From NCBI RefSeq assembly GCF_000760695.4, contig NZ_JHEG04000001.1:2886452-2950451 (forward strand): a DNA stretch of 64,000 bases. Direction: 5' to 3'. The number at the start of each line of letters is the position of its first letter. Positions within the stretch are counted from its first letter, which is position 1. The notes beneath the pieces are model-generated. The model was not told the origin of the DNA, made no database searches, and saw only the letters and a list, made by a program, of their open reading frames with translations. Below are positions 1 through 64,000 of this stretch, in pieces. A program made the translations under genes and the position numbers. The stretch is from Tolypothrix bouteillei VB521301. GTDB lineage: Bacteria; Cyanobacteriota; Cyanobacteriia; Cyanobacteriales; Nostocaceae.

Positions 1-477
1 GAAATTAGGTGCAATCTGTTTCCCTAGTGAATTTTCAATGACACGGGCGATCGCCACTGTTAACTGCTGTGGTGTACCCTTTATCTGTTGTGGATCGATA
101 ATAAGTTCGCCCCTGCTTTGGATGAGCGTTCCTTTATCATCTTCAAAAAATTGATTTTTGCCAGTACAACGAACGGCTTCAGTAAAAACATGAGTATTGA
201 TGTGCCAAGTGGTTGTGTATTCAGAATTATTCCAAATAGAATCTTCTGTCCAATTGAGTAAATCTTCGCTGAGGAAAGCACGCGCTAATGCAGGAATATT
301 AGCACCACCATACCAATCATGTACTAAATATAAAAGCTCGTCTTGCTCTTGGCTTGATTTGAACTTAATTTGTCTGATTTTTGACATATAAGGTACAAGT
401 TCTGTTAGCTTGTCGCGATAAGTGGCATAAACCAAAGGACGAGGAAAGGGGATATGGGTATCAAGGCAGATCAACAT
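1..477 (-). CDS. Hypothetical protein, possibly START/SRPBCC-like, C-terminus cut by window edge
   Basis: An uninterrupted reading frame of 159 codons starts at the ATG at 477 and runs off the left edge. The protein begins MLICLDTHIPFPRPLVYATY and continues with a segment rich in Trp and Tyr (HDWYGG, WTEDSIWNN, TTTWHI). The N-terminal pattern, a short strand then PFPRPLVYATYRDKLTELVPY, resembles ligand-binding START/SRPBCC proteins, where a strand is followed by the first helices. That family suggestion rests on pattern only. The gene is divergent from the aldo/keto reductase that follows, with about 300 bp between them. No function is proposed. Confidence 0.6.
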   Translation of the reverse strand, partial: MLICLDTHIPFPRPLVYATYRDKLTELVPYMSKIRQIKFKSSQEQDELLYLVHDWYGGANIPALARAFLSEDLLNWTEDSIWNNSEYTTTWHINTHVFTEAVRCTGKNQFFEDDKGTLIQSRGELIIDPQQIKGTPQQLTVAIARVIENSLGKQIAPNF

Positions 478-783
478 GGAAAGTGGTGCGGTAACGAACG
501 TTAGTTGCACAAAGTGTTATTTAGGTTGTAGTTAAGAAAATTTTTAGTTGCTTCTATCAAAATGGATAGTTAATGCATAAATTATGACAAACGCATGCAG
601 AGCGCTTAACTTCGAGGTTTTATTGTGTCGAGCGTTTCTACTTGTAGCCTCAGATACTTAATATATTTATGACATCAAGTAATCAATTACCGTAAAGAGT
701 GAGAGCAACTGGTTTGAGCAAAATGTGTTGCATTTGACTAACATAGCAACAAGAGTGGATCTATTACCTTAGGAGAAATCCTT
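478..783. other. Divergent intergenic region, no gene seen
   Basis: This 306-bp AT-rich gap separates two divergently read genes and should hold both promoters. The only site I can point to is AGGAGAAATCCTT just before the ATG at 784, a good ribosome binding site for the reductase. A TTGACT at about 734 has a loosely matching TCTATT downstream, but the spacing is poor and I do not call it a promoter. No conserved reading frame is visible. Confidence 0.4.
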
Positions 784-1770
784 ATGAAAACACGAAGACT
801 GGGAAAACAAGGATTGGAAGTCTCAGATATCGGACTCGGTTGTATGGGTATGAGTTGGGCATATGGTAGTAGAGATGAAGCTGAGTCAATTCAAACAATT
901 CACCGCGCTCTTGAATTAGGTATCAACTTTTTGGACACTGCGGAGGTTTATGGACCATTTGCCAACGAGCAATTAGTGGGTCGGGCTATCAAAGACCGTA
1001 GAGATAAAGTCATTATTGCTACTAAGTTTGGTTTCAAGATGGATGAGAGTGGTAAGATAGCCGGTCTAGACAGCACGCCAGAAAATGTTCGGCGCGTCTG
1101 CGATGCTTCTTTACAAAGATTGGGAGTGGACTGCATCGACTTGTTTTACCAACACCGAGTGGATAAGACAGTGCCAATTGAAGAAACCGTTGGTGCAATG
1201 GCAGAATTGGTAAAGCAAGGTAAAGTTCGCTACTTAGGACTATCAGAAGCTAGCCCAGAAACTATCCGTCGCGCCCATGCAGTCCACCCCATCAGTGCTT
1301 TGCAATCCGAGTACTCTCTTTGGGAAAGGAATCCTGAAAAACAAGTTCTGCCAACTGTAAGAGACTTGGGAATTGGTTTTGTTCCCTACAGCCCGCTCGG
1401 ACGCGGCTTTCTTACAGGACAGGTCAAACGGGCTGAAGAGTGTGCAGACGATGATTATCGTCGGCACGATCCCCGTTTCCAGGGTGAGAATTTTGAAATA
1501 AACATGAGAATTGTCGATCGCGTTAACCAAATCGCCCAATCTAAAAATGCAACACCCGGACAAATTGCGTTAGCTTGGTTGTTGCACCAAGGGGATGATA
1601 TTGTACCCATCCCCGGTACCAAACGCAGGGCATATGTTGAGGAGAATGCAGCAGCAGCTGATATTAGCTTGAGTGTGGAGGAATTGGCACAAATAGATCG
1701 AGTTGCGCCTGTGGGAGGGACATCGGGCGATCGCTATGCTCCGCAGATGATGAGCCTTCTCGATCGTTAA
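784..1770 (+). CDS. Aldo/keto reductase
   Basis: A full-length 328-residue NAD(P)H-dependent oxidoreductase of the aldo/keto reductase superfamily (TIM barrel), in the group that also holds YakC and plant perakine-reductase-like enzymes. Family signatures in order: [20 protein letters not shown] at the N-terminus; LDTAEVYGP with the catalytic Asp and Tyr; KFGF with the catalytic Lys; DLFYQHRVD with the His; [11 protein letters not shown]; and the cofactor-binding [12 protein letters not shown] segment near the C-terminus (IVPIPGTKR). The start is supported by AGGAG 9 bp upstream. The substrate cannot be read from sequence. A paralogue (13605-14600) lies 12 kb away with its own TetR regulator; this copy has no adjacent regulator, unless the AraC gene two genes downstream acts on it. 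Confidence 0.93.
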
Positions 1771-1794
1771 ACATTCGTATGAGAAACTGCGAAG

Positions 1795-1960
1795 GATATT
1801 ATACCAAATCCATTTTTATAACTCCAATAAGCCCTAGTGATTAGAAATCACGGCTATACAAACGAAGTCCCTCCGGGTTCGCCAGTTCCCTACGGCGGGA
1901 AACCCGCCTGCAGGACTGGACTCACCGCCTGCGCGGACTAAATTATAAAGGGGGGTATAA
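1795..1960. repeat. Dispersed hairpin-rich repeat
   Basis: The gap between the reductase and xdhC holds a composite repeat. It contains the 'tagaaatcacggctatacaaacgaagtc' type module, then facing GGGTTTCCCGCC-like and GCCTGCGCGGACT blocks. Related blocks recur at about 15480-15575, 42960-43060, 44903-45370 and 48040-48130. Such short noncoding families are common in cyanobacterial intergenic DNA. The copy could fold in RNA and shape the 3' end of the upstream transcript, but it lacks a clean T-run. Confidence 0.6.
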
Positions 1961-1994
1961 GACGCGGATTTAGTATTAGTCAACGATTACAGCC

Positions 1995-3164
1995 ATGAAA
2001 GAACTGCAAAACATTATCAAAGCCTTTAAGCAGTATAAACAAAGCGGTCAGCGTACTGCTCTTGCTACTGTTGTTAAAACAAGCGGTTCAGTTTATCGCA
2101 AACCGGGCGCACGGATGTTACTTGCAGATGACGGTTACACAATCGGTGCTATCAGCGGTGGGTGTTTGGAAAGCAATGTTTTTGAACGATCGCAACCGTT
2201 GATGTTTTACTCAGGCGAGCCGTTAGTTGTAAAATACGATACAACATCTAGCGAGGATATTGTTTGGGGCTTTGGTCTTGGCTGTAACGGAGTTGTCAGC
2301 GTATTGATCGAATCTCTGGCTGATGCATCTGCTAGCAATCAACTTGAGTTTATCTCTGAGTGTTTTCTTCAGAATCAATCGGGAGCGATCGCAACCGTCT
2401 TTGATGTTCGGGGAGACACCCAAGTAAAAGTTGCCTCTCGGTTGTTTTTAAAACAAGATGGTGCTGTAGCTACGGATATTCAAGACCGTGAGTTCGCTCA
2501 AAAGGTTTTGCAAGATGCTCAACAGGTTCTCAAAAACGGGCGATCGCTTGTAAAAGCGTATTCACTCGCCAACGGGTGTGTTGAAGTCCTTCTCGAAGTG
2601 ATTCAACCACCCCTCCCCTTGCTCGTCTTTGGAACGGGTCACGATGCTATTCCCGTCGTTGATTGTGCCAAGCAGCTGGGTTGGCACGTGACAGTCATTG
2701 ATAATCGACCCGGTTATACCACTCGCGATCGCTTTCCCAATGCGGATGATATCATCTTTTGCGATCCAGAAAACCTTGAAACTCACTTCAGTTTCAATTC
2801 ACGTATGGTTGCTGTGGTGATGACCCATAAATACCTCCAAGATTTAGAATTGTTAAGAATTTTATTGTTATCTCCCCTACAGTATATTGGTCTGTTGGGA
2901 CCGAAAACTCGACGAGAAAGATTGCTTCAAGACTTACAAGCCTCAGGATTCATTTCTACACCAGACCAATTGCAGCGCCTTTACGGTCCGGTTGGTCTCG
3001 ACATTGGTGCTAATACTCCAGAAGAAATTGCTCTTTCAATAGTGGCAGAAATTCAAGCTGTTGTTGCCGATCGCGGTGGAAGTTCTCTCAGAGAACGCAC
3101 CAGACCCATTCATTCCCAGCATGATGAACTTCCACCGAGTACTCTTATCAAGCACATTGATTGA
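1995..3164 (+). CDS. XdhC/CoxF-family molybdenum cofactor chaperone
   Basis: A 389-residue protein of the XdhC family. In characterised members (XdhC, PaoD) it binds the molybdenum cofactor, helps its terminal sulfuration and inserts it into xanthine dehydrogenase-type enzymes. The N-terminal domain carries TALATVVKTSGSVYRKPGARM and the GAISGGCLESNVFE signature (about residues 20-65). The C-terminal half is a Rossmann-like domain: PLLVFGTGHDAIPVVDCAKQ at about 208, then VVMTHKYLQDLELLR and YIGLLGPKTRR. Its natural client here is the molybdenum oxidoreductase operon at 24732-28578, about 21 kb downstream on the same strand. In many genomes the chaperone gene is adjacent to its client, so the separation may reflect later insertions. 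Neighbours are a reductase upstream and an AraC regulator downstream. Confidence 0.9.
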   Translation: MKELQNIIKAFKQYKQSGQRTALATVVKTSGSVYRKPGARMLLADDGYTIGAISGGCLESNVFERSQPLMFYSGEPLVVKYDTTSSEDIVWGFGLGCNGVVSVLIESLADASASNQLEFISECFLQNQSGAIATVFDVRGDTQVKVASRLFLKQDGAVATDIQDREFAQKVLQDAQQVLKNGRSLVKAYSLANGCVEVLLEVIQPPLPLLVFGTGHDAIPVVDCAKQLGWHVTVIDNRPGYTTRDRFPNADDIIFCDPENLETHFSFNSRMVAVVMTHKYLQDLELLRILLLSPLQYIGLLGPKTRRERLLQDLQASGFISTPDQLQRLYGPVGLDIGANTPEEIALSIVAEIQAVVADRGGSSLRERTRPIHSQHDELPPSTLIKHID

Positions 3165-3384
3165 TGGAAGCAGACTGTACTTGCGAGCCTCACCATTTTG
3201 GCAAGATTAGACAAGCCAGGGACTAATTTTGCCGTTTATAATCCACTCACACGTGAAAAATTACTTAATTTATGCGAGTACAAGCATTCAGAGAATTATC
3301 AAGTTTATGCGCTTGCGAGCCTTCGGTAACTCAAGGTGTCTCTGGTTCTGATTGAAATAAGCCTAAGGTCAATCGGAGCAAGCC

Positions 3385-4827
3385 ATGTTAGACGCACCAA
3401 AATTAACAGTTGATTTTACTCAAAAACAATCTGTTTCGACAATTCTTCCGCGCCAACCCCTGTTAAGGAGTGATGAACTCGGCTGGAGTGGAATTTACGT
3501 TCAACACCACCATCAACCAGCCTCCGAATCTCCCGAACACATACTCAATCATCATGTCATTGTTCACCATCCTGGGTGGGAGATGGCTCGCTCGAAAAGG
3601 TGTTTGGCAGGAAACCGACAACAAGAAGATTTAATTCATGGAAGTTGCGTTATTGTTCCTGCCAGTGTATTACACCAAGTTACCTGGGATCGGGAATTAG
3701 AATTTACCTTACTCATTCTTGAGCCTGCTTACCTCACTCAACTTGCTCGTGAAATGGTGGATGGCGATCGCGTTGAACTTATCCCACAATTTGCCAAACT
3801 CGATCCAGTTATCTCCAATATAGCTTTCGCTCTCAAAGCCGAGCTAGAAACTAATGGCATCAAAGGACGGCTCTATGTGGAGGCTGCTACAACATTCCTA
3901 GCATCTCATTTGTTGCGTCATTATTGCACCCACACTCACTCTTTTTCAGAATATAGTAGTGGATTGTCGAAATATCGCTTGAGAGAAGCTATTGCCTACA
4001 TTCAGGAGCATCTGAGTGAAGAGATTTCCTTAGGGGCGATCGCTCAGCATTTATGTATGAGCCAGTATTATTTCTGCCATTTGTTTAAGCAGTCGATGGG
4101 TGTGTCTCCGTACCAATACGTTCTACAGCAGCGTATAGAAAAGGCAAAACAGCTCCTAAAACACAAAGAACTTAGCGTCACAGATGTGGCATTAAAATGT
4201 GGGTTTACCAACCAGACCCATTTCACCAAGCACTTCCGCCAACTCATTGGAATAACGCCAAGAGCTTACCAGGAACATCGTTTTACTCAATTTGATACCG
4301 CGATCCTAACTATTGGTGTTGCCCTCAAGTCAGAACTGGAAACAGGTAGCATTGAAAGAAAACGCTACGCGGAACTTGCCAACACCTTTTTAGCAGCTCA
4401 CTTTTTGCGCGATTCCTGCACTCGCGATCGCTTTCTGAAAGCTTACACTGGTAAATTGCCAAATCATAAGTTGAAGCAGGCGATTGAGTACATTGAGCAG
4501 CATTTGGGTGAAAAGATTTCGCTGGAGACAATTGCCCAACATCTTGACATAAGTCAGTGTCACTTCTGCCATTTGTTTAAACAATCAATGGGGGTTTCTC
4601 CTTATCAGTATGTGCTGCAACAACGCATCGAAAAAGCAAAACATTTGTTGAAACAGCAAAAACTAACTATCACGAATGTTGCGTTAGAATGTGGATTCGC
4701 CAACCAGACGCACTTCACCAAACACTTTCGCAAATTGACTGGCACAACCCCAAAAGCTTACCGAAAACAACAAAGTCATTCCTGTCAGAATCTACCCAGT
4801 CTCATGGCTCAATTACAATGCTGCTGA
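3385..4827 (+). CDS. AraC-family regulator with duplicated C-terminal module
   Basis: A 480-residue regulator. Residues 1-140 form a cupin-like sensor (HHHQPASESPEH, HGSCVIVPASVLHQV). Residues about 143-297 form an AraC DNA-binding module with its two helix-turn-helices (ISLGAIAQHLCMSQYYFCHLF, then DVALKCGFTNQTHFTKHFRQ). About 164 residues later the module, including the preceding helical linker (LKSELETGSIERKRYAEL), is repeated at about 305-462. The stretch beginning LFKQSMGVSPYQYVLQQRIE is identical in both copies (from residue 233 and from 397). Ordinary AraC proteins are about 290-300 residues with one module. The codons for the identical stretch differ at many third positions, so the duplication is not recent. 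Targets are unknown; neighbouring oxidoreductase genes are candidates. Confidence 0.92.
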   Translation: MLDAPKLTVDFTQKQSVSTILPRQPLLRSDELGWSGIYVQHHHQPASESPEHILNHHVIVHHPGWEMARSKRCLAGNRQQEDLIHGSCVIVPASVLHQVTWDRELEFTLLILEPAYLTQLAREMVDGDRVELIPQFAKLDPVISNIAFALKAELETNGIKGRLYVEAATTFLASHLLRHYCTHTHSFSEYSSGLSKYRLREAIAYIQEHLSEEISLGAIAQHLCMSQYYFCHLFKQSMGVSPYQYVLQQRIEKAKQLLKHKELSVTDVALKCGFTNQTHFTKHFRQLIGITPRAYQEHRFTQFDTAILTIGVALKSELETGSIERKRYAELANTFLAAHFLRDSCTRDRFLKAYTGKLPNHKLKQAIEYIEQHLGEKISLETIAQHLDISQCHFCHLFKQSMGVSPYQYVLQQRIEKAKHLLKQQKLTITNVALECGFANQTHFTKHFRKLTGTTPKAYRKQQSHSCQNLPSLMAQLQCC

Positions 4828-4981
4828 TAGGTATTAGGGGTTGTTCAGCGATCTGGCAAAGTATTAAGAACTTTTACTAAGTTGTTTGGGTGTATCTCTA
4901 TAAAGCATTGAAGATTATTTAGGTCCTGTTCTCATCCCAATTGCGTCATCTTTCCCAGCCGATACAGAATCAGTAGCTCAA

Positions 4982-5464
4982 TCACTCAGTATCAATGAAC
5001 TCAGTTCTAACAGTACCATCTGGCATAATGGTGTTGCACAAAGTGAGATATCTGGCATCAGCAGTAGTAAGGCTAGCACCGAACAAGTCAGCATTAGTCA
5101 AGTCAGCTCCATACAATATGACAGCACCAAGATGGGCATTACGCAGATTGGCATTAATCAGCTTAACGCCTTCGAGATCGGTACAATCAAAGTCGGCATT
5201 TCTTAAATCAGCATTAGTGAGGTTAGCACCAGTCAAGGTAGCACGTCCCAAATAGGCATCCCTCAGATTAGCACCGCTCAAATTGACGCAGATCATCTTG
5301 GTTCTAGTCAGATTAGCACCACTCAAATTGATGCCACTAAGATTATTCTTAGTGGGGTCGTATTGATTAATTCCAGCAATGTTAAGGTTGACATTACTCA
5401 AGTCAATACCAGAGAAATTTCTTTCACCAGTGGCATAATGCCTGTACAACTCTTCAGCATTCAT
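4982..5464 (-). CDS. Pentapeptide repeat protein
   Basis: A 160-residue protein made almost entirely of A(D/N)LxX pentapeptide repeats (for example LSGANLRDAYLGRATLTGAN, then LINANLRNAHLGAVILYGAD). These are expected to fold as a right-handed quadrilateral beta-helix. The first about 15 residues (MNAEELYRHYATGERNFSGI) form a short cap with helix character. Cyanobacteria encode many such proteins and most have no known role; nothing here indicates a DNA gyrase-protecting subtype. No signal peptide or membrane segment is seen. The upstream side lies next to a 32-bp direct repeat that bounds the following 3-kb insertion. In the assumed original order, the 92-residue gene now at 8538-8816 would have been its upstream neighbour on the same strand. 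Confidence 0.85.
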   Translation of the reverse strand: MNAEELYRHYATGERNFSGIDLSNVNLNIAGINQYDPTKNNLSGINLSGANLTRTKMICVNLSGANLRDAYLGRATLTGANLTNADLRNADFDCTDLEGVKLINANLRNAHLGAVILYGADLTNADLFGASLTTADARYLTLCNTIMPDGTVRTEFIDTE

Positions 5465-5477
5465 AACTTACTCTCAA

Positions 5478-5509
5478 TATTAATTAACACATTTAAAAAT
5501 AACTCACTA
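5478..5509. repeat. 32-bp direct repeat, left copy, bounding a 3-kb insertion
   Basis: The sequence starting ATTAATTAACACATTTAAAA and ending AACTCACTAA is repeated base for base at 8500-8531. Between the copies lie a DUF2887-type gene and the group II intron inside it. Outside the copies lie two minus-strand genes. The arrangement looks like a segment inserted between those two genes with duplication of 32 bp, or a remnant of homologous recombination. Confidence 0.8.
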
Positions 5510-5723
5510 AAGTGAAACGAGACTCCATTTATTACCAAATATTCAAACGTTTTCCTGGGTTACTTTTTGAACTGGTTAATGACCCTCCTCAACAAGCGCA
5601 GAATTATAGATTTGAGTCGGTTGAAGTCAAAGAAACTGGCTTTCGCATTGATGGGGTCTTTTTACCTCCAGAAGGTACAACACCTAAAATTATCTTTTTT
5701 GCTGAAGTCCAATTTCAAAAAGA

Positions 5724-7640
5724 GTGCGGCTCGTTTTTAGCAGGAACCCCTAGAAATCAGGGATGTATGGCTAAGGTAGATTTTTGAAAGTAGATTTCAA
5801 AAATGTATAACTGTTCTTTTGATGTAGGTGAGCCAAGTAACCTAGAACGGCAAGCCCTACCCTTGAGGAGACAACTGACCCCCTACCTGCCCACAGTAAA
5901 CATACTCGAAATTATGGAGACTGAAGCTGGGAACAGGACGCAATCAGTTGTAAAACAAGCAGGTAACAACACTGGCGTTAACGGGAAGGTGGCATTGGGT
6001 AAACAAGTCCTAGAAAAGTGTCTCAGGAAATGAGCTACAGCCTGAATAACAAATGTAGACTTCATCCTCTAAATTCTCACAGCATCTTTCTTTTAATAGC
6101 TGTAATTTCCGAGAAGAGGATAGGCAAAGTGGACTGCCCTAAACCATCAAAACAATCGAAAGAACGGAACGAGTAAAAACGGTGCAAAGGTCTGGGGAAA
6201 GGTCGAAAACCCTGGTAGGTAAGACGAGATACGGAATCCCTCTGCATCGGGTAGGACAGAGCTTGGCAATGCCTAGCAAAATTCGCCCTAGAACCAGCAC
6301 ACGAAGCCACCTTCCACGCAAATAGCTACGGATTTAGAACAGGGCGCTCCGCCCATGATGCCCAGAAGCAGGTGTTCGATCATCTCAAATCAAAGTCCAA
6401 CGGCATCAACAAGAGAATCCTTGAGCTAGATGTAGAAAAGTGCTTCGACCGGATTAATCACTCATCCATCATGTCGAACCTTATCGCCCCCCTAGGGCTA
6501 AAATTAGGGATATTCCGATGCCTCAAAGCCGGAATCAACCCCGAATTCCCTGAACAAGGTACCTGTCAAGGTGGGGTGGTGAGTCCACTACTAGCTAACA
6601 TCGCCCTGAATGGAATCGAAGAAATACATAAATACCACGTCAACAGAGGACGCAAAATAACAGCAACTACCCTCGAAAAGGACATTGTGAACGCCTGTGT
6701 TCGATATGCCGATGACGCGGTATTCTTCCTACGACCAGAAGACGATGAAAAACAAATACTTGACAGTATTAGCCAATTCCTAGCAAAAAGAGGACTAAAG
6801 GTAAGTGAGAAAAAGACAAAGCTAACCGCCTCGACTTCAGGATTTGACTTTTTAGGCTGGCACTTCAAAGTACAGCAAAACGGCAAGTTTAGAAGCTCTC
6901 CCTCAGAGGAAAACTTCAAAGCATTCCGTAAGAAAGTCAAGAAAATTGTCAATAACTCGAATTATGGTGCTAACGAAAAAGCTAAGAAATTAGCCCCGAT
7001 AGTCCGAGGATGGAGACAATACCACAAGTTCTGTAAAATGGACGGCTCTAAATTTAGCCTTTACTACGTACAATACAGAACCTACAAGGTATTCAACAAA
7101 GAAACCAAACAAGATTGCCTATCTAGCAAGAAACTGCTGGATAAAGCTTTCCCATCGGTTCCTTACTCCGAAAACCGCCACATTAAAGTCAAAAGAAATA
7201 AATCACCTTTTGATGGAGACTTAGTTTACTGGAGTGAACGCAACAGTAAGCTATATGACGGTATGACCTCAAGATTATTAAGGAAGCAAAGCCATACGTG
7301 TGGATACTGCGGTCACAAACTGACCTCAGAAGAAAAGGTAAATCTACATCATTTTGACGGCAATCATGGAAACTGGAAGGACTCAAACCTGACAGCAGTA
7401 CACGAAAGCTGTCACGATTATCTCCACATGAAGCAAAAGGGGAAGGAGACTACGTTAATCACGCAAGTAGGTCTGGAAGTCACCGAAGAATACCTAGAAA
7501 ATAATCCTCGGTGAAGGACAACCCGGTCTTACGACGACAAAAACCTTAACCCTAAGAATATCGGAAGCTGGATGCGTAAAAATACGCACGTCCAGATTTA
7601 AAAGAGAGGGGCGAGAGGTAATACTCTCCCTCGACTCTAC
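5724..7640 (+). mobile_element. Group II intron, degenerate, with truncated maturase
   Basis: The 5' end GTGCGG at 5724 fits the group II consensus GUGYG. Near the 3' end, 7563-7599 folds as domain V (AAGCTGGATGCG ... CGCACGTCCAG) and about 7601-7640 forms a domain VI-like hairpin (GAGAGGG ... CTCCCTCGACTCTAC). The intron-encoded protein lies between them. Only about 530 nt separate the 5' end from the first recognisable reverse transcriptase residues. That is barely room for the domain I-III RNA, so most of the N-terminal RT region is missing. The exact 3' splice point (7638-7640) is uncertain. It sits inside a DUF2887-type gene in the sense orientation. Confidence 0.75.
6255..7514 (+). pseudogene. 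Group II intron maturase (RT-X-HNH), N-terminally truncated
   Basis: The recognisable frame starts just after an in-frame TAG at 6252 with DRAWQCLAKFALEPAHEATF and NSYGFRTGRSAHDA (RT blocks 2-2a). It continues with LELDVEKCFDRINH, the block QGGVVSPLLANIAL, the catalytic YADD at about 6705-6716, GFDFLGWHF, the maturase domain (IVRGWRQYHKF) and a C-terminal HNH endonuclease (CGYCGHKL, NLHHFDGNHGNWKDSNL, HESCHDYLH). Upstream, TRYGIP is legible one frame away just before the break, so a frameshift and a large deletion removed RT blocks 0-1. An ATG at 6372 could start a shorter protein, but without the N-terminal RT region activity is unlikely. The nuclease part and YADD remain intact. Confidence 0.85.
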
Positions 7641-8207
7641 CTGAAGCCCTCTACTATCGATTTTTTACTGAATCAATAATGTATTTGAATCGGAATCGCT
7701 TTCAGTATGATGACTGGTTCTGTGTGGTCATTTTTCCATCACGTTCTTTGGAACCAAGCGATCGAAAAACTCATAGAATGTTTCTCAACAGCGACCAAGT
7801 GCAGCGAATTTATCGTTCTGGAGTTAGGCGATCCAAGCCAGCAGCCTGTAGGCATCAACTTGATGCAGTTGACGATTGCGCCAGATGAATTGATGGCAGA
7901 GCAAGCAAAGCAATTAATTGAGCGAGTAGAATTAGAAGAAACAGGTAAACTGGCAAAAAACGAAATTATAGAAGTCATCACGACTATTGCCGTTTATAAG
8001 TTTTCTTCGTTAAGTAGAGAGGAAGTTGAAGCCATGTTAGGACTTAGCATTGAAGAAACTCGAATTTACCAAGACTTGGAACGTCAAACCAAGTTAAAAG
8101 CGGCTGAGCGCCTTTTGGGTATGGGTTACAGCATCTCCGAAGTGGCGAAGGCTGTTGATTTATCGGTCGAGGAAGTCACAAAAATAGCTTCAAATCCATC
8201 CGAATAG

Positions 8208-8499
8208 GGCTATGTTAAGTTTACTTCTTACAATAGTGCAGAGTCCTAAGTGCCTGTTGCTAAGTCTTCAGGTCTCAGTTTCACTCTAACACGGTTGCTA
8301 GGGAGAATTTTCAGGTTAGCCCGGAGTGCATAAGAGGGCAAGGCGGAGAAAACTAAGTTAACGCTGTTGTTTCAATAACTATGGGCTGAGCTAATGGACG
8401 CTAAGGGGTGTTTGATGACATTCCTTTCACGTTTGCTGCTGCTTGATTTTGGCTATTTCTGTTATCCAATGGCGGCGATTATCGTGTTCTAGCCTCATT
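8208..8499. other. Unassigned intergenic stretch inside the 3-kb insertion
   Basis: This 290-bp stretch between the broken DUF2887-type gene and the right 32-bp repeat contains no long reading frame. A minus-strand frame around 8405-8490 reads EHDNRRHWITEIAKIKQQQT, faintly transposase-like, but it is too short to name. I see no promoter or hairpin that I would defend. Confidence 0.3.
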
Positions 8500-8531
8500 A
8501 TTAATTAACACATTTAAAAATAACTCACTAA
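8500..8531. repeat. 32-bp direct repeat, right copy
   Basis: Exact second copy of 5478-5509. It lies just downstream of the stop codon of the 92-residue minus-strand gene, whereas the left copy lies just upstream of the pentapeptide gene. Fusing the two copies would place these two minus-strand genes next to each other. Confidence 0.8.
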
Positions 8532-8537
8532 CTGGAT

Positions 8538-8816
8538 TTAAATCGAACACTTCTGCTTAATTGCAGCAAAAGCAATGTCTGCCCATTGTCGATAATCCTT
8601 TATGGTTTGATCGCAATAAAATGCAAAGGCAGTCTCATTAAAGTTACCAAACTGTTGCATCCATTCATTTTGATTTGCCCACTCAAATAAATATTCACCC
8701 CATGCCCGGAAGGAAAATGTCCATATACTTCCGTCATCAAGCGTGAGCAGACATTCGTTGGCAAATTCCGAACCCTGCAATACTAAACTTGTTGCATCTA
8801 GAAAGTTGAAGTGCAT
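8538..8816 (-). CDS. Hypothetical protein, 92 residues
   Basis: A small cytosolic-looking protein, MHFNFLDATSLVLQGSEFAN to KQKCSI, rich in aromatic residues (WTFSFRAWGEYLFEW, MQQFGNFNETAFAF). It has no signal peptide, membrane helix or metal-binding motif. The start ATG at 8816 has no strong Shine-Dalgarno. It is divergent from the caspase/WD40 gene, with 160 bp between them, and its stop abuts the right 32-bp repeat. I do not recognise the family. Composition resembles the rest of the window. Confidence 0.5.
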   Translation of the reverse strand: MHFNFLDATSLVLQGSEFANECLLTLDDGSIWTFSFRAWGEYLFEWANQNEWMQQFGNFNETAFAFYCDQTIKDYRQWADIAFAAIKQKCSI

Positions 8817-8978
8817 TTTGGAACATTGTGAATTTATTGTGTAGGCATAGTTATATATCCGGAGAAGAGGGCTATCTCCGTGTATCCTTACGTATAAGAA
8901 AAAGTAACTAATTTTTAAACTTTTATTGGTTCGGTCAGTTGTTATCTTTCAATCAAGTTATTTGCCGATTGTTTATTT

Positions 8979-11900
8979 ATGGCTCAATCTAGATATGACT
9001 TTAAACGTAATTTAGCTGTTGTTATTGGTATTAATGAATACTCAAATGGTGTTCCGCCCTTAACAACCCCTGTTGCTGATGCCGAAAAACTGGCAAATGT
9101 TCTTCAACAAAGCTATCAATATCAAGTTAAGACTCTACTCAATTCACAAGCCACTCTTTCTGGATTAAACTCTCTGCTGACCGATTTCAGAAACAAGAAA
9201 TTCCCAATAGGCGATACGACTGTGGAGGTTCAAGAGAGCGATCGCATACTCTTTTATTTTGCCGGACATGGAATCGTACCTGCAGATGGAATAGAAAACG
9301 ATAGTCATTGCAGAGGTTACCTTATCCCAACTGACGCCAAAACTGAAAATCTGCTCCAAACACAAAACCATCTTATACCCATGCAAGACTTGCATGATGC
9401 TCTCATAGAATTGCCATGCCGTCATATGCTGGTGATTTTAGACTGTTGTTTTGCCGGAGCATTTCGTTCAAGTTCCTATCGCAACGCCATACCTGCATCC
9501 AAAGTTTACAAGCAACATTACGATCGCTTCATTGGGACTCGTGCATGGCAAGCTATTACCTCTGCTGCTTACGATCAAAAAGCCCTTGATTTCTTAGGTT
9601 TTTTTGGTAAGAGGGAAAGCGACCAGACACAAGACCATTCCCCTTTTGCAAGTGCATTATTTGAAGCATTAGAAGGTTACGCCGATACGACTCTCAAAAG
9701 AGGCGATGGTATTATCACGGCAACGGAAATTTATTCTTATGTGCGGGATAAAGTGGAGCAGATCGCTGACGACCACAAACTCAGCCAAACACCGAGCCTA
9801 TTCCCCCTGCAAAAGCATGACAAAGGTGAATATATTTTCCTGCTACCTCACTTCAAGCGGGAGAACTTAGAAGATGCACCCGCACTTAAGCCCGAAAACA
9901 ATCCATACCGAGGACTTAAAAGCTATGAAGAAAAACATTCTTCCCTGTTCTTTGGTAGAGATGAACTGGTCAAGCAATTATATACTCATATTAGCGATCG
10001 CCGTCACCAGCTTGCTGTGGTCTTGGGAGTTTCCGGTTCTGGTAAGTCAAGTTTGGTGAAAGCAGGTCTGATCCCTTACTTGCGAACTCATCACGAAGAA
10101 GAATTTTATATCTTACCGACTGTTCGACCGACAAAGTCGCCCTTTGGAGCAGTTGCAGAAGCTGTTTTGCGAAATGCTTATCCAGATGAAGCCGAGAAAC
10201 GACAAAAAATTGCTTACCTCAAACCAAAGCTTAAAGAAGCACCGAGTCAATTTATTAACTTGATTCAACAGTACAACCCAGTTGGGGCTAATGCAAAGTT
10301 TTTATTGGTTGTTGACCAATTTGAGGAACTCTGGACAATGTGCAAGACAGAAGAAAAGCGAGAGAGTTTCTTAAATTTTCTGGCACAAGCTTTAGAGACA
10401 GATCCTCGCCTTCACATTGTGTTGACTTTGCGGTCTGACTTTGAATTCTATTTTACGGATTCTCCTTTAAAATCCTATTGGGATGCAGCACGCTTTGAAG
10501 TCAAAGCGATGAAGTCACATGAATTGCGTCAAGCCATTGAAAAACCTGCAATGGAAAAGATGTTGGATTTCGAGCCACCAACTCTTGTCGATCGCCTTAT
10601 AGATGATGTTGGGCAAATGCCCGGAGCGCTATCGCTGTTATCGTTTACACTTAGCGAACTTTATATAAAATGCGTAGCACAAGAAAGACGAACCATAACT
10701 CAAGAAGATTATGAGGCGTTGGGAGGAGTTGTTGGTTCGTTAAGACATCGAGCAACAGAGGAGTACGACAAGCTTGACTCAGCCCATCAAGCAACATTGC
10801 GGCGAGTCATGTTAAGAATGGTAACGCTTGAGGATGGACAGCTAGCACGGCGGCGAGTCCCTGAATGGGAACTTCAATACGCATCTGAGGTAGAGAACAA
10901 ACAAGTGGAGATAATTCTCAATCATCTTGCTGAAATTCGTCTGATTGTTAAGGGACAAGATATTGGAGGAGAACCTTATGTAGAACCCGCTCATGATGCT
11001 TTAGTCAGAGAGTGGGACAAGTTGGAAAAATGGCAGCGACAGGAACATGAAAATCTCATATTGCAGCAACGGTTGACATTTGCCGTTTGTGATTGGAACA
11101 AGCACGATCGCGCAATAGGGTATCTTTGGGTGTACGATCCCCGTCTCACGCGCTTAGAGGAATTGCTGAAATCTAAAGATGGTCACTGGCTCAATCAGCA
11201 AGAAATAGAATTTGTTCAAACTAGCATCAACAGAAGAAACCAAGAGCAAGAGAACAATAAAAAGCAGCAACAAAAGTTCCAGATGTATCAAGTGACAGCA
11301 GAACTTCAACAGCAAGCATATCTCGTCGAACAGCTACTCAGGCTCAAACAAGGAGCGAGCAGTCTGGCTCTTGCCATCGTAGCATTAGGACAGAATTTAG
11401 AAGCACTTACCGAAATTCTCAGTCCCATACAATCCAGTTTAAGAGCGGCTGTGGAAAATGCCAGAGAACGCGATATTTTGGGAGTTGGAGATATATCTGC
11501 TGTAGCTATTAGCCCTAACAAACAGTATATCGCTTATAGTGTCTCCGACTCATTAAGTTTATGGAATTTTCAAGGGAGTTTTATTAATAGTTTTCGAGTT
11601 CCCGAACGCGATCGCATCCAATCCATCGTTTTTAGCCCTGACAGTCAAGCAATTGTCACGGTTAGCAATAATTGTAAAATCCATTTGTGGAGTCTTGATG
11701 GTCGCATTCTCAGTGACTTTATCGTTCCTGAGGGTAATATTAACTTCCTAGCTTTTAGCCCTGATGGTCAAATAATTTTAACGGCTACTTCCGATATTGA
11801 GGGGAAAGTGCAATTATGGAATATGAATGGCGATCTCGTTCGAGTTTTTTCTATCGCTCAAGAGAAGATTGATTCAGTTGCTTTTAATGGAGAACATATT

Positions 11901-13391
11901 GTTACTGCTAGTACTGGAAGCCAGAACAAAGTTCGGTTATGGAATATCGAAGGCGAGTTAATCAAAGATTTTCCCATTTTTGAAGAAAAAATCAACTCTG
12001 TCGCTTTTAGCCCTAATGGACAATTTATTGTAACTGGTGATGCCGTGAGTCCGGGAAAAGTTCAGTTATGGAGTTCTCAAGGAGAATTTATCGAGAATTT
12101 TCTCGTAACTGAAGACGAAATTAATTTGAAAGAACATGGTGTGCAATCGGTTGTTTTTACATCAGATAGCCGGAAAATTATCTGTATCAGTCAATGTAAA
12201 ACAAGTACTCCATCAGTTGTGCTGCGATTGTGGAACTTAGAGGGCTATCTTATTCAAAAGCAAGTATACTCGGGAAATTACATTTCTGTAAGTGCAGATG
12301 GAAAATGTGCTGTTACAGGAAGTTGTGGAAACTTTGGTAAAGTCACGTTATGGGATTTGCAGGGCGATGAAATTGATGTTTTATCAGGGCATAAATCACC
12401 TGTTAACTCAGTGGCAGTTGGTGGTGATGGCAAGATTATTGTAAGTGCGAGTGATGGTGGTGCTTGGTTGTGGAATCTCAGAGATGCAATTCGTCAACCG
12501 CTACCGCATGAAAGCACTGTCAAGTTAGCTGCTATAAGTACTGATGGGGAAGCCCCCGTAACAGGAACTCACAATGGAATTTTACGTTTGTGGAATTCAC
12601 AGGGCAATCTCTTACGAGAGTTTCAAGCATACCAAGGTGTGGTAAATGCAATCGCTATTGACAAGGACAAGACAATTATCACTTGTGGAAGCGATGACAT
12701 GAATGTCGATAAGATCCGGGTATGGGATGGGCACGGCAACTTGCTTGAAGAACGATTTTTTGAAGGTCAAAAAAGCTTTCACAGAAAAGTTGCCATTAGT
12801 GCTGATGGCAAGACAATTGTGAGTATCAGTGATGTTGTTAACATCCAAATTTGGAATATTTGGGGTCAACAGATTGCGGAAATTTCTGACGGACACTCAG
12901 CTTACGTCAATTCAGTCGCTATTAGTGCTGATGGTCAAACGATTGTCACGAGTAGTGATGATGAAACCATAGGATTGTGGAACAGGGAGGGTAAACCTAT
13001 CCTCGATCGCCCTTTGTCAGATTCATTTCCCAATTCCGTTGCTGTTAGCGCAGACGGTCAGTATATCATCAGTGGATCTCGCGACAATTGCGTGCGGTTG
13101 TGGGATCGGCAAGGTCATCTTGTGGATAGCCTCCTCCCAGGACATGCAGATGTCGTGAGTGCTGTTGCCATTAGCCAAGATGGGTTAACAATTGTCAGTG
13201 GAAGTTGGGATGGAATGGTGCGACTGTGGTGGGGTGGAGATTGGAAACACTGGCTGCAAGTCGCTTGCGATCGCCTGCGGTATCACCCAATTTTAGAAGA
13301 GCTTTCAGACGAGATTGAGAAACAAGCCTGCGAAATTTGCAGAAAACTTGTTTGGGAAAAAAGCGATTTATGTCATTGTGTCAGCCCTTAA
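8979..13391 (+). CDS. Caspase-like peptidase, P-loop NTPase and WD40 repeat protein
   Basis: A 1470-residue three-part protein. Residues 1-290 form a caspase/metacaspase (peptidase C14) domain with the His in YFAGHG (His97) and the Cys in LDCCFAG (probably Cys157). Residues about 308-720 form a STAND-type NTPase: NPYRGLKSYEEKHSSLFFGR, a Walker A GVSGSGKS at 350-357, and LLVVDQFEELW as Walker B. A helical linker rich in Gln follows (about 735-800). From about 830 to 1435 at least a dozen WD40 blades can be counted by their AISxDGxxIVSGSxDxxVRLW pattern. Such proteins are expected to act as cytoplasmic sensors: WD40 ligand binding drives NTPase oligomerisation and caspase activation. They occur in multicellular cyanobacteria and are suggested to serve in cell death or antiphage defence. 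All visible catalytic residues are intact. It has no operon partner. Confidence 0.92.
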   Translation: MAQSRYDFKRNLAVVIGINEYSNGVPPLTTPVADAEKLANVLQQSYQYQVKTLLNSQATLSGLNSLLTDFRNKKFPIGDTTVEVQESDRILFYFAGHGIVPADGIENDSHCRGYLIPTDAKTENLLQTQNHLIPMQDLHDALIELPCRHMLVILDCCFAGAFRSSSYRNAIPASKVYKQHYDRFIGTRAWQAITSAAYDQKALDFLGFFGKRESDQTQDHSPFASALFEALEGYADTTLKRGDGIITATEIYSYVRDKVEQIADDHKLSQTPSLFPLQKHDKGEYIFLLPHFKRENLEDAPALKPENNPYRGLKSYEEKHSSLFFGRDELVKQLYTHISDRRHQLAVVLGVSGSGKSSLVKAGLIPYLRTHHEEEFYILPTVRPTKSPFGAVAEAVLRNAYPDEAEKRQKIAYLKPKLKEAPSQFINLIQQYNPVGANAKFLLVVDQFEELWTMCKTEEKRESFLNFLAQALETDPRLHIVLTLRSDFEFYFTDSPLKSYWDAARFEVKAMKSHELRQAIEKPAMEKMLDFEPPTLVDRLIDDVGQMPGALSLLSFTLSELYIKCVAQERRTITQEDYEALGGVVGSLRHRATEEYDKLDSAHQATLRRVMLRMVTLEDGQLARRRVPEWELQYASEVENKQVEIILNHLAEIRLIVKGQDIGGEPYVEPAHDALVREWDKLEKWQRQEHENLILQQRLTFAVCDWNKHDRAIGYLWVYDPRLTRLEELLKSKDGHWLNQQEIEFVQTSINRRNQEQENNKKQQQKFQMYQVTAELQQQAYLVEQLLRLKQGASSLALAIVALGQNLEALTEILSPIQSSLRAAVENARERDILGVGDISAVAISPNKQYIAYSVSDSLSLWNFQGSFINSFRVPERDRIQSIVFSPDSQAIVTVSNNCKIHLWSLDGRILSDFIVPEGNINFLAFSPDGQIILTATSDIEGKVQLWNMNGDLVRVFSIAQEKIDSVAFNGEHIVTASTGSQNKVRLWNIEGELIKDFPIFEEKINSVAFSPNGQFIVTGDAVSPGKVQLWSSQGEFIENFLVTEDEINLKEHGVQSVVFTSDSRKIICISQCKTSTPSVVLRLWNLEGYLIQKQVYSGNYISVSADGKCAVTGSCGNFGKVTLWDLQGDEIDVLSGHKSPVNSVAVGGDGKIIVSASDGGAWLWNLRDAIRQPLPHESTVKLAAISTDGEAPVTGTHNGILRLWNSQGNLLREFQAYQGVVNAIAIDKDKTIITCGSDDMNVDKIRVWDGHGNLLEERFFEGQKSFHRKVAISADGKTIVSISDVVNIQIWNIWGQQIAEISDGHSAYVNSVAISADGQTIVTSSDDETIGLWNREGKPILDRPLSDSFPNSVAVSADGQYIISGSRDNCVRLWDRQGHLVDSLLPGHADVVSAVAISQDGLTIVSGSWDGMVRLWWGGDWKHWLQVACDRLRYHPILEELSDEIEKQACEICRKLVWEKSDLCHCVSP

Positions 13392-13604
13392 GTGATACGG
13401 AGTGGGTTGGTTTGAGGAACAAAACCTAACAATTCTTGTTGATGGGACAAGGGAGAGGGGGGAGAGGTAGCTTGGGGAGCCACTCACGTGCGGGGATGGC
13501 GTGGCGTTTGAGGAACAAAACCCAACAATTCTTGTTAATGGAAAAGGCGTGTAAGAAACAAGTTAAAGCCCAATTTGGATATTATGACAAATCGGTCGAT
13601 CTGT
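13392..13604. repeat. Short direct repeats between convergent genes
   Basis: A block of about 35 bp (GTTTGAGGAACAAAACC, then AACAATTCTTGTT) occurs at about 13410-13445 and again at about 13507-13545. Between the copies is a purine-rich stretch GGGAGAGGGGGGAGAGG. No gene is present; the genes on either side converge here. Confidence 0.5.
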
Positions 13605-14600
13605 TCATCGATTGACCGTGTCCATAACTGCTTCTGGGTAGCGCGTTCCACTCGTGGCTCCAATCGGTGCAGCATCTTCAATTCGCTGCATATCATTATC
13701 ACTTAATTCAATTGAGATCGCTTGTAGATTCTCTTCAAGTCGATCGCGCCGTTTTGTTCCAGGAATCGGTATGATGTCTTCGCCTCGTGCTAGCAGCCAT
13801 GCAAGAGCAAGTTGTGCGGGGGTACAGTTTTTTTCAGTTGCGATTTCTTTAATTTTTGCCACAAGTTGTAAATTGCGTTCAAAATTTTCACCTTGATACC
13901 GTGGTAGGTGACGGCGGAAATCATCGGGTGCAAAGTCTTCAGGTTTTTGAATCGTTCCAGTCAAAAACCCACGTCCGAGAGGTGAGTAAGCTACCAATCC
14001 AATTCCCAGTTCTCGACAAACAGGCAATACATCTGTTTCTGGTTCCCGCGTCCAAAGGCTATATTCGGTTTGCAACATCGCGATGGGATGAACCCGTACC
14101 GCACGGCGCAAGGTATCTGCACCCGCTTCTGATAGTCCGGCGTATCGAATTTTGCCCTCCTGTATCAGTTCTGCGATCGCGCCAATGGTTTCTTCAATTG
14201 GCAAATTCGGATCGACTCTGGCTGGATAGTACAAATCGATATAATCTACTCCCAGACGTTGCAAACTATAAGCCAGAAAATTACGCACAGCGACAGGGCG
14301 GTTATCATAACCAATGAAATTTCCATCCCAGTTTCGCAAAGCACCAAATTTCACGGCAATAAAAACGCGATCGCGTGGAACTTCTTTGATTGCTTGGCGA
14401 ATTAGCTCTTCGTTATGTCCAACTCCGTAAAAATCTCCTGTATCGAGAAAGTTTACGCCGAGTTCAATTGCATGACGAATCGTCGCGATGCTTTCGGTAT
14501 CGTTCGCTTGCTTTCCACCATAAAAATCCGACATACCCATACAGCCCAAACCCAAAGCCGAGACTTGAGCATCAGATTTTCCAAGTTTGCGGTATTTCAT
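13605..14600 (-). CDS. Aldo/keto reductase, TetR-linked
   Basis: A complete 331-residue aldo/keto reductase, clearly paralogous to the one at 784-1770. Shared landmarks: [40 protein letters not shown] with the catalytic Asp and Tyr; AVKFGAL with the Lys; [41 protein letters not shown]; and [10 protein letters not shown] for the cofactor. The usual His position is replaced here: YYPARVD instead of the YQHRVD of the other copy, which may change catalysis or substrate range. Upstream on the same strand is a TetR gene, and a 31-bp palindrome (14629-14659) lies between them, so control by that repressor is likely. The substrate is unknown; an aldehyde or quinone detoxification role would fit the family. 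Confidence 0.93.
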
Positions 14601-14628
14601 AAGTTTTGATTTCTTTGTGTCTCATTAC

Positions 14629-14659
14629 ATTACAAATTACAAATTTTGTAACTTGTAAT
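14629..14659. promoter_or_regulatory. Palindromic operator, probable TetR site
   Basis: The left half ATTACAAATTACAAA faces a right half whose complement reads ATTACAAGTTACAAA. This gives a 31-bp near-perfect palindrome, 29 bp upstream of the aldo/keto reductase ATG and about 85 bp downstream of the tetR stop. Size and symmetry are typical of a TetR-family operator. That the adjacent TetR protein binds it is an inference. Confidence 0.65.
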
Positions 14660-14720
14660 AACCTTTACGAGTTTATCGTATCACGCAAGCTAGTAATGTG
14701 ACAACTAACAGATATTGAAA

Positions 14721-14745
14721 AATGTCACAATGCTTGTTGTGACTA
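14721..14745 (-). terminator. Hairpin after tetR
   Basis: GTCACAA (14724-14730) pairs with TTGTGAC (14737-14743) over a 6-nt loop. Read on the minus strand it begins at the tetR stop and is followed by ATTTTTC, which suits a weak intrinsic terminator. It would separate tetR from the downstream reductase transcript. It could also be a second protein-binding site. Confidence 0.45.
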
Positions 14746-15357
14746 TATTTTTCCTGCTGTTAGAGATACGGTGAGTAATTTGACAACTGCGATCGCCTGT
14801 TCTTCGAGTGGCTCATGAGCACATTCTCGAATCATCAGGGGGTGGTGAAATTTAAGGGTAGCAGCGTTTATTGCGATAGTTGCCAGAGAGAGATCGGCAA
14901 TTTGGAATTCTCCACTTTCGACTCCACGGGTCAAAATTCCTTGAAGGATGGAAGATAACACCTGCAAGTGATGCTTGGGTGCCGTGCGGTCAACTTCCAG
15001 AATGGCAAGATACGCGTCAAAAAGTTCTGGCTCAGCGGCTAGTTTGTCGCGTTTGAGCCGATATAGCCCTAAGACGTAGGCTTCGAGGCACTCCGCAGCA
15101 GAATTCGGTTTTTGAGTCATTTCTTGTAAAGCTTGTTCAACACCGCTAAACCAACGTTGCACAACGGCATCCATAACATCCGCTTTAGTTTTGAAGAAGC
15201 GATAAACGTTGGCATGCGACATTTTACAAGCACGCGCAATTTCACTAACCGTAGTTCGGGCGTAGCCATACCGTCGGAGATGGGCTTCAGCTGTTGCCAA
15301 AATGAGTTCTTGTGTTTCTCGAGCAGTCCGTTCTGTTTGCGCCATTCCAGTTATCAA
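14743..15357 (-). CDS. TetR/AcrR-family transcriptional regulator
   Basis: A 204-residue repressor with the standard TetR N-terminal helix-turn-helix: ETQELILATAEAHLRRYGYA, TTVSEIARACKMSHANVYRF, FKTKADVMDAVVQRWF (residues about 12-60). The C-terminal ligand domain contains a long helical stretch (AAECLEAYVLGLYRLKRDKL) and ends HEPLEEQAIAVVKLLTVSL. The start may be the first Met or the Met five residues later (MAQTERTARE), which is closer to the usual length. It lies upstream of the aldo/keto reductase on the same strand, separated by a hairpin and a palindromic operator, so it most likely represses that gene and perhaps itself. The inducer is unknown. Confidence 0.9.
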   Translation of the reverse strand: MITGMAQTERTARETQELILATAEAHLRRYGYARTTVSEIARACKMSHANVYRFFKTKADVMDAVVQRWFSGVEQALQEMTQKPNSAAECLEAYVLGLYRLKRDKLAAEPELFDAYLAILEVDRTAPKHHLQVLSSILQGILTRGVESGEFQIADLSLATIAINAATLKFHHPLMIRECAHEPLEEQAIAVVKLLTVSLTAGKI

Positions 15358-15375
15358 TTGCTACTTTCTCACTAA

Positions 15376-15715
15376 CACATTTTGCCACTGGATTATTAAT
15401 TCTGTTAGCAAATCCTGATGATGTAATACCAATTCTATATGAGGTTGCGCTGAGAATTCCCTCACATTAGAAATGTGGACGGCAGGCGCTACAAGGGCGG
15501 TTTTGGAGTTCCCACAAAGTGGGGTTGGGGGAAACCCGCCTGCAGTGCTGGACTCAGCGCCTGCGCGGGCTAATTAGATGTATCTTTATACAGAAATGGT
15601 ATAAGAATTTCGACTTGTTTATTAAAACGTTTATATTTTTGTCTGTATTCTTCAAGTGGCAGAAAAATTGTTTTATTAGACGTCTTTGTTAAGCATGAAT
15701 GCTAATTTTATTGGT
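15376..15715. repeat. Intergenic region with a dispersed hairpin repeat
   Basis: From about 15478 to 15575 this 340-bp gap carries the same family as 1860-1945: GGCAGGCGCTACAAGGGCGG, then GGAAACCCGCCTGCAG and CAGCGCCTGCGCGGGCTAA. The remainder is AT-rich with no reading frame or promoter that I can support. Confidence 0.5.
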
Positions 15716-15940
15716 TTATTGGTTCTCCCACTTTAATTGACGGCTACTGCCACTTTCCCGACCGGTAGGAATGCCCCGATTTGGTGGTATACGAGCTTCT
15801 AGGTGCTCATTTTTTAGAATTTTGACGATTCTAGCAGGATTATTGACAAGATGTAAGAAATTATATCCTTGTCCGTAGTTGGCAAATATAGATATTATTC
15901 CTACCGTTATCAATGGAGCTATAAGATATTGCGGCTTCAT
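15716..15940 (-). CDS. Small membrane-anchored or exported hypothetical protein
   Basis: A 74-residue protein starting MKPQYLIAPLITVGIISIFA, a single N-terminal hydrophobic helix or signal peptide. A polar tail rich in Arg, Pro and Gly follows (ARIPPNRGIPTGRESGSSR). I prefer the Met at 15940 to the one at 15970 because GAGGT stands 8 bp upstream of it. It resembles short single-pass cyanobacterial proteins of unknown function. The tail pattern PPNRGIPTGRE is distinctive, but I cannot name the family. It is convergent with nothing and stands alone. Confidence 0.55.
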   Translation of the reverse strand: MKPQYLIAPLITVGIISIFANYGQGYNFLHLVNNPARIVKILKNEHLEARIPPNRGIPTGRESGSSRQLKWENQ

Positions 15941-16084
15941 TGTATGTACCTCAGAAAGAACACTTGTCATACAACTTCACTATTGCCCGTGTATTTTTCT
16001 GAGAGAAAATAAAAATCTAGTGTTCTACATCAGTAAAGATTTGGTAAATCTCAGGGGCTTCCGTCCTGTAGCTCCTTTTTTTAA

Positions 16085-16546
16085 TTACGCTTCTAGACGT
16101 TCCCAGACTAGCTCAAGGGACGTGAGTGTACCGTTACTGATAATAGGTTGTGTTTTGAGTGTAACTTGGTTCCCGTTCACGGTAAAAGTGCGAACTAAAT
16201 CTTTGCCTACTCGATTGGGAATTGATGCTACTTCAATATCATGAGTTACTGTGTTCCCATTTAGCGTATATGTACCTGCATATGCATTAAACGTAGAAAA
16301 TGCTTGTGCGCGTTCTTCTACTGATACTAAGTCTAAATCTACAGCCAGTGGTGTCAGTATATCTCTACTGAATGGCTTGCGATCGCTTGTCGAGAAAAGA
16401 ACCATCATCCTTCCCCCATCAGTATAGGTAATGTAACCTCTGGGGTTTTCTCCATAGGCTTCGGAATTGGAAGTACCATCCGGATATGTAGCAGTGATTG
16501 AGATTAACTTCCAAGTTCCCAGTAAAGGGTTACTTTCAGCAGACAT
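16085..16546 (-). CDS. Lipocalin-like domain protein
   Basis: A protein of 153 residues from the Met at 16546, chosen because TTGGAG lies just upstream of MSAESNPLLGTWKL. It has the features of the bacterial lipocalin-like family (Lipocalin_5 type): NPLLGTWKLISITATYPDG at the N-terminus, YGENPRGYITYTDGGRMMVL, FNAYAGTYTLNGNTVTHDIE, and LVRTFTVNGNQVTL near the C-terminus. The fold is expected to be a beta-barrel that binds a small hydrophobic ligand. No signal peptide is evident, so it is probably cytoplasmic. In other genomes this domain is often found near polyketide or oxidoreductase genes; here it stands alone. Confidence 0.8.
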   Translation of the reverse strand: MSAESNPLLGTWKLISITATYPDGTSNSEAYGENPRGYITYTDGGRMMVLFSTSDRKPFSRDILTPLAVDLDLVSVEERAQAFSTFNAYAGTYTLNGNTVTHDIEVASIPNRVGKDLVRTFTVNGNQVTLKTQPIISNGTLTSLELVWERLEA

Positions 16547-16709
16547 CAATAACTCCAAGTCAAGCAGCACAACATTGGTACAGAAAAATTGTACTTGAAT
16601 ATATAAAGATTATTTTCAAAAAACTGCCTTCATTCTTATCAGTGTTAACCTAGCGATCGATAGCTAATACAGCAATCCTAAATGAAATCTAAAAATAAGA
16701 GTGAAGACT

Positions 16710-16790
16710 GCTAATAGCTAATGGCTAATGGCTAATGGCTAATGGCTAATGGCTAATTGCTTTTTGACCATTAGCTATTAGCTTGGGTAT
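16710..16790. repeat. 7-bp tandem repeat (TAATGGC) array, short
   Basis: About six copies of TAATGGC stand in tandem at 16710-16760, followed by the inverted form CCATTAGCTATTAGC. The same heptamer forms a much larger array at 52846-53090. This is the short tandemly repeated sequence class typical of heterocystous cyanobacteria. Confidence 0.85.
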
Positions 16791-16866
16791 TGTCGTCTTT
16801 TCAGGCTGGCTTTTCCTTTGTTGAGCAAGGAAAAGAAAGCGATAGATTGTATGGGAGATGATAGAT

Positions 16867-16965
16867 ATGGGAATAGTTATATTTTTAGCTTTTTGCTTTC
16901 TTTGGTTGATTGGCTTAACACTTCTAGCAGAAATGTGGTTTTTTGAAGAAGAACAGATGTTTTAA
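16867..16965 (+). CDS. Putative 32-residue single-pass membrane protein
   Basis: ATG at 16867 opens a 33-codon frame encoding MGIVIFLAFCFLWLIGLTLL followed by AEMWFFEEEQMF: one hydrophobic helix with an acidic tail. GGGAG lies about 9 bp upstream of the ATG. Size and layout are like the tiny subunits of photosynthetic complexes, but it matches none of the ones I know (PetL, PetN, PetM, PsbM, PsbT, Psb30). It converges on psbA and ends just before the psbA terminator. Coding status is a suggestion from composition and the ribosome binding site. Confidence 0.4.
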   Translation: MGIVIFLAFCFLWLIGLTLLAEMWFFEEEQMF

Positions 16966-16978
16966 TTGTATAAACAAA

Positions 16979-17007
16979 ACAAAAAGCGCTCCTTTTTGGG
17001 GAGCGCT
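16979..17007 (-). terminator. Intrinsic terminator of psbA
   Basis: AGCGCTCC (16985-16992) and GGAGCGCT (17000-17007) form a perfect 8-bp stem over a short loop. On the minus strand the stem is followed by TTTTTG. It lies about 57 bp after the psbA stop codon. Confidence 0.85.
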
Positions 17008-17063
17008 ACGATGAGTTAGACTTTGTTCAGCATTACTAACAAATTAACCGTGTTACCTAAACC

Positions 17064-18146
17064 TTAACCGTTGATAGCAGGAGCGCTGATTGCAACAGGA
17101 GCAACTTCAGTTGCAGCTAAGTCGAGGGGGAAGTTGTGAGCGTTGCGCTCGTGCATGACTTCCATACCGAGGTTAGCGCGGTTGAGGATGTCTGCCCAGG
17201 TTCCGATAGCACGACCTTGTGAGTCAATTACCGATTGGTTGAAGTTGAAGCCGTTGAGGTTGAACGCCATGGTGCTGATGCCCAGTGCGGTGAACCAGAT
17301 GCCTACTACTGGCCATGCTGCCAAGAAGAAGTGCAAAGAACGGCTGTTGTTGAAGGATGCGTATTGGAAGATCAAGCGACCGAAGTAGCCGTGTGCTGCG
17401 ACGATGTTGTAGGTCTCTTCTTCTTGTCCGAACTTGTAACCGTAGTTCTGAGACTCGGTTTCAGTTGTTTCACGTACCAAGGAAGAGGTGACCAGAGAAC
17501 CGTGCATTGCACTGAACAGAGAACCACCGAATACACCTGCTACACCTAACTGGTGGAAGGGGTGCATGAGGATGTTGTGCTCTGCTTGGAACACCAACAT
17601 GAAGTTGAAGGTGCCAGAGATTCCCAAGGGCATACCGTCGGAGAAAGAACCTTGTCCGATGGGGTAGATCAAGAAGACTGCGGTAGCGGCTGCTACAGGT
17701 GCGCTGAATGCTACGCAGATCCAAGGACGCATACCCAAGCGGTAGGACAATTCCCACTCACGACCCAAGTAGCAGAATACGCCAATCAGGAAGTGGAAAA
17801 TTACCAACTGGTAAGGACCGCCGTTGTACAACCACTCATCTAAGGAAGCCGCTTCCCAGATGGGGTAGAAGTGAAGACCGATGGCGTTAGAAGAAGGAAC
17901 AACGGCACCGGAGATGATGTTGTTACCGTAGAGCAAAGAACCTGCAACAGGTTCGCGGATACCATCGATGTCTACAGGAGGAGCAGCGATGAATGCGATG
18001 ATGAAGCAGATGGCTGCGGAGAGCAGTGTAGGGATCATCAATACGCCGAACCAGCCGACATAAAGGCGGTTTTCGGTGGAGGTGATCCAGTTACAGAACT
18101 GCTCCCATACGTTTGCGCTTTGGCGCTGTTGTAAGGTTGCTGTCAT
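17064..18146 (-). CDS. psbA: Photosystem II D1 protein, Glu130 form
   Basis: A full-length 360-residue D1, the core subunit of photosystem II in the thylakoid membrane. Landmarks are all present: Tyr161 (TyrZ), Asp170 and Glu189 (manganese cluster), His190, His198-region HPFHQLG, His332-Glu333 ([10 protein letters not shown]), Asp342 and Ala344, followed by the 16-residue C-terminal extension [16 protein letters not shown] that CtpA removes. Position 130 is Glu ([11 protein letters not shown]), the residue associated with the high-light or stress D1 forms rather than the Gln130 low-light form. Residue 147 is Phe. The gene stands alone with its own terminator. Cyanobacteria carry several psbA copies, and this may be an inducible one. 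Confidence 0.98.
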
Positions 18147-18338
18147 GGTTTTATGATTGCAATAAGCTTTCAGAAACTTGCGTAGGCGTTTTTGCCTATA
18201 AATTTAATTTACATCTGTTTACTAAACTTTACAATAGAATTAAGTTGAGTAAAGCTAATAAAACTCATAAGCGGACTTTATACTATTTAGCGGTGTTGGC
18301 TCAAAAGTTAAATGAACCCATCGTCAGCTCGGATCGCG

Positions 18339-19091
18339 TTACCAATTACCAATCGGGTAGCAAGATGGTAAAAACACCTCTCCCGTTTCTATAGAAAGAA
18401 AGCCCCGATCTATTCCTGCTCCATAGAGTTTGGTAAGATTTTCTTCAATCCAAGTAGCAGTTTCGGGATAACCTAAATCAATTGCCCGTTGCAAAGTTGC
18501 CACCCAACTGACCAATTTAGTAGGATCGGCAGTATGAACGGCGTAAAGTCCGAGCCATACACTTTGCGGTACTGAAACAGGACTGGTGGCAAAGGCTAAC
18601 TTCTCTTCCGCATTCTGTGGCTGTAGAATTCGATTATCTACCACTACGATTTGTCCGCGATCTGAGGGCATTTCTCCTGAGTAAGTGACTGTTCCATTCA
18701 GTTGATAGTCCCAGGGGACAAAGAAATGAACGATTAGGTATTGCAGCCACTCAACATAGCGATAAAACTTCTCGTGACCGTCCCACTCCAAACCACATCC
18801 ATCAGGAGTGGGTTGCCATTGGCAGTACAGTCCGGGTTGTCCTTTAGGAGGACGGTTTTCATCAATAACTGAGTCGGCTGCTTGTGGATGTGATTCGTTG
18901 ATGAAATAACCTCCTTCCTCGCCCAAAGGGAGACCCACAGCATCGCGACCGGGATCGGGAATTGAGGATAAGATAGAGTGCGATCGCTTAACTCGTCGGG
19001 TACGAGCAAAGTCTAAAAGGTACAGTGCTTGATAGTCAAACAAGGGACGGTGAAACTGGAATTTGCCTGCGAATTCAGTTGTGTATCCCAT
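18339..19091 (-). CDS. Conserved hypothetical protein
   Basis: A 250-residue soluble protein starting MGYTTEFAGKFQFHRPLFDY. It contains RPPKGQPGLYCQWQPTPDG and WDGHEKFYRYVEWLQYLIVH, a pattern I associate with a widespread uncharacterised bacterial and phage protein family, usually 170-200 residues. Those homologues contain the same PKGQPGLWCQW and EKFYxYVEWLxYL blocks. Residues 1-180 would be that domain; the last about 70 (SVWLGLYAVHTADPTKLVSW onward) look like an added helical segment. There are no membrane helices. The gene is convergent with nothing and lies between psbA and an intron remnant. No function is proposed. Confidence 0.75.
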   Translation of the reverse strand: MGYTTEFAGKFQFHRPLFDYQALYLLDFARTRRVKRSHSILSSIPDPGRDAVGLPLGEEGGYFINESHPQAADSVIDENRPPKGQPGLYCQWQPTPDGCGLEWDGHEKFYRYVEWLQYLIVHFFVPWDYQLNGTVTYSGEMPSDRGQIVVVDNRILQPQNAEEKLAFATSPVSVPQSVWLGLYAVHTADPTKLVSWVATLQRAIDLGYPETATWIEENLTKLYGAGIDRGFLSIETGEVFLPSCYPIGNW

Positions 19092-19123
19092 AGGTGATAT
19101 GGTACATAATCTCTGGTGAACTA

Positions 19124-19154
19124 CCTACACCGCCTGAGTACAGGTCGGTGTAGG
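19124..19154. repeat. Inverted repeat upstream of the conserved hypothetical gene
   Basis: CCTACACCG and CGGTGTAGG face each other over 13 nt and are followed on the plus strand by CTTTT. It could act as a plus-strand terminator, or be the flank of the intron remnant next to it. Confidence 0.4.
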
Positions 19155-19181
19155 CTTTTGGTGTATTCTTAATACTTCGAT

Positions 19182-19570
19182 AGGGTCGAGGTGTACATTA
19201 CTGTAGCACCCCTCCCATCCAAAACCGTGCTTGCGGCTTTTACCGCACACGGCTACTCAGTGTGTTATCCGTTTGTCACGTCAGGCTTCCTAACCTTTTG
19301 CTTTATGAAATTGGGAATATCATTTATCCAATTCCATTCAAATTTCTCCCAGAATTGGGATAATTTCTTCAGGAATTTGAGTTGATTTTTTCTCCTAATT
19401 TCTTTTAGGTCAATTGCGGTTTTTTCGTCATGGCAGTGCCGATGTAATAATTGAAGATTTTTGTATTCATCCTTACCGCCTAGGGCTTTGGGGATTTTGT
19501 GGTCTTCTTCAACTACATCCCAATCTTGGAAGCTTAATCCACACCAAGGACATTTACCCTTTTGTTGCTG
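19182..19570 (-). mobile_element. Group II intron 3' remnant
   Basis: Read on the minus strand, about 19193-19262 folds as domain V (GAGTAGCCGTGTGCGG, AAAG, CCGCAAGCACGGTTTTGG) followed by a domain VI hairpin and an end at CCTCGACCCTAT (about 19182). Immediately upstream is the HNH tail of a maturase. Everything 5' of the HNH domain is missing, so this is a dead fragment, unrelated in sequence to the intron at 5724-7640. Confidence 0.75.
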
Positions 19571-19669
19571 CTTGCCCGAAGGGTCGGAGGACGCAACTTG
19601 ATTGCCCCAAAATTCATGAGGACAGTCGCGTGCGGGGGTTCCCCCCGTTAAGCGAACTGTCCGTCCCAC
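19265..19669 (-). pseudogene. HNH nuclease tail of a group II intron maturase
   Basis: A 134-codon frame. Its last about 90 residues are the HNH domain found at the C-terminus of cyanobacterial intron maturases: KCPWCGLSFQDWDVVEEDHK, IPKALGGKDEYKNLQLLHRH, CHDEKTAID. The first about 40 residues (MGRTVRLTGGTPARDCPHEF) do not belong to that family; they read through a G/C-rich hairpin element. The downstream domain V RNA on the same strand confirms the origin. The HNH residues look intact, and a free-standing nuclease cannot be excluded, but a remnant is the simpler reading. Confidence 0.75.
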
Positions 19670-19705
19670 ACTGCCACTTAGTGGTTAGGTGTGGGGCTTC
19701 TTTTG
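19625..19705. repeat. Hairpin-rich element
   Basis: GGGGGTTCCCCCC is followed by a larger hairpin, CCCACAC (from about 19668) facing GTGTGGG (ending about 19700), with CCACTTAGTGG inside. Ends of IS200/IS605-type elements contain comparable hairpins, but I see no tnpA or tnpB. It defines the point where the intron remnant was broken. Confidence 0.4.
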
Positions 19706-19732
19706 GTTTAAGCTAAAGATTTTAAACAGATT

Positions 19733-20152
19733 ATGATTGGTGAACCTGAAATTGGTACCACTGCATCAGCGCAGTTAGTGGTTGAAGATCGAGATTTAGC
19801 CAGTAGCATCAGTCGTGAATCTCAAGATAAATTTCCTCCAGTGTTTGCCACTGCCCGAATGGTAGCATTAATGGAAACAGCAGCAGCCCGTGTCCTCCGA
19901 GAGTTTTTAGAGACAGATGAACTCTCAGTCGGTGTATCTGTGGATGTTTCACATACTGCTGCTACACCTCTCGGCATTGCTGTCACTGCCAATGCACGTT
20001 ATGTAGGACGGGAGAATAAGCTTTGGGTTTTTGAAATTTGGGCAGAGGATAACGGTGGAGAGATCGGTCGGGGTATGCACAAACGTGCTGTAGTCAATGT
20101 GGAGCGGTTGCTCGCAGGTGCAACTCGTCGCAATGCCACATCCTTGGAATAA
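19733..20152 (+). CDS. Hotdog-fold thioesterase, FlK-like
   Basis: A 139-residue single-domain protein. The pattern GTTASAQLVVEDRDLASSIS, PPVFATARMVALMETAAARV, VGVSVDVSHTAATPLGIAVT, and FEIWAEDNGGEIGRGMHKRA is that of small bacterial thioesterases related to fluoroacetyl-CoA thioesterase. In this group a helix follows PxVxxTxxMxxLxExAA, and the catalytic site uses Glu, Thr and His (here Glu in LMETAA and His in DVSHTAATP). Its acyl substrate is unknown. It is monocistronic with its own terminator at 20235, and the next gene is a flavin monooxygenase on the same strand. Confidence 0.85.
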   Translation: MIGEPEIGTTASAQLVVEDRDLASSISRESQDKFPPVFATARMVALMETAAARVLREFLETDELSVGVSVDVSHTAATPLGIAVTANARYVGRENKLWVFEIWAEDNGGEIGRGMHKRAVVNVERLLAGATRRNATSLE

Positions 20153-20234
20153 TGCTTTGCGCGAAATAATGTATTGGTCAATACATTTGTTTGCAATACT
20201 TAATGTTCGATAAACTAATCATTAGCATTTCATG

Positions 20235-20262
20235 CTACTGTGAAGAACAGTAGTATTTTTTT
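20235..20262 (+). terminator. Intrinsic terminator after the thioesterase gene
   Basis: CTACTGT, loop GAAGA, ACAGTAG, then TATTTTTTT: a 7-bp stem and T-run about 80 bp after the stop. Confidence 0.85.
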
Positions 20263-20356
20263 GCATCCATATGTGTAAATTACTTGGCATAGAGTCATGA
20301 GCGTCTGACAAAGCCCTTCTGCCTTCTTCTTGACACTATAGAAAAGAAAAAAGCAT

Positions 20357-21721
20357 ATGAGCACAACACGTAAGATTCGTTTGGGCGCATTCATTCAAGC
20401 CACCGGACATCATGTTTCCGCTTGGCGTCACCCAGATTCACAAGCAGATGCTGGTTTAAATTTTGAGCATTACAAGGAGATTACTCAAACCGCCCAACGC
20501 GGCTTGTTTGATGCAGTTTTTCTAGCAGACAGCGTAGGAATTTGGGGCGGTACTCCGGAAACTCAATTTCGCAATGGTAAGGTCGCCCATTTCGAGCCAG
20601 TTACCCTTTTCTCCGCCTTGTCCTCTGTAACTCAAAATATCGGTTTTATAGCAACTGCCTCGACCACTTATGAAGAACCCTACACCCTTGCACGTAAGTT
20701 TGCCTCTTTGGACTACTTGAGTCAGGGTCGGGCGGGATGGAATGTAGTGACTACGGGCAATGAAAATGCTGCAGCTAATTTTGGTCGCGATCGCCACCCA
20801 GAACATAGCGAGCGTTATGAACGTGCTGAAGAGTTTGTGGAAGTGGTGAAAGGACTGTGGGATAGTTGGGAAGATGATGCCTTTATCCGTGACAAAGAAT
20901 CTGGTATCTACTTCGATTCCAACAAATTGCATACACTCAACCACAAGGGCAAACATTTTTCCGTACAAGGTCCTTTAAACGTCGGTCGTCCGCCTCAAGG
21001 CTACCCGGTCATCGTTCAGGCTGGAGCTTCGGAGCCAGGACGGGACTTGGCTGCACGGACTGCTGAGGTGATTTTTACTGCCAATCAAACCCTGGCAGAT
21101 GCACGAGAATTTTATGCTGATGTCAAAGGTCGGTTGGCAAAATATGGGCGATCGCCAGACGATTTAAAAATTATGCCTGGTGCTTTCCCAATAATTGGAC
21201 GTACTGAGGAAGAAGCCCGAGAAAAGTATGAATTCCTGCAATCTTTAATACATCCCGATGTAGCCTGGGGTATTTTGAAAAACTATTACAAAGGTGTCGA
21301 TCTGTCAAAGTATTCCCTAGACGATGTGGCTCCCGAACTACCTGAGGACACCAACGCCAACAAGAGCCGTCTCAAACTCGTGAAGGATTTAGCAACTCGC
21401 GGTAGTTTGACATTGCGCCAGTTGTACCTCTCTCTTGCAACCGCACGAGGTCATCGCACCATACTTGGCACTCCCGAAAGCATTGCCGACCAACTAGAAG
21501 AATGGTTCAACAACGATGCGGCTGATGGCTTTAACATTATGCCTCCAATCTTACCTACAGGATTGGATGACTTCGTTAACTTAGTCATTCCCGTGCTACA
21601 GAAACGCGGGCTGTTCCGTACCGAGTACGAGGGCAGTACTTTGCGTGAAAATCTTGGGCTGCGCCGTCCTGGAAATCGTTTTGCTGCTAAACAAGAGGAC
21701 AAGAAATTGGTGTTAGCTTAA
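20357..21721 (+). CDS. NtaA/DszA-type FMN-dependent monooxygenase
   Basis: A 454-residue flavin-dependent enzyme of the bacterial luciferase superfamily, NtaA/SnaA/DszA/SoxA subfamily, which uses reduced FMN from a partner reductase to oxygenate aminopolycarboxylates, sulfones or similar compounds. Signatures: RKIRLGAFIQATGHHVSAWR at the N-terminus; GLFDAVFLADSVGIWGG; NIGFIATASTTYEEPYTLAR; SQGRAGWNVVTTGN; WEDDAFIRDKESGIYFD; and GPLNVGRPPQGYPVIVQAGA. The C-terminal segment GTPESIADQLEEWFNNDAAD is typical. It is followed 52 bp later by an amidohydrolase, so the two probably form a short catabolic operon. No flavin reductase gene is seen nearby. The substrate is unknown. Confidence 0.9.
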   Translation: MSTTRKIRLGAFIQATGHHVSAWRHPDSQADAGLNFEHYKEITQTAQRGLFDAVFLADSVGIWGGTPETQFRNGKVAHFEPVTLFSALSSVTQNIGFIATASTTYEEPYTLARKFASLDYLSQGRAGWNVVTTGNENAAANFGRDRHPEHSERYERAEEFVEVVKGLWDSWEDDAFIRDKESGIYFDSNKLHTLNHKGKHFSVQGPLNVGRPPQGYPVIVQAGASEPGRDLAARTAEVIFTANQTLADAREFYADVKGRLAKYGRSPDDLKIMPGAFPIIGRTEEEAREKYEFLQSLIHPDVAWGILKNYYKGVDLSKYSLDDVAPELPEDTNANKSRLKLVKDLATRGSLTLRQLYLSLATARGHRTILGTPESIADQLEEWFNNDAADGFNIMPPILPTGLDDFVNLVIPVLQKRGLFRTEYEGSTLRENLGLRRPGNRFAAKQEDKKLVLA

Positions 21722-21773
21722 CTGACACTCCCAGAAATACTGCAAGAATTTGTAATTATTTGAAGGAAAAAAC

Positions 21774-23312
21774 ATGAGTAACTACAACCGATTAAAGACC
21801 TCACCTTCTGCTGCAATCAGAGCAACTCTGGATCACCCGGTAATCGACACTGACGTTCACACGAATGATTTCACTCCGGCTCTTGAGGATTACATTGCTA
21901 ACTACGGTGGCGTGAAACTGGTGGATGAACTGCGTAAGACAGAAGCCTCCCGTCTCAACTCCAAAACTAACGGCAAAGATTGGTATCAGCAAACTCCTGA
22001 AGAACGCCATTACAACCGCACAATTCGCTCGCCTTGGTGGGCGAGAGTGACTCGCAACACTTTAGATCTTGCCACTTACATTCTCCCCGAGCTGCTTTAC
22101 GAGCGTCAGGCAGAGCAGGGCTCGGACTATTCAGTACTCTTTCCCAATAATGCTTTAGCAGCAGTTGGCGCTAGCCTGGAGAACCGTCAAATCTTGCAAC
22201 GTGCTATCAATCACTATCATGCCGATCTTTACCGTAAATACAGCGATCGCCTGACACCAGTAGCTGGAATCACATTGACAACTCCACAAGAAGGCATTGA
22301 GGAGTTAGAATTTGCCGTGAAAACACTGGGGCTAAAGGTTATCAATATTTCTGGTGGTGTCAAACGACCTATCAAAGCGATCGCAGATAAGTATCCAGCA
22401 GATAAATTTCCTGAAGTTGCCAAATACGCTTCCTATATCGATTTTTACGGGTTGGATAGCGAGTACAACTACGATCCTTTCTGGGCTAAAGTTGTGGAAC
22501 TCGGTGTGCCTGTTACTACTCATTACGGCAGTCAGGGATGGACGGGACGTTCTTCCATCAGCAACTACATGAACAACCATATCGGTCACTTTGCTGATGG
22601 CTCAGAAGCATTTGCTAAGGCACTGTTCTTCGGCGGTGTCACCAAGCGTTTTCCGCAGTTGCGAGTCGCTATGCTTGAAGGTGGTGCGGCTTGGGGTGCT
22701 AATGTCTATATTCATTTAGTCGATCGCTTTTCCAAGCGCAATGTGAAAGCACTGCAAAACTACAACCCCGCTCTGGCAAATTCTGACGAGCTATTTGAGT
22801 TGTTTGAGCGCTATGGTGCAGAAATTACTCAAGGACATTCTCTTAACAAGGAAGAATTGACAAAGAGCGTCCTGGGTTCTTCATTCAGCCGTCACAGCCG
22901 TCAGCCAATTGGTAGCGAATTGGATGATTTTGCAGCAGCAGGTATTGAAACAATAGAGGATATTCGCGATCGCTGGGTGAACAATTTCTTCTTTGGTTCC
23001 GAGTCTGACGATCGCACCGTAGCAGCAGCATTCAACGACAAAGCCAATCCATTAAGTGTCAAGATTAACGCCATCTATTCCTCAGATGTCGGTCATTGGG
23101 ATGTACCCGATCTAACCGCACCACTGGCTGAAAGTTGGGAACTCGTTACAGAAGGTGTGATTTCCGAAGGTGACTTCAAGTCCTTTGTCTTCGCCAATCC
23201 CTACAAGTTCTACACCGAAGCTAACCCTGAGTTCTTCAAGGGTACGGCGATTGAATCTCAGGTAGGCAATATTGATTCCGAGCCAGTGGATAAGAACTTG
23301 GCAGTGGTGTAA
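21774..23312 (+). CDS. Amidohydrolase-family metal-dependent hydrolase
   Basis: A 512-residue amidohydrolase of the ACMSD/amidohydrolase-2 type, a TIM barrel with a zinc site used for hydrolysis or decarboxylation. The N-terminal metal motif is HPVIDTDVHTND (Asp-x-His). Further ligands are likely in VPVTTHYGSQG (His), MLEGGAAWG and the late YSSDVGHWDVPD (Asp). The start is supported by TGAAGGAAAAAAC before the ATG. It is co-directional with the monooxygenase 52 bp upstream, so its substrate is probably a product of that enzyme or shares its pathway. The protein is longer than simple members (about 300-400 residues) because of an extended C-terminus, as in some plant-root-associated homologues. 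Confidence 0.85.
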   Translation: MSNYNRLKTSPSAAIRATLDHPVIDTDVHTNDFTPALEDYIANYGGVKLVDELRKTEASRLNSKTNGKDWYQQTPEERHYNRTIRSPWWARVTRNTLDLATYILPELLYERQAEQGSDYSVLFPNNALAAVGASLENRQILQRAINHYHADLYRKYSDRLTPVAGITLTTPQEGIEELEFAVKTLGLKVINISGGVKRPIKAIADKYPADKFPEVAKYASYIDFYGLDSEYNYDPFWAKVVELGVPVTTHYGSQGWTGRSSISNYMNNHIGHFADGSEAFAKALFFGGVTKRFPQLRVAMLEGGAAWGANVYIHLVDRFSKRNVKALQNYNPALANSDELFELFERYGAEITQGHSLNKEELTKSVLGSSFSRHSRQPIGSELDDFAAAGIETIEDIRDRWVNNFFFGSESDDRTVAAAFNDKANPLSVKINAIYSSDVGHWDVPDLTAPLAESWELVTEGVISEGDFKSFVFANPYKFYTEANPEFFKGTAIESQVGNIDSEPVDKNLAVV

Positions 23313-23409
23313 ATAACTGCATTTGTATTTGTCGTTGCGCTGTCTATACCTGCGATACACCTATGGCGTGTTTTCAAACTCTTTTAGAACAAATGCGATC
23401 GCCCCTAAA

Positions 23410-23640
23410 AAGATGTTTGTAGAGTTGTACAACATCTTAATTTGAAACACCAAGCGATTGCAATCGCGGCTACACAAGCAAAGTCGTACAACATCTCAAT
23501 TTAAAACACCAGGCGATTGAAATCGCGGCTACACAAACGAAGTCGTACAACATCTCAATTTAAAACACCAAGCGATTGAAATCGCGGCTACACAAACGAA
23601 GTCCGCCTACGCGGACTTTTTTTGTAGAGCGTCAGAATTT
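23410..23640. repeat. 59-bp tandem repeat with terminal hairpin
   Basis: Three units start at 23427, 23486 and 23545. Each has GTACAACATCT, then AAACACCA(A/G)GCGATTG and ATCGCGGCTACACAA. The block opens with AAAGATGTTTGTAGAG and closes with AGTCCGCCTACGCGGACT and a T-run (23600-23623), a good terminator for the upstream pair of genes. A second copy of the element, with two units, lies at 30243-30405. Confidence 0.85.
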
Positions 23641-23651
23641 TATTCTTACGG

Positions 23652-23902
23652 TTACGCTACAGTTTCTAAACCACGAGATTTCACTTGACGCTTATTAGTC
23701 ACAATTAGTTTGATTGGGCGATCGGGTGCGGTTACTAAACCACGTCGTTTAGGTTTCACTTCACCATTATCAACTAGCTTTAATTCTAAATTAGAGAGGA
23801 TTTTAGCTAGTGCTATTTTCATTTCAAATTGGGCAAAGGCTAAACCAATGCAGCGTCTGACACCAGCGCCAAAAGGCAAATACTCGTAGGGAGAAAATTG
23901 TT
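23652..23902 (-). pseudogene. Cytochrome P450 C-terminal fragment
   Basis: The last about 80 residues of a P450: QFSPYEYLPFGAGVRRCIGL with the heme-ligand Cys in FGAGVRRCIG, then AFAQFEMKIALAKILSNLEL, and an end at 23652. Upstream of QFSPYEY there is an in-frame stop and the sequence changes abruptly (23903-23906) into a piece of cmr3. The rest of the P450 (about 370 residues) is gone. The style (AFAQFEMKIALA, PKRRGLVTAPD) resembles CYP110-type cyanobacterial P450s. Confidence 0.85.
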
Positions 23903-23905
23903 AAG

Positions 23906-24178
23906 TTCTCTACAAAATAACCGTCTGCATCTTTGACTTGTTTTGTGCCTTCTTAAGGTACTTATCTGAAATACCTTCATTATGCTGACTCCAAAATGGT
24001 TTAACTAACGGACGGGGTTAATAGGGATCGATCGTTGCTTGATGCAAGTGCGAACTTTTATCCCAGTTATGGGAACTAATAGAGTTGTCCCCACAAATCC
24101 CAACGGGCGGGGGAAATACAAAGTCTCTCCAATAAAGCAAAACAAAGGTCCCGCAAGTCTAAATTTACTCTCCTTCCG
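23906..24178 (-). pseudogene. Fragment of a second cmr3, internally deleted
   Basis: This stretch aligns with 34036-34439 inside the intact cmr3 at a level I judge near 90 per cent by eye. Examples are TTCTCTACAAAATAACCGTC at the left end and CGCAAGTCTAAATTTACT at the right end. About 131 bp of the intact gene is missing at roughly 23952 (CCTTCT joined to TAAGGTACTTATC). It corresponds to about residues 50-184 of Cmr3 on the minus strand and contains stop codons. It joins the P450 fragment on the left and unrelated DNA on the right, so it is a relic of an earlier duplication or rearrangement of the CRISPR locus. Confidence 0.85.
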
Positions 24179-24731
24179 TAGCGAGCGCCAATCAATTAAA
24201 AACTGGTTACTGGCGAACAAGGGAGGGCGAACTCGGAGAGCCTTTGTTATCACTAATCACCCGGACACGATATGAGAGATGGAATCAGTAAGCGGGGGTA
24301 AGTCTATTTGTACTTAGTATATAAGAAGACAGAATTGCACACTGTCTGCGGGCTTGTGCGTTTTGCAAGACAAGACGCTTGAGAAGCTCCAGACCGCTAT
24401 TTCCAGTTGTGTCGGTCACTAAAATTATTTGAATCTTATCGAATTCTTCAGCAGCAAACGACTATTGCCTTAAGAATACCGTGCAGAGAATCAATCTCCT
24501 CCTAAGGCTTAGAGATCGGTCGAAAGGAAGGCAAAAATATATAGATATTATGTAGAAAATGATAGAAACCGTTGTGGAGGTTTCTACAACTTTGGGTTGA
24601 TGTCAACTCAAGCGATCGCCTCACCCTTGGCGCGATAAGCCGGGTACGGCTTGCGCCAAAGGCGATAAGGCCCTCTTTCAGCTTGCGCTGACGCTATCGC
24701 TGCTGACAACACGATTGAAGGGAATATAATT
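24179..24731. other. Gene-free junk region with a possible NmrA-type fragment
   Basis: No intact gene. On the minus strand about 24310-24437 reads KIQIILVTDTTGNSGLELLK and RLVLQNAQARRQCAILSS, which looks like the start of an NmrA-type NAD(P)-binding protein (normally ILVTGATGNxG). It then stops, so it may be another broken gene. From 24610 to 24715 there is a repeat rich in GCGATCGC-like words (GCGATAAGCCGGGTACGGCTTGCGCC). GAAGGGAATATAATT before 24732 is the ribosome binding site for the next operon. Confidence 0.4.
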
Positions 24732-25304
24732 ATGAGTCAACAATTAGCTGACGAAAACGCTGTTGGCATGGCACATTTGTCGCCAAGCAAGATAGCGGTC
24801 AACTTAAAAATTAACGGTGCAGTTTACAATTTACAAATCGAGCCGCGTGTTTCTTTGCTCGACGCTTTGCGCGAGTTTGCTGGACTCACGGGAACGAAGA
24901 AAGGGTGCAATCAGGGGGCGTGTGGTGCCTGTACTGTACTGGTTGACGGCGAGCGCATCAATTCGTGTTTAGCACTCGCCGTTCAGTACGAAGGTGTGGA
25001 AATCACTACAATCGAAGGCTTGACAAATGACGGCGAACTGCACCCGCTACAAGCTGCCTTCGTCGAACACGACGGGTTTCAGTGCGGCTACTGCACTCCC
25101 GGACAGATTTGTTCTGCGATCGGAATGCTCAAAGAATTTCAGCAAAATCTGCCGAGCGCAGTTTCGCCTAGTATGAACGGAGAATATGAATTTTCCGATG
25201 AAGAAATCAGAGAACGGATGAGCGGCAATTTATGTCGCTGCGGTGCTTACGTCGGCATTACCGAAGCGATTCACACCGCATTCGATCGGGAGGCGGCACG
25301 ATGA
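24732..25304 (+). CDS. Aldehyde oxidoreductase 2Fe-2S subunit (YagT/PaoA type)
   Basis: A 190-residue small subunit of a xanthine dehydrogenase-family molybdoenzyme. The N-terminal plant-type ferredoxin cluster is bound by the Cys of KKGCNQGACGACTVLVDG and INSCLAL. The second cluster is bound by FQCGYCTPGQ and GNLCRCGAYVGI. It passes electrons between the molybdenum site and the FAD subunit. E. coli PaoA has a twin-arginine signal; none is visible here, so the enzyme is probably cytoplasmic. The stop overlaps the next start by 4 bp (ATGA). Codon use in this operon (many NCG codons) differs from the AT-richer neighbours, suggesting acquisition by transfer. Confidence 0.92.
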   Translation: MSQQLADENAVGMAHLSPSKIAVNLKINGAVYNLQIEPRVSLLDALREFAGLTGTKKGCNQGACGACTVLVDGERINSCLALAVQYEGVEITTIEGLTNDGELHPLQAAFVEHDGFQCGYCTPGQICSAIGMLKEFQQNLPSAVSPSMNGEYEFSDEEIRERMSGNLCRCGAYVGITEAIHTAFDREAAR

Positions 25305-26296
25305 AAAATTTTATTTATCAGAAAGCCAAAAGCGCAGACGCAGCGATAAATTTAATCGGACAAAACGCAAACGCAAAATTTTTGGGTGGCGGAACGAATC
25401 TGGTTGATTTGATGCGCGAAAACATCGAGCGATTAGATGCCGTGGTGGATGTGACGCATTTGCCTGCTGAAATCGAAGAAACTGCCGACGGCGCAATCAG
25501 AATCGGTGCGGCGGTGAAAAACACTGCCCTTGCCAATCACGAAACAATCCGCGAGAAATTTCCCGTTCTTTCCCAAGCCATTCTCTTTGGTGCGTCGGGA
25601 CAAATCAGAAATATGGCAACCGTCGGTGGCAATATATTGCAGCGAACGCGCTGTTATTATTTTTATGACAACACGGCACGATGCAACAAACGCGAAATCG
25701 GTACGGGCTGCGATGCGATCGACGGTTTTAATCGAATTCACGCGATTTTAGGCGCATCCGATGCCTGCATTGCCACACATCCATCGGATATGTGCGTAGC
25801 GCTCGCCGCCCTTGATGCACGAGTTTTGGTTCGAGGCGCAAACGGCAGCCGCGAAATTGCGTTCAATGATTTTCACCGTCTTCCCGAAAATACGCCGCAC
25901 ATTGAAACCGCGTTGCAAGATGGTGAATTGATTACGGCAATTGAAATTCCTCGAAACGATTTCGCCAAAAATTCGCTTTATCAAAAAGTGCGCGATCGAG
26001 CGAGTTACGCTTTTGCATTGGTGAGCGTGGCGGGTGCTTTGGAAATCGAAAATCACCAAATTAAAAACGTGCGAATCGCGCTTGGTGGCGTGGCGCATAA
26101 ACCTTGGCGGGCATTTGCAGCAGAAGAAGTTTTGCTGGGTTTACCTGCAACTGAAGAAAATTTCTGGCGTGGGGCGGAAGCTGAATTAGAAAACGCGAGG
26201 GGATTTGCCAACAACAGTTTCAAAATCGAATTGGCGAAACGGGTGATTGTTGGCGTGCTGAAGGAACTGGCGGAACAAGGAGGAACAAACCGATGA
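25301..26296 (+). CDS. Aldehyde oxidoreductase FAD-binding subunit (YagS/PaoB type)
   Basis: The start is placed at 25301, where ATG overlaps the TGA of the previous gene; a longer frame from 25232 lies inside that gene. The 331-residue protein has the FAD-binding domain (KFLGGGTNLVDLMRENIERL; ATVGGNILQRTRC). It also has the extra cysteines of the PaoB group for a 4Fe-4S cluster: RTRCYYFYDNTARCNKREIG, TGCDAIDGFNRIHAILG, DACIATHPSDMC. The C-terminal CO dehydrogenase flavoprotein domain follows (ASYAFALVSVAGALE). It is the middle gene of a translationally coupled trio; the following start overlaps its stop in the same way. Confidence 0.92.
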   Translation: MKNFIYQKAKSADAAINLIGQNANAKFLGGGTNLVDLMRENIERLDAVVDVTHLPAEIEETADGAIRIGAAVKNTALANHETIREKFPVLSQAILFGASGQIRNMATVGGNILQRTRCYYFYDNTARCNKREIGTGCDAIDGFNRIHAILGASDACIATHPSDMCVALAALDARVLVRGANGSREIAFNDFHRLPENTPHIETALQDGELITAIEIPRNDFAKNSLYQKVRDRASYAFALVSVAGALEIENHQIKNVRIALGGVAHKPWRAFAAEEVLLGLPATEENFWRGAEAELENARGFANNSFKIELAKRVIVGVLKELAEQGGTNR

Positions 26297-28578
26297 GCGA
26301 TATGCAGAAAATTATGGAAACCGTCATGCAGTATGCGCCCGACAAAGAACCCGCTCCGCTATCTCAAAATCGGCGCAGTCCCATCGGAACTCCTTTGAGC
26401 CGCGTTGATGGGCGATTGAAAGTCAAAGGTGAAGCTCTTTTCTCGGCGGAGTATAATGTTGAAAATCCGGCTTATGCTGCGCTTGTTTACAGTTCGGTTA
26501 CAAAAGGAAAGATTGCGAAAATCGACGTATCGAAAGCCGAAAAAGCAGACGGTGTTTTGGCGATCGTCACCTACGAAAATGCTCCGAAAATGAACGACCC
26601 GTTGCTGTTCAATCCAAGTGGCGGCGATGGTTCGGCGGCGAGCGATCTGCCGATATTACAGGAAGCAGATGTGCATTGGAACGGTCAGCCAATCGCTGTC
26701 ATCGTTGCTGAAACGCAGGATTCGGCGGAAGAAGCTGCCACACTTGTTAAAGTTGAATATGAAACGGCAGAGGCGGAAGTTTCTTTTGACGCTTTGAAAA
26801 AGATTGCCAAAACGCCTGAGAATATTCTTGGGGAGCCGCCTGAAATCAAAATCGGCGACGCGGAAAACGCATTAGATGCGGCAGAATTTAAGGTTGACAA
26901 TCTTTATAGCACGCCACGCTATAACCACAATGCGATCGAGCCGCACGCGACTGTTGCCGTCTGGCACGATGATGAAAGTTTAACCGTTTTCGACAGTACG
27001 CAATGTATTCACAACTTAAGATATACCCTCGCTGCGATCTTCGGCATTCAACCCGAAGCCCTGCGAGTCATCTCGCCGTTTGTCGGTGGTGGATTCGGTG
27101 GTAAAGGCACGATGTGGTGGAATACGGCACTTTGCGCGATGGCAGCGAAAGTTGTCAGCCGTCCGGTGAAACTATCCGTTTCACGCGAAGGCGTTTTTCG
27201 CATTGTCGGCGGGCGCACCCCGTCGGAACAGCGCGTTGCACTCGGTGCTGGTAAAGACGGAAAATTCACTGCCCTCATTCACAGTGGTATCACGGCTACA
27301 ACGACGCATAACAATTTCCCCGAACAGTTCACCTTTCCAGCGCGACATCTTTATGCTGCGGAAAATTTTTACGTCGGACAGAAAGTTGTCAATCTCGATA
27401 CGGTGGCAAATACTTTTATGCGTGCGCCCGGTGAATCCATCGGCACCTTCGCGTTAGAGTCGGCGATTGACGAACTGGCTTACGAACTAAAAATCGATCC
27501 GATAGAACTCCGGCGCATCAACGAGCCAACAAAAGATCCGGTAAGAGATGTCGCATTTTCGATGCGTAATTTGACCTTGGCTTACCAGCGTGGAGCAGAA
27601 AAATTCGGTTGGAACCATCAAGCACCGCGATCGCAAAAGGACGGTAAATGGCTTGTTGGGCAGGGCGTGGCGACAGCTTATTATCCCTATTATCGTTTCG
27701 TTTCAACCGCTCGCGTGCGAATTTCTGCTGACGGTACGGCAGTCGTTCAAACCTCAGCACACGAGATGGGCATGGGAACGGCAACGGTGCAGATTCAACA
27801 TGCAGCAGAGAGATTGGGGTTGCCAGTCGAGCGAGTTTCGTTTGAATACGGCGATTCAAATTTACCCCAGGCACCGTTTGCTGGCGGCTCGAATCAAACT
27901 GCCAGTAACATTGCAGGGATTGCAGCAACGATTGAAAAGGTTGTGCGCGAACTGCTCGCGCTAACTGGGGACGATTCACCGCTTTCGGGTTTGAAGTACG
28001 AAGACATCGAGGTGCGTGACGGCGGCATTTTTAGCAAGAAAGATGCATCAAAAGGCGAAACTTACACGTCGATCTTGCAGCGTGTTGGGCAAAAATATGT
28101 TGAAGCGGAAGCGACATCGGGCGAGCCTTCGGAGATGATGGAATATTCGATGGGTTCATACGGCGCACAGTTCTGCGAAGTCCGCATCAACGAAGAAACT
28201 GGCGAAGTGCGTGTTTCGCGATGGTTGGGTTCATTCGACTGCGGAAAAATTCTGAATCCGAAAACTGCGACGAGTCAGTTTCGCGGCGGCATTGTTATGG
28301 GCATTGGAATGGCGCTAACCGAAGAAACATTATTTGACGAGCGAAAGGGGCGAATCATGAATGCCTCACTCGCCGAATATCACGTTCCGGTTAATCTCGA
28401 CGTGCCGCATATTGAAATTATTTACAACGATATTCCCGACAAACACGCTCCTTCAGGCGTACACGGCATTGGCGAAATTGGCATCACGGGCGTGGCGGCT
28501 GCGATCGCTAACGCGGTTTTTAACGCCACGGGCAAACGTATTAGAGAGTTGCCGATTACACTTGATAAACTGTTTTGA
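26293..28578 (+). CDS. Aldehyde oxidoreductase molybdenum-binding subunit (YagR/PaoC type)
   Basis: A 761-residue large subunit that carries the molybdopterin-cytosine cofactor and oxidises aldehydes to acids. Motifs: IGTPLSRVDGRLKVKGEALF at the N-terminus; SPFVGGGFGGKGTMWW for the cofactor; FMRAPGESIGTFALESAIDE; AHEMGMGTATVQIQHAAERL; and the C-terminal GVHGIGEIGITGVAAAIANA, whose Glu is the expected catalytic base. Translation is coupled to the FAD subunit (ATGA overlap at 26293). Maturation should need an XdhC/PaoD-type chaperone; the one at 1995-3164 is the only candidate in the window. Transcription ends at a strong bidirectional hairpin at 28626-28665. Confidence 0.93.
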   Translation: MSDMQKIMETVMQYAPDKEPAPLSQNRRSPIGTPLSRVDGRLKVKGEALFSAEYNVENPAYAALVYSSVTKGKIAKIDVSKAEKADGVLAIVTYENAPKMNDPLLFNPSGGDGSAASDLPILQEADVHWNGQPIAVIVAETQDSAEEAATLVKVEYETAEAEVSFDALKKIAKTPENILGEPPEIKIGDAENALDAAEFKVDNLYSTPRYNHNAIEPHATVAVWHDDESLTVFDSTQCIHNLRYTLAAIFGIQPEALRVISPFVGGGFGGKGTMWWNTALCAMAAKVVSRPVKLSVSREGVFRIVGGRTPSEQRVALGAGKDGKFTALIHSGITATTTHNNFPEQFTFPARHLYAAENFYVGQKVVNLDTVANTFMRAPGESIGTFALESAIDELAYELKIDPIELRRINEPTKDPVRDVAFSMRNLTLAYQRGAEKFGWNHQAPRSQKDGKWLVGQGVATAYYPYYRFVSTARVRISADGTAVVQTSAHEMGMGTATVQIQHAAERLGLPVERVSFEYGDSNLPQAPFAGGSNQTASNIAGIAATIEKVVRELLALTGDDSPLSGLKYEDIEVRDGGIFSKKDASKGETYTSILQRVGQKYVEAEATSGEPSEMMEYSMGSYGAQFCEVRINEETGEVRVSRWLGSFDCGKILNPKTATSQFRGGIVMGIGMALTEETLFDERKGRIMNASLAEYHVPVNLDVPHIEIIYNDIPDKHAPSGVHGIGEIGITGVAAAIANAVFNATGKRIRELPITLDKLF

Positions 28579-28625
28579 GCAAGATGAGGTGATACACGCG
28601 GTCAGTCGAATTTTCTTTAAAGAAA

Positions 28626-28665
28626 GTTAAGGAATGGCGATCGACGGCGATCGCCATTCCTTAAC
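28626..28665. terminator. Bidirectional hairpin with 18-bp perfect stem
   Basis: GTTAAGGAATGGCGATCG (28626-28643), loop ACGG, then its exact complement (28648-28665). The right arm includes the stop codon of the CARF-HEPN gene and a HIP1 octamer (28647-28654). It sits between two convergent genes. T-runs are weak (TTTCTTTAAAG on the left). Confidence 0.75.
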
Positions 28666-30205
28666 TGGGGCTTGATTTCAACAAATCTAAGCCCCATTTA
28701 TAGAGAGATGGAACTAACAAATTTTCTATTTTGACACCAGGGCTAACTTGTTTGAGAACAGAGAACATCAACGATTTTATTACCTCTGATTCTTCTGAAG
28801 AGGAGGCTGTAAATAAACCACATTCTGCCCAAATGGTCCGAATTTGGGCAAAAGTTAAGGATTCGGCATAATGAACAACTTTATTGCGTTTTTTGCGAAT
28901 GCGGTTGAGTAACTTGTACCACTTATTATCTTCGGACAAATTGTGAGATCTGCGCCAACCTTCAATTAATTCTAGCAGTGATGGTGGATAGTTTTGACCT
29001 GGTATTTGAGTAATATAGCCTCTACTCATCCAGTTTTGTTCATCACATTGTACGCATAACAACCTCTCTACAATCTGAGTAAATTGCATGAAGGCTGTAG
29101 AGTAATTCCTTTTCAACAATGGAATTTCGATGAGAAAAGAAGATTCCCAAGTTTTAATCAATTGACTGTTATTAAATTGATGCAATTGTTCTTGCCAAGC
29201 TTGAATTTGTTCGTTACTAGTAACTTTTGCAACATCATTGGAACGTACCCAATTCTCGATCGCTATTAAAAATTTTTTTGTTTCCCAGTTGGTATATAAT
29301 GCTAGAATACCTGCTAATTTATACAAACTTTTATATCGACTTTGGTGGGGTTTTAACCACAGTTGTGCTTCGGAAAAGTCCCCTCTTTCCCAAGCAGATA
29401 TCACCCGCATCCGTTCTAAAGACCAGAAATGCTCTCCCATAGGAATCAGTTTAAAACTTTGAGAGTGCATTGCTGTTCTGGAACCATTAGGTAAAGTGTC
29501 AAAAAATAACTCCGGCTCTTGAGGGCTAGCATTGTACACTTCACACTGTCGGGCTAAAGCGGCTGCACAAATTTCCACTCCCGATGCAATAGCAGGCGCA
29601 CAACCTTTGTTTTGTACCCACAGTACTAACTCTTTATCTTCTACAGGTGAGAAAAAATCCAATGCTTCTTGTAAGATTAAGACTTCTAATTCTTGACGAA
29701 TTGCATCGCTATCATTGGCGCTAATTTTTGGGGCGTGGACATCGATTCTCACATGAGGACAAATACTTTTGATTTTCCCAGCCATTAATGCTGCTAGCCA
29801 AACAGTATCCAATCGTCGGTAAAACCAAGAAACTGTTTCTGGTTGATCGGTTCCCCACAAAATGATATGTTTTAACCCCCGTTCAACTCCTGTGGTAATA
29901 ATTGTATGGTCTAAAAGAAGTTCTACTTGGCTAAAGTCTCCGCCAAGCCATTCCGTACAGTGTTCGTAATAGCGTTTGCCTAAATCTTTTGCACTCCAAG
30001 GATAAGTTTTATCTTGTTCTTCATGATTACCGCGTTCCAGCCCCAGTTCTTGATAAAGTTCATTAACATGATGCGGATAGCTTATATTACCATCAGCACC
30101 AAAAGAACGAATCACTCCATCTTTACAGCGCCATCCTATTTGACGAGTCCCCACAGTGATGATTAAAGTGTCTGCGCGATCGCAGTCTGTTGAGATAGTA
30201 TTCAT
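28661..30205 (-). CDS. CARF-HEPN protein, candidate Csm6/Csx1-type cOA-activated RNase
   Basis: A 514-residue protein at the end of the cmr gene run. The N-terminus, RADTLIITVGTRQIGWRC, starts like a CARF Rossmann-type sensor (strand, GT turn, helix). DHTIITTGVERGLKHIILWG and LVLWVQNKGCAPAIASGVEI look like further sensor strands. The C-terminal third is helical and contains RKKRNKVVHYAES, a HEPN R-x4-H motif (Arg440 to His445). Established knowledge: in type III systems Cas10 makes cyclic oligoadenylates that activate CARF-HEPN RNases (Csm6, Csx1). From position and motif I infer that this is such an effector. The sensor sequence is far from the Csm6 and Csx1 examples I know, so the exact family is open. 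Its stop lies in a strong terminator hairpin. Confidence 0.75.
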   Translation of the reverse strand: MNTISTDCDRADTLIITVGTRQIGWRCKDGVIRSFGADGNISYPHHVNELYQELGLERGNHEEQDKTYPWSAKDLGKRYYEHCTEWLGGDFSQVELLLDHTIITTGVERGLKHIILWGTDQPETVSWFYRRLDTVWLAALMAGKIKSICPHVRIDVHAPKISANDSDAIRQELEVLILQEALDFFSPVEDKELVLWVQNKGCAPAIASGVEICAAALARQCEVYNASPQEPELFFDTLPNGSRTAMHSQSFKLIPMGEHFWSLERMRVISAWERGDFSEAQLWLKPHQSRYKSLYKLAGILALYTNWETKKFLIAIENWVRSNDVAKVTSNEQIQAWQEQLHQFNNSQLIKTWESSFLIEIPLLKRNYSTAFMQFTQIVERLLCVQCDEQNWMSRGYITQIPGQNYPPSLLELIEGWRRSHNLSEDNKWYKLLNRIRKKRNKVVHYAESLTFAQIRTIWAECGLFTASSSEESEVIKSLMFSVLKQVSPGVKIENLLVPSLYKWGLDLLKSSPS

Positions 30206-30242
30206 ATAAAAAAATGAGTAGTATTGTTGTTATTTATACCCA

Positions 30243-30405
30243 AAAGATGTTTGTAGAGTCGTACAACATCTAAAACACCATGCGATTGAAATTGCGGCTA
30301 CACAAGCGAAGTCTTACAACATCTCAATTTGAAACACCATGCGATTGAAATCGCGGCTACACAAGCGAAGTCCGCCTACGCGGACTTTGTTTGTAGAGCA
30401 TCATC
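30243..30405. repeat. Second copy of the 59-bp tandem repeat element
   Basis: Same element as 23410-23640, with one shortened unit (from 30261) and one full unit, again opening with AAAGATGTTTGTAGAG and closing with AGTCCGCCTACGCGGACT plus TTTGTTTGTAGAGC. It lies in the same orientation as the first copy. It separates the CARF-HEPN gene from the rest of the cmr genes, and its final hairpin may reduce read-through on either strand. Confidence 0.85.
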
Positions 30406-32135
30406 TAAGGAACTGGCTCTTGAGCAGCAACAGCACTCACGCCAAATAAATGCACAGCACCAGTCAAATTGTTGAGGTCTCGCAAAAAGCGAGAGCGGAC
30501 ACGATCGCCATTTGGTGTTTGTCCTCCCATGAACAAACAGACGATTTCTTGACAGTCTGTCTCTTCCTGTTTATTGGGTATTTTGACGCGTTTAATACTG
30601 ACCCAGGAACAATGAGCATTTCCTCCACCCGCAGCATTCCCACCAAGATCGGGGTTGCGCTTGTAGTTTCGCGGAGCATTTTGCTGATAAATGAGGTACA
30701 TACCATCTCCACGGGTAGCTTCTGCGTCACGTGATTGCTCCCAACACTTTTCCTGAGAGTTTAACGGATCTGTGTCGGGACCGGGAACAACATAAACAGC
30801 ACACGTTGCTGGAGAGAAAACTTCTGCAGTTATGTTATTGTTATTCAACAAAACTCTATCATTCCAAAGTTGTTGAACAGCTATACGCCAGTCAGAGTAT
30901 GCTTTTTGCCAAGTACTGGTGTCTAGAGGCAAGCCATAAGATTTATTTTCCCAGTTGTTAGTTGTTTTATTTTTAACCTTATGGGTTAAGGTTAAATAGG
31001 TTCCTCTTGCGGCACTTTTACCATTATTCATATGGAAGATGTGCAATGGTCTGCGCCAACCACGACCTACCCCGCCTACCATAACGGCAAATCGAATGAT
31101 GGGTAGAATAACTTTATTTAAGATTTCGCTAGGAGCGCTGATTTGCAATCTTCCTTTCCATTGATAGAAGCTAGGTTGATTGGAGGAGCGATCGCACCAA
31201 GTTTGTCTCGGAAACATTTGCACTCGCACGCAACCTTTGTGGCTTTCTGGTTGTAAAGTACCAAACAGTTCACCAACGGTTTTTTGTGCATCGTCTTCAG
31301 ACATCACACCTAAAAAAAATCGCAATACCCAACCCCGCAACCAACCCCGCCAATGAGAAGGGCGTAACTCCATGCTTGTCATACTCGGACCCGCATTACC
31401 CTGACTGTAAAGGTTAAATTCAAACTGCTTTACTGCATAACCGGGGTCAGTTTCCAGTTTAAGGGATCTTGAGAATTCAACAGTTCCATACCCAGAAGCA
31501 GTCCGACTCCCAACACCATATACGCCAAGTGCTTGCTGGACCCATTCCCAGACTTCTTGCACATCGTCATCTGTGACTTGTCCGGGAATTCCTCGGATAG
31601 CTACCGTTACTGTAATTTCATCTTCACCATTACCCAAAGTATAGAGGGACAAAGGCGTTCCTTGTCCTTCGTGATAGATTTGAAACGTCTCTTGAGGATT
31701 GACAATATCTAAGGTTAATTTAGTTGGTTGAGAGGGCCAAGCATCTAGAAACTCTATCTTACCAGGGCTGATGAGATCGTTGTTCTGATAGCCTAAAAGT
31801 TCGTTCATTCTTGGTAGAATTTCCGGACGTTGTTTTGCCCACGCTCTGACTAATCCTCGAATAGAAGATCCCGGTATGTAACCGTTGAGGGGCAAACATT
31901 TGAGTTGTTCCCAGTTTTGCCCAACGTTACGTTTATCTTCGGGACGACCATTATTGATGTGCCATGCACCGCAGGGTTCACCAGCAGAAACCATTGTTTC
32001 TAAGTCTGGATGAGGAAAAGAGCCAACCTTAGTACGCCACAGCAGAGTGAAGGTATCTTTTTTGAACAAGCCAGACTGCGATCGCAGTTGATGTTGTTTT
32101 TCTAATAACTCAATCAATTTCAGTCCAGAATACAT
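30405..32135 (-). CDS. Cmr6-Cmr1 fusion, type III-B RAMP protein
   Basis: The start is set at the ATG at 32135, one base overlapping the cmr5 stop (TAATG), with AGGAGG just upstream; an upstream in-frame Met at 32201 lies within cmr5. The 576-residue product has two RAMP units. Residues about 1-235 resemble Cmr6: GYIPGSSIRGLVRAWAKQ and a Gly-rich GVYGVGSRTASGYGTVEF. Residues about 236-576 resemble Cmr1: MELRPSHWRGWLRGWVLRFF, ELFGTL, and MVGGVGRGWRRPLHIFHM. Both proteins are backbone or cap subunits of the Cmr effector complex: Cmr6 at the 3' side of the crRNA, with Cmr1 beside it. A covalent link would fix their 1:1 ratio. No separate cmr1 or cmr6 is present. The C-terminal tail has an Asn/Gly-rich stretch. 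Confidence 0.8.
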   Translation of the reverse strand: MYSGLKLIELLEKQHQLRSQSGLFKKDTFTLLWRTKVGSFPHPDLETMVSAGEPCGAWHINNGRPEDKRNVGQNWEQLKCLPLNGYIPGSSIRGLVRAWAKQRPEILPRMNELLGYQNNDLISPGKIEFLDAWPSQPTKLTLDIVNPQETFQIYHEGQGTPLSLYTLGNGEDEITVTVAIRGIPGQVTDDDVQEVWEWVQQALGVYGVGSRTASGYGTVEFSRSLKLETDPGYAVKQFEFNLYSQGNAGPSMTSMELRPSHWRGWLRGWVLRFFLGVMSEDDAQKTVGELFGTLQPESHKGCVRVQMFPRQTWCDRSSNQPSFYQWKGRLQISAPSEILNKVILPIIRFAVMVGGVGRGWRRPLHIFHMNNGKSAARGTYLTLTHKVKNKTTNNWENKSYGLPLDTSTWQKAYSDWRIAVQQLWNDRVLLNNNNITAEVFSPATCAVYVVPGPDTDPLNSQEKCWEQSRDAEATRGDGMYLIYQQNAPRNYKRNPDLGGNAAGGGNAHCSWVSIKRVKIPNKQEETDCQEIVCLFMGGQTPNGDRVRSRFLRDLNNLTGAVHLFGVSAVAAQEPVP

Positions 32136-32542
32136 TAATCCTCCTGATAGGCTCTTGCCCAAAAATTCCAATGATTGGCTAAAATCAGAGATGTACGCCA
32201 CATAACTAAATATCGTTGCGGTTCCTCGTTAGCCATTTGTACAACTCTCTCCCTTAACTGTTCTCGTTGTGGAAGTTCGGCTTCATCTATCATCTGACCG
32301 AGTAAAGACTCCCACACAGGTACAGTGCGATCGCGGACTTCACCCCTCTGGGCATTTGACTGGTTTACATACCCAACTGCTGATAGCAATCCGAATACTC
32401 TCAAATGCTGAGACAAACGTAAGACAGCTGTAAGGTCATTTTTATCTATTTTTGGTTTTCGGGCAGTACGCAAGTAAGTTTGAATGTGTTTGTGAGCACT
32501 CAAGCTGATTTGTTCTGGCAATATTTTCAAAGAAGAAGACAT
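32135..32542 (-). CDS. cmr5: Cmr5, small subunit of the type III-B complex
   Basis: A 135-residue all-helical protein typical of Cmr5, which lines the inner filament of the Cmr complex and contacts target RNA. Consistent features are its length, position between cmr4 and the cmr6-cmr1 fusion, and the C-terminal segment RYLVMWRTSLILANHWNFWA. It overlaps the next gene by one base (TAATG), showing tight translational coupling, and follows cmr4 by 26 bp. Confidence 0.85.
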   Translation of the reverse strand: MSSSLKILPEQISLSAHKHIQTYLRTARKPKIDKNDLTAVLRLSQHLRVFGLLSAVGYVNQSNAQRGEVRDRTVPVWESLLGQMIDEAELPQREQLRERVVQMANEEPQRYLVMWRTSLILANHWNFWARAYQED

Positions 32543-32568
32543 ATCTTTACAATTTTTTATGTACTTTT

Positions 32569-33456
32569 TTATACTTTTACGGCAATGTTTAACTGGGAAG
32601 GGACTGCGGTGTTACCAGTCCACCCCTGAACCCATCCACGTCCCACATTTGCTTGACCTCCAATCTGAAGTAATCCTTGCAAAACACCTATCAGCAAATT
32701 ATGTTGATCTGATGTAACAGTTTTATCTTTCAGCAAACTGTAACCCCAAGGGAAATAAAGAATAGTATCTCTGGGAATGCAAACATCTGTCCAAAAAACC
32801 TCGGCTGAACCCGCTTGATTAACTCCATCTGTTTCGTCTTGTATTTTATTGCGAATTTGTGTCCAGAGAGAGTGTTCCATTAAAACTTGAAAATCAGCAT
32901 CAGGTAAGACAATACGGTTTTGTTCCCAAGTAGGTTGAACAGCATTTCTCAAAGAATCTGACCACGTTCCTGCTAAAGATAGTACTTCTTTTTGCTTGTC
33001 AGACAAACGACCTACCTGAATCCGAGCATCAGCTACTACGTAATTTCCCGGTATAGTTCCAACAGGCTCGTTAGAAAATAATACAGTTTCTTGGCGTGCA
33101 ACAAGTGCATGATCTCGAATCAGAGAGTGACAGCTGACCCAACAAAAGACATCTCGACCTCCATTCATTGACATGGTTCGCATCGGAACCCACAATAAGC
33201 GTGCATCACCAAACCATACCTGATGTACACCCATTTGACCCTGTTGGTCTAATTCTTTACCAAATAAAACGTTTGCAGCACTCCCATTTAAGAGTGTAAC
33301 TTCTTCCCTAAGAGTTCCCCTTAAAGAAGAACCAGGAATATAGGGAAAATTTGTGTGTACTTCTCTGGCAATTTCTAAAATATTACCTAAATCTCCTTCT
33401 CCACCACAGTGAATTGGAGCAAGACTGTACATATACCCAATCCGAAAATCTGTCAT
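32569..33456 (-). CDS. cmr4: Cmr4, backbone RAMP nuclease of the type III-B complex
   Basis: A 295-residue RAMP protein (ATG at 33456 chosen; a GTG four codons upstream is possible). It starts MTDFRIGYMYSLAPIHCGGE, a form of the Cmr4 N-terminus (usually SLTPLHVGSG). It then has NFPYIPGSSLRGTLREEV (the RAMP signature), and near the end LLQIGGQANVGRGWVQG, the Gly-rich loop. In characterised complexes Cmr4 forms the helical backbone and cuts target RNA every six bases with an Asp in its early loop (near residue 26-31 in homologues; here Asp in GGEGDLGN is a candidate). It lies 26 bp after cmr3 and 26 bp before cmr5. Confidence 0.88.
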   Translation of the reverse strand: MTDFRIGYMYSLAPIHCGGEGDLGNILEIAREVHTNFPYIPGSSLRGTLREEVTLLNGSAANVLFGKELDQQGQMGVHQVWFGDARLLWVPMRTMSMNGGRDVFCWVSCHSLIRDHALVARQETVLFSNEPVGTIPGNYVVADARIQVGRLSDKQKEVLSLAGTWSDSLRNAVQPTWEQNRIVLPDADFQVLMEHSLWTQIRNKIQDETDGVNQAGSAEVFWTDVCIPRDTILYFPWGYSLLKDKTVTSDQHNLLIGVLQGLLQIGGQANVGRGWVQGWTGNTAVPSQLNIAVKV

Positions 33457-33482
33457 TTTTGTTCTCACTTACTTTATGTGTG

Positions 33483-34670
<1,188 letters not shown>

Positions 34671-34689
34671 AGAAGAAGGATAGATATCG

Positions 34690-35067
34690 CTAAATTTTGT
34701 GTTTTTTGGTTTTGACAATAATTGCTGTAATTATTGCAATAATTTCCTCGTTCTCTTGCATAAGAAGGTTTAGGCGATCGCTAGTAACAATATTCGATTT
34801 AGCTAGTAACCGAAGCCAATATAAACTTTCTCTAGCTTCTTTTTGGGCAATGGTTAACTTGTGAATAAAATCAGGTTTGCTTTCACCGGATTGAGCTTCT
34901 TGTATATTGGCTCCAATGGAAGTTGCCGATCTTAAGTATTGTTTTCCTATTATATTACCTGCTTCATCTTTTTGTCCTTGGATATACTGAAATAATTTGA
35001 TGGCTCTTAAAGCATACTCAAGAGTTCGCTCTCGAATATCCCATGTTTTTATATTCCCATCATTCAT
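34690..35067 (-). CDS. Four-helix-bundle protein (23S rRNA IVP / Avd-like)
   Basis: A 125-residue protein of the S23/IVP family: IRERTLEYALRAIKLFQYIQ, IIGKQYLRSATSIGANIQEA with the invariant SIGANIxEA, SGESKPDFIHKLTIAQKEAR, ESLYWLRLL. Members form pentameric helical bundles that bind nucleic acid. One relative (Avd) is an accessory protein of diversity-generating retroelements; others occur inside 23S rRNA intervening sequences. Here it interrupts the cmr gene run between cas10 and cmr3, same strand, and is flanked by inverted 7-bp arrays. Whether it takes part in CRISPR function or is a passenger cannot be told; no diversity-generating RT or template repeat is in the window. Confidence 0.88.
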   Translation of the reverse strand: MNDGNIKTWDIRERTLEYALRAIKLFQYIQGQKDEAGNIIGKQYLRSATSIGANIQEAQSGESKPDFIHKLTIAQKEARESLYWLRLLAKSNIVTSDRLNLLMQENEEIIAIITAIIVKTKKHKI

Positions 35068-35095
35068 AAACTTTTCCTGTCATGACTCCATCCTT

Positions 35096-35347
35096 TATTA
35101 TTCCCAATTCATAATTCATAATTCATAATTCATAATTTTTTCCTGTTATCACGCTATCCTTTATTATTTTCTAAGACTTACGCAATCTCAACGCCATTTG
35201 GGTATTTTATATGTTGTCGATCCCCCCAACCCCCCTTACAAAGGGGGACTATGGGTAAGTCCTATTTCCAATTCATAATTTTTCCCTGTCATGAATCCAT
35301 CCTTTATTATTCCCAATTCATAATTCATAATTCATAATTCATAATTC
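35096..35347. repeat. Two further AATTCAT arrays between cas10 and the four-helix-bundle gene
   Basis: Arrays at 35096-35142 and 35308-35347 are both preceded by CCATCCTTTATTATTCCC. The right-hand array runs into the cas10 gene: the last codons GAA TTA and the stop TGA of cas10 are made by the repeat. Between the arrays is an about 90-bp stretch with CCCCCAACCCCCCTTACAAA, another repeat seen in cyanobacterial intergenic DNA. Confidence 0.8.
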
Positions 35348-38300
35348 TATAATTCTTTGTCGGACAGTAAAAGCTGCAAGCTTTAACCAAAGCTCTACCT
35401 CTGTATCCCCCTCTTTGCGTCTCTGTGGTTCAATAAAGCAAACTTCCAAAAACTCAAACAAAGCTTTTTGAAACTTCTCTTTCAAATCCCCATCCCCTTG
35501 TAAAAGTTCCCGACGATCGCAAAAGGCGTGTGTCCAAGGTGCAACAGCTTCTTTTACGGGTGCGGGATGTTGGCTCCACAAATTAGCAGCTTGTTCAAAA
35601 ATGGCAGCATCTATATCAACTAGATTCAGTAATTCTTGCCATTTATGAAATACTAAAAACTTAGCAGTTGCTTTGAGAATATTTCCATTACCGTACAAAA
35701 CCCGTACTTGGACGGCATCTTTTGCTTTACCATCAGGAGATATATGGTCTTTTGCTTCCTTTTCTGCTTCCCACATATTCTCTAACGTAATAGCAAGGGG
35801 TACGGAATGATGCGCGATCGCAATCCCAAAGCTAATTGTTGCTCGTTCCCCCATTGTAAATAAAGGTCGTTTGGCAATAGAATTGGCGGAATGAGTTGCT
35901 GGTAATTGCCAGTAATCACCCCGGCTTTGAAACTCACCTCTTGGATCTTCTTTTCCTTGGAAACATTGGCGGATATCCCAAAGCCATCTATCCCATTCCC
36001 AAAGATTGGTGTAGGCTAAGACATCATCACCACCGCCATATATCAGGCGTCCCGCATAGCGTTGTTCGGTCAGGTAAGGAACAAGTTCATTGGAGAAGTC
36101 CAACAAAGCACGGCTGAGAGCGTTGTGAGTGGAAGGTCCGATGCGTTTCTGAGTTGTGAGAAACTCTTTAAAGCGCTGGGCTATTGATTGGTTTCTCTCC
36201 TTGTCACCCTCTTCCATTTTCTGAATTTGATTCTTTAAATCTTGGGGGATGTAATCAAGGTAATCTTTGAGTGGTATTCCTTTAAGCCATTGACTCATTC
36301 CGTCACCGTCCCCAGCTGCTAGCACGTACCAACTTGCAGGGTTGTTGTTGGGATAGAACCTATCTATGACTTTTTGAATGCTACAACGGTAATCTTGTTT
36401 GAGTTCTTCAATGTTTGGTGCTTCGCCATCCTCTACCAACCAGCCTGCATTCAGCAGACGGGGATGATTTTTCTTAGGTAAGGTGCGGCGATTATCTATC
36501 CAAGGAATTCCCCATTTGCTTCTCATACCTTCTATGACTTCTTGAGTCCACTCGAACTCATGCATGATGGTTTGACAAGCTTGGTTGAAGTGTTTCCAAT
36601 GGTCTAGTCTTTCTGTCTCTTCCATGACTTTGAGATAGCCTGCAACTCCGGCTGTCAAATCTGGGTAAGAGGCTTCTATTTGTTCGGTATCTTCTAAAGT
36701 TAATAATTCTGGCAGAATTTTCTCCAAACAGCGCTTGACGGTTTCGGTAGCATTGAGTTGTTCTCTACCATCAAACAAGCCTGCTTGTCTTTGCCAGCAT
36801 TTTTTGGTGTCTCCTTCACTCACCCAGTCTTGTTGGGGATGAACAACGGGACCAATACCGGATACGGTGGAACGAGGACCAAAGGCTGTTGGAAGTTGCC
36901 AGTTTCGGGCATTTTTGACTGATGTTAAAGTGTATCTGGTTTGATCGAAAATGCTAGCCCACCAAGAACCAACATTGATGCTAAATTTTCTGTGTTGAGT
37001 GTCAAAACGGAGTTTGGCAGCTTCTAGAAGAAATTCTCGTTCTTTTGGTTTAAAGAGTGTTTGTTCGTCTTGTAAGTTATAGGCTTGGTTTTGGGTATCT
37101 ATCCATTGTTGGAATAAGGTTTCTTTTTCTTCTTCAAAACAAATGGTATTTTTTAGCTGTAAGCCTTTTTCGTCTTTACCAATAGGCATTGCAGCCCAGT
37201 AAAACTGCCATTGGGATTGCAGCCAGCCTTCCCATGTTTTGCTATCGGCTTGTAAGTTTGGCATCCAATGACGGTTGTCTTGTAATTCTTCAAAAACTAA
37301 CTTGCTAATTTCTTGCCATGCTTGCTTGACTGTCTGTTCTGCCGTTTGCATGGCTGCTTTAACTTTGTCTTTTGGCAGAATGAGGACTATAACGTTGGGA
37401 AATCCTGCTGTTAGGAGCTTGCGATCGCATGGTTTATCGATCCAGTCTTTAAAATCTGGGTATTTTTGTAACAACCAGTGATCTATGAGTGGTTGTTGGA
37501 ACAGACTGGGATATAACAAGGTATCGGGACCGTATTGTAAAGCCAGTTGCCAGGAGACTTTGGCACAAAGGTAGTGCAGTATCCAAGAACCCGCCCAGAA
37601 ATCGCGCATTTTGCGACTGGCTTTTATCAGTTCTTGGACTGGCGTGAAGGTAAAGCTTGCTAAGTAGGGATGGGATAGGGTATTTTGTGAAGACCAACGT
37701 TTGAGTTGTTCTGTTGTCAGATCGTATCCGGCTAATGCACCTGAAAGGGCGGCTGTTATACTGGCGTGACTCCAAATGGAACTGTCTGGAAAGCGGGTTT
37801 CCGCAGGCATTAGGATGAGAGATTTATCCTGAAATTCTTGGCAAACAGCTTCTGGCAAACAACGCCACAGCCACCAGTGGAGCTGTTTGTAATTTTCCTT
37901 TTTCTTTGCTTCGGTGGGAATTTTATCCAACAAGTTTTGTTCTTGTTTTTGGAGATATTCGCGTCGGTTTTTGAGGACTTCCGAGTGCTGTGGAATTTTG
38001 AAGTCTAGTTTGGCTCCCGAAAGTAGGTGGGCAATTTCCAAGCCCCTGTCATTGTAGCTGACACTTTGAATGATACTGCCGATGGCACCGCGATCGCTAG
38101 CTGAAGAAATCCAGTCTGCTTGGTGAATGTGTTTCATGACTGTACCTCCTGAAGATTCAGGGTTCCAGCCGTTGTCAACCCAATTTTGCATCACTGGCAA
38201 TTGTTGCCAGAAGCTATTTTCACCTCGTCCCGATCCATTGTTATGTAGTGCTTTTAGCACGGGGTCATGGAGTAATCCCCAGATTTTAGCTTGCCAGTAT

Positions 38301-38374
38301 GCTTCTGACACAGGCGAATTCCTTATTGTGGTATCCAGTATGGATTGTATGAATTGATATCCCTGAATGTCCAA
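35339..38374 (-). CDS. cmr2: Cas10/Cmr2, signalling subunit of the type III-B complex
   Basis: A 1011-residue Cas10. The N-terminal HD nuclease pair is in KIWGLLHDPVLKAL (His36-Asp37). FTPVQELIKASRKMRDFWAG (about residue 245) is the first palm-like signature. The catalytic palm motif RLIYGGGDDVLAY (about residue 778) has an intact GGDD, needed to make cyclic oligoadenylates. SFGIAIAHHSVPLAITLENM follows. The frame has no ATG between its upstream stop and the conserved N-terminus; TTG at 38374 is the best start, which may mean low expression. The C-terminal stop is formed by a 7-bp repeat array. It heads the cmr gene run; the gap after it holds repeats and the four-helix-bundle gene. Confidence 0.92.
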   Translation of the reverse strand: MDIQGYQFIQSILDTTIRNSPVSEAYWQAKIWGLLHDPVLKALHNNGSGRGENSFWQQLPVMQNWVDNGWNPESSGGTVMKHIHQADWISSASDRGAIGSIIQSVSYNDRGLEIAHLLSGAKLDFKIPQHSEVLKNRREYLQKQEQNLLDKIPTEAKKKENYKQLHWWLWRCLPEAVCQEFQDKSLILMPAETRFPDSSIWSHASITAALSGALAGYDLTTEQLKRWSSQNTLSHPYLASFTFTPVQELIKASRKMRDFWAGSWILHYLCAKVSWQLALQYGPDTLLYPSLFQQPLIDHWLLQKYPDFKDWIDKPCDRKLLTAGFPNVIVLILPKDKVKAAMQTAEQTVKQAWQEISKLVFEELQDNRHWMPNLQADSKTWEGWLQSQWQFYWAAMPIGKDEKGLQLKNTICFEEEKETLFQQWIDTQNQAYNLQDEQTLFKPKEREFLLEAAKLRFDTQHRKFSINVGSWWASIFDQTRYTLTSVKNARNWQLPTAFGPRSTVSGIGPVVHPQQDWVSEGDTKKCWQRQAGLFDGREQLNATETVKRCLEKILPELLTLEDTEQIEASYPDLTAGVAGYLKVMEETERLDHWKHFNQACQTIMHEFEWTQEVIEGMRSKWGIPWIDNRRTLPKKNHPRLLNAGWLVEDGEAPNIEELKQDYRCSIQKVIDRFYPNNNPASWYVLAAGDGDGMSQWLKGIPLKDYLDYIPQDLKNQIQKMEEGDKERNQSIAQRFKEFLTTQKRIGPSTHNALSRALLDFSNELVPYLTEQRYAGRLIYGGGDDVLAYTNLWEWDRWLWDIRQCFQGKEDPRGEFQSRGDYWQLPATHSANSIAKRPLFTMGERATISFGIAIAHHSVPLAITLENMWEAEKEAKDHISPDGKAKDAVQVRVLYGNGNILKATAKFLVFHKWQELLNLVDIDAAIFEQAANLWSQHPAPVKEAVAPWTHAFCDRRELLQGDGDLKEKFQKALFEFLEVCFIEPQRRKEGDTEVELWLKLAAFTVRQRIIEL

Positions 38375-38551
38375 TAACAGCCAATATTTCTGAAGAAAGA
38401 TTTTGATTATCCAAACTGGCTTCCCGTAAGGTTTTCAGCTACAAACGACACCTCAAATGGATATTTTCTTTTTGTTGACTTTTTTAAAGTTTTGTGTTTT
38501 TCATCTTGAATTTAATGCGACGGACTGCGACAAGAAGAATTTGGAGATTGT

Positions 38552-39150
38552 TTAATTTGGAAATCCCTTAGCAGCAAAGATATCTTCTGCTGTCAAGTTT
38601 AACTCTGGAAATGTGGGTGATACGATGCGTTCGCGTCCCCGAAACTGCATCATTTGATATTCCTCTTCAACCAAAGAATAAATAAAGATAGTGGGTTGTT
38701 TGGGATTGCCAGTAAATTTTTTACTACCTAAAGCCAAATAATCAACAATCCAATATTCAGGAATTTTCATACCTTCGTAGACTCCATACTTTGTATAGTA
38801 GTCATCCCGCCAATTTGTACTAACGACTTCAATAACTAATGGAATGGAATCACCTTGAGTTACAGTAGACTCTTTTTCCCATAGCGGTTCATTCACTAAA
38901 TTATTACGGTTTAGTACGAGCACATCCGGTGAATAACCAGATTCATTTTCTAAAGGTTTCACTAATGCTACTTTAGGTATAAAGAAAGGGAGTTTTAATC
39001 TTATATACTCAAAGGTAAGTAAAGAGCTATAAATCCTATAATTTCTTCATATTTTCCTAGTGGTTGTGGCATTTCAATAATGACTCCATCATGTAGTTCG
39101 TAACGATTTCCACCTGCGGGTTTCCATTTCACGAATTCTTCAAATGTCAT
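38552..39150 (-). pseudogene. Uma2-family (DUF820) nuclease-like gene with one frameshift
   Basis: From the ATG at 39150 the frame reads MTFEEFVKWKPAGGNRYELH, DGVIIEMPQPLGKYEEIIGF and breaks near 39015. One base out, it continues LTFEYIRLKLPFFIPKVALV, KPLENESGYSPDVLVLNRNN, IPLVIEVVSTNWRDDYYTKY, IPEYWIVDYLALG, and ends at 38552. This is a Uma2 protein, a PD-(D/E)XK-type family very common in cyanobacteria. Apart from the single-base deletion it is full length (about 199 codons). It lies between cas10 and the array with its start near the terminal repeat. The frameshift could be a sequencing error. Confidence 0.8.
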
Positions 39151-39219
39151 GTGATTATTTCCAATCAATTAGTTTCCCTAGCAAGTAGGGACAGTTTTAA
39201 GTGCTAAGGAACGGAATAA

Positions 39220-41325
39220 CCCACATTCCGCACTTCAAAATGTAGTATAAAGAGTCACATAATTCTTTTCCAATATATGTAAATAAAAGTACACAAATTT
39301 TTTCAGTAATTGGGCATTGAGTTGGCATGAACAAATAAACCAAAAGCAAAGTAGAAAGCGGCTAAAAAGCTGATGAATAATTGATTTCCAGCTTTTGATA
39401 AAACTAAATATACATTGCTTAAGTTCAAGTGGGACAATCAGAAAAACTCAAAAATATTTGAGAGGTAAAAAATGTTCCCAATCTCAGATGCAAAAATTAA
39501 GAATATCGACCACTTAGGAATAGTAGCTGGGTTGATTGACGAAATAGGAATAGTTGAAACAATAAATTCTAAATTAGGAATAGATCCCCGAGAGAAGATT
39601 TCATCAGGAATATTGGTGAAAGCGATTTTAATCAATGGATTAGGATTTGTATCAAGACCTTTATATTTATTTAACCAGTTTTTTGAAGATAAAGGAATCG
39701 AAATATTATTGGGTTCAGATGTAAAAAAAGATTATATAAATGATGATAAACTGGGAAGAGTTATGGATAAATTATATAGATATGGATTGAATAATCTGTT
39801 TATAGAAATTGGATTATCAGTGATTAAAAAATTTCAGATAGATACAAAATATTCACATCTAGATGCGACATCATTTCATTTGCATGGAGAATATAAAAGT
39901 GGAGAAAAGCAGGAAAAAAAAGAAGAAGTAAGTAGAGAAAGACCAATAATTGTAACCAAAGGATATTCTCGTGACCATAGGCCAGATTTGAAACAATGTA
40001 TTTTAGATTTAATTACAAGTAGTGATGGAGATATACCGTTATTAATGAGAGCGGGAGATGGGAATGAAGCTGATAAAGCTGTATTTGGAAAAATTTTAGT
40101 AGAGTTTAAAAAACAAATAGATTTTGAAAGTATTATGGTTTGCGATAGTGCATTATATAGTCAAGAAAATCTCCAATTAATCGAACATCTAAAATGGATA
40201 AGTAGAGTACCGATGACAATTAAAAAAGCACATGAATTAGTGAAGTCTGTAGAGATAGAAGAGATAAGTGCATTATATAGAGATAAAAGAGCAGCTCTAA
40301 ATTTAGATGGATATAAGTGGAAAGAAGAAATAGTAAATTATGGTGGAATTAAACAAATATGGCTAATAGTAGAAAGTCAAAAAAGAAAAAAAAGTGATTT
40401 AGAAAAGCTAGAGAAAAAGCTAAAAAAAGAAAAAGAGAAAGTTGAAAAACTGCTGAAATCTTTAAAAAAAGAAGATTTTGAAACGCCGGAGCAAGCCAGA
40501 TACAAACAAAAAAACATCAATAAAAACTTGAAACTATTTGAAATTAAAAATGTTCAAATTTTTGAAAGTCAATCAAAAGAGAATCAGACTATTTATAAAA
40601 TATCAGGAGTCATTCAGGAAAAAATAGAAGAGATAGAAATCCAAAGAAAAGAAGCAGGAAGATTTATTTTAGCGACTAATTTAGTAGACGAGACTAAGTT
40701 AGAGCCAGAAGAAATTCTCAGAAATTATAAAAATCAACAATCATGTGAACGAGGATTTAGATTTCTGAAAGATCCATTATTTTTTGCTGATAGTTTTTTT
40801 GTAGAAAATCCTGAAAGAATAGAGACGATGTTATTTTTAATGTCTCTGTGTTTATTAGTTTATAATCTTGGTCAAGGAACTAGAAACAGCTTAAAAAAGT
40901 CAAAATAGGAATCAAAAATCAATTAGGTAAATTAACTTTCAGTCCTACATTAAGGTGGGTATTTCAATGCTTTCAAGGTATTCATATTTTAATTTTAAAC
41001 GGTGTTAGTCAAATAGTTAATTTAACAGAAGAGCGTCATTTTATTTTGAATAATCTGCCATCATCTTGTCAAAATATTATTTACTTTCTTAATTTAAACA
41101 GTATATGGAGAGTGAATAAAAATTTATCAATCCCGAGGAAATCATAATTATTTCTCCAATTTCTAGTGCTTAAATAACCTGTTCTATTAGTTAAATATTT
41201 AATGTTAGATAAGTTTTATTTATGCCATCATTTGGTTCAATATTCTTTTCTTAATTATCCTAATTTTTTGACTTTTACGTTGATTGTAACCTCTTGGTAC
41301 TTCAAATTGAAATGCGGAATGTGGG
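39220..41325 (+). mobile_element. IS1634-family insertion sequence inside a CRISPR spacer
   Basis: A 2106-bp element. The ends are inverted repeats CCCACATTCCGCA(C/T)TTCAA (39220 onward, and complementary from 41325 backward). It is flanked by the 6-bp duplication GAATAA at 39214-39219 and 41326-41331. It carries a single transposase gene on the plus strand. Family assignment comes from the transposase; 5-6 bp duplications fit IS1634. Both ends and the duplication are intact, so the insertion is probably fairly recent. Confidence 0.9.
39472..41147 (+). CDS. IS1634-family transposase, needs a -1 frameshift
   Basis: The first frame (39472-40908, 478 codons) gives MFPISDAKIKNIDHLGIVAG, YSHLDATSFHLHGEY (first catalytic Asp region), YSRDHRPDLKQCILDLITSS, AGDGNEADKAVFG, MVCDSALYSQENL (second Asp region) and YKNQQSCERGFRFLKDPLFF (Glu region): a DDE transposase with the N-terminal DUF4277-type domain. 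It then ends early after RNSLKKSK. At 40893-40899 the codons read A AAA AAG, a classic slippery heptamer. A -1 slip there continues VKIGIKNQLGKLTFSPTLRW to a stop at 41147, giving a 558-residue protein of normal family length. Either programmed frameshifting or a one-base indel explains this. Confidence 0.85.
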
Positions 41326-41454
41326 GAATAAGGCTTGTAAGTTTCCAATCAATTAGTTTCCCTAGCAAGTAGGGACAGCGTGATACAGCAACAGCAAAGC
41401 TCGAAGCAACAGTGGTCAGTTTCCAATCAATTAGTTTCCCTAGCGAGTAGGGAC

Positions 41455-41638
41455 CCCTCTAGTTTAGACCCTTACCCCGTAAGGAGTCCAGAGGCAGTTT
41501 GCGAGGGGGTCAGAAATTGAGACGGGAAAAGGGAAAAAACTCATCATAAAAATCGCTGAAACGCTTATAGGACAGGGCGGCGAGGGGGTCAACGGAAGAA
41601 TCGGTGTTTCAGACTTTTACCGACCCCCTCGCCGCTAA
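41455..41638 (-). promoter_or_regulatory. CRISPR leader with repeated GACCCCCTCGC motif
   Basis: This 184-bp stretch lies between the cas2 stop and the first repeat. On the minus strand GACCCCCTCGC occurs at 41501-41511 and within 41577-41590. The latter is a 14-bp block, GACCCCCTCGCCGC, that faces its exact complement at 41622-41635 over 31 nt, forming a large hairpin right after cas2. The hairpin may end the cas1-cas2 transcript; the direct motif copies may guide spacer integration. An AT-rich patch (TTTTTATGATGAGTTTTTTCCC) could hold the array promoter. Confidence 0.65.
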
Positions 41639-41917
41639 TTAGACAATTATCGAACCAGGTAGCTCTGTTACGGGAGGACCAACGCCCCAAGTCTCGACTT
41701 GTCCCCAAGTGTGCTGGGACAAAGGATAAAATCGCACGCTGTCTTCTGCAAGTTTTACCTTCTTCTTCAGCCTTTGACAAAGTTCTTTGTACTTACTTGG
41801 GGGTAATTGGCACTCAAAAACTGAGTACTGTACGCGCTTGCCATATCCTTCTAACAAATCTGATACCTTTTTGCGCCGTTTGTCGCAAGGAATATCATAA
41901 GCTACCACGTATAACAT
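41639..41917 (-). CDS. cas2: Cas2
   Basis: A 92-residue Cas2 beginning MLYVVAYDIPCDKRRKKVSD, with the conserved Asp in YDIP, then LLEGYGKRVQYSVFECQLPP and VRFYPLSQ. Cas2 dimers bridge two Cas1 dimers in the spacer integrase. It starts 3 bp after the cas1 stop codon, so the two are co-transcribed, and it is followed by the leader hairpin. Confidence 0.95.
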   Translation of the reverse strand: MLYVVAYDIPCDKRRKKVSDLLEGYGKRVQYSVFECQLPPSKYKELCQRLKKKVKLAEDSVRFYPLSQHTWGQVETWGVGPPVTELPGSIIV

Positions 41918-41920
41918 GAA

Positions 41921-42910
41921 CTAACGAATTAAATAAGGCTGGTACGCATGACTGGGATTGTAAACAAACTGCTTGTAAGCTTTGATTTGTTGAGTTAGCA
42001 AATCCCATTTGGGTTGTTTTTCCTCAAAGTCTGTTTGCACTTCCTCCTCCATACGCTGTAAAAATGCCTTGAGATACTTTCGCCGTCCAGAATCGTTTAA
42101 GTAACAACCCCCATCGCGGTATTCAAAATCTTGTGTATTTACAGTTTTAGTATTAACTAACCACAAAACTAAGGAATCCACAATAGGAGCGCGAAATTCC
42201 TCAATGAGATCCGAAGAAAGAGCAGCATGGCGTTCCGATCCTTGGTGCAGGCAAGCATAATAAGGATCGAGTCCCTGTACTTCTATCATTGCTAGTATGT
42301 GATTCCACAGCACTTGATAACCAAAACTCAACATGGCATTGACGGGGTTTCCTGGTGGACGGCGGCTGCGTCCGGTAAAGACGAATTCTGAATTGGTCAA
42401 ACATTCTCCAAAAGCAGAAAAATATTGTGCCGCACCCGAACCTTCAAACCCCATTAATCGTTCCCAACTATCAGCTTCTGCAGCTTGCGAAACTAAATAA
42501 TCCAGGCTTTGCAATGCTTGTTCCAACACTTGCGACTCAAGCCTCTTTCTCTGTCGTCGTAACAGCACGCGACTGTTTTTTAATTTTGCTTGTACGATCG
42601 CCCTAGCGGTAACGAGCTTTTCCACAGGTGACAGCTGCTGTTGATAGCGACACAATTGCCGATACCCCCGCTCAATAGGTAAGATTCGTCCGTAACAAAA
42701 TCCCATGCGAGAAAGATAAACAATAGGAATATCTCGCCAAAGACAAGCACGAATTGCTTGCGTACTGACTTGTGACTTACCAAAAATCAGAACTTGTTCC
42801 AAGAGTGGTAACTGCACTTCAGCACAAATAGTCTCTCCCTGTTTGACGATCAACATTTCTTGCTGTAAAGAAACATAGCAATTCTGCTGGGAAACATATA
42901 GTGTTCTCAT
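41921..42910 (-). CDS. cas1: Cas1
   Basis: A 329-residue Cas1 integrase without fused reverse transcriptase or Cas4. The N-terminal beta-domain is MRTLYVSQQNCYVSLQQEML, with the usual VQLPLLEQVLIFGKSQVSTQ. The catalytic Glu is in LMGFEGSGAAQYFSAFGE, and the other metal ligands are in YYACLHQGSERHAALSSDLI and EEFRAPIVDSLVL (His, Glu/Asp). GNPVNAMLSFGYQVLWNHIL is the characteristic helix between them. It is first in the cas1-cas2 pair. Confidence 0.96.
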   Translation of the reverse strand: MRTLYVSQQNCYVSLQQEMLIVKQGETICAEVQLPLLEQVLIFGKSQVSTQAIRACLWRDIPIVYLSRMGFCYGRILPIERGYRQLCRYQQQLSPVEKLVTARAIVQAKLKNSRVLLRRQRKRLESQVLEQALQSLDYLVSQAAEADSWERLMGFEGSGAAQYFSAFGECLTNSEFVFTGRSRRPPGNPVNAMLSFGYQVLWNHILAMIEVQGLDPYYACLHQGSERHAALSSDLIEEFRAPIVDSLVLWLVNTKTVNTQDFEYRDGGCYLNDSGRRKYLKAFLQRMEEEVQTDFEEKQPKWDLLTQQIKAYKQFVYNPSHAYQPYLIR

Positions 42911-42949
42911 GGGTTGAGTTAAGGGTTAGTGGACAGTAGTTGGTAGTTA

Positions 42950-43080
42950 TACTAAATCCGCGTCTTGTACCCCCCTTTATAATTCAGTCCGCGCAGGCGG
43001 ACTTTGTTTGTATAGCCGTGATTTCAATCACTTTGTTTGTATAGCCATGATTTCAATCACAAACATATTTTTTCTTTGCG
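42950..43080. repeat. Dispersed hairpin repeat
   Basis: Contains ACTAAATCCGCGTCTTGTAC, then AGTCCGCGCAGGCGGACT and twice TTTGTTTGTATAGCC(A/G)TGATTTCAATCAC. The same modules occur at 1850-1960, 44903-45370 and 48035-48135. No gene lies in the gap. Confidence 0.7.
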
Positions 43081-43120
43081 CCCGTACTCTTGAAATTTCC
43101 TACTCCACACCCTATTCCTC

Positions 43121-43405
43121 TTAACCTCTCCACCACCTACTTAAAGATGATTGACGCCGACGACTGGTATTTTCTCGTCTTGAATCGGAAGAAAGCACTT
43201 CAACACGCCGTTGTGGTTCCAACCAAGCAATAACTCTGTCAGCGACGCTAGATACTGCGAAAGTCGTTAAAGTAAGCAATAGTGTATTAATAATTACCGC
43301 AGCTAATCCCAAGGGGGCAATCAGCAAGATAATAAGAGTAATACCGCCCGTAAAAACAGACACTAAAGTGTTGCGTATGGTAGAAACACGCGGAGAAACG
43401 TACAT
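43121..43405 (-). CDS. Small membrane protein, possibly Csx18-like CRISPR-associated protein
   Basis: A 94-residue protein from the Met at 43405 (a Met 22 codons upstream is also possible). MYVSPRVSTIRNTLVSVFTG is followed by a hydrophobic hairpin (GITLIILLIAPLGLAAVIIN, TLLLTLTTFAVSSVADRVIA), two adjacent membrane helices, then a basic, Arg/Ser-rich tail. The APLGLAAVIINT pattern is one I associate with the small membrane protein named Csx18 in cyanobacterial type III loci. The gene's place directly upstream of cas1, same strand, fits. A membrane protein in such a locus may anchor or disrupt the membrane after signalling, but that is inference. Confidence 0.6.
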   Translation of the reverse strand: MYVSPRVSTIRNTLVSVFTGGITLIILLIAPLGLAAVIINTLLLTLTTFAVSSVADRVIAWLEPQRRVEVLSSDSRRENTSRRRQSSLSRWWRG

Positions 43406-43675
43406 AAAGATTGGCGATCGCTTGTCGTCTTTTGAAATTCTAGGTGTATAATATGCAGCGCTGCATGACATTAAGATATTCGATAAATCTTAAAAAAGCT
43501 CGAAAAAGAGAATAATTCACGGTTTCTTCACAAAGCACAAAAACCTTGCCAATCCTGGAATAGATTGATACAACATTGGGATAAGTCATATTTTCTATTT
43601 ATCAACCTAGAGAAAAGTGGAACAAACCCCTAACAGGGGTCATTAGTTGCTGGTTACCAATCACCGTTAATATAA

Positions 43676-44854
43676 ATGCGTAAAAAAGATACCTCTCACC
43701 CCTACAGCGATCGCTTAAGTTTTGAGCGACTGATGTTGCTGATTGCAACTTTACTGAAACATCCGGGAATTGGCTGTCCGGATGTCATGGAATTACCCAA
43801 AGACAAACATCACAATGCTCTAACACAAGTGCAACTAGGGCTGCGAAAACTAGCAGATGTTTTTGGAATCCAATTACCAGCCAATTATCCTTCTACACCA
43901 ACATTGCGAAAAGACTTAGAAACCCTTCGAGAATACGGCATTCTAGATCGAAGGATGTATCGGTGGGGATACTATTTAGGTACGGGCGTCATGTCCCAAG
44001 AGGAACTGAAAGTTGCAGTGAATGCCATAGCGTCCCAAGCCAAATATCAAGGAGATTCCCAAGTCAGACGCATTCACGAGACTTTAAGCAAAAGGTTGCG
44101 AGGGTTAGATTTGCAACTCAACGGAGAATTTTTTTATCCCATCAGACAATATCTCAATCGTGCCATAGTCCATACCGATCCTGAAGAAATGGCAGAGAAA
44201 GGAAACAATCAAGACACCCTGTTCCACAAATTACCCATTTTGGAACAAGCCATTATCCAAGGATTGAATATTGAAATATCCCGAAGTAGCGACCTTTACG
44301 GTACCGGTCGAGTCGGACCAATACAAGTTGTTCCATTACAATTAATTTACCACGATATTGCTTGGTATTTACTGTACGAATACTGCCATGACGGACATTT
44401 AGCAATTGGGAGAATGAACCGATTCAAGAACTACTGTAAAGTTTTCAATGGATCGAGTAGGGGTACAGAAGCACAAAGATGCAGCCTAGCAAAAGCATAT
44501 GAACTGCTAGAAAATGGTTGGGGACTCAATTTAGGAGAACCAAACGACCAACAGTTAGAATTGCAAGGTAAGCTAGAGTTTGTCACTGTCAAAGTACGTT
44601 TTTTTCATCCACTAGCTGCTTTCATCTTAGAAGGAGAACTCCGCCATCCCAATCAAGAAATTATCTCCGGTCCCGTAGATGAAATGACAGGTAAAATTAA
44701 TTTTGTAGATTATACTATAGCGCTACCACCACGCTCTTTAAATGAGTTTTTGTTTTGGGTTTATCGTTATATGGATAAAGCTCAAGTCATTTCTCCTTCT
44801 TCTCTTGTGAAGAAACACCAGGAAGCCGCCAGCAATCTAGTAGCAAGATTTTAA
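43676..44854 (+). CDS. WYL-domain transcriptional regulator of the CRISPR locus
   Basis: A 392-residue protein. The N-terminal winged helix is spread over residues about 10-100 (RLMLLIATLLKHPGIGCPDV, TPTLRKDLETLREYGILDRR). A WYL domain follows (about 190-270: LEQAIIQGLNIEISRSSDLY, VVPLQLIYHDIAWYLLYEYC, AIGRMNRFK), where IAWYLLYEY corresponds to the namesake WYL core. A C-terminal extension follows. WYL regulators often bind nucleotide or nucleic-acid ligands, and cyanobacterial examples repress CRISPR or phage-defence genes. It is divergent from the cas1-side genes, with about 200 bp of shared upstream DNA, so control of that promoter is the natural expectation. Confidence 0.85.
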   Translation: MRKKDTSHPYSDRLSFERLMLLIATLLKHPGIGCPDVMELPKDKHHNALTQVQLGLRKLADVFGIQLPANYPSTPTLRKDLETLREYGILDRRMYRWGYYLGTGVMSQEELKVAVNAIASQAKYQGDSQVRRIHETLSKRLRGLDLQLNGEFFYPIRQYLNRAIVHTDPEEMAEKGNNQDTLFHKLPILEQAIIQGLNIEISRSSDLYGTGRVGPIQVVPLQLIYHDIAWYLLYEYCHDGHLAIGRMNRFKNYCKVFNGSSRGTEAQRCSLAKAYELLENGWGLNLGEPNDQQLELQGKLEFVTVKVRFFHPLAAFILEGELRHPNQEIISGPVDEMTGKINFVDYTIALPPRSLNEFLFWVYRYMDKAQVISPSSLVKKHQEAASNLVARF

Positions 44855-44902
44855 AAATCATCTCTGTTGTGGGTTAAGAAGATTGTCGCGTGGGACAAGG
44901 AC

Positions 44903-45375
44903 CTTTTATTAGTATGGTATTGCAATGCATGGAAATTGCCCTCAGAATAGAATTCTGGGGCTATACAAACAAAGTCCGCCTGCGCGGACTTCTTATTAAG
45001 TCCACGTAGGTGGACTTAGCCTGTATAGCCGCGATTTTAATCGCTTTTATTAGTATAGTATTGCAATGCATGAAAATTGCCCTCAGAATAGAATTCTGGG
45101 GCTACACAAACAAAGTCCGCCTGCGCGGACTTCTTATTAAGTCCACGTAGGTGGACTTAGCTTGTATAGCCGCGATTTCAATCGCTTTTATTAGTATGGT
45201 ATCGCAATGCATGGAAAGACAGCGGGAGTATCCCTGAGAGTTCCAATTGCCCTCAGAATAGAATTCTGGGGCTACACAAACAAAGTCCGCCTGCGCGGAC
45301 TTCTTATTAAGTCCACGTAGGTGGACTTAGCCTGTGTAGCCGCGATTTCAATCGCAAATGTAGCCCGTACAGCCG
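44903..45375. repeat. 141-bp tandem repeat, three units
   Basis: Units start at 44903, 45044 and 45185 (period 141 bp): CTTTTATTAGTAT(A/G)GTAT, GCAATGCATG, AATTGCCCTCAGAATAGAAT, TCTGGGGCTA, AAAGTCCGCCTGCGCGGACT, AAGTCCACGTAGGTGGACTT, TAGCCGCGATTT. Each unit holds two strong hairpins. The third has an extra insert of about 27 bp (GACAGCGGGAGTATCCCTGA). This fills most of the 575-bp gap between the WYL gene and the hydrolase; no gene is present. Confidence 0.9.
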
Positions 45376-45429
45376 CGATTTCAATCGCAAACGTGTTTTT
45401 CACTCATTGGAATGCTCCCACTACCAACC

Positions 45430-46284
45430 TCATTTAAAAAGCCAATCAAGTAACTCGCGATCGAAGAGTTCTGGTTCTTCAAGCTGAGGCGCATGACTGC
45501 TCTTTTCAAATATGCGGATAGTCAAATTGCGGAATTTATCTCTTATGGGTTCCCACAAATACGGTGGTGGAACAAGGTAATCATAACGCCCAAGTGCAAG
45601 AAGCACGGGTGCTTGCAACTTGTCTAAGTTCTGAGTAATATCTATGTCCCGAAAAACCTCGCCCCAAACATAATCAAACACAGCCATATTAACCTCTATA
45701 CCTTCCCAAAGTTTCGTCGCGTCGTAGTTGTAATCAAACCAACTTTTAGGTCCCATGAGAAGGCAAAAGGTAATAAAGGCTTTCTCAGGTGCAGCTTCTA
45801 TTTCTTGAGGTAATCTAGCCAGGTTTTTAGCAAGAACTGCTTTGCGTTCGGGACAAACCGAGTCATTCAGATATCGTTCTGAAGCCTTATGGGCTTCATG
45901 GGAGTAACTCGGTGCTCCACATATCAGGACAACACCAGACACATTAGCAGGATATTTCTTGGCATACTCAAGAGCCATAAATGCATGCCCTGAATGACCA
46001 ATAATGATAATATTATCCAAGCCTAATTCTTGTCTGACAAGCTCAATGTCATCAACAAGTCTGTCCAGTTGAAACTGAGTGGTGTCTTTACAATCGTAGG
46101 GCGGTGCGAAACCTCGATGATCGACAAAGACTAACTTTAGACTGTTACGAAGATTGCTCGAAAAGGTTCGAGAGTAATACAGGGAACTGCCAATGACGAT
46201 CGCAGGAGTCCCATTACCCTCAACAATATACTGGAGTTGAAAACCGCTTGAATTTATATACCCTTTCAAAGACATAATATTCAT
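45430..46284 (-). CDS. Alpha/beta hydrolase
   Basis: A 284-residue alpha/beta hydrolase of the proline-iminopeptidase/epoxide-hydrolase type (Met at 46284; a frame extension to 46347 exists but adds a non-conserved leader). SGFQLQYIVEGNGTPAIVIG opens the fold. FVDHRGFAPP follows the oxyanion strand. The nucleophile elbow is IIIGHSGHAF (Ser in GHSG). The acid is probably in ALGRYDYLVPP, and the catalytic His in FEKSSHAPQLEEPELFD. No signal peptide is seen. The substrate is unknown. It is monocistronic on the minus strand. Confidence 0.88.
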   Translation of the reverse strand: MNIMSLKGYINSSGFQLQYIVEGNGTPAIVIGSSLYYSRTFSSNLRNSLKLVFVDHRGFAPPYDCKDTTQFQLDRLVDDIELVRQELGLDNIIIIGHSGHAFMALEYAKKYPANVSGVVLICGAPSYSHEAHKASERYLNDSVCPERKAVLAKNLARLPQEIEAAPEKAFITFCLLMGPKSWFDYNYDATKLWEGIEVNMAVFDYVWGEVFRDIDITQNLDKLQAPVLLALGRYDYLVPPPYLWEPIRDKFRNLTIRIFEKSSHAPQLEEPELFDRELLDWLFK

Positions 46285-46371
46285 AAAAGCAAAATTCAAG
46301 ACTGGCTTGAGTGTTTGACTCAAAGGAGCAACTGAATAGATCTGCATTTCTACTCAGAAGCTGGCAATGAG

Positions 46372-46440
46372 CCTGGTCATGTGAGCATCCTACCTGCTTT
46401 GAATAACGAGCAGGCAAGATGCCCGCACCACAGGACATCA
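46372..46440. repeat. Dispersed hairpin
   Basis: GAGCATCCTACCTGCT faces AGCAGGCAAGATGCCCGCAC over TTGAATAACG. This is a hairpin type often scattered between cyanobacterial genes (the 'gcgggcatcttgcctgc' word). It lies in the short gap between two minus-strand genes. Confidence 0.6.
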
Positions 46441-46472
46441 CCAATCACCGTTTCTCGATCGCCAATTCCCAA

Positions 46473-46727
46473 TTAATCCCAAAGTAGACCACCCAAAACG
46501 TCCCAAGTTCTGGGACCAACGATACCATCTACGCGCAAACTATTATCTGCTTGAAAGTTTCTTACAGCGTCCTCTGTTTGCTGTAAGAAATTTCCAGTAT
46601 TGAGATCTCTACCAAGATAGCCTAAAGAAATGAGGATATTCTGTAGCAATCTTACAGATGAACCGGTGTCGCCACGTTTTACAGAAGGTAGTTCTCTAAC
46701 CGCAGATGCTTGTACTTCGGGTTCCAT
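46473..46727 (-). CDS. Peptidoglycan-binding domain protein
   Basis: An 84-residue protein consisting of one PG_binding_1 domain: VKRGDTGSSVRLLQNILISL, GYLGRDLNTGNFLQQTEDAV, RNFQADNSLRVDGIVGPRTW. The three-helix fold binds peptidoglycan or related polymers. No signal peptide is seen on this short chain (MEPEVQASAVRELPS), which is odd for a cell-wall protein; the protein may be a partner of another exported protein or act inside. Upstream is a 530-bp gap before hetI. Confidence 0.88.
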   Translation of the reverse strand: MEPEVQASAVRELPSVKRGDTGSSVRLLQNILISLGYLGRDLNTGNFLQQTEDAVRNFQADNSLRVDGIVGPRTWDVLGGLLWD

Positions 46728-47259
46728 AATTTGTTGTCCTTGAATAATGTACTAATTAATTCATCACACCCATCATCGGAAATTACGGTTTTTTAATGGT
46801 ACTCACCAGGGTAATATTTTGCCAAGTCTTTTGCTTTCTAACTTTAGAATGATTAAAGAATTTATAAAAGACGAAAAATGAGCCAAAAAGGTTTCCAACT
46901 AGACTATTCGTGTCAGCTCCTGAAATAGTATAATTAAGAGTAAGTCAAAAAGCAAAACCGATTTTGACAACTCACTTTTTTATCTCCTGAAAAAGCGACA
47001 AGGCTGTTTGGCTGTGTGATGTGAGTTTAAGCATCGGATTATACAGTGGTCTTCTGCTGCATACTCCGTAGGAGGAGAGGCAACTCTACCAATCCTCAAT
47101 GTCTTGTCAGATGAGCGGTAACTAATCGATACTGGTTGGGAACGGTTGTTCGCAATCAACAGGCACTACCGCCGGGGAGGAAAACCTACCTCACCCATCC
47201 CTTCAAAATTTAGGTATTGAAATTTCAAACATTAATTACGATCCTTACTGCGTAACTCA
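46728..47259. ncRNA. Long gap before hetI, possible structured RNA
   Basis: No reading frame is convincing. From about 47030 to 47185 the plus strand holds several nested complementarities: CTCC-GTA-GGAG; GAGGA facing TCCTC around GGCAACTCTACCAA; GTTG facing CAAC across TTCGCAA; and GCGGT facing ACCGC enclosing the last. This may be a structured 5' leader of hetI or a separate small RNA. The family is not recognised. Confidence 0.3.
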
Positions 47260-47979
47260 ATGAGCGTTGATAATTCTTCGTGGCTGACTGCACCGACAAA
47301 CTTAACCCTACTACAGGATGAAGTTCATGTCTGGCGAATTAACCTTGACCAATCAGATGCACAACTGCAACAATTGGCAGCGACTCTCTCTAGTGATGAA
47401 GTTTGTCGGGCTAAGCGGTTTTATAAAGAACAGCATCGGCAGCGTTTTATTGCCGGTCGGGGAATTTTACGTACTATTTTAAGTCGTTATTTGGAAATAG
47501 AACCGCAACTTTTACAGTTCGCTTACGAACCCTCTGGCAAACCTGTTTTAGATGATTCCTTTGCCGATCGCAAGCTGTGGTTTAATCTCACCCACTCTCA
47601 AGGGTTAGCTCTGTGTGCAGTGAGTTGCGATCGCAAAGTCGGTATAGATTTAGAATACGTTCGCCCAATTTCCGATGTTCTCAGTCTTGCCAATCGATTC
47701 TTTGCTCCTGGGGAGTATGCAGTGTTAAGTTCGCTGTCACCCCACCAAATGCAAGAAGTATTTTTCCGTTACTGGACTTGTAAAGAAGCATATTTAAAAG
47801 CAACTGGCGTGGGAATAGCACAATTAGAGCAAATCGAGGTTTTGCTGACACCGGGACAACCTGCTAAGCTCAAGACAGAGCAACAGTGGAGTCTACTAGA
47901 GATTGTACCTGATAGTAATTCTGTGGCGGCGATCGCTGTGGAAGGTTCTGGGATTCGTCTCACCCGTTGGCAGTATTGA
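47260..47979 (+). CDS. hetI: 4'-phosphopantetheinyl transferase HetI
   Basis: A 239-residue Sfp-type transferase that moves phosphopantetheine from coenzyme A to the Ser of acyl and peptidyl carrier proteins. Signatures: KVGIDLEYVRP (residues 127-136; the Asp and Glu bind magnesium) and FFRYWTCKEAYLKATGVGIA (about 168-187). HNL-type FNLTHSQGLALCAV is at about 109-122. In Anabaena hetI lies beside the heterocyst-glycolipid genes; here the glycolipid island (hetM and beyond) starts about 1.3 kb away on the other strand. It should arm the carrier domains of HglE and HetM. Confidence 0.93.
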   Translation: MSVDNSSWLTAPTNLTLLQDEVHVWRINLDQSDAQLQQLAATLSSDEVCRAKRFYKEQHRQRFIAGRGILRTILSRYLEIEPQLLQFAYEPSGKPVLDDSFADRKLWFNLTHSQGLALCAVSCDRKVGIDLEYVRPISDVLSLANRFFAPGEYAVLSSLSPHQMQEVFFRYWTCKEAYLKATGVGIAQLEQIEVLLTPGQPAKLKTEQQWSLLEIVPDSNSVAAIAVEGSGIRLTRWQY

Positions 47980-47999
47980 TTTGAAACCAGAGGGCTTCC

Positions 48000-48140
48000 C
48001 CATCTCGTTCCCAGCTAGAGGCTGGGAACGAGATGGGGGGTCAGACTGAATCCGTTTCTTGTACCCCCTTGATAATAATTAAATAATTAAGTCCGCGCAG
48101 GCGGACTTTGTTTGTATAGCCTCGATTTTCAATCGTTAGG
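48000..48140. repeat. Hairpin repeats between hetI and the methyltransferase gene
   Basis: CTCGTTCCCAGC-TAGA-GGCTGGGAACGAG (48012-48040) is a near-perfect hairpin; relatives lie at 49259-49290, 50878-50912 and 51070-51096. It is followed by the AGTCCGCGCAGGCGGACT module (48090-48108) shared with several other gaps. Confidence 0.7.
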
Positions 48141-48162
48141 GTAAAAGGGGTTGAAGACGTTG

Positions 48163-49116
48163 CTACATTTTACGAAAAACGACAGTCATCTCCAGTTGAA
48201 AACTCAGCCAATAGCCGAAAATAGCATAGAAAAGAAATTTATGAGAACTGAGTGCTTTGTGCAAGTCTAGAGATTCATAAAGAACATTTAAAGTACTGTC
48301 AAAGAGTCGCTGGTATTGATTCCAGGCACGAGTATTTAAACCGAAAATAAGTGTATCGTGAAAAGCGCGATCGATAAATTTTACGGGTTTCCAACCTCGA
48401 TCGCGACCCAGGGATTCTAAAGTTTTGCGAGTATAAATGTGGAGGTGATAAGGAACATGCACTGAGTTATAGAAATCGGATAAATAAGGTTGATTTAAAT
48501 CAATTTTATCTGCATTTGGTGTACCGATGAAAATATAACCACCAGGAGCAAGCATACGATCTAAATCGGCTATAAGTGCATGTGGATCTTCAACATGTTC
48601 GATAACATCCTGAAGCAAAATGTAATCAAAAGGACCTTTCTCCAGCGTTGCAGGATTGCCATATCCATTTTTGGGTGCGTAAGGATCGTAACCGTAACAA
48701 TTTGTAAAACCGCGTTCTTGAAGATACTGTATAAACAAACCGTTAGCACAACCGTAATCAAGGATAGAGTGAGTTTTAGAAAATCCTTGTTTTGTCAGTT
48801 GTTTGTACAGATTATTGTATAATATCCGCAAAACCCAAGTTAACTTTGCATTAGCAAATGGGTATTTTGCATAGTAATGAGCCAAGTCTACAACGTCCAA
48901 GCAGTGAATGTTTTTGCACTTAGGGCATCGCCACACGGAAAATTTTTCATTCCTAAAAGCTCTGACATTACAGGGAAAGTTGCGAAATGCAGAAACATCT
49001 TGAAGGGATATAGTATAATCGCAAATCACACATTGATTGCGTTTTTGACCAATTTTGGGAAACGTGCGTGGGGATAAAGTAGGATTTGAGAGATTCGCGA
49101 TCGTTGTATTTGACAT
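48163..49116 (-). CDS. Class I SAM-dependent methyltransferase with zinc ribbon
   Basis: A 317-residue protein (Met at 49116; a TTG six codons upstream is less likely). The N-terminus holds a Cys-pair motif, NQCVICDYTIS and WRCPKCKNIHC, likely a zinc ribbon. Then comes a Rossmann methyltransferase: HSILDYGCANGLFIQYLQER (SAM motif I), FDYILLQDVIEHVEDPHALI, LDRMLAPGGYIFIGTPNADK. The C-terminus, FYAIFGYWLSFQLEMTVVFR, is hydrophobic. Proteins of this kind often methylate sugars or lipid-linked intermediates. In Anabaena the corresponding interval between hetM and hetI holds hetN; here this gene takes the place. A role in glycolipid or polysaccharide synthesis is only suggested by location. Confidence 0.82.
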   Translation of the reverse strand: MSNTTIANLSNPTLSPRTFPKIGQKRNQCVICDYTISLQDVSAFRNFPCNVRAFRNEKFSVWRCPKCKNIHCLDVVDLAHYYAKYPFANAKLTWVLRILYNNLYKQLTKQGFSKTHSILDYGCANGLFIQYLQERGFTNCYGYDPYAPKNGYGNPATLEKGPFDYILLQDVIEHVEDPHALIADLDRMLAPGGYIFIGTPNADKIDLNQPYLSDFYNSVHVPYHLHIYTRKTLESLGRDRGWKPVKFIDRAFHDTLIFGLNTRAWNQYQRLFDSTLNVLYESLDLHKALSSHKFLFYAIFGYWLSFQLEMTVVFRKM

Positions 49117-49296
49117 CTGCAACTTTAATAACAATTGTGGAAACTGAGTGTTTTCCTGGAAAAGACCTCACCCCCAACCTCTTTTATGAACAGAGAGCTT
49201 GAAGCGTCGATTTTCTAGTGTGGGTTGGAAGCGATCGGGTGAGGTTTTTGGGATATACTCGTTTCCCAGCCAGAGTCTGGGAACGAGAGGTAACGA

Positions 49297-50817
49297 CTAA
49301 GCGACGTTCAAGAAACCGCTTTCAATCAGGTACGCAGAGTAGGTCATAAATAACCTCGAATCAATGGGAGGGCAAATAATAGAGCTTCCTGCTAGAGCGT
49401 CAAGGGTTTCTTTACAGCTGATAATAGGTCTTTTTGCTTGTAGGTACAAATCTGGGATGGTTAGCCCTTCTTGGGACCACTTTTCAAGCAAGAAAGGACG
49501 CAGGGTGTACAAAGAATTATCCCCAGAAGATAGGCTCTTCATTAATTCTGATTGCCATGCATCATAAGGCATCAATTGGATGGGATAACCAAAAGAGCGC
49601 ATCCAATCTACTAACATCTTTAAAGGTACTGGTTGGGGATGTTGTAAGTGGAACGCCTTGCCAATCGATTCTTTTTGCTGTGATAAATAAACAATTGCTT
49701 TGCTTACATAATCTACAGGAGACATATCCATCATGTAATCGACATCTGGAAAATACCCCATCTCCAGACAGCCTTTTATCATCAAGCAGATAAAGTCATT
49801 TGTATTGGATACGCCTGTTTCACTGTGTCCGCCAATTAATGGGGGTCTGTGGATTGTGATAGGTAGCCCGCGTGAGCCTGCTAGTTTGACTAATTTTTCA
49901 GCAACCCATTTTGTCTGAGAGTATCCTAGATATATACCTTCCCACTGGTCAAAACTATCTTGCTCTCTGACAACTTGACCGGCATAAACTGGAGATTCAA
50001 AGATTGCGACACTAGAAACGTAATGCAAGGGCTTAGTTTTGAGATTACTTGCCAAACGAATCACTTCTTGCGTGCCTAAAACATTAGCAGTTTTAAGTGC
50101 AGAGTAAGGATACACGTAATTCAACATAGCAGCGCTATGATATACAGCATCAAGATTAGCTGCTAGCATATCAAAGCCTTCCTGGCTCAAACCAAGAAGA
50201 GGCTGAGACAAATCTCCAGGAACAGCAATGATTCTGGAATTAAATTTTTCTTCCCAAATAGCATACTGTTGTAAATTTTGCTTCAGCTTGCGCTTCCCGT
50301 CTTCAGAATTAGATGCGCGTACCAAGCAGTAAATATCTGCATGAGTTGATTGCAGCAGTTCGTAAATAATAAAAGCCCCTAAATAGCCCGTTCCTCCTGT
50401 CAAAAAGACATTATTGAGTTCAGAAGGAAATTCAAAAGAAGATGCAGGACGGATACTTGGATCTAAAACAACTTCAGCACTCAAATCTAAAGTTTTAGCT
50501 TTTGCTGTAGGAGAATTTCCTCCAGATGCGTTCTTAGTATCTGAAACACCTGAATTTTTCTCTTGCGATTCTTCAGCCAAGCGTTCTGAAAGAGCCTCAA
50601 TATTGGGATAATGCCACAACAGCATTGGCGACACTTCAAATCCAAGCATCTTCTCTGTATTGGTAATCAACACCATAGCTTGGGCAGAATTCAAACCATA
50701 ACTATCTAAAGGCTCTCGAACATTAATTTCACGTGGTGAAATCTTTAATGCTTGTGCAAGATTGGATACTAACCATGCTTGAATTTCTTCTGCAGTGCGA
50801 GATTGATTTGAAACCAT
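49297..50817 (-). CDS. hetM: Thioester reductase with acyl carrier domain, HetM/HglB
   Basis: A 506-residue protein, the same length I recall for Anabaena HetM. The N-terminal acyl carrier domain has [14 protein letters not shown] (Ser44 is the phosphopantetheine site). The C-terminal domain is a thioester reductase of the SDR fold: [20 protein letters not shown] (residues about 137-156), [30 protein letters not shown] (Tyr and Lys catalytic). It is expected to release the polyketide chain as an aldehyde or alcohol during heterocyst glycolipid synthesis. AGAGGT stands before the ATG. It is the last gene of the minus-strand hgl cluster; the PfaD-type gene lies 353 bp upstream. Confidence 0.93.
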
Positions 50818-51170
50818 ATTGACCTCTTGCGATTTTAGATTTTAAATTTTGGATTTTGGATTTGAGAATTTGGTATGACTCGTTTCCAGGCTCAGCCTGG
50901 GAATGATGAGTAGGAAGGAGGCTCCACCTCCATTGATTTACTCCCTTCTCGCTACACGACTGATATTCTTCTTTTCTTTCTTCGTGTCCTTTGCGTCTTT
51001 GCGGTTCATTTAAATCGGTAATCTTTTGCTAGAATAGGATTAGTTTTGAGGCAAAACCTCAATTTATGCATTCCCAGGCTGAACCTGGGAACGAGTTAGA
51101 GGAAATCGAACGAGGTAGAATGAGATAGAGACGGATAAATTATCTTTCCTCGCTCTCTAATTCCTCATTT
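50818..51170. repeat. Gap between hetM and the PfaD-type gene with hairpin repeats
   Basis: TTTCCAGGCTCAGCCTGGGA (about 50882) and ATTCCCAGGCTGAACCTGGG (about 51070) belong to the same hairpin family as 48012 and 49259. TTCGTGTCCTTTGCGTCTTT (about 50982) belongs to a family shared with 57990-58080 and 58216-58250. No gene and no clear promoter are seen. Confidence 0.6.
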
Positions 51171-52823
51171 TTAACTAGGGAGATATTGACCGTAGAAATC
51201 AGCCATTTGCAAACCTTGAATTTTCAAACTTTGAATGCGGTGTAAATATGCTGCTCCAGTCATAATGTGATGGGCGACATCAACAACTTTGCGATTAGTT
51301 GGTTCAGCAAGATAAGAACCACCGACCCAGTTATTAAAGCTTCCTATTGCAGGACCGCACCAAACTTGATAATCAACTTCTCTTCCCTTTTCTCCGCCAG
51401 TAGACCAACGAGAAGATAATCCTAAATACCATTTAAAAATTGCAGCCATTTTGATTTTGGGATTGCTGACTGCTTTGTTGAGTTTTTCCGGATTACTTTG
51501 GGATAAATAAGTTACGGTTTCTTCCCAGACTTGGTCTAAAGTCTTGCGGAAAATCTGTTTTTCTAACTTCTCTCGTTCTTGACTAGGAATATCATCAATT
51601 GAATTATAGTTTCTGTATAACTCATATAATTTTTGCGCTCTTAAAGCAAACATAGTTCCTTTCTTAAGAACTTGAAGTTTGACTCCCATTTCAAACATAT
51701 CTGCAGCAGGAGCCATCATGACATCAGCCATATCAGCTTGCGCCAGTAATTTCTTGGTATATTCGCTTGTTCCAGCTTCAACACAGGATTGATTGATCGA
51801 TCCTGTCACTACATAAGCAGCACCCATCATAAATCCTGCTAAAGCTGATTCTGGCGTACCAATTCCTCCTGCAACTCCCACTCGAATCGGTGTTGAGTAA
51901 TGATATTGGTCTTGAATTTCATTCTTTAAAGCTAGAATCGAAGGTAACAGACACACGAGAGGGCGATTGTCTGTGTGACCGCCAGAATCTGCTTCCACAG
52001 TAATATCATCAGCTATGGGTAATTGCGCTGCTAAATTTGCCTGTAATTCAGTAATCAGCCCTTGTTGCACGAGTTCTTTTAAGATCTTGAGCGGTGCTGG
52101 TTGGAGAAATTTGCTAGCAACTTCTCGCCGAGAAATTTTAGCAAGGACTTTGTTTTTAATTTCAATTTGATTTGCTGCATTCACACCTAACCCCGCAGCA
52201 CGATAATAGACAATATTTGGAGTTAAATCTAAAAATGCCGATGCTTCTATGGTTGTGACCCCATATTTGAGGTACAAATCCACAGCACGACGTTCAATAG
52301 TGGGTTCATTGGGGCTGTGAATCAAATTAAAAGCATAGGGACCTTGGGGTAAAGCTTCTTGGATGCGGTGAATCGCACCTTTGAGCCGATCCGGGCTCAA
52401 TCCACCCGCACCAAAAGAACCTAATAGTTTTTCTTTCCCCAGTGCAATGACCATTTCTTCAGAAGCAATACCACCAGCCATCGCACCAGTCGAATAAGCA
52501 CATTTCACGTCGTGAAACGACAAAAAACTAGAGTCGCCTAAATTTGCTGTTGATACGGGTGGAACTGTAAGTAACAGTTCTCCTTGTCCTGTTTTCCCAT
52601 TATCTGTAAAAGAGAGATAACCATCGTTAGTAACACCTATTTTTCCAGCGACTCTAACGACATAGCATGGTCGATCTAATTTCAGCAATTTCTCTTTGAT
52701 TGCTGAGTGTTCAAAAGCAACGCAATCTAAAGAGCCTTTCCAAACTTGATTTTGATAAAATGCGTTGCTGTGAAATTTCAGTCCGTTATCGTGGTTGCTT
52801 AAAACTGTATTTTCGGTTTTCAC
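51171..52823 (-). CDS. PfaD-family enoyl reductase/nitronate monooxygenase-like protein
   Basis: A 550-residue PfaD-type FMN TIM barrel, starting at a GTG (52823) with AAGGA upstream. Landmarks: HDVKCAYSTGAMAGGIASEE at the N-terminal third; LLGSFGAGGLSPDRLKGAIH; TVEADSGGHTDNRPLVCLLP (flavin-binding His); RVGVAGGIGTPESALAGFMM; GAAYVVTGSINQSCVEAGTS; and the C-terminal YLGLSSRWSTGGEKGREVDY. In polyunsaturated fatty acid synthases PfaD is the trans-acting enoyl reductase. Its place between hglC and hetM suggests the same task for the heterocyst glycolipid chain (the hglA position in Anabaena). Intergenic DNA to hglC is filled by a 7-bp array. Confidence 0.92.
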   Translation of the reverse strand: MKTENTVLSNHDNGLKFHSNAFYQNQVWKGSLDCVAFEHSAIKEKLLKLDRPCYVVRVAGKIGVTNDGYLSFTDNGKTGQGELLLTVPPVSTANLGDSSFLSFHDVKCAYSTGAMAGGIASEEMVIALGKEKLLGSFGAGGLSPDRLKGAIHRIQEALPQGPYAFNLIHSPNEPTIERRAVDLYLKYGVTTIEASAFLDLTPNIVYYRAAGLGVNAANQIEIKNKVLAKISRREVASKFLQPAPLKILKELVQQGLITELQANLAAQLPIADDITVEADSGGHTDNRPLVCLLPSILALKNEIQDQYHYSTPIRVGVAGGIGTPESALAGFMMGAAYVVTGSINQSCVEAGTSEYTKKLLAQADMADVMMAPAADMFEMGVKLQVLKKGTMFALRAQKLYELYRNYNSIDDIPSQEREKLEKQIFRKTLDQVWEETVTYLSQSNPEKLNKAVSNPKIKMAAIFKWYLGLSSRWSTGGEKGREVDYQVWCGPAIGSFNNWVGGSYLAEPTNRKVVDVAHHIMTGAAYLHRIQSLKIQGLQMADFYGQYLPS

Positions 52824-52845
52824 GATGATAATCCTTAGGTTTTAA

Positions 52846-53090
52846 TTGCTAATGGCTAATGGCTAATGGCTAATGGCTAATGGCTAATGGCTAATGGCTA
52901 ATGGCTAATGGCTAATGGCTAATGGCTAATGGCTAATGGCTAATGGTTGATGGCTAATGGTTGATGGTTGATAGCTAATGGATAATGGCTGATGGTTGAT
53001 GGTTGATAGCTAATGGCTGATGGTTGATAGTTGATGGCTAATTGCACAATTAGCAATTAGCTATTAGCAATTAGCTATTAGCAATTAGCC
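52846..53090. repeat. 7-bp tandem repeat (TAATGGC) array filling the hglC-pfaD gap
   Basis: About 15 perfect TAATGGC units are followed by degenerate forms (TTGATGG, TAGCTAATGG) and then ATTAGC(A/T)-type inverted copies. The array covers practically the whole gap. The last two codons and stop of hglC (AAT GGC TAA on the minus strand) are themselves a repeat unit. Confidence 0.95.
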
Positions 53091-56000
53091 ATTCAATAAA
53101 TTTTCTACACAAGCTAATTGCAGTTGAATGATTTCACTCATTTGTTTGCTAAATTGATGTCTGGCTTCTAAGAAGGTGGAATGAGTTTGATGAGCAATCA
53201 AATTGTTAGCACTTAACTTTTCATATTGGCTCTTATTTGGGTATAGGTGAGTAGTGATATAACTAAATGGTTGGTTGTTAGTTGAAGTTGACAAAGTTCT
53301 GGGGGAAACAATTTCTTGAGTTATTTTTTGCTCACCAGATTGTACTTGTTCTTTAAGTTCAAAACTGTTATTAGGGGCATTTTTCATGTTTGATTTCTCT
53401 GCTTGGGGTATTGATGGTGTAACAATGTTGTGAATGTTGCTTGTGGGAGTTTGGTTGGGAATGGTGGCTTTGGCTGAATTTCTGCTTTCTGATTCTGTAG
53501 ATTGCGGTTTGTTCTGATGTTGCTTGGTATCAATGCGAGGGGGTACTTTGCGGGCTGCGTTTTGGAAAAGTTTTCGGTTTTCGTCTGTTAAAATGCTGGC
53601 AGTAATTTGGTTTCCTTGCGGAACTTTTTCCTGTGAAACTTCTTCAATTGAGGTAGCTCGTCCTAAAGCGAGTGTTTTGACTGTTGGTTTGCGTTTGCTG
53701 GATGTTTCTGATATTTCACCATACAAAGGTGATAAGTCTACGGAAACTTGATGGCTGAGCAGTTTTCCTAGTGCTCTTATAATGGAAGCATGGTCGTCAA
53801 TGCCTCTTCTATTGAGGGGTATGGTAATGTGTTCTTTGTTTTCTAAGGTTTTATCGATCCATCGCGAACAAACGTTACCAGACCCTGCTTCAATAAATAT
53901 TCTGGCTCCATCTTCGTAGACTCGGTTAACGAGTCGGGGAAAATCTAGCGGTTGACACAAACCTTTTGCTAAACTGCGTGCGATCGCATGACTCTCAAGT
54001 TGTACCGGTTCGTATTCTGCTGAGGAGTAAAAGGCGATTCCCGGTATATTGCGTGAGGGTAAGGTGTTGACTCTAACAACTTCTTGGTATTCAGAGCGCA
54101 TCGGTTCGCAATGAATTGCGTGGTTAAAGGGGGCGCGAAAAGCGTTGCAACCCAAAGCTTTAATGACTCTCTGACACCCTTCGGAATCACCTGCAATCAG
54201 AACTTCTTCCGGCGTGTTAATTTGAGTTAAGTAAACGCGATTTTCAGACTTGAGGCATTCTTGAACTTGAGATGGACTTGCCATCAAAAGGTAAGTACTC
54301 CAAAAATCATCGTCGGACAATGGTGTTTTTGGCAAGCCCCAATGTTCGCGCACGGCATTTTTCGATCCGGCGATTCTGTCTGCAAATAAGGGAGAGGAGT
54401 GGAAGGCATTAATTCCTTCACTAAAGTTACTCCACACTCCCATCGCACTCATCATGCTTGTCTCGCCCAAGCTGTAGCCAAAAACGTATTTTGGTTTGAC
54501 TTGAAAATCATCTCGTACAATCGTTGTAATCAATCTGGCAAATGCCATATCTGTTTCAAAGATTGCCAAAGCGTTACTCAGTAACTGCTTTTCGAGACTT
54601 TCCAATTGCTTGGTTGATAATTTATTTAAACTTCTAGGAAAGACGAGTTGAGAAACTTCTGCAAACAAGCTAAAAAGACTTTTGATAACTTCATCATCGT
54701 ACACTCTTGGGAACAAGCGGAAGAGCGTGCGACCAATGCCAACATAAGAATTGACAGCAGCCGGATAGACGTAAGCAATTCCTCCTTTTTTACCCAGTGG
54801 TTTTGCTGTGAAGTAACTACCCGCTGGTGTTTGCCAATCTTCCCCGCTCTCAAATGCTTTATTCACTCCTTTGAAAGCAGATTCTATTTCTCTGGCTAAC
54901 TCATTTTTATTCCTTCCCAGAATGGCGAGGGTATAGTTAGCTTCAGAACGTTTTTGAAATTCTACATAACTTTGGCGTGCTACAGCTGCTAAAGAACTAG
55001 AATTATCTATGGTTGTCTGGAGAACCTTCACCTGCTCGAGTAAGTCAGCGCGATCGCGAGCCCCTATTGGGAACAGATAATAAGGCATTTGCTGCAAATA
55101 CCTGCTGGTATGCTGTTGCTGTTCCGGTTCGTCTGATAGGATGACATGAGCACAAGTACCATCCATTCCCAAGTTGTTAATTGCAGCGACTCTCTTTTTC
55201 GCTTCCTTGCCCAGAAACCAAGGTCTTGATTCAACACTCACGTAAAAAGGGCTACCTTGCCAAACTTCTTGGTTTTTGACACCAGACCATTTAGGAGTTG
55301 CAGGAATGTACTTATGATAAAGACAAAGCGCAGTTTTAATCAAGCTAGCCATTCCCGAAGCAACATAAGTATGACCGATGTTGGCTTTGACGCTACCAAT
55401 CGCACAGCTTAAATTATTTTCACCCGCAGGATACGCTTGGATTAACCCTTTAATTTCTGCTTCATCTTCTTGGGAAATTCCACTCCCATTAACTTCCAAA
55501 TATTCAACCTCTGTAGGTTTAACACCAGCCATTTGGAAAGCGTCTTGGCAAGCTTGACTAACTGTCCCTGCATCGGGTGTAATAGCATCAACAACTGCAT
55601 ATATGCGGTTGTTGTCTTTTTTAGCTGTATCGTGACGCTTCAGTACAACAGCCCCCGCACCTTCGCCAACTATCCAGCCATTTGCTTTTTGGTCGTAACT
55701 TAAAGTATTTGTACCTGTATTCACTGGTGCGAGTTGACTTCGCAACAGGACATTTTCCAACCCTCCAGCCAGATCGACAGCCCCGACTAACACAGCATCA
55801 ACTTCTCCGGCTGAGAGCAGCATTTGCGCTATCTCTAAAACTTTAAAAGTAGAGTTTTCTCCTGCAGTAATCGTGAAAGTAGGACCTGTAAAATCCCAGA
55901 GGGAGGAAATACGACTTGCCATGATGTTCGAGATATAGCTGAGATATTCGCCAATCTCTACAGGATGGTGAACGGCATCTTTGGTAATATCTTCAAGTTG

Positions 56001-57878
56001 GGCAAGTTTGTCTTCAGGTAAAGAAATTCCACTCGCAGCCAAGCCCTCTTTGATTTGCCAAGACAAATTCCATCTTTGCTGTAACTGGTGTACAGAAAAT
56101 TCTGTCTCCGCCGCAATCAAAACAGCGACATTTCCACCCTCTTTCAATCCTGCGTCTTTTAGAGCGCGATCGGCGACTTTTAGAAGTAACAGTTGCTGCG
56201 GGTTGAGCTTTGCTAGCTCGTTAGGTGGAATTTTATATGATAGGGTATCTATTTCTAAATCTTGGATGTAAGCCCCCACTGGTGCTTTACCTTCCGGTAA
56301 GCCGTACTGTTGGAGTAAGTCGGGTCGATCTTCTATACCATGCCATCTCTTTGAAGGAAGAGGAATGAAATTTTGAGTTCCATCATAAATGCTGCGGTCA
56401 AAAGCATCTAATCCATCGCAAGAACCGAAAAACGCATCCATACCCACGATCGCGACTTTGGCTGGTGGTGTTGGAGGAACTGGGGAGGAAGGTGACAAGA
56501 TAGACAAGGGAGACGAGGAGGAATTACCGCCCTGTTCCAAAATCATATGTGCGTTAGTTCCACCAAAACCAAAGGCACTAATAGCTGACCGTTTCACTGA
56601 TGTTTTGTTGGGCCAATCAGTTACCTTGGTAACAATGCGTTGGGGTGCAATAACGTTGTTTTCTGTTCCTATGGGGTCGCTGATATTGATAGTGGGCGGA
56701 ATCACACCCTTAGACATACTTAAAAGAGCTTTAATCAAGCTGACCGAACCAGCCGCAACTAATAAATGTCCTACATTTCCTTTGACAGAACCGACTAGAG
56801 GAGTTGCTTGATATTTGCCAAAGAAAGTTTCTACTGAATTAAATTCGGTAGTATCTCCCAACAGCGTACCAGTAGCATGGCACTCCATGTAGTCAATATC
56901 TTTAGGGCTGATTTGTGCTTCTTGATAAGCCCGTTCAAAAGCGAGAATTTGTCCTTTGGAATTGGGGCTGAGCAAATGCTTGCCTCTACCATCATTAGAA
57001 AGCCCCGTACCACTGATGGTAGCGTAAATGCGATCGCCATCTCTCACTGCATCGCTGTATCGTTTCAGGACTACCATCCCAACGCCATCTGCAGTAATCA
57101 GACCTCGTGATGACTTATCTAGAGGACGGCTGAGGTCATTATCCTCAGGATATCCTTGGATACCGGAGAACAACATCCGAATAAACAGAGGGTCAGAACA
57201 ACTAATACCTCCCGCTAACATCAAATCAGCTTTACGCGTCCATAAATAATGAGATGCTAGTTTAGCAGCATATAAAGGTGAAGAACAAGCAGCGTCAATA
57301 CATAAATGAAGATTTGATAAAGCCAGAGCTTGAGAGACAATTGCAGCTGGCAAACCAGATATCATGGCATTATGAGCAGGAACTTTTGTAGAAGCAGAAG
57401 ACGTAAAATCAAATCCCTCACACTGTAAAAGTTCTTTAATAGCTGGTGATAGTACCTGTTGATAAATGGGAGCGAAGACTTTATTAGAGAATTGGGTAGG
57501 CAATGAGAGTGAGCCCAATATCACTCCACATTTTGCCAAAACTGCTTCATTTCCCAGATAACCGCTATGCTGCAAAGCTTGTTTTGCAGTATCAAGAGAC
57601 CACTTAAAGGTATTATCTAAACTTTGCAGAAATTCTGCGGGTAGCTTGTATCCAGTTGAGTCAAACTCAAAGTTACGAATGAATGCTCCTTGCAGAGAAT
57701 AAAACTTATCGGTTTGACCTTTAGCTGGATCGTAAAAAACTTGCGGATCGACTCCAAGTTCTCCCTCGGTTACAAATGATGTTGAATCTTTTTGTTGAAT
57801 AAGATTTTGCCAAAATTCTTCAGGATTTTTGGCTCCAGGAAAAAGACATGAAAATCCAACGATCGCTATTTTTTCCAC
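53085..57878 (-). CDS. hglC: Heterocyst glycolipid synthase HglC: ketosynthase, chain-length factor, acyltransferase
   Basis: A 1597-residue PfaC-like multidomain protein, starting at GTG (57878). Residues 1-455 form a ketosynthase: IVGFSCLFPGAKNPEEFW, active Cys in LCIDAACSSPLYAA (Cys198), MECHATGTLLGDT and VKGNVGHLLVAAGSVS with the two His. About 470-930 form a second ketosynthase-like domain that lacks the active Cys (FTITAGENSTFKVLEI), the usual chain-length factor. About 950-1330 look like an acyltransferase (FGYSLGETSMMSAMG with Ser; ARIFIEAGSGNVCSRW). The last about 250 residues are low-complexity with a helical end. It should extend the long-chain polyketide of heterocyst glycolipids. 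It lies between hglD and the PfaD-type gene. Confidence 0.93.
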   Translation of the reverse strand: MEKIAIVGFSCLFPGAKNPEEFWQNLIQQKDSTSFVTEGELGVDPQVFYDPAKGQTDKFYSLQGAFIRNFEFDSTGYKLPAEFLQSLDNTFKWSLDTAKQALQHSGYLGNEAVLAKCGVILGSLSLPTQFSNKVFAPIYQQVLSPAIKELLQCEGFDFTSSASTKVPAHNAMISGLPAAIVSQALALSNLHLCIDAACSSPLYAAKLASHYLWTRKADLMLAGGISCSDPLFIRMLFSGIQGYPEDNDLSRPLDKSSRGLITADGVGMVVLKRYSDAVRDGDRIYATISGTGLSNDGRGKHLLSPNSKGQILAFERAYQEAQISPKDIDYMECHATGTLLGDTTEFNSVETFFGKYQATPLVGSVKGNVGHLLVAAGSVSLIKALLSMSKGVIPPTINISDPIGTENNVIAPQRIVTKVTDWPNKTSVKRSAISAFGFGGTNAHMILEQGGNSSSSPLSILSPSSPVPPTPPAKVAIVGMDAFFGSCDGLDAFDRSIYDGTQNFIPLPSKRWHGIEDRPDLLQQYGLPEGKAPVGAYIQDLEIDTLSYKIPPNELAKLNPQQLLLLKVADRALKDAGLKEGGNVAVLIAAETEFSVHQLQQRWNLSWQIKEGLAASGISLPEDKLAQLEDITKDAVHHPVEIGEYLSYISNIMASRISSLWDFTGPTFTITAGENSTFKVLEIAQMLLSAGEVDAVLVGAVDLAGGLENVLLRSQLAPVNTGTNTLSYDQKANGWIVGEGAGAVVLKRHDTAKKDNNRIYAVVDAITPDAGTVSQACQDAFQMAGVKPTEVEYLEVNGSGISQEDEAEIKGLIQAYPAGENNLSCAIGSVKANIGHTYVASGMASLIKTALCLYHKYIPATPKWSGVKNQEVWQGSPFYVSVESRPWFLGKEAKKRVAAINNLGMDGTCAHVILSDEPEQQQHTSRYLQQMPYYLFPIGARDRADLLEQVKVLQTTIDNSSSLAAVARQSYVEFQKRSEANYTLAILGRNKNELAREIESAFKGVNKAFESGEDWQTPAGSYFTAKPLGKKGGIAYVYPAAVNSYVGIGRTLFRLFPRVYDDEVIKSLFSLFAEVSQLVFPRSLNKLSTKQLESLEKQLLSNALAIFETDMAFARLITTIVRDDFQVKPKYVFGYSLGETSMMSAMGVWSNFSEGINAFHSSPLFADRIAGSKNAVREHWGLPKTPLSDDDFWSTYLLMASPSQVQECLKSENRVYLTQINTPEEVLIAGDSEGCQRVIKALGCNAFRAPFNHAIHCEPMRSEYQEVVRVNTLPSRNIPGIAFYSSAEYEPVQLESHAIARSLAKGLCQPLDFPRLVNRVYEDGARIFIEAGSGNVCSRWIDKTLENKEHITIPLNRRGIDDHASIIRALGKLLSHQVSVDLSPLYGEISETSSKRKPTVKTLALGRATSIEEVSQEKVPQGNQITASILTDENRKLFQNAARKVPPRIDTKQHQNKPQSTESESRNSAKATIPNQTPTSNIHNIVTPSIPQAEKSNMKNAPNNSFELKEQVQSGEQKITQEIVSPRTLSTSTNNQPFSYITTHLYPNKSQYEKLSANNLIAHQTHSTFLEARHQFSKQMSEIIQLQLACVENLLNG

Positions 57879-57904
57879 GGTTTATTTCCTTGTAATAGTA
57901 AATT

Positions 57905-58265
57905 GGTATTGGAGATTGGAGATGAGTACTGTAGGGTGGGTATTCCTAGCCCTGTCAAGATGACTCACAAAATTTTGATTCAGGTGACAATTTCTCATCT
58001 TCTCTCTCTGTGTTCTCTGCGTACTCTGCGGTTCAAAAGTCATTTATTTAACCGCAGAGGCGCAGAGTACGCAGAGGTAAGAGGTGAGAAAGTGATTAAT
58101 TTCCTAAAGTTTTCACCCACCTTGACAGGGCTAGGTGGGTATGCGCCACCCATGTGTATTTCACAAATCAAACCGAATTGCTTTGCTATAAAACCAACAC
58201 CTTTGCAACTCTTTTCTACGCGTCTTCTGCGTCCCTGCGGTTCAGAGACATAAATAATCTTCACG
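57905..58265. repeat. Nested inverted repeats between hglD and hglC
   Basis: GTGGGTATTCCTAGCCCTGT (from 57936) faces TTGACAGGGCTAGGTGGGTA (to about 58142), and within it TCTGCGTACTCTGCGGTT faces AACCGCAGAGGCGCAGAGTA (about 58014-58078). A third related word lies at 58216-58246 (CGTCTTCTGCGTCCCTGCGG). The arrangement looks like a small nonautonomous element into which another repeat was placed. No gene is seen. Confidence 0.65.
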
Positions 58266-58277
58266 CGGAAAAGATAC

Positions 58278-60026
58278 CTAACTTCCAGCCCTTAAAGATT
58301 GAGTCGGAATGATAGTTCCTTTGCCACCTAAAAGACGCGAGCAGATATTACCTTGCTCGTCGTGTACGATAAAATTAGCAACTACACTAGTTGCTGTCTT
58401 AGATGTCACTTCACAAGATACATAAAAAGGTGTGTTGCATGGAATTCGAGTGTATTGCTCATACTTTTGCTGACTAGCAGGTAAGCAAATTTCTTGATGA
58501 AAATGTTGCATCCAAATCCATAACGGATGAGTGCTTAAATCAATAGAATAAGGATTTACCCAACCTACTGGAAATTGTCCTTGTTGTTGTAGTGGAATTT
58601 CGCGCCAAATACACTCAGTTGTAATTTTTTCAGGACTAATATTTAAAACTCTTCTCAGTTCTTGGAAAGATTCTCCGTGAAAAAGTGGGAAGAAGGAAGC
58701 TGTTTTTGCTTGATAGAAATCTTTACCCGTCATGGTAATGATGTTATCTTCTGTGAGATTTAAAGATTCATATGTAGGACGGATAGGCAATTCTCGCACA
58801 AGCTGAACGCGATCTATACTGAAATGAAAGATGGGCTTTCCGTTGGGAGATTGACTCCAAATTTTAGCTTGCAAGATGATTTCTTGAGATTCTGTTTTAG
58901 AAATTTCTTGCAAATCTAAAATGTACTCATTAGCTAAAGTTTCATGAAAGTTGATTCCTTTGTAAACTTTAAAATCAGTATTACTAAAGAATCTATAACC
59001 TGGATAAAGCTGTTCGCAAGAGTCTACCATCCAAGACACCGCACACGTAGCTGGTAAAACTGCTTTGCTAGCAATCACGTGATCCAGCAAAAATGCATTG
59101 TTTTCAAGAGAGAGTTTGCGGCGAATTCGATGGGTTTGCAGATCGGCTTTTAATGGAATGGGAGGTGGAATTAAGGGACTACCAATAACGACTTGTGCGG
59201 TATCGTGATTTGCAGGATGGAGTTCATTGACGAGCATTTGTGTTCCTTCTTCAACAGATAAGATATCAATACCTCGACGAGCAAACTCTTTTTTCAACTC
59301 TGGTGTTACCATACCGCTATCCCAACCACCCCAATTGATAGCAACTACATGGCATTCAGGATACCGCTGCTTGACAATATGGGCTGATTTATTAAGAATT
59401 TCATTGGCGATCGCGTAATCAGTTTGACCTACATTCCCGTAAAATCCGGTGACAGAAGAAAATAAAACCAAGTATTCAAGTTGATTGGCTTTGACACAGG
59501 ATAAAAGATTTTCTAATCCTTTGACTTTGGCTGTATAAACCTTTTCAAAATCCTGTTCTGTTTTCTTTTCAATCAATTTATCTGCTAAATTTCCAGCACC
59601 ATGAATAATCCCGTTAATTGAACCAATTTTTTCACTAACACTTATCAGTTGTTCTTTGAGTGCATGGTTGTCTGTAACATCAGCACTGATATATTCTGCA
59701 TATCCTCCAGCTTGTTTAATGGTTTCCAAAGTTTGTTTGATTTCTCGGCTAGAGGCAATTTGATTGTAGAGTTTTTGGACGCTCATGGGTGTAGGTTTCT
59801 CTCCTCGTGAGAGAAGGTATTCCATGATCCGCTTTTTTAAAACGGGTTCTTCAAAACAATCGCGAGCATAATCGGGTTCAGTTTCTAATAGTTCCGAGCG
59901 ACCTAAAAGAATAAATTTGCAGGAATAGTGTTGTGCTAATTTGATGACACATTTAGCTGTAATGCCTTTTGCACCTCCACTCACCAGAAAAACTGAGGAT
60001 GGTTGAATTGTGCTTGTTGCTGTCAT
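58278..60026 (-). CDS. hglD: HglD: ketoreductase catalytic domain and dehydratase-like domain
   Basis: A 582-residue protein beginning MTATSTIQPSSVFLVSGGAK after GGAGAATTT. Residues about 10-270 are the catalytic SDR half of a polyketide ketoreductase: FLVSGGAKGITAKCVIKLAQ (nucleotide binding), INGIIHGAGNLADKLIEKKT, LEYLVLFSSVTGFYGNVGQT, DYAIANEILNKSAHIV (Tyr/Asn). Residues about 300-582 look like hotdog dehydratase folds: NAFLLDHVIASKAVLPATCA and FYQAKTASFFPLFHGESFQE. In PfaA and other synthases a structural KR half precedes this one on the same chain; here that half ends HglE instead. It reduces and dehydrates the beta-keto chain. Confidence 0.9.
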   Translation of the reverse strand: MTATSTIQPSSVFLVSGGAKGITAKCVIKLAQHYSCKFILLGRSELLETEPDYARDCFEEPVLKKRIMEYLLSRGEKPTPMSVQKLYNQIASSREIKQTLETIKQAGGYAEYISADVTDNHALKEQLISVSEKIGSINGIIHGAGNLADKLIEKKTEQDFEKVYTAKVKGLENLLSCVKANQLEYLVLFSSVTGFYGNVGQTDYAIANEILNKSAHIVKQRYPECHVVAINWGGWDSGMVTPELKKEFARRGIDILSVEEGTQMLVNELHPANHDTAQVVIGSPLIPPPIPLKADLQTHRIRRKLSLENNAFLLDHVIASKAVLPATCAVSWMVDSCEQLYPGYRFFSNTDFKVYKGINFHETLANEYILDLQEISKTESQEIILQAKIWSQSPNGKPIFHFSIDRVQLVRELPIRPTYESLNLTEDNIITMTGKDFYQAKTASFFPLFHGESFQELRRVLNISPEKITTECIWREIPLQQQGQFPVGWVNPYSIDLSTHPLWIWMQHFHQEICLPASQQKYEQYTRIPCNTPFYVSCEVTSKTATSVVANFIVHDEQGNICSRLLGGKGTIIPTQSLRAGS

Positions 60027-60223
60027 AAATTCTCCAGATTTTTTGTATTTTATACAAGTTGTAAAGAAGAATGCAGAAAGTAGAATTGGTCTAAGACGGT
60101 GATTGATGTTTTAAGCTCTGAGTTGTGATATATGCGCTCAAAAGCAACTACAAACCAATAATCATTATTTACGCTGACTGACTGACTAGAGACAAAAGGT
60201 TGGGGATGAAAGTAACTTCATGA

Positions 60224-60739
60224 CTAAGCAAAGTAACTTTCAAAAACTGAATTTGTAGCAATATGTAAAGGTGCTTGAAGGTTAATAGTATTTTCTGGAA
60301 CTTCTTGAGGCTGGTTTTCTTGAGAAGATGGTAATGTCATTGCTGCTACTAAAAGAGCAAAGACAACCATGATAGCTGCGACAAGTGGAAGTGCAATGTT
60401 GTTTTCCGGGCTAAGTGAGTTTTCTGAACTTGCTGGGGTTTGTGGTTTGACATCGCTTTCTTGATAGTGTGGATAAACAAGCCGAATATCGCCAAGGTCC
60501 GTGTTTTGAGGAGAGAGTCTGAGAAAGGCGCTGTAGTTTTTGTAATTTTTGGCTTCGACTTTGATTTCCCCTTCAAGTACGCTGTAATTGCCAAAATCAA
60601 GAGGAAATTTATAAATTCCTTCTAAATCAGTGTAAACAGTCAGTTCTTTACCAGGTAGACCAATGGAGATTTTTGCTCCACTGATAGGAGCGTGTTTCTC
60701 TCTATCCACTATGCGACCAATGTAATTAGCTTTTGCCAT
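60224..60739 (-). CDS. Membrane protein with carboxypeptidase-regulatory-like domain, in the hgl cluster
   Basis: A 171-residue protein. Residues 1-90 form a beta-sandwich of the CarboxypepD_reg type: YIGRIVDREKHAPISGAKIS, LTVYTDLEGIYKFPLDFGNY, IKVEAKNYKNYSAFLRLSPQ. A Pro/Ser linker follows, then one membrane helix (about 115-135: NIALPLVAAIMVVFALLVAA). The C-terminal about 35 residues carry NLQAPLHIATNSVFESYF. It lies between hglE and hglD on the same strand, so it may localise or stabilise the synthase at the membrane. I do not know a characterised homologue. Confidence 0.72.
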   Translation of the reverse strand: MAKANYIGRIVDREKHAPISGAKISIGLPGKELTVYTDLEGIYKFPLDFGNYSVLEGEIKVEAKNYKNYSAFLRLSPQNTDLGDIRLVYPHYQESDVKPQTPASSENSLSPENNIALPLVAAIMVVFALLVAAMTLPSSQENQPQEVPENTINLQAPLHIATNSVFESYFA

Positions 60740-60823
60740 GGAGTTGAGTTAATAGGGAGAGGGGGAGATGAGGGAGAGGGGGGAGAGGGGGGAGACATTT
60801 CTTCCTTGTCTCCCGTGTCCCCC

Positions 60824-63800
60824 TTACTCGGGTGTACTAATCAAAGTGACTCGACCTTCGCAACCGTAACCCACTTCGGTAATGTAAAGATTTGGGTCGT
60901 GCAATTCAGCCATAATGAAATTGGCTGAGTTTTCGTCATCAATTTGAGGGCTCAGATCGATCGCCCGACAAAATACCTTTTGCCATTCCCAGTTAAGAGT
61001 TTTGGTTAATCCAAATAAGCCAGCACCGATCGGTCCAAAATTAACATTTTGTCCCAAACCAAAAGCTCCATTTAACCGAGCAACTGTTATAAAACTACTC
61101 CGTCCGCATTCTGCTGCTTCATTCAGGAACTTTTTGAGGTGTTTTGCCATCAAGAAAGTATACTTAACGATTGCTTTTTCTTCTTCGACGTAAGGCATCT
61201 TTCCGTTGTAAGCAACCTGAATCAGAGGATGGAGATGAATAAAAGTGCCAATCGGTCCGTGGTGAGTGGAGATATTTGCCAACTGTTGTTGCAGGTGTTC
61301 CTCGCTCAAATCTGCTAGTTGGATGCAGTGGGCTTCGGGTGGTAAAGGCATTGGTTGTGGGACAACTGAGGGAGGAAAACTCAGAACAACTACTTTCCAA
61401 CCATGCTCTAAAAGAGAGTCAGCTAATTTGGAAGTGGTGAGGGTACCATCATGTGTTAGCAAACAAACATGCCCTTGTGGGATTGTAAAATCCAAAAAAT
61501 CTGGTTGAGGTAGTGTTCTGAGTTTGACTTGACGCCGGAGGGGATTGCTGTTTAGGCTAGGGGGTTGATTGTAAGACGGATTCAGAGACTTTTTTTTTTC
61601 GTTACCCCCCAAGGTTTGCAAGTAACTCACAATTTGACCGATGGTGCGTAGTTCTCCAAGTTCTTCTACATTGGGTTTGGGCAAATTGGGATACATTTCT
61701 TGCATCGCCCCTAAAATTTCTACTCGTTTGATGGAGTCAATACCCAAGTCCGCCTCCATATCCATATCCAAATCGAGCATCTCAACTGGGTAACCTGTTT
61801 TCTCACTCGTAATGGATAGCAAGGTTTGACCCAATTCTGAACTCTCCGCAACAGATAAGTTTTCTTCTGTGGGGCTTGCGGTTATCTCATGTGTTGCAAC
61901 ATTCGTTACAATTTCCGTTGCAATTTCTGTTGGTACTAAAGCAGTCGATGTCTCTACGCTCAGTAAAGTTGTTTCGGAAGTTGATGGAGAAGCATTAGAT
62001 CGCAAATACTCTACAATCTGACCAATGGTACGTTTTTCTGCGAGTTCTTCTAAGTTAGGCTTGGGTAAATCGGGGTAGAGTTCTTGCAGTCCTCCCAAGA
62101 TTTCTACTCGTTTGATGGAGTCAATCCCCAAATCTGCTTCCATATCCATGTCTAAATCAAGCATTTCGACTGGATAGCCCGTTTTTTCACTTGTGATTGC
62201 TAACAACTGCTTATCCAAGTCAGCTAGATTGGTGTTCGCTACTTGAATAACATTAGAAACGGATGGAGTAATGGATACGGATGGTTGGGGTGTGGGAATA
62301 ACAGATAACTTATCCTCTTCAGTACCTACTTCAGGATCTGCTACCACTGCGACTTTGTCTGCTTTCTCTACAGTCAAAGTTTCTACAACTGAATGCAATT
62401 TGGCATCCATTTTAACAGCAGGTTGTGATTCAACCTCAAATACTTGCGCGGTAGTTGTAGGTAAGCTGAGATTTTCTTGTTTGGGTGTTGCTGGCTCTAC
62501 AAAAATCTGGCTGGGGGTTTCTTTATTAACAACAGATGTTGTTACTTCAGAAGGAACGACAGGTTGAGTAATCGCTAATTTACCACCAATCAACTGTGAA
62601 TACTCTTGTTGCAGGAGTTGGAAGAAGTTTTGAGTCACTTCTACTTGTGCTTTAAGATATTGCTCGTGAATGCGTAGAGTATCGCCTTGTTGATCGTGAA
62701 ATTGCATCATGCTGCGCTCTAAACCTTCTATTAAAGAGGGCTTGAGCTTTGCAGTTTCTGTTGATGAAGGGTTGCTAGCTAACAAAGTATTTTGTTGCTG
62801 CATGAGTTGGAAAAATGTTTTGACATATTCCGCTTGATGGTTGAGATATTGTCCGTGAACTTGCAAGTTCTCTTTCTGATTTTGCTGGAATTGTGTCAGG
62901 ACGTACTCTAAGCTTGTTAAGACTTGTTGGTAGTTCACGAGTTGATTGGAGTTTGTTTGCATTTTCGCCTCTGGGACTGGTTGAGGTGAAGGAAGAGATG
63001 GGGAGATAGAGGGAGTGGGGGATGGGGTGAGGGGGGGAGTGGGAGATTTTTTCTCGGCTAATTTGGTCATAAAATCTGTGACCAATTGTTTTTGCGCCTC
63101 TTGGTGATTTGTATTGCCGTTACTTTCTTTGGGTGGTGTTGCAGGCGGTACGATCTGTTTGGGCTCAATTGAAATCACTTCTTTGCTTGTCGCTAATGTC
63201 ACTTGATGTCCATCTTGCAAAGCTTCTTGAAATGCCATCTTTGTTTTTTCTGACACATAGTTAATGCCATTTAAACGTACCGTCAATCCTTTGGTTTTCT
63301 TGGTTGCAGGTACAGTGGGGGGTAATTGATGGGGGTCAAGATTTTGTAATGGCATACCAGCGACGCGCAATTGCACGACAGCTTCTCTCATGGAGCGATC
63401 GCTATTCTTTTGAGCGCTGGGATTTAAAGCTACAGTAATATGAGGGCGATCGCCTAGAATTTCTTGCACTAGCCCTGTCAGAACTTTTCTCGGACCAAAT
63501 TCAACAAAGCAATAGCCTCCTGCAGCATAAATATGTTCTATTTCCTGCTTAAATAGGACGGGATTGCTGAGGTGATTTTCGAGGATTGTTTGAATAGCCT
63601 GTGCTTCCTGAGGGTATTGCTTTGCGGTGACGTTAGTGTAAACAGGTATTTTTGCGTTTTGGAACTTAACAGACTTGATTGCATTTGCAAAAGCTTTTTG
63701 AGCAAAAGCGATCGATGGTGTGTGGAAAGCTGCAGACACGGGTAGAGGTACAGCAGTTAATCCTTGCTCTTGTAACACCAGGCGGACTTTTGCGATTTCT

Positions 63801-64000
63801 GCAGCCGGACCTGCTAATACAACTTGACGGGGAGAATTGAGATTGGCAATAGATACCTTGGGATGCTGTTTTAAAATACCTTCTATTTTGCCGACTTCTT
63901 CTTTCACAGCCAGCATCGCCCCTGCATCGTAATCGGGGTCTTGAGGAGCAGCCATAGCTTGTCCTCTGGCTTTTACAAGGAAGCAATAATCTTCTTCGCT
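60824..64000 (-). CDS. hglE: Heterocyst glycolipid synthase HglE, C-terminal part (window edge)
   Basis: The frame is open to the right edge; at least 1058 residues are visible. They begin inside an acyltransferase (CFLVKARGQAMAAPQDPDYD, VPLPVSAAFHTPSI, FVEFGPRKVLTGLV). A long Pro/Gln-rich linker follows. Next are two nearly identical acyl carrier domains with MDMEADLGIDSIKRVEILGG, whose modified Ser codons lie at 62117-62119 and 61733-61735. The last about 220 residues (FTIPQGHVCLLTHDGTLTTS, FGLTKTLNWEWQKVFCRAID) look like the structural half of a ketoreductase without the catalytic half. The organisation matches PfaA-type synthases; the ketosynthase should lie beyond the edge. In Anabaena hglE likewise precedes hglD and hglC. 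Confidence 0.9.
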   Translation of the reverse strand, partial: SEEDYCFLVKARGQAMAAPQDPDYDAGAMLAVKEEVGKIEGILKQHPKVSIANLNSPRQVVLAGPAAEIAKVRLVLQEQGLTAVPLPVSAAFHTPSIAFAQKAFANAIKSVKFQNAKIPVYTNVTAKQYPQEAQAIQTILENHLSNPVLFKQEIEHIYAAGGYCFVEFGPRKVLTGLVQEILGDRPHITVALNPSAQKNSDRSMREAVVQLRVAGMPLQNLDPHQLPPTVPATKKTKGLTVRLNGINYVSEKTKMAFQEALQDGHQVTLATSKEVISIEPKQIVPPATPPKESNGNTNHQEAQKQLVTDFMTKLAEKKSPTPPLTPSPTPSISPSLPSPQPVPEAKMQTNSNQLVNYQQVLTSLEYVLTQFQQNQKENLQVHGQYLNHQAEYVKTFFQLMQQQNTLLASNPSSTETAKLKPSLIEGLERSMMQFHDQQGDTLRIHEQYLKAQVEVTQNFFQLLQQEYSQLIGGKLAITQPVVPSEVTTSVVNKETPSQIFVEPATPKQENLSLPTTTAQVFEVESQPAVKMDAKLHSVVETLTVEKADKVAVVADPEVGTEEDKLSVIPTPQPSVSITPSVSNVIQVANTNLADLDKQLLAITSEKTGYPVEMLDLDMDMEADLGIDSIKRVEILGGLQELYPDLPKPNLEELAEKRTIGQIVEYLRSNASPSTSETTLLSVETSTALVPTEIATEIVTNVATHEITASPTEENLSVAESSELGQTLLSITSEKTGYPVEMLDLDMDMEADLGIDSIKRVEILGAMQEMYPNLPKPNVEELGELRTIGQIVSYLQTLGGNEKKKSLNPSYNQPPSLNSNPLRRQVKLRTLPQPDFLDFTIPQGHVCLLTHDGTLTTSKLADSLLEHGWKVVVLSFPPSVVPQPMPLPPEAHCIQLADLSEEHLQQQLANISTHHGPIGTFIHLHPLIQVAYNGKMPYVEEEKAIVKYTFLMAKHLKKFLNEAAECGRSSFITVARLNGAFGLGQNVNFGPIGAGLFGLTKTLNWEWQKVFCRAIDLSPQIDDENSANFIMAELHDPNLYITEVGYGCEGRVTLISTPE

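Follow-up and report, generated by a model that had tools for sequence, protein, structure and literature searches.

A CRISPR array beside the type III-B cas genes of Tolypothrix bouteillei VB521301 has two of its three repeats parted by an insertion element, which raises the question of how the element came to lie there and what became of the spacer between these repeats. Analysis of the 64,000-nt stretch that holds the locus (the window) and of related loci leaves us confident that the array, which belongs to a type III-B (Cmr) locus, received an IS1634-family element in its leader-distal spacer by transposition, with a 6-bp duplication. In particular, the original prediction that an IS1634-type element had split one spacer, and that this spacer could be rebuilt, is confirmed to the base with respect to coordinates, duplication and the 36-nt join (Table 1).

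Table 1. Coordinates of the array, the inserted element and the cas locus in the window
Feature	Positions	Strand	Remarks
CARF-HEPN (Csx1/Csm6-like) gene	28661..30205	-	beyond the Cmr genes
cmr6	30405..32201	-	
cmr5	32135..32542	-	
cmr4	32569..33468	-	
cmr3	33483..34586	-	
cas10/cmr2 (III-B)	35339..38374	-	
Terminal (leader-distal) CRISPR repeat	39157..39192	-	36 nt, 1 mismatch, at the final base in crRNA sense
Split spacer, leader-distal part (27 nt)	39193..39219	-	includes one 6-bp duplication copy (39214-39219)
IS1634-family insertion element	39220..41325	+	2106 bp, in the leader-distal spacer
Left terminal inverted repeat	39220..39254	.	35 nt
Transposase ORF	39472..40908	+	478 aa; DUF4277 and DDE_Tnp_1; C-terminus shorter than in same-genus copies
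Right terminal inverted repeat	41291..41325	.	35 nt
Second GAATAA copy of the 6-bp target duplication	41326..41331	.	
Split spacer, leader-side part (9 nt)	41332..41340	-	
Middle CRISPR repeat	41341..41376	-	36 nt, reference for mismatch counts
Intact leader-proximal spacer	41377..41418	-	42 nt
Leader-proximal CRISPR repeat	41419..41454	-	36 nt, 1 mismatch, in the predicted hairpin loop
CRISPR leader	41455..41638	-	right end of the array, between array and cas2
cas2	41639..41917	-	
cas1	41921..42910	-	
csx18-like gene	43121..43471	-	
WYL-type regulator gene	43676..44854	+	recognised by PADLOC; no Pfam or NCBIfam match at E 0.001

The split array and the type III-B locus

The locus contains three near-identical 36-nt repeats with spacers of 36 nt (rebuilt by joining 39193-39219 to 41332-41340) and 42 nt, accompanied by a leader and adjacent cas1-cas2 genes. 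No further repeat copies with up to 10 substitutions were found on either strand of the 64-kb window. In 10 related loci 36 nt is the commonest spacer length (55/273), and 42 nt accounts for 14/273. The positions of repeats and element also bear out the claim that the leader-side unit is parted from the terminal repeat.

Sequence comparison places the leader at the right end of the array, with transcription predicted to proceed from there, since the array adjoins cas2 in 10 of the 11 named loci found by Cas1 (the eleventh, L098, stops at cas1), the flank is common to a second array, and the far repeat is altered; the crRNA-sense repeat typically ends in GAAAC. In this orientation the 42-nt spacer is leader-proximal and flanked by two repeats. 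All four folded repeats (the three here and that of the second array) have the same predicted 6-bp hairpin, in whose loop both the leader-proximal repeat and the second-array repeat are altered; the hairpin is unexceptional compared with shuffled sequences (z from -1.1 to -1.7) and was left out of the orientation call. Promoter-like sites are no more frequent than chance predicts (11 against 11.8), and the terminator search, with an expectation of 1.0, gave none. A perfect 14-bp inverted repeat lies in the leader (41577-41635), and the same arms are present in the second-array leader.

The second array (G000:C1:6696305-6697741; L009 6306-7742) has 20 repeats, each with 2 mismatches, separated by 19 spacers 35 to 42 nt long, without any insert; beyond these close repeats there is a decayed terminal repeat with one more spacer beside it. 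Its flank is 87% identical to 41455-41657 (176/203), and the leader match takes in the terminal 19 bases of cas2, among them the stop codon, which suggests that the second array probably arose by duplication from the cas2-adjacent one. No cas genes were seen by eye among the ORFs of the 15-kb stretch at the second array. When the 19 spacers between close repeats were compared with the window, a single 11-nt match fell inside the element, and matches elsewhere were of 11 to 15 nt.

The further claim that the array was already very short before the insertion could not be upheld, as later loss or gain of leader-side units would give the same picture. Repeat counts (at most 9 mismatches) range from 3 to 54 in the 10 array-holding named relatives, the arrays of L094 and L095 ending at contig ends; since L096 has just 3 repeats without any insert, shortness of an array calls for no particular explanation. 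If the leader-proximal repeat is the template copied at each acquisition, its difference from the middle repeat would mean that the change postdates the last acquisition.

The assignment to type III-B is based on the presence of cas10/cmr2 together with cmr3, cmr4, cmr5 and cmr6. PADLOC models recognise all five Cmr proteins, at E values of about 3e-30 or lower; with NCBIfam models, Cmr2 and Cmr4 score above the cut-offs, Cmr3 and Cmr6 fail to reach them, and Cmr5 is without a match. In the type III-Bv system of Synechocystis, crRNA maturation is reportedly performed by host RNase E. Two more genes lie in this region: one of the 23S rRNA-intervening-sequence protein family (PF05635), between cmr3 and cmr2 (34690-35067), and a Uma2-type nuclease gene with a frame break, between the array and cmr2 (38552-39150), whose likely start codon is 6 nt from the terminal repeat. 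No Uma2 match was found by tblastn in the 11 named relatives.

The nearest cas1 relatives are records of Komarekiella, Rhizonema, Scytonema, Chlorogloeopsis and Nostoc. The csx18-like gene is present in all 11 named relatives and the WYL gene in 7 of them; Cmr2 lies beyond the array in five (L092, L096, L097, L099, L100), the Cmr genes of L101 are on the opposite side of cas1, L093 and L102 have no Cmr gene within the stretch covered, and L094, L095 and L098 end too early. As the largest gap between repeats in the 10 array-holding relatives does not exceed 58 nt, the insertion is not shared by these loci. A strain with an empty site was not found, the other same-genus genome giving a weak 65-nt match to the array-leader-cas2-cas1 query.

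The inserted element and its transposase

Members of the IS1634 family have terminal inverted repeats and duplicate about 5-6 bp of their target. Both features are observed here, as the 35-nt arms are 83% complementary and GAATAA stands at 39214-39219 and 41326-41331, an identity of 6 bp that two preset positions would show by chance once in 4096. The transposase ORF, moreover, scores 374 bits against NCBIfam NF033559 (transpos_IS1634, cut-off 100). Since the G at 39213 is identical to the last G of the element, a 7-bp duplication is formally possible; we favour the 6-bp reading, in which the element would have the symmetric ends common to most related copies.

Related copies were screened at 30 distinct places (L090 and L104 being one place, counted once), 16 of which, without a recognisable end, were set aside. 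Among the 14 copies with both ends, an exact 6-bp duplication was found in 7, a match of 5 out of 6 bases in 3, and of 2 to 4 out of 6 in 4. Each of the exact duplications has at most one G or C, like GAATAA; that the other 7/14 copies show none counts against the transposition reading. The same-genus genome G001 has at least two full-length copies of the element at 93% identity.

A preference of the element for CRISPR arrays is not supported: array-like repeats were signalled in 3 of the 29 related-copy loci (L067, L089 and L090 among L063-L091, with about 1.5 kb of flank or less), L067 and L089 being judged from the repeat listing alone, and the repeats of L067 following mostly in 21-nt steps. 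At the place shared by L090 and L104, a decayed IS1634 relative (L104 4492-6154; G173:C167) lies about 100 bp past the terminal repeat of an unrelated array.

The transposase is not full-length, having 478 aa as compared with 540 aa from the first ATG in two same-genus copies; full length is needed for an active element and irrelevant to family membership. Two nearby one-base losses were identified by alignment with 28 related copies (L084 and L088 gave no alignment over the site), the first base being present in 25/28 and the second in 26/28; at the first site L071 is like the window, and the divergence of L011 and L089 prevents a judgement. A programmed frameshift is not supported, as these 25 and 26 relatives keep the absent bases. 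Given the shorter ORF and the two losses, the element is probably not autonomous, the yardstick being same-genus ORFs that are putatively complete from the first ATG. The frame breaks could also be sequencing errors, as the adjacent Uma2 gene is frame-broken as well.

Fate of the interrupted spacer and rival explanations

Transposition into the leader-distal spacer, presumably the oldest one, with its 6-bp duplication, left the leader, the first repeat, the 42-nt spacer and the second repeat intact, so that the locus should keep one crRNA and its ability to acquire spacers. The interrupted spacer no longer lies between two repeats on the leader transcript, and its memory is presumably lost. 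The prediction that transcripts from the leader would be broken is therefore only partly retained: the older spacer is cut off, but the 42-nt spacer keeps both its repeats, and its crRNA is still expected. Immunity as a whole is probably little affected, given the second array with the same leader, a near-identical repeat, 19 spacers and one more beside the decayed repeat.

The search of both spacers against phages and plasmids, proposed in the original prediction, yielded no convincing match for either. The rebuilt spacer has partial matches in 12 phage and 4 plasmid records, and the 42-nt spacer in 72 phage and 4 plasmid records, with coverage below 80% in every case; words of 19 to 25 nt taken from both spacers had no exact match among viral contigs in any of the five scans. 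With up to 3 mismatches, 217 family genomes (its own and 216 others) contain no match to the rebuilt spacer and one to the 42-nt spacer, namely itself. Cyanobacterial phages are poorly sampled, so the absence of matches in collections says little; lacking a protospacer match, the rebuilt sequence is a putative working spacer.

These searches bear on the proposal that the insertion was selected, the element switching off a spacer harmful to the cell, either self-targeting or directed against a useful plasmid. There is a precedent in Sulfolobus, where excerpts of a review describe an IS in a spacer matching a plasmid that was maintained under selection (PMC4390879). Still, the rebuilt spacer at up to 3 mismatches matches neither its own genome nor the other family genomes, and its plasmid matches are the four partial ones, so we consider selection improbable, although a more diverged or unsampled target may exist. 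Insertion elements are a frequent cause of assembly errors, and the small frame breaks in the transposase and the neighbouring Uma2 gene are possible sequencing errors, which would fit a misassembly or a chimeric join at the element. The assembly (9.95 Mb), however, consists of 2 contigs and is rated 99.99% complete, and the own-genome search (40 of 58 candidates scored) revealed one full copy of the element, the others being 68% identical over part of it or 83% over 42 nt, which leaves no multi-copy element to misjoin. Together with the exact 6-bp duplication and the usual length of the rebuilt spacer, this makes a wrong join, envisaged in the original prediction, very improbable.

A quite different outcome of the same insertion would be a chimeric crRNA, as type III crRNAs may need a repeat solely on the 5' side. 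A leader transcript, reading on, would cross the middle repeat into the right end of the element, antisense to the transposase, and the crRNA would carry element sequence behind a 15-nt remnant of the old spacer, made up of 9 nt and the duplication. If so, the Cmr complex would gain a guide against read-through transposase RNA, and the insertion would vaccinate the host against itself; we regard this as very improbable.

Comparison with known systems

Transposition into the leader-distal spacer, the reading we prefer, sets the locus apart from its relatives L092 (Komarekiella), L096 (Rhizonema), L097 (Chlorogloeopsis), L099 and L100 (both Nostoc), which share the order csx18-like gene, cas1, cas2, array, cmr2, but have uninterrupted arrays, with 3 repeats in L096 and 6 to 54 in the other four. 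That a second array shares the leader suggests why the loss of one unit at the cas locus may be cheap. Array-calling programs may miss or split such an interrupted array.

Excerpts from the literature contain several similar cases. For IS in cas genes, a survey counts 28 cases (PMC10359306), IS insertion in spacers is called very rare in Sulfolobus (PMC4390879), and PMC3276549 and PMC5797395, which turned up in connection with IS1634 and CRISPR, mention in the available sections no array with an IS1634 insertion. In the passages available on Haloquadratum walsbyi HBSQ001, the MITE HqIRS37 lies within one spacer of a short residual array, and the ancestral spacer was likewise rebuilt by removal of the element (PMC3119063); that case differs from ours in the host being an archaeon, in the element being a MITE, and in having no cas genes left, while the window keeps them. 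As far as the review excerpts tell, ISC1359 of Sulfolobus solfataricus also inactivated one spacer as an insertion sequence, although it was seen under selection for the targeted plasmid (PMC4390879), whereas the spacer in the window has no target match. The CRISPR2 array of E. coli ATCC 8739, according to the portion of the source available, is a bacterial array disrupted by an IS as well, but it is large, with 32 repeats, and its authors suggest that the IS may help to transcribe distal spacers (PMC2886076). The event described here is thus a new instance of a published kind (an IS or MITE in a spacer, even with the spacer rebuilt), real and ordinary, and provides a clean natural case in which one memory of a type III-B CRISPR array was split by a transposon and its original spacer can still be recovered.
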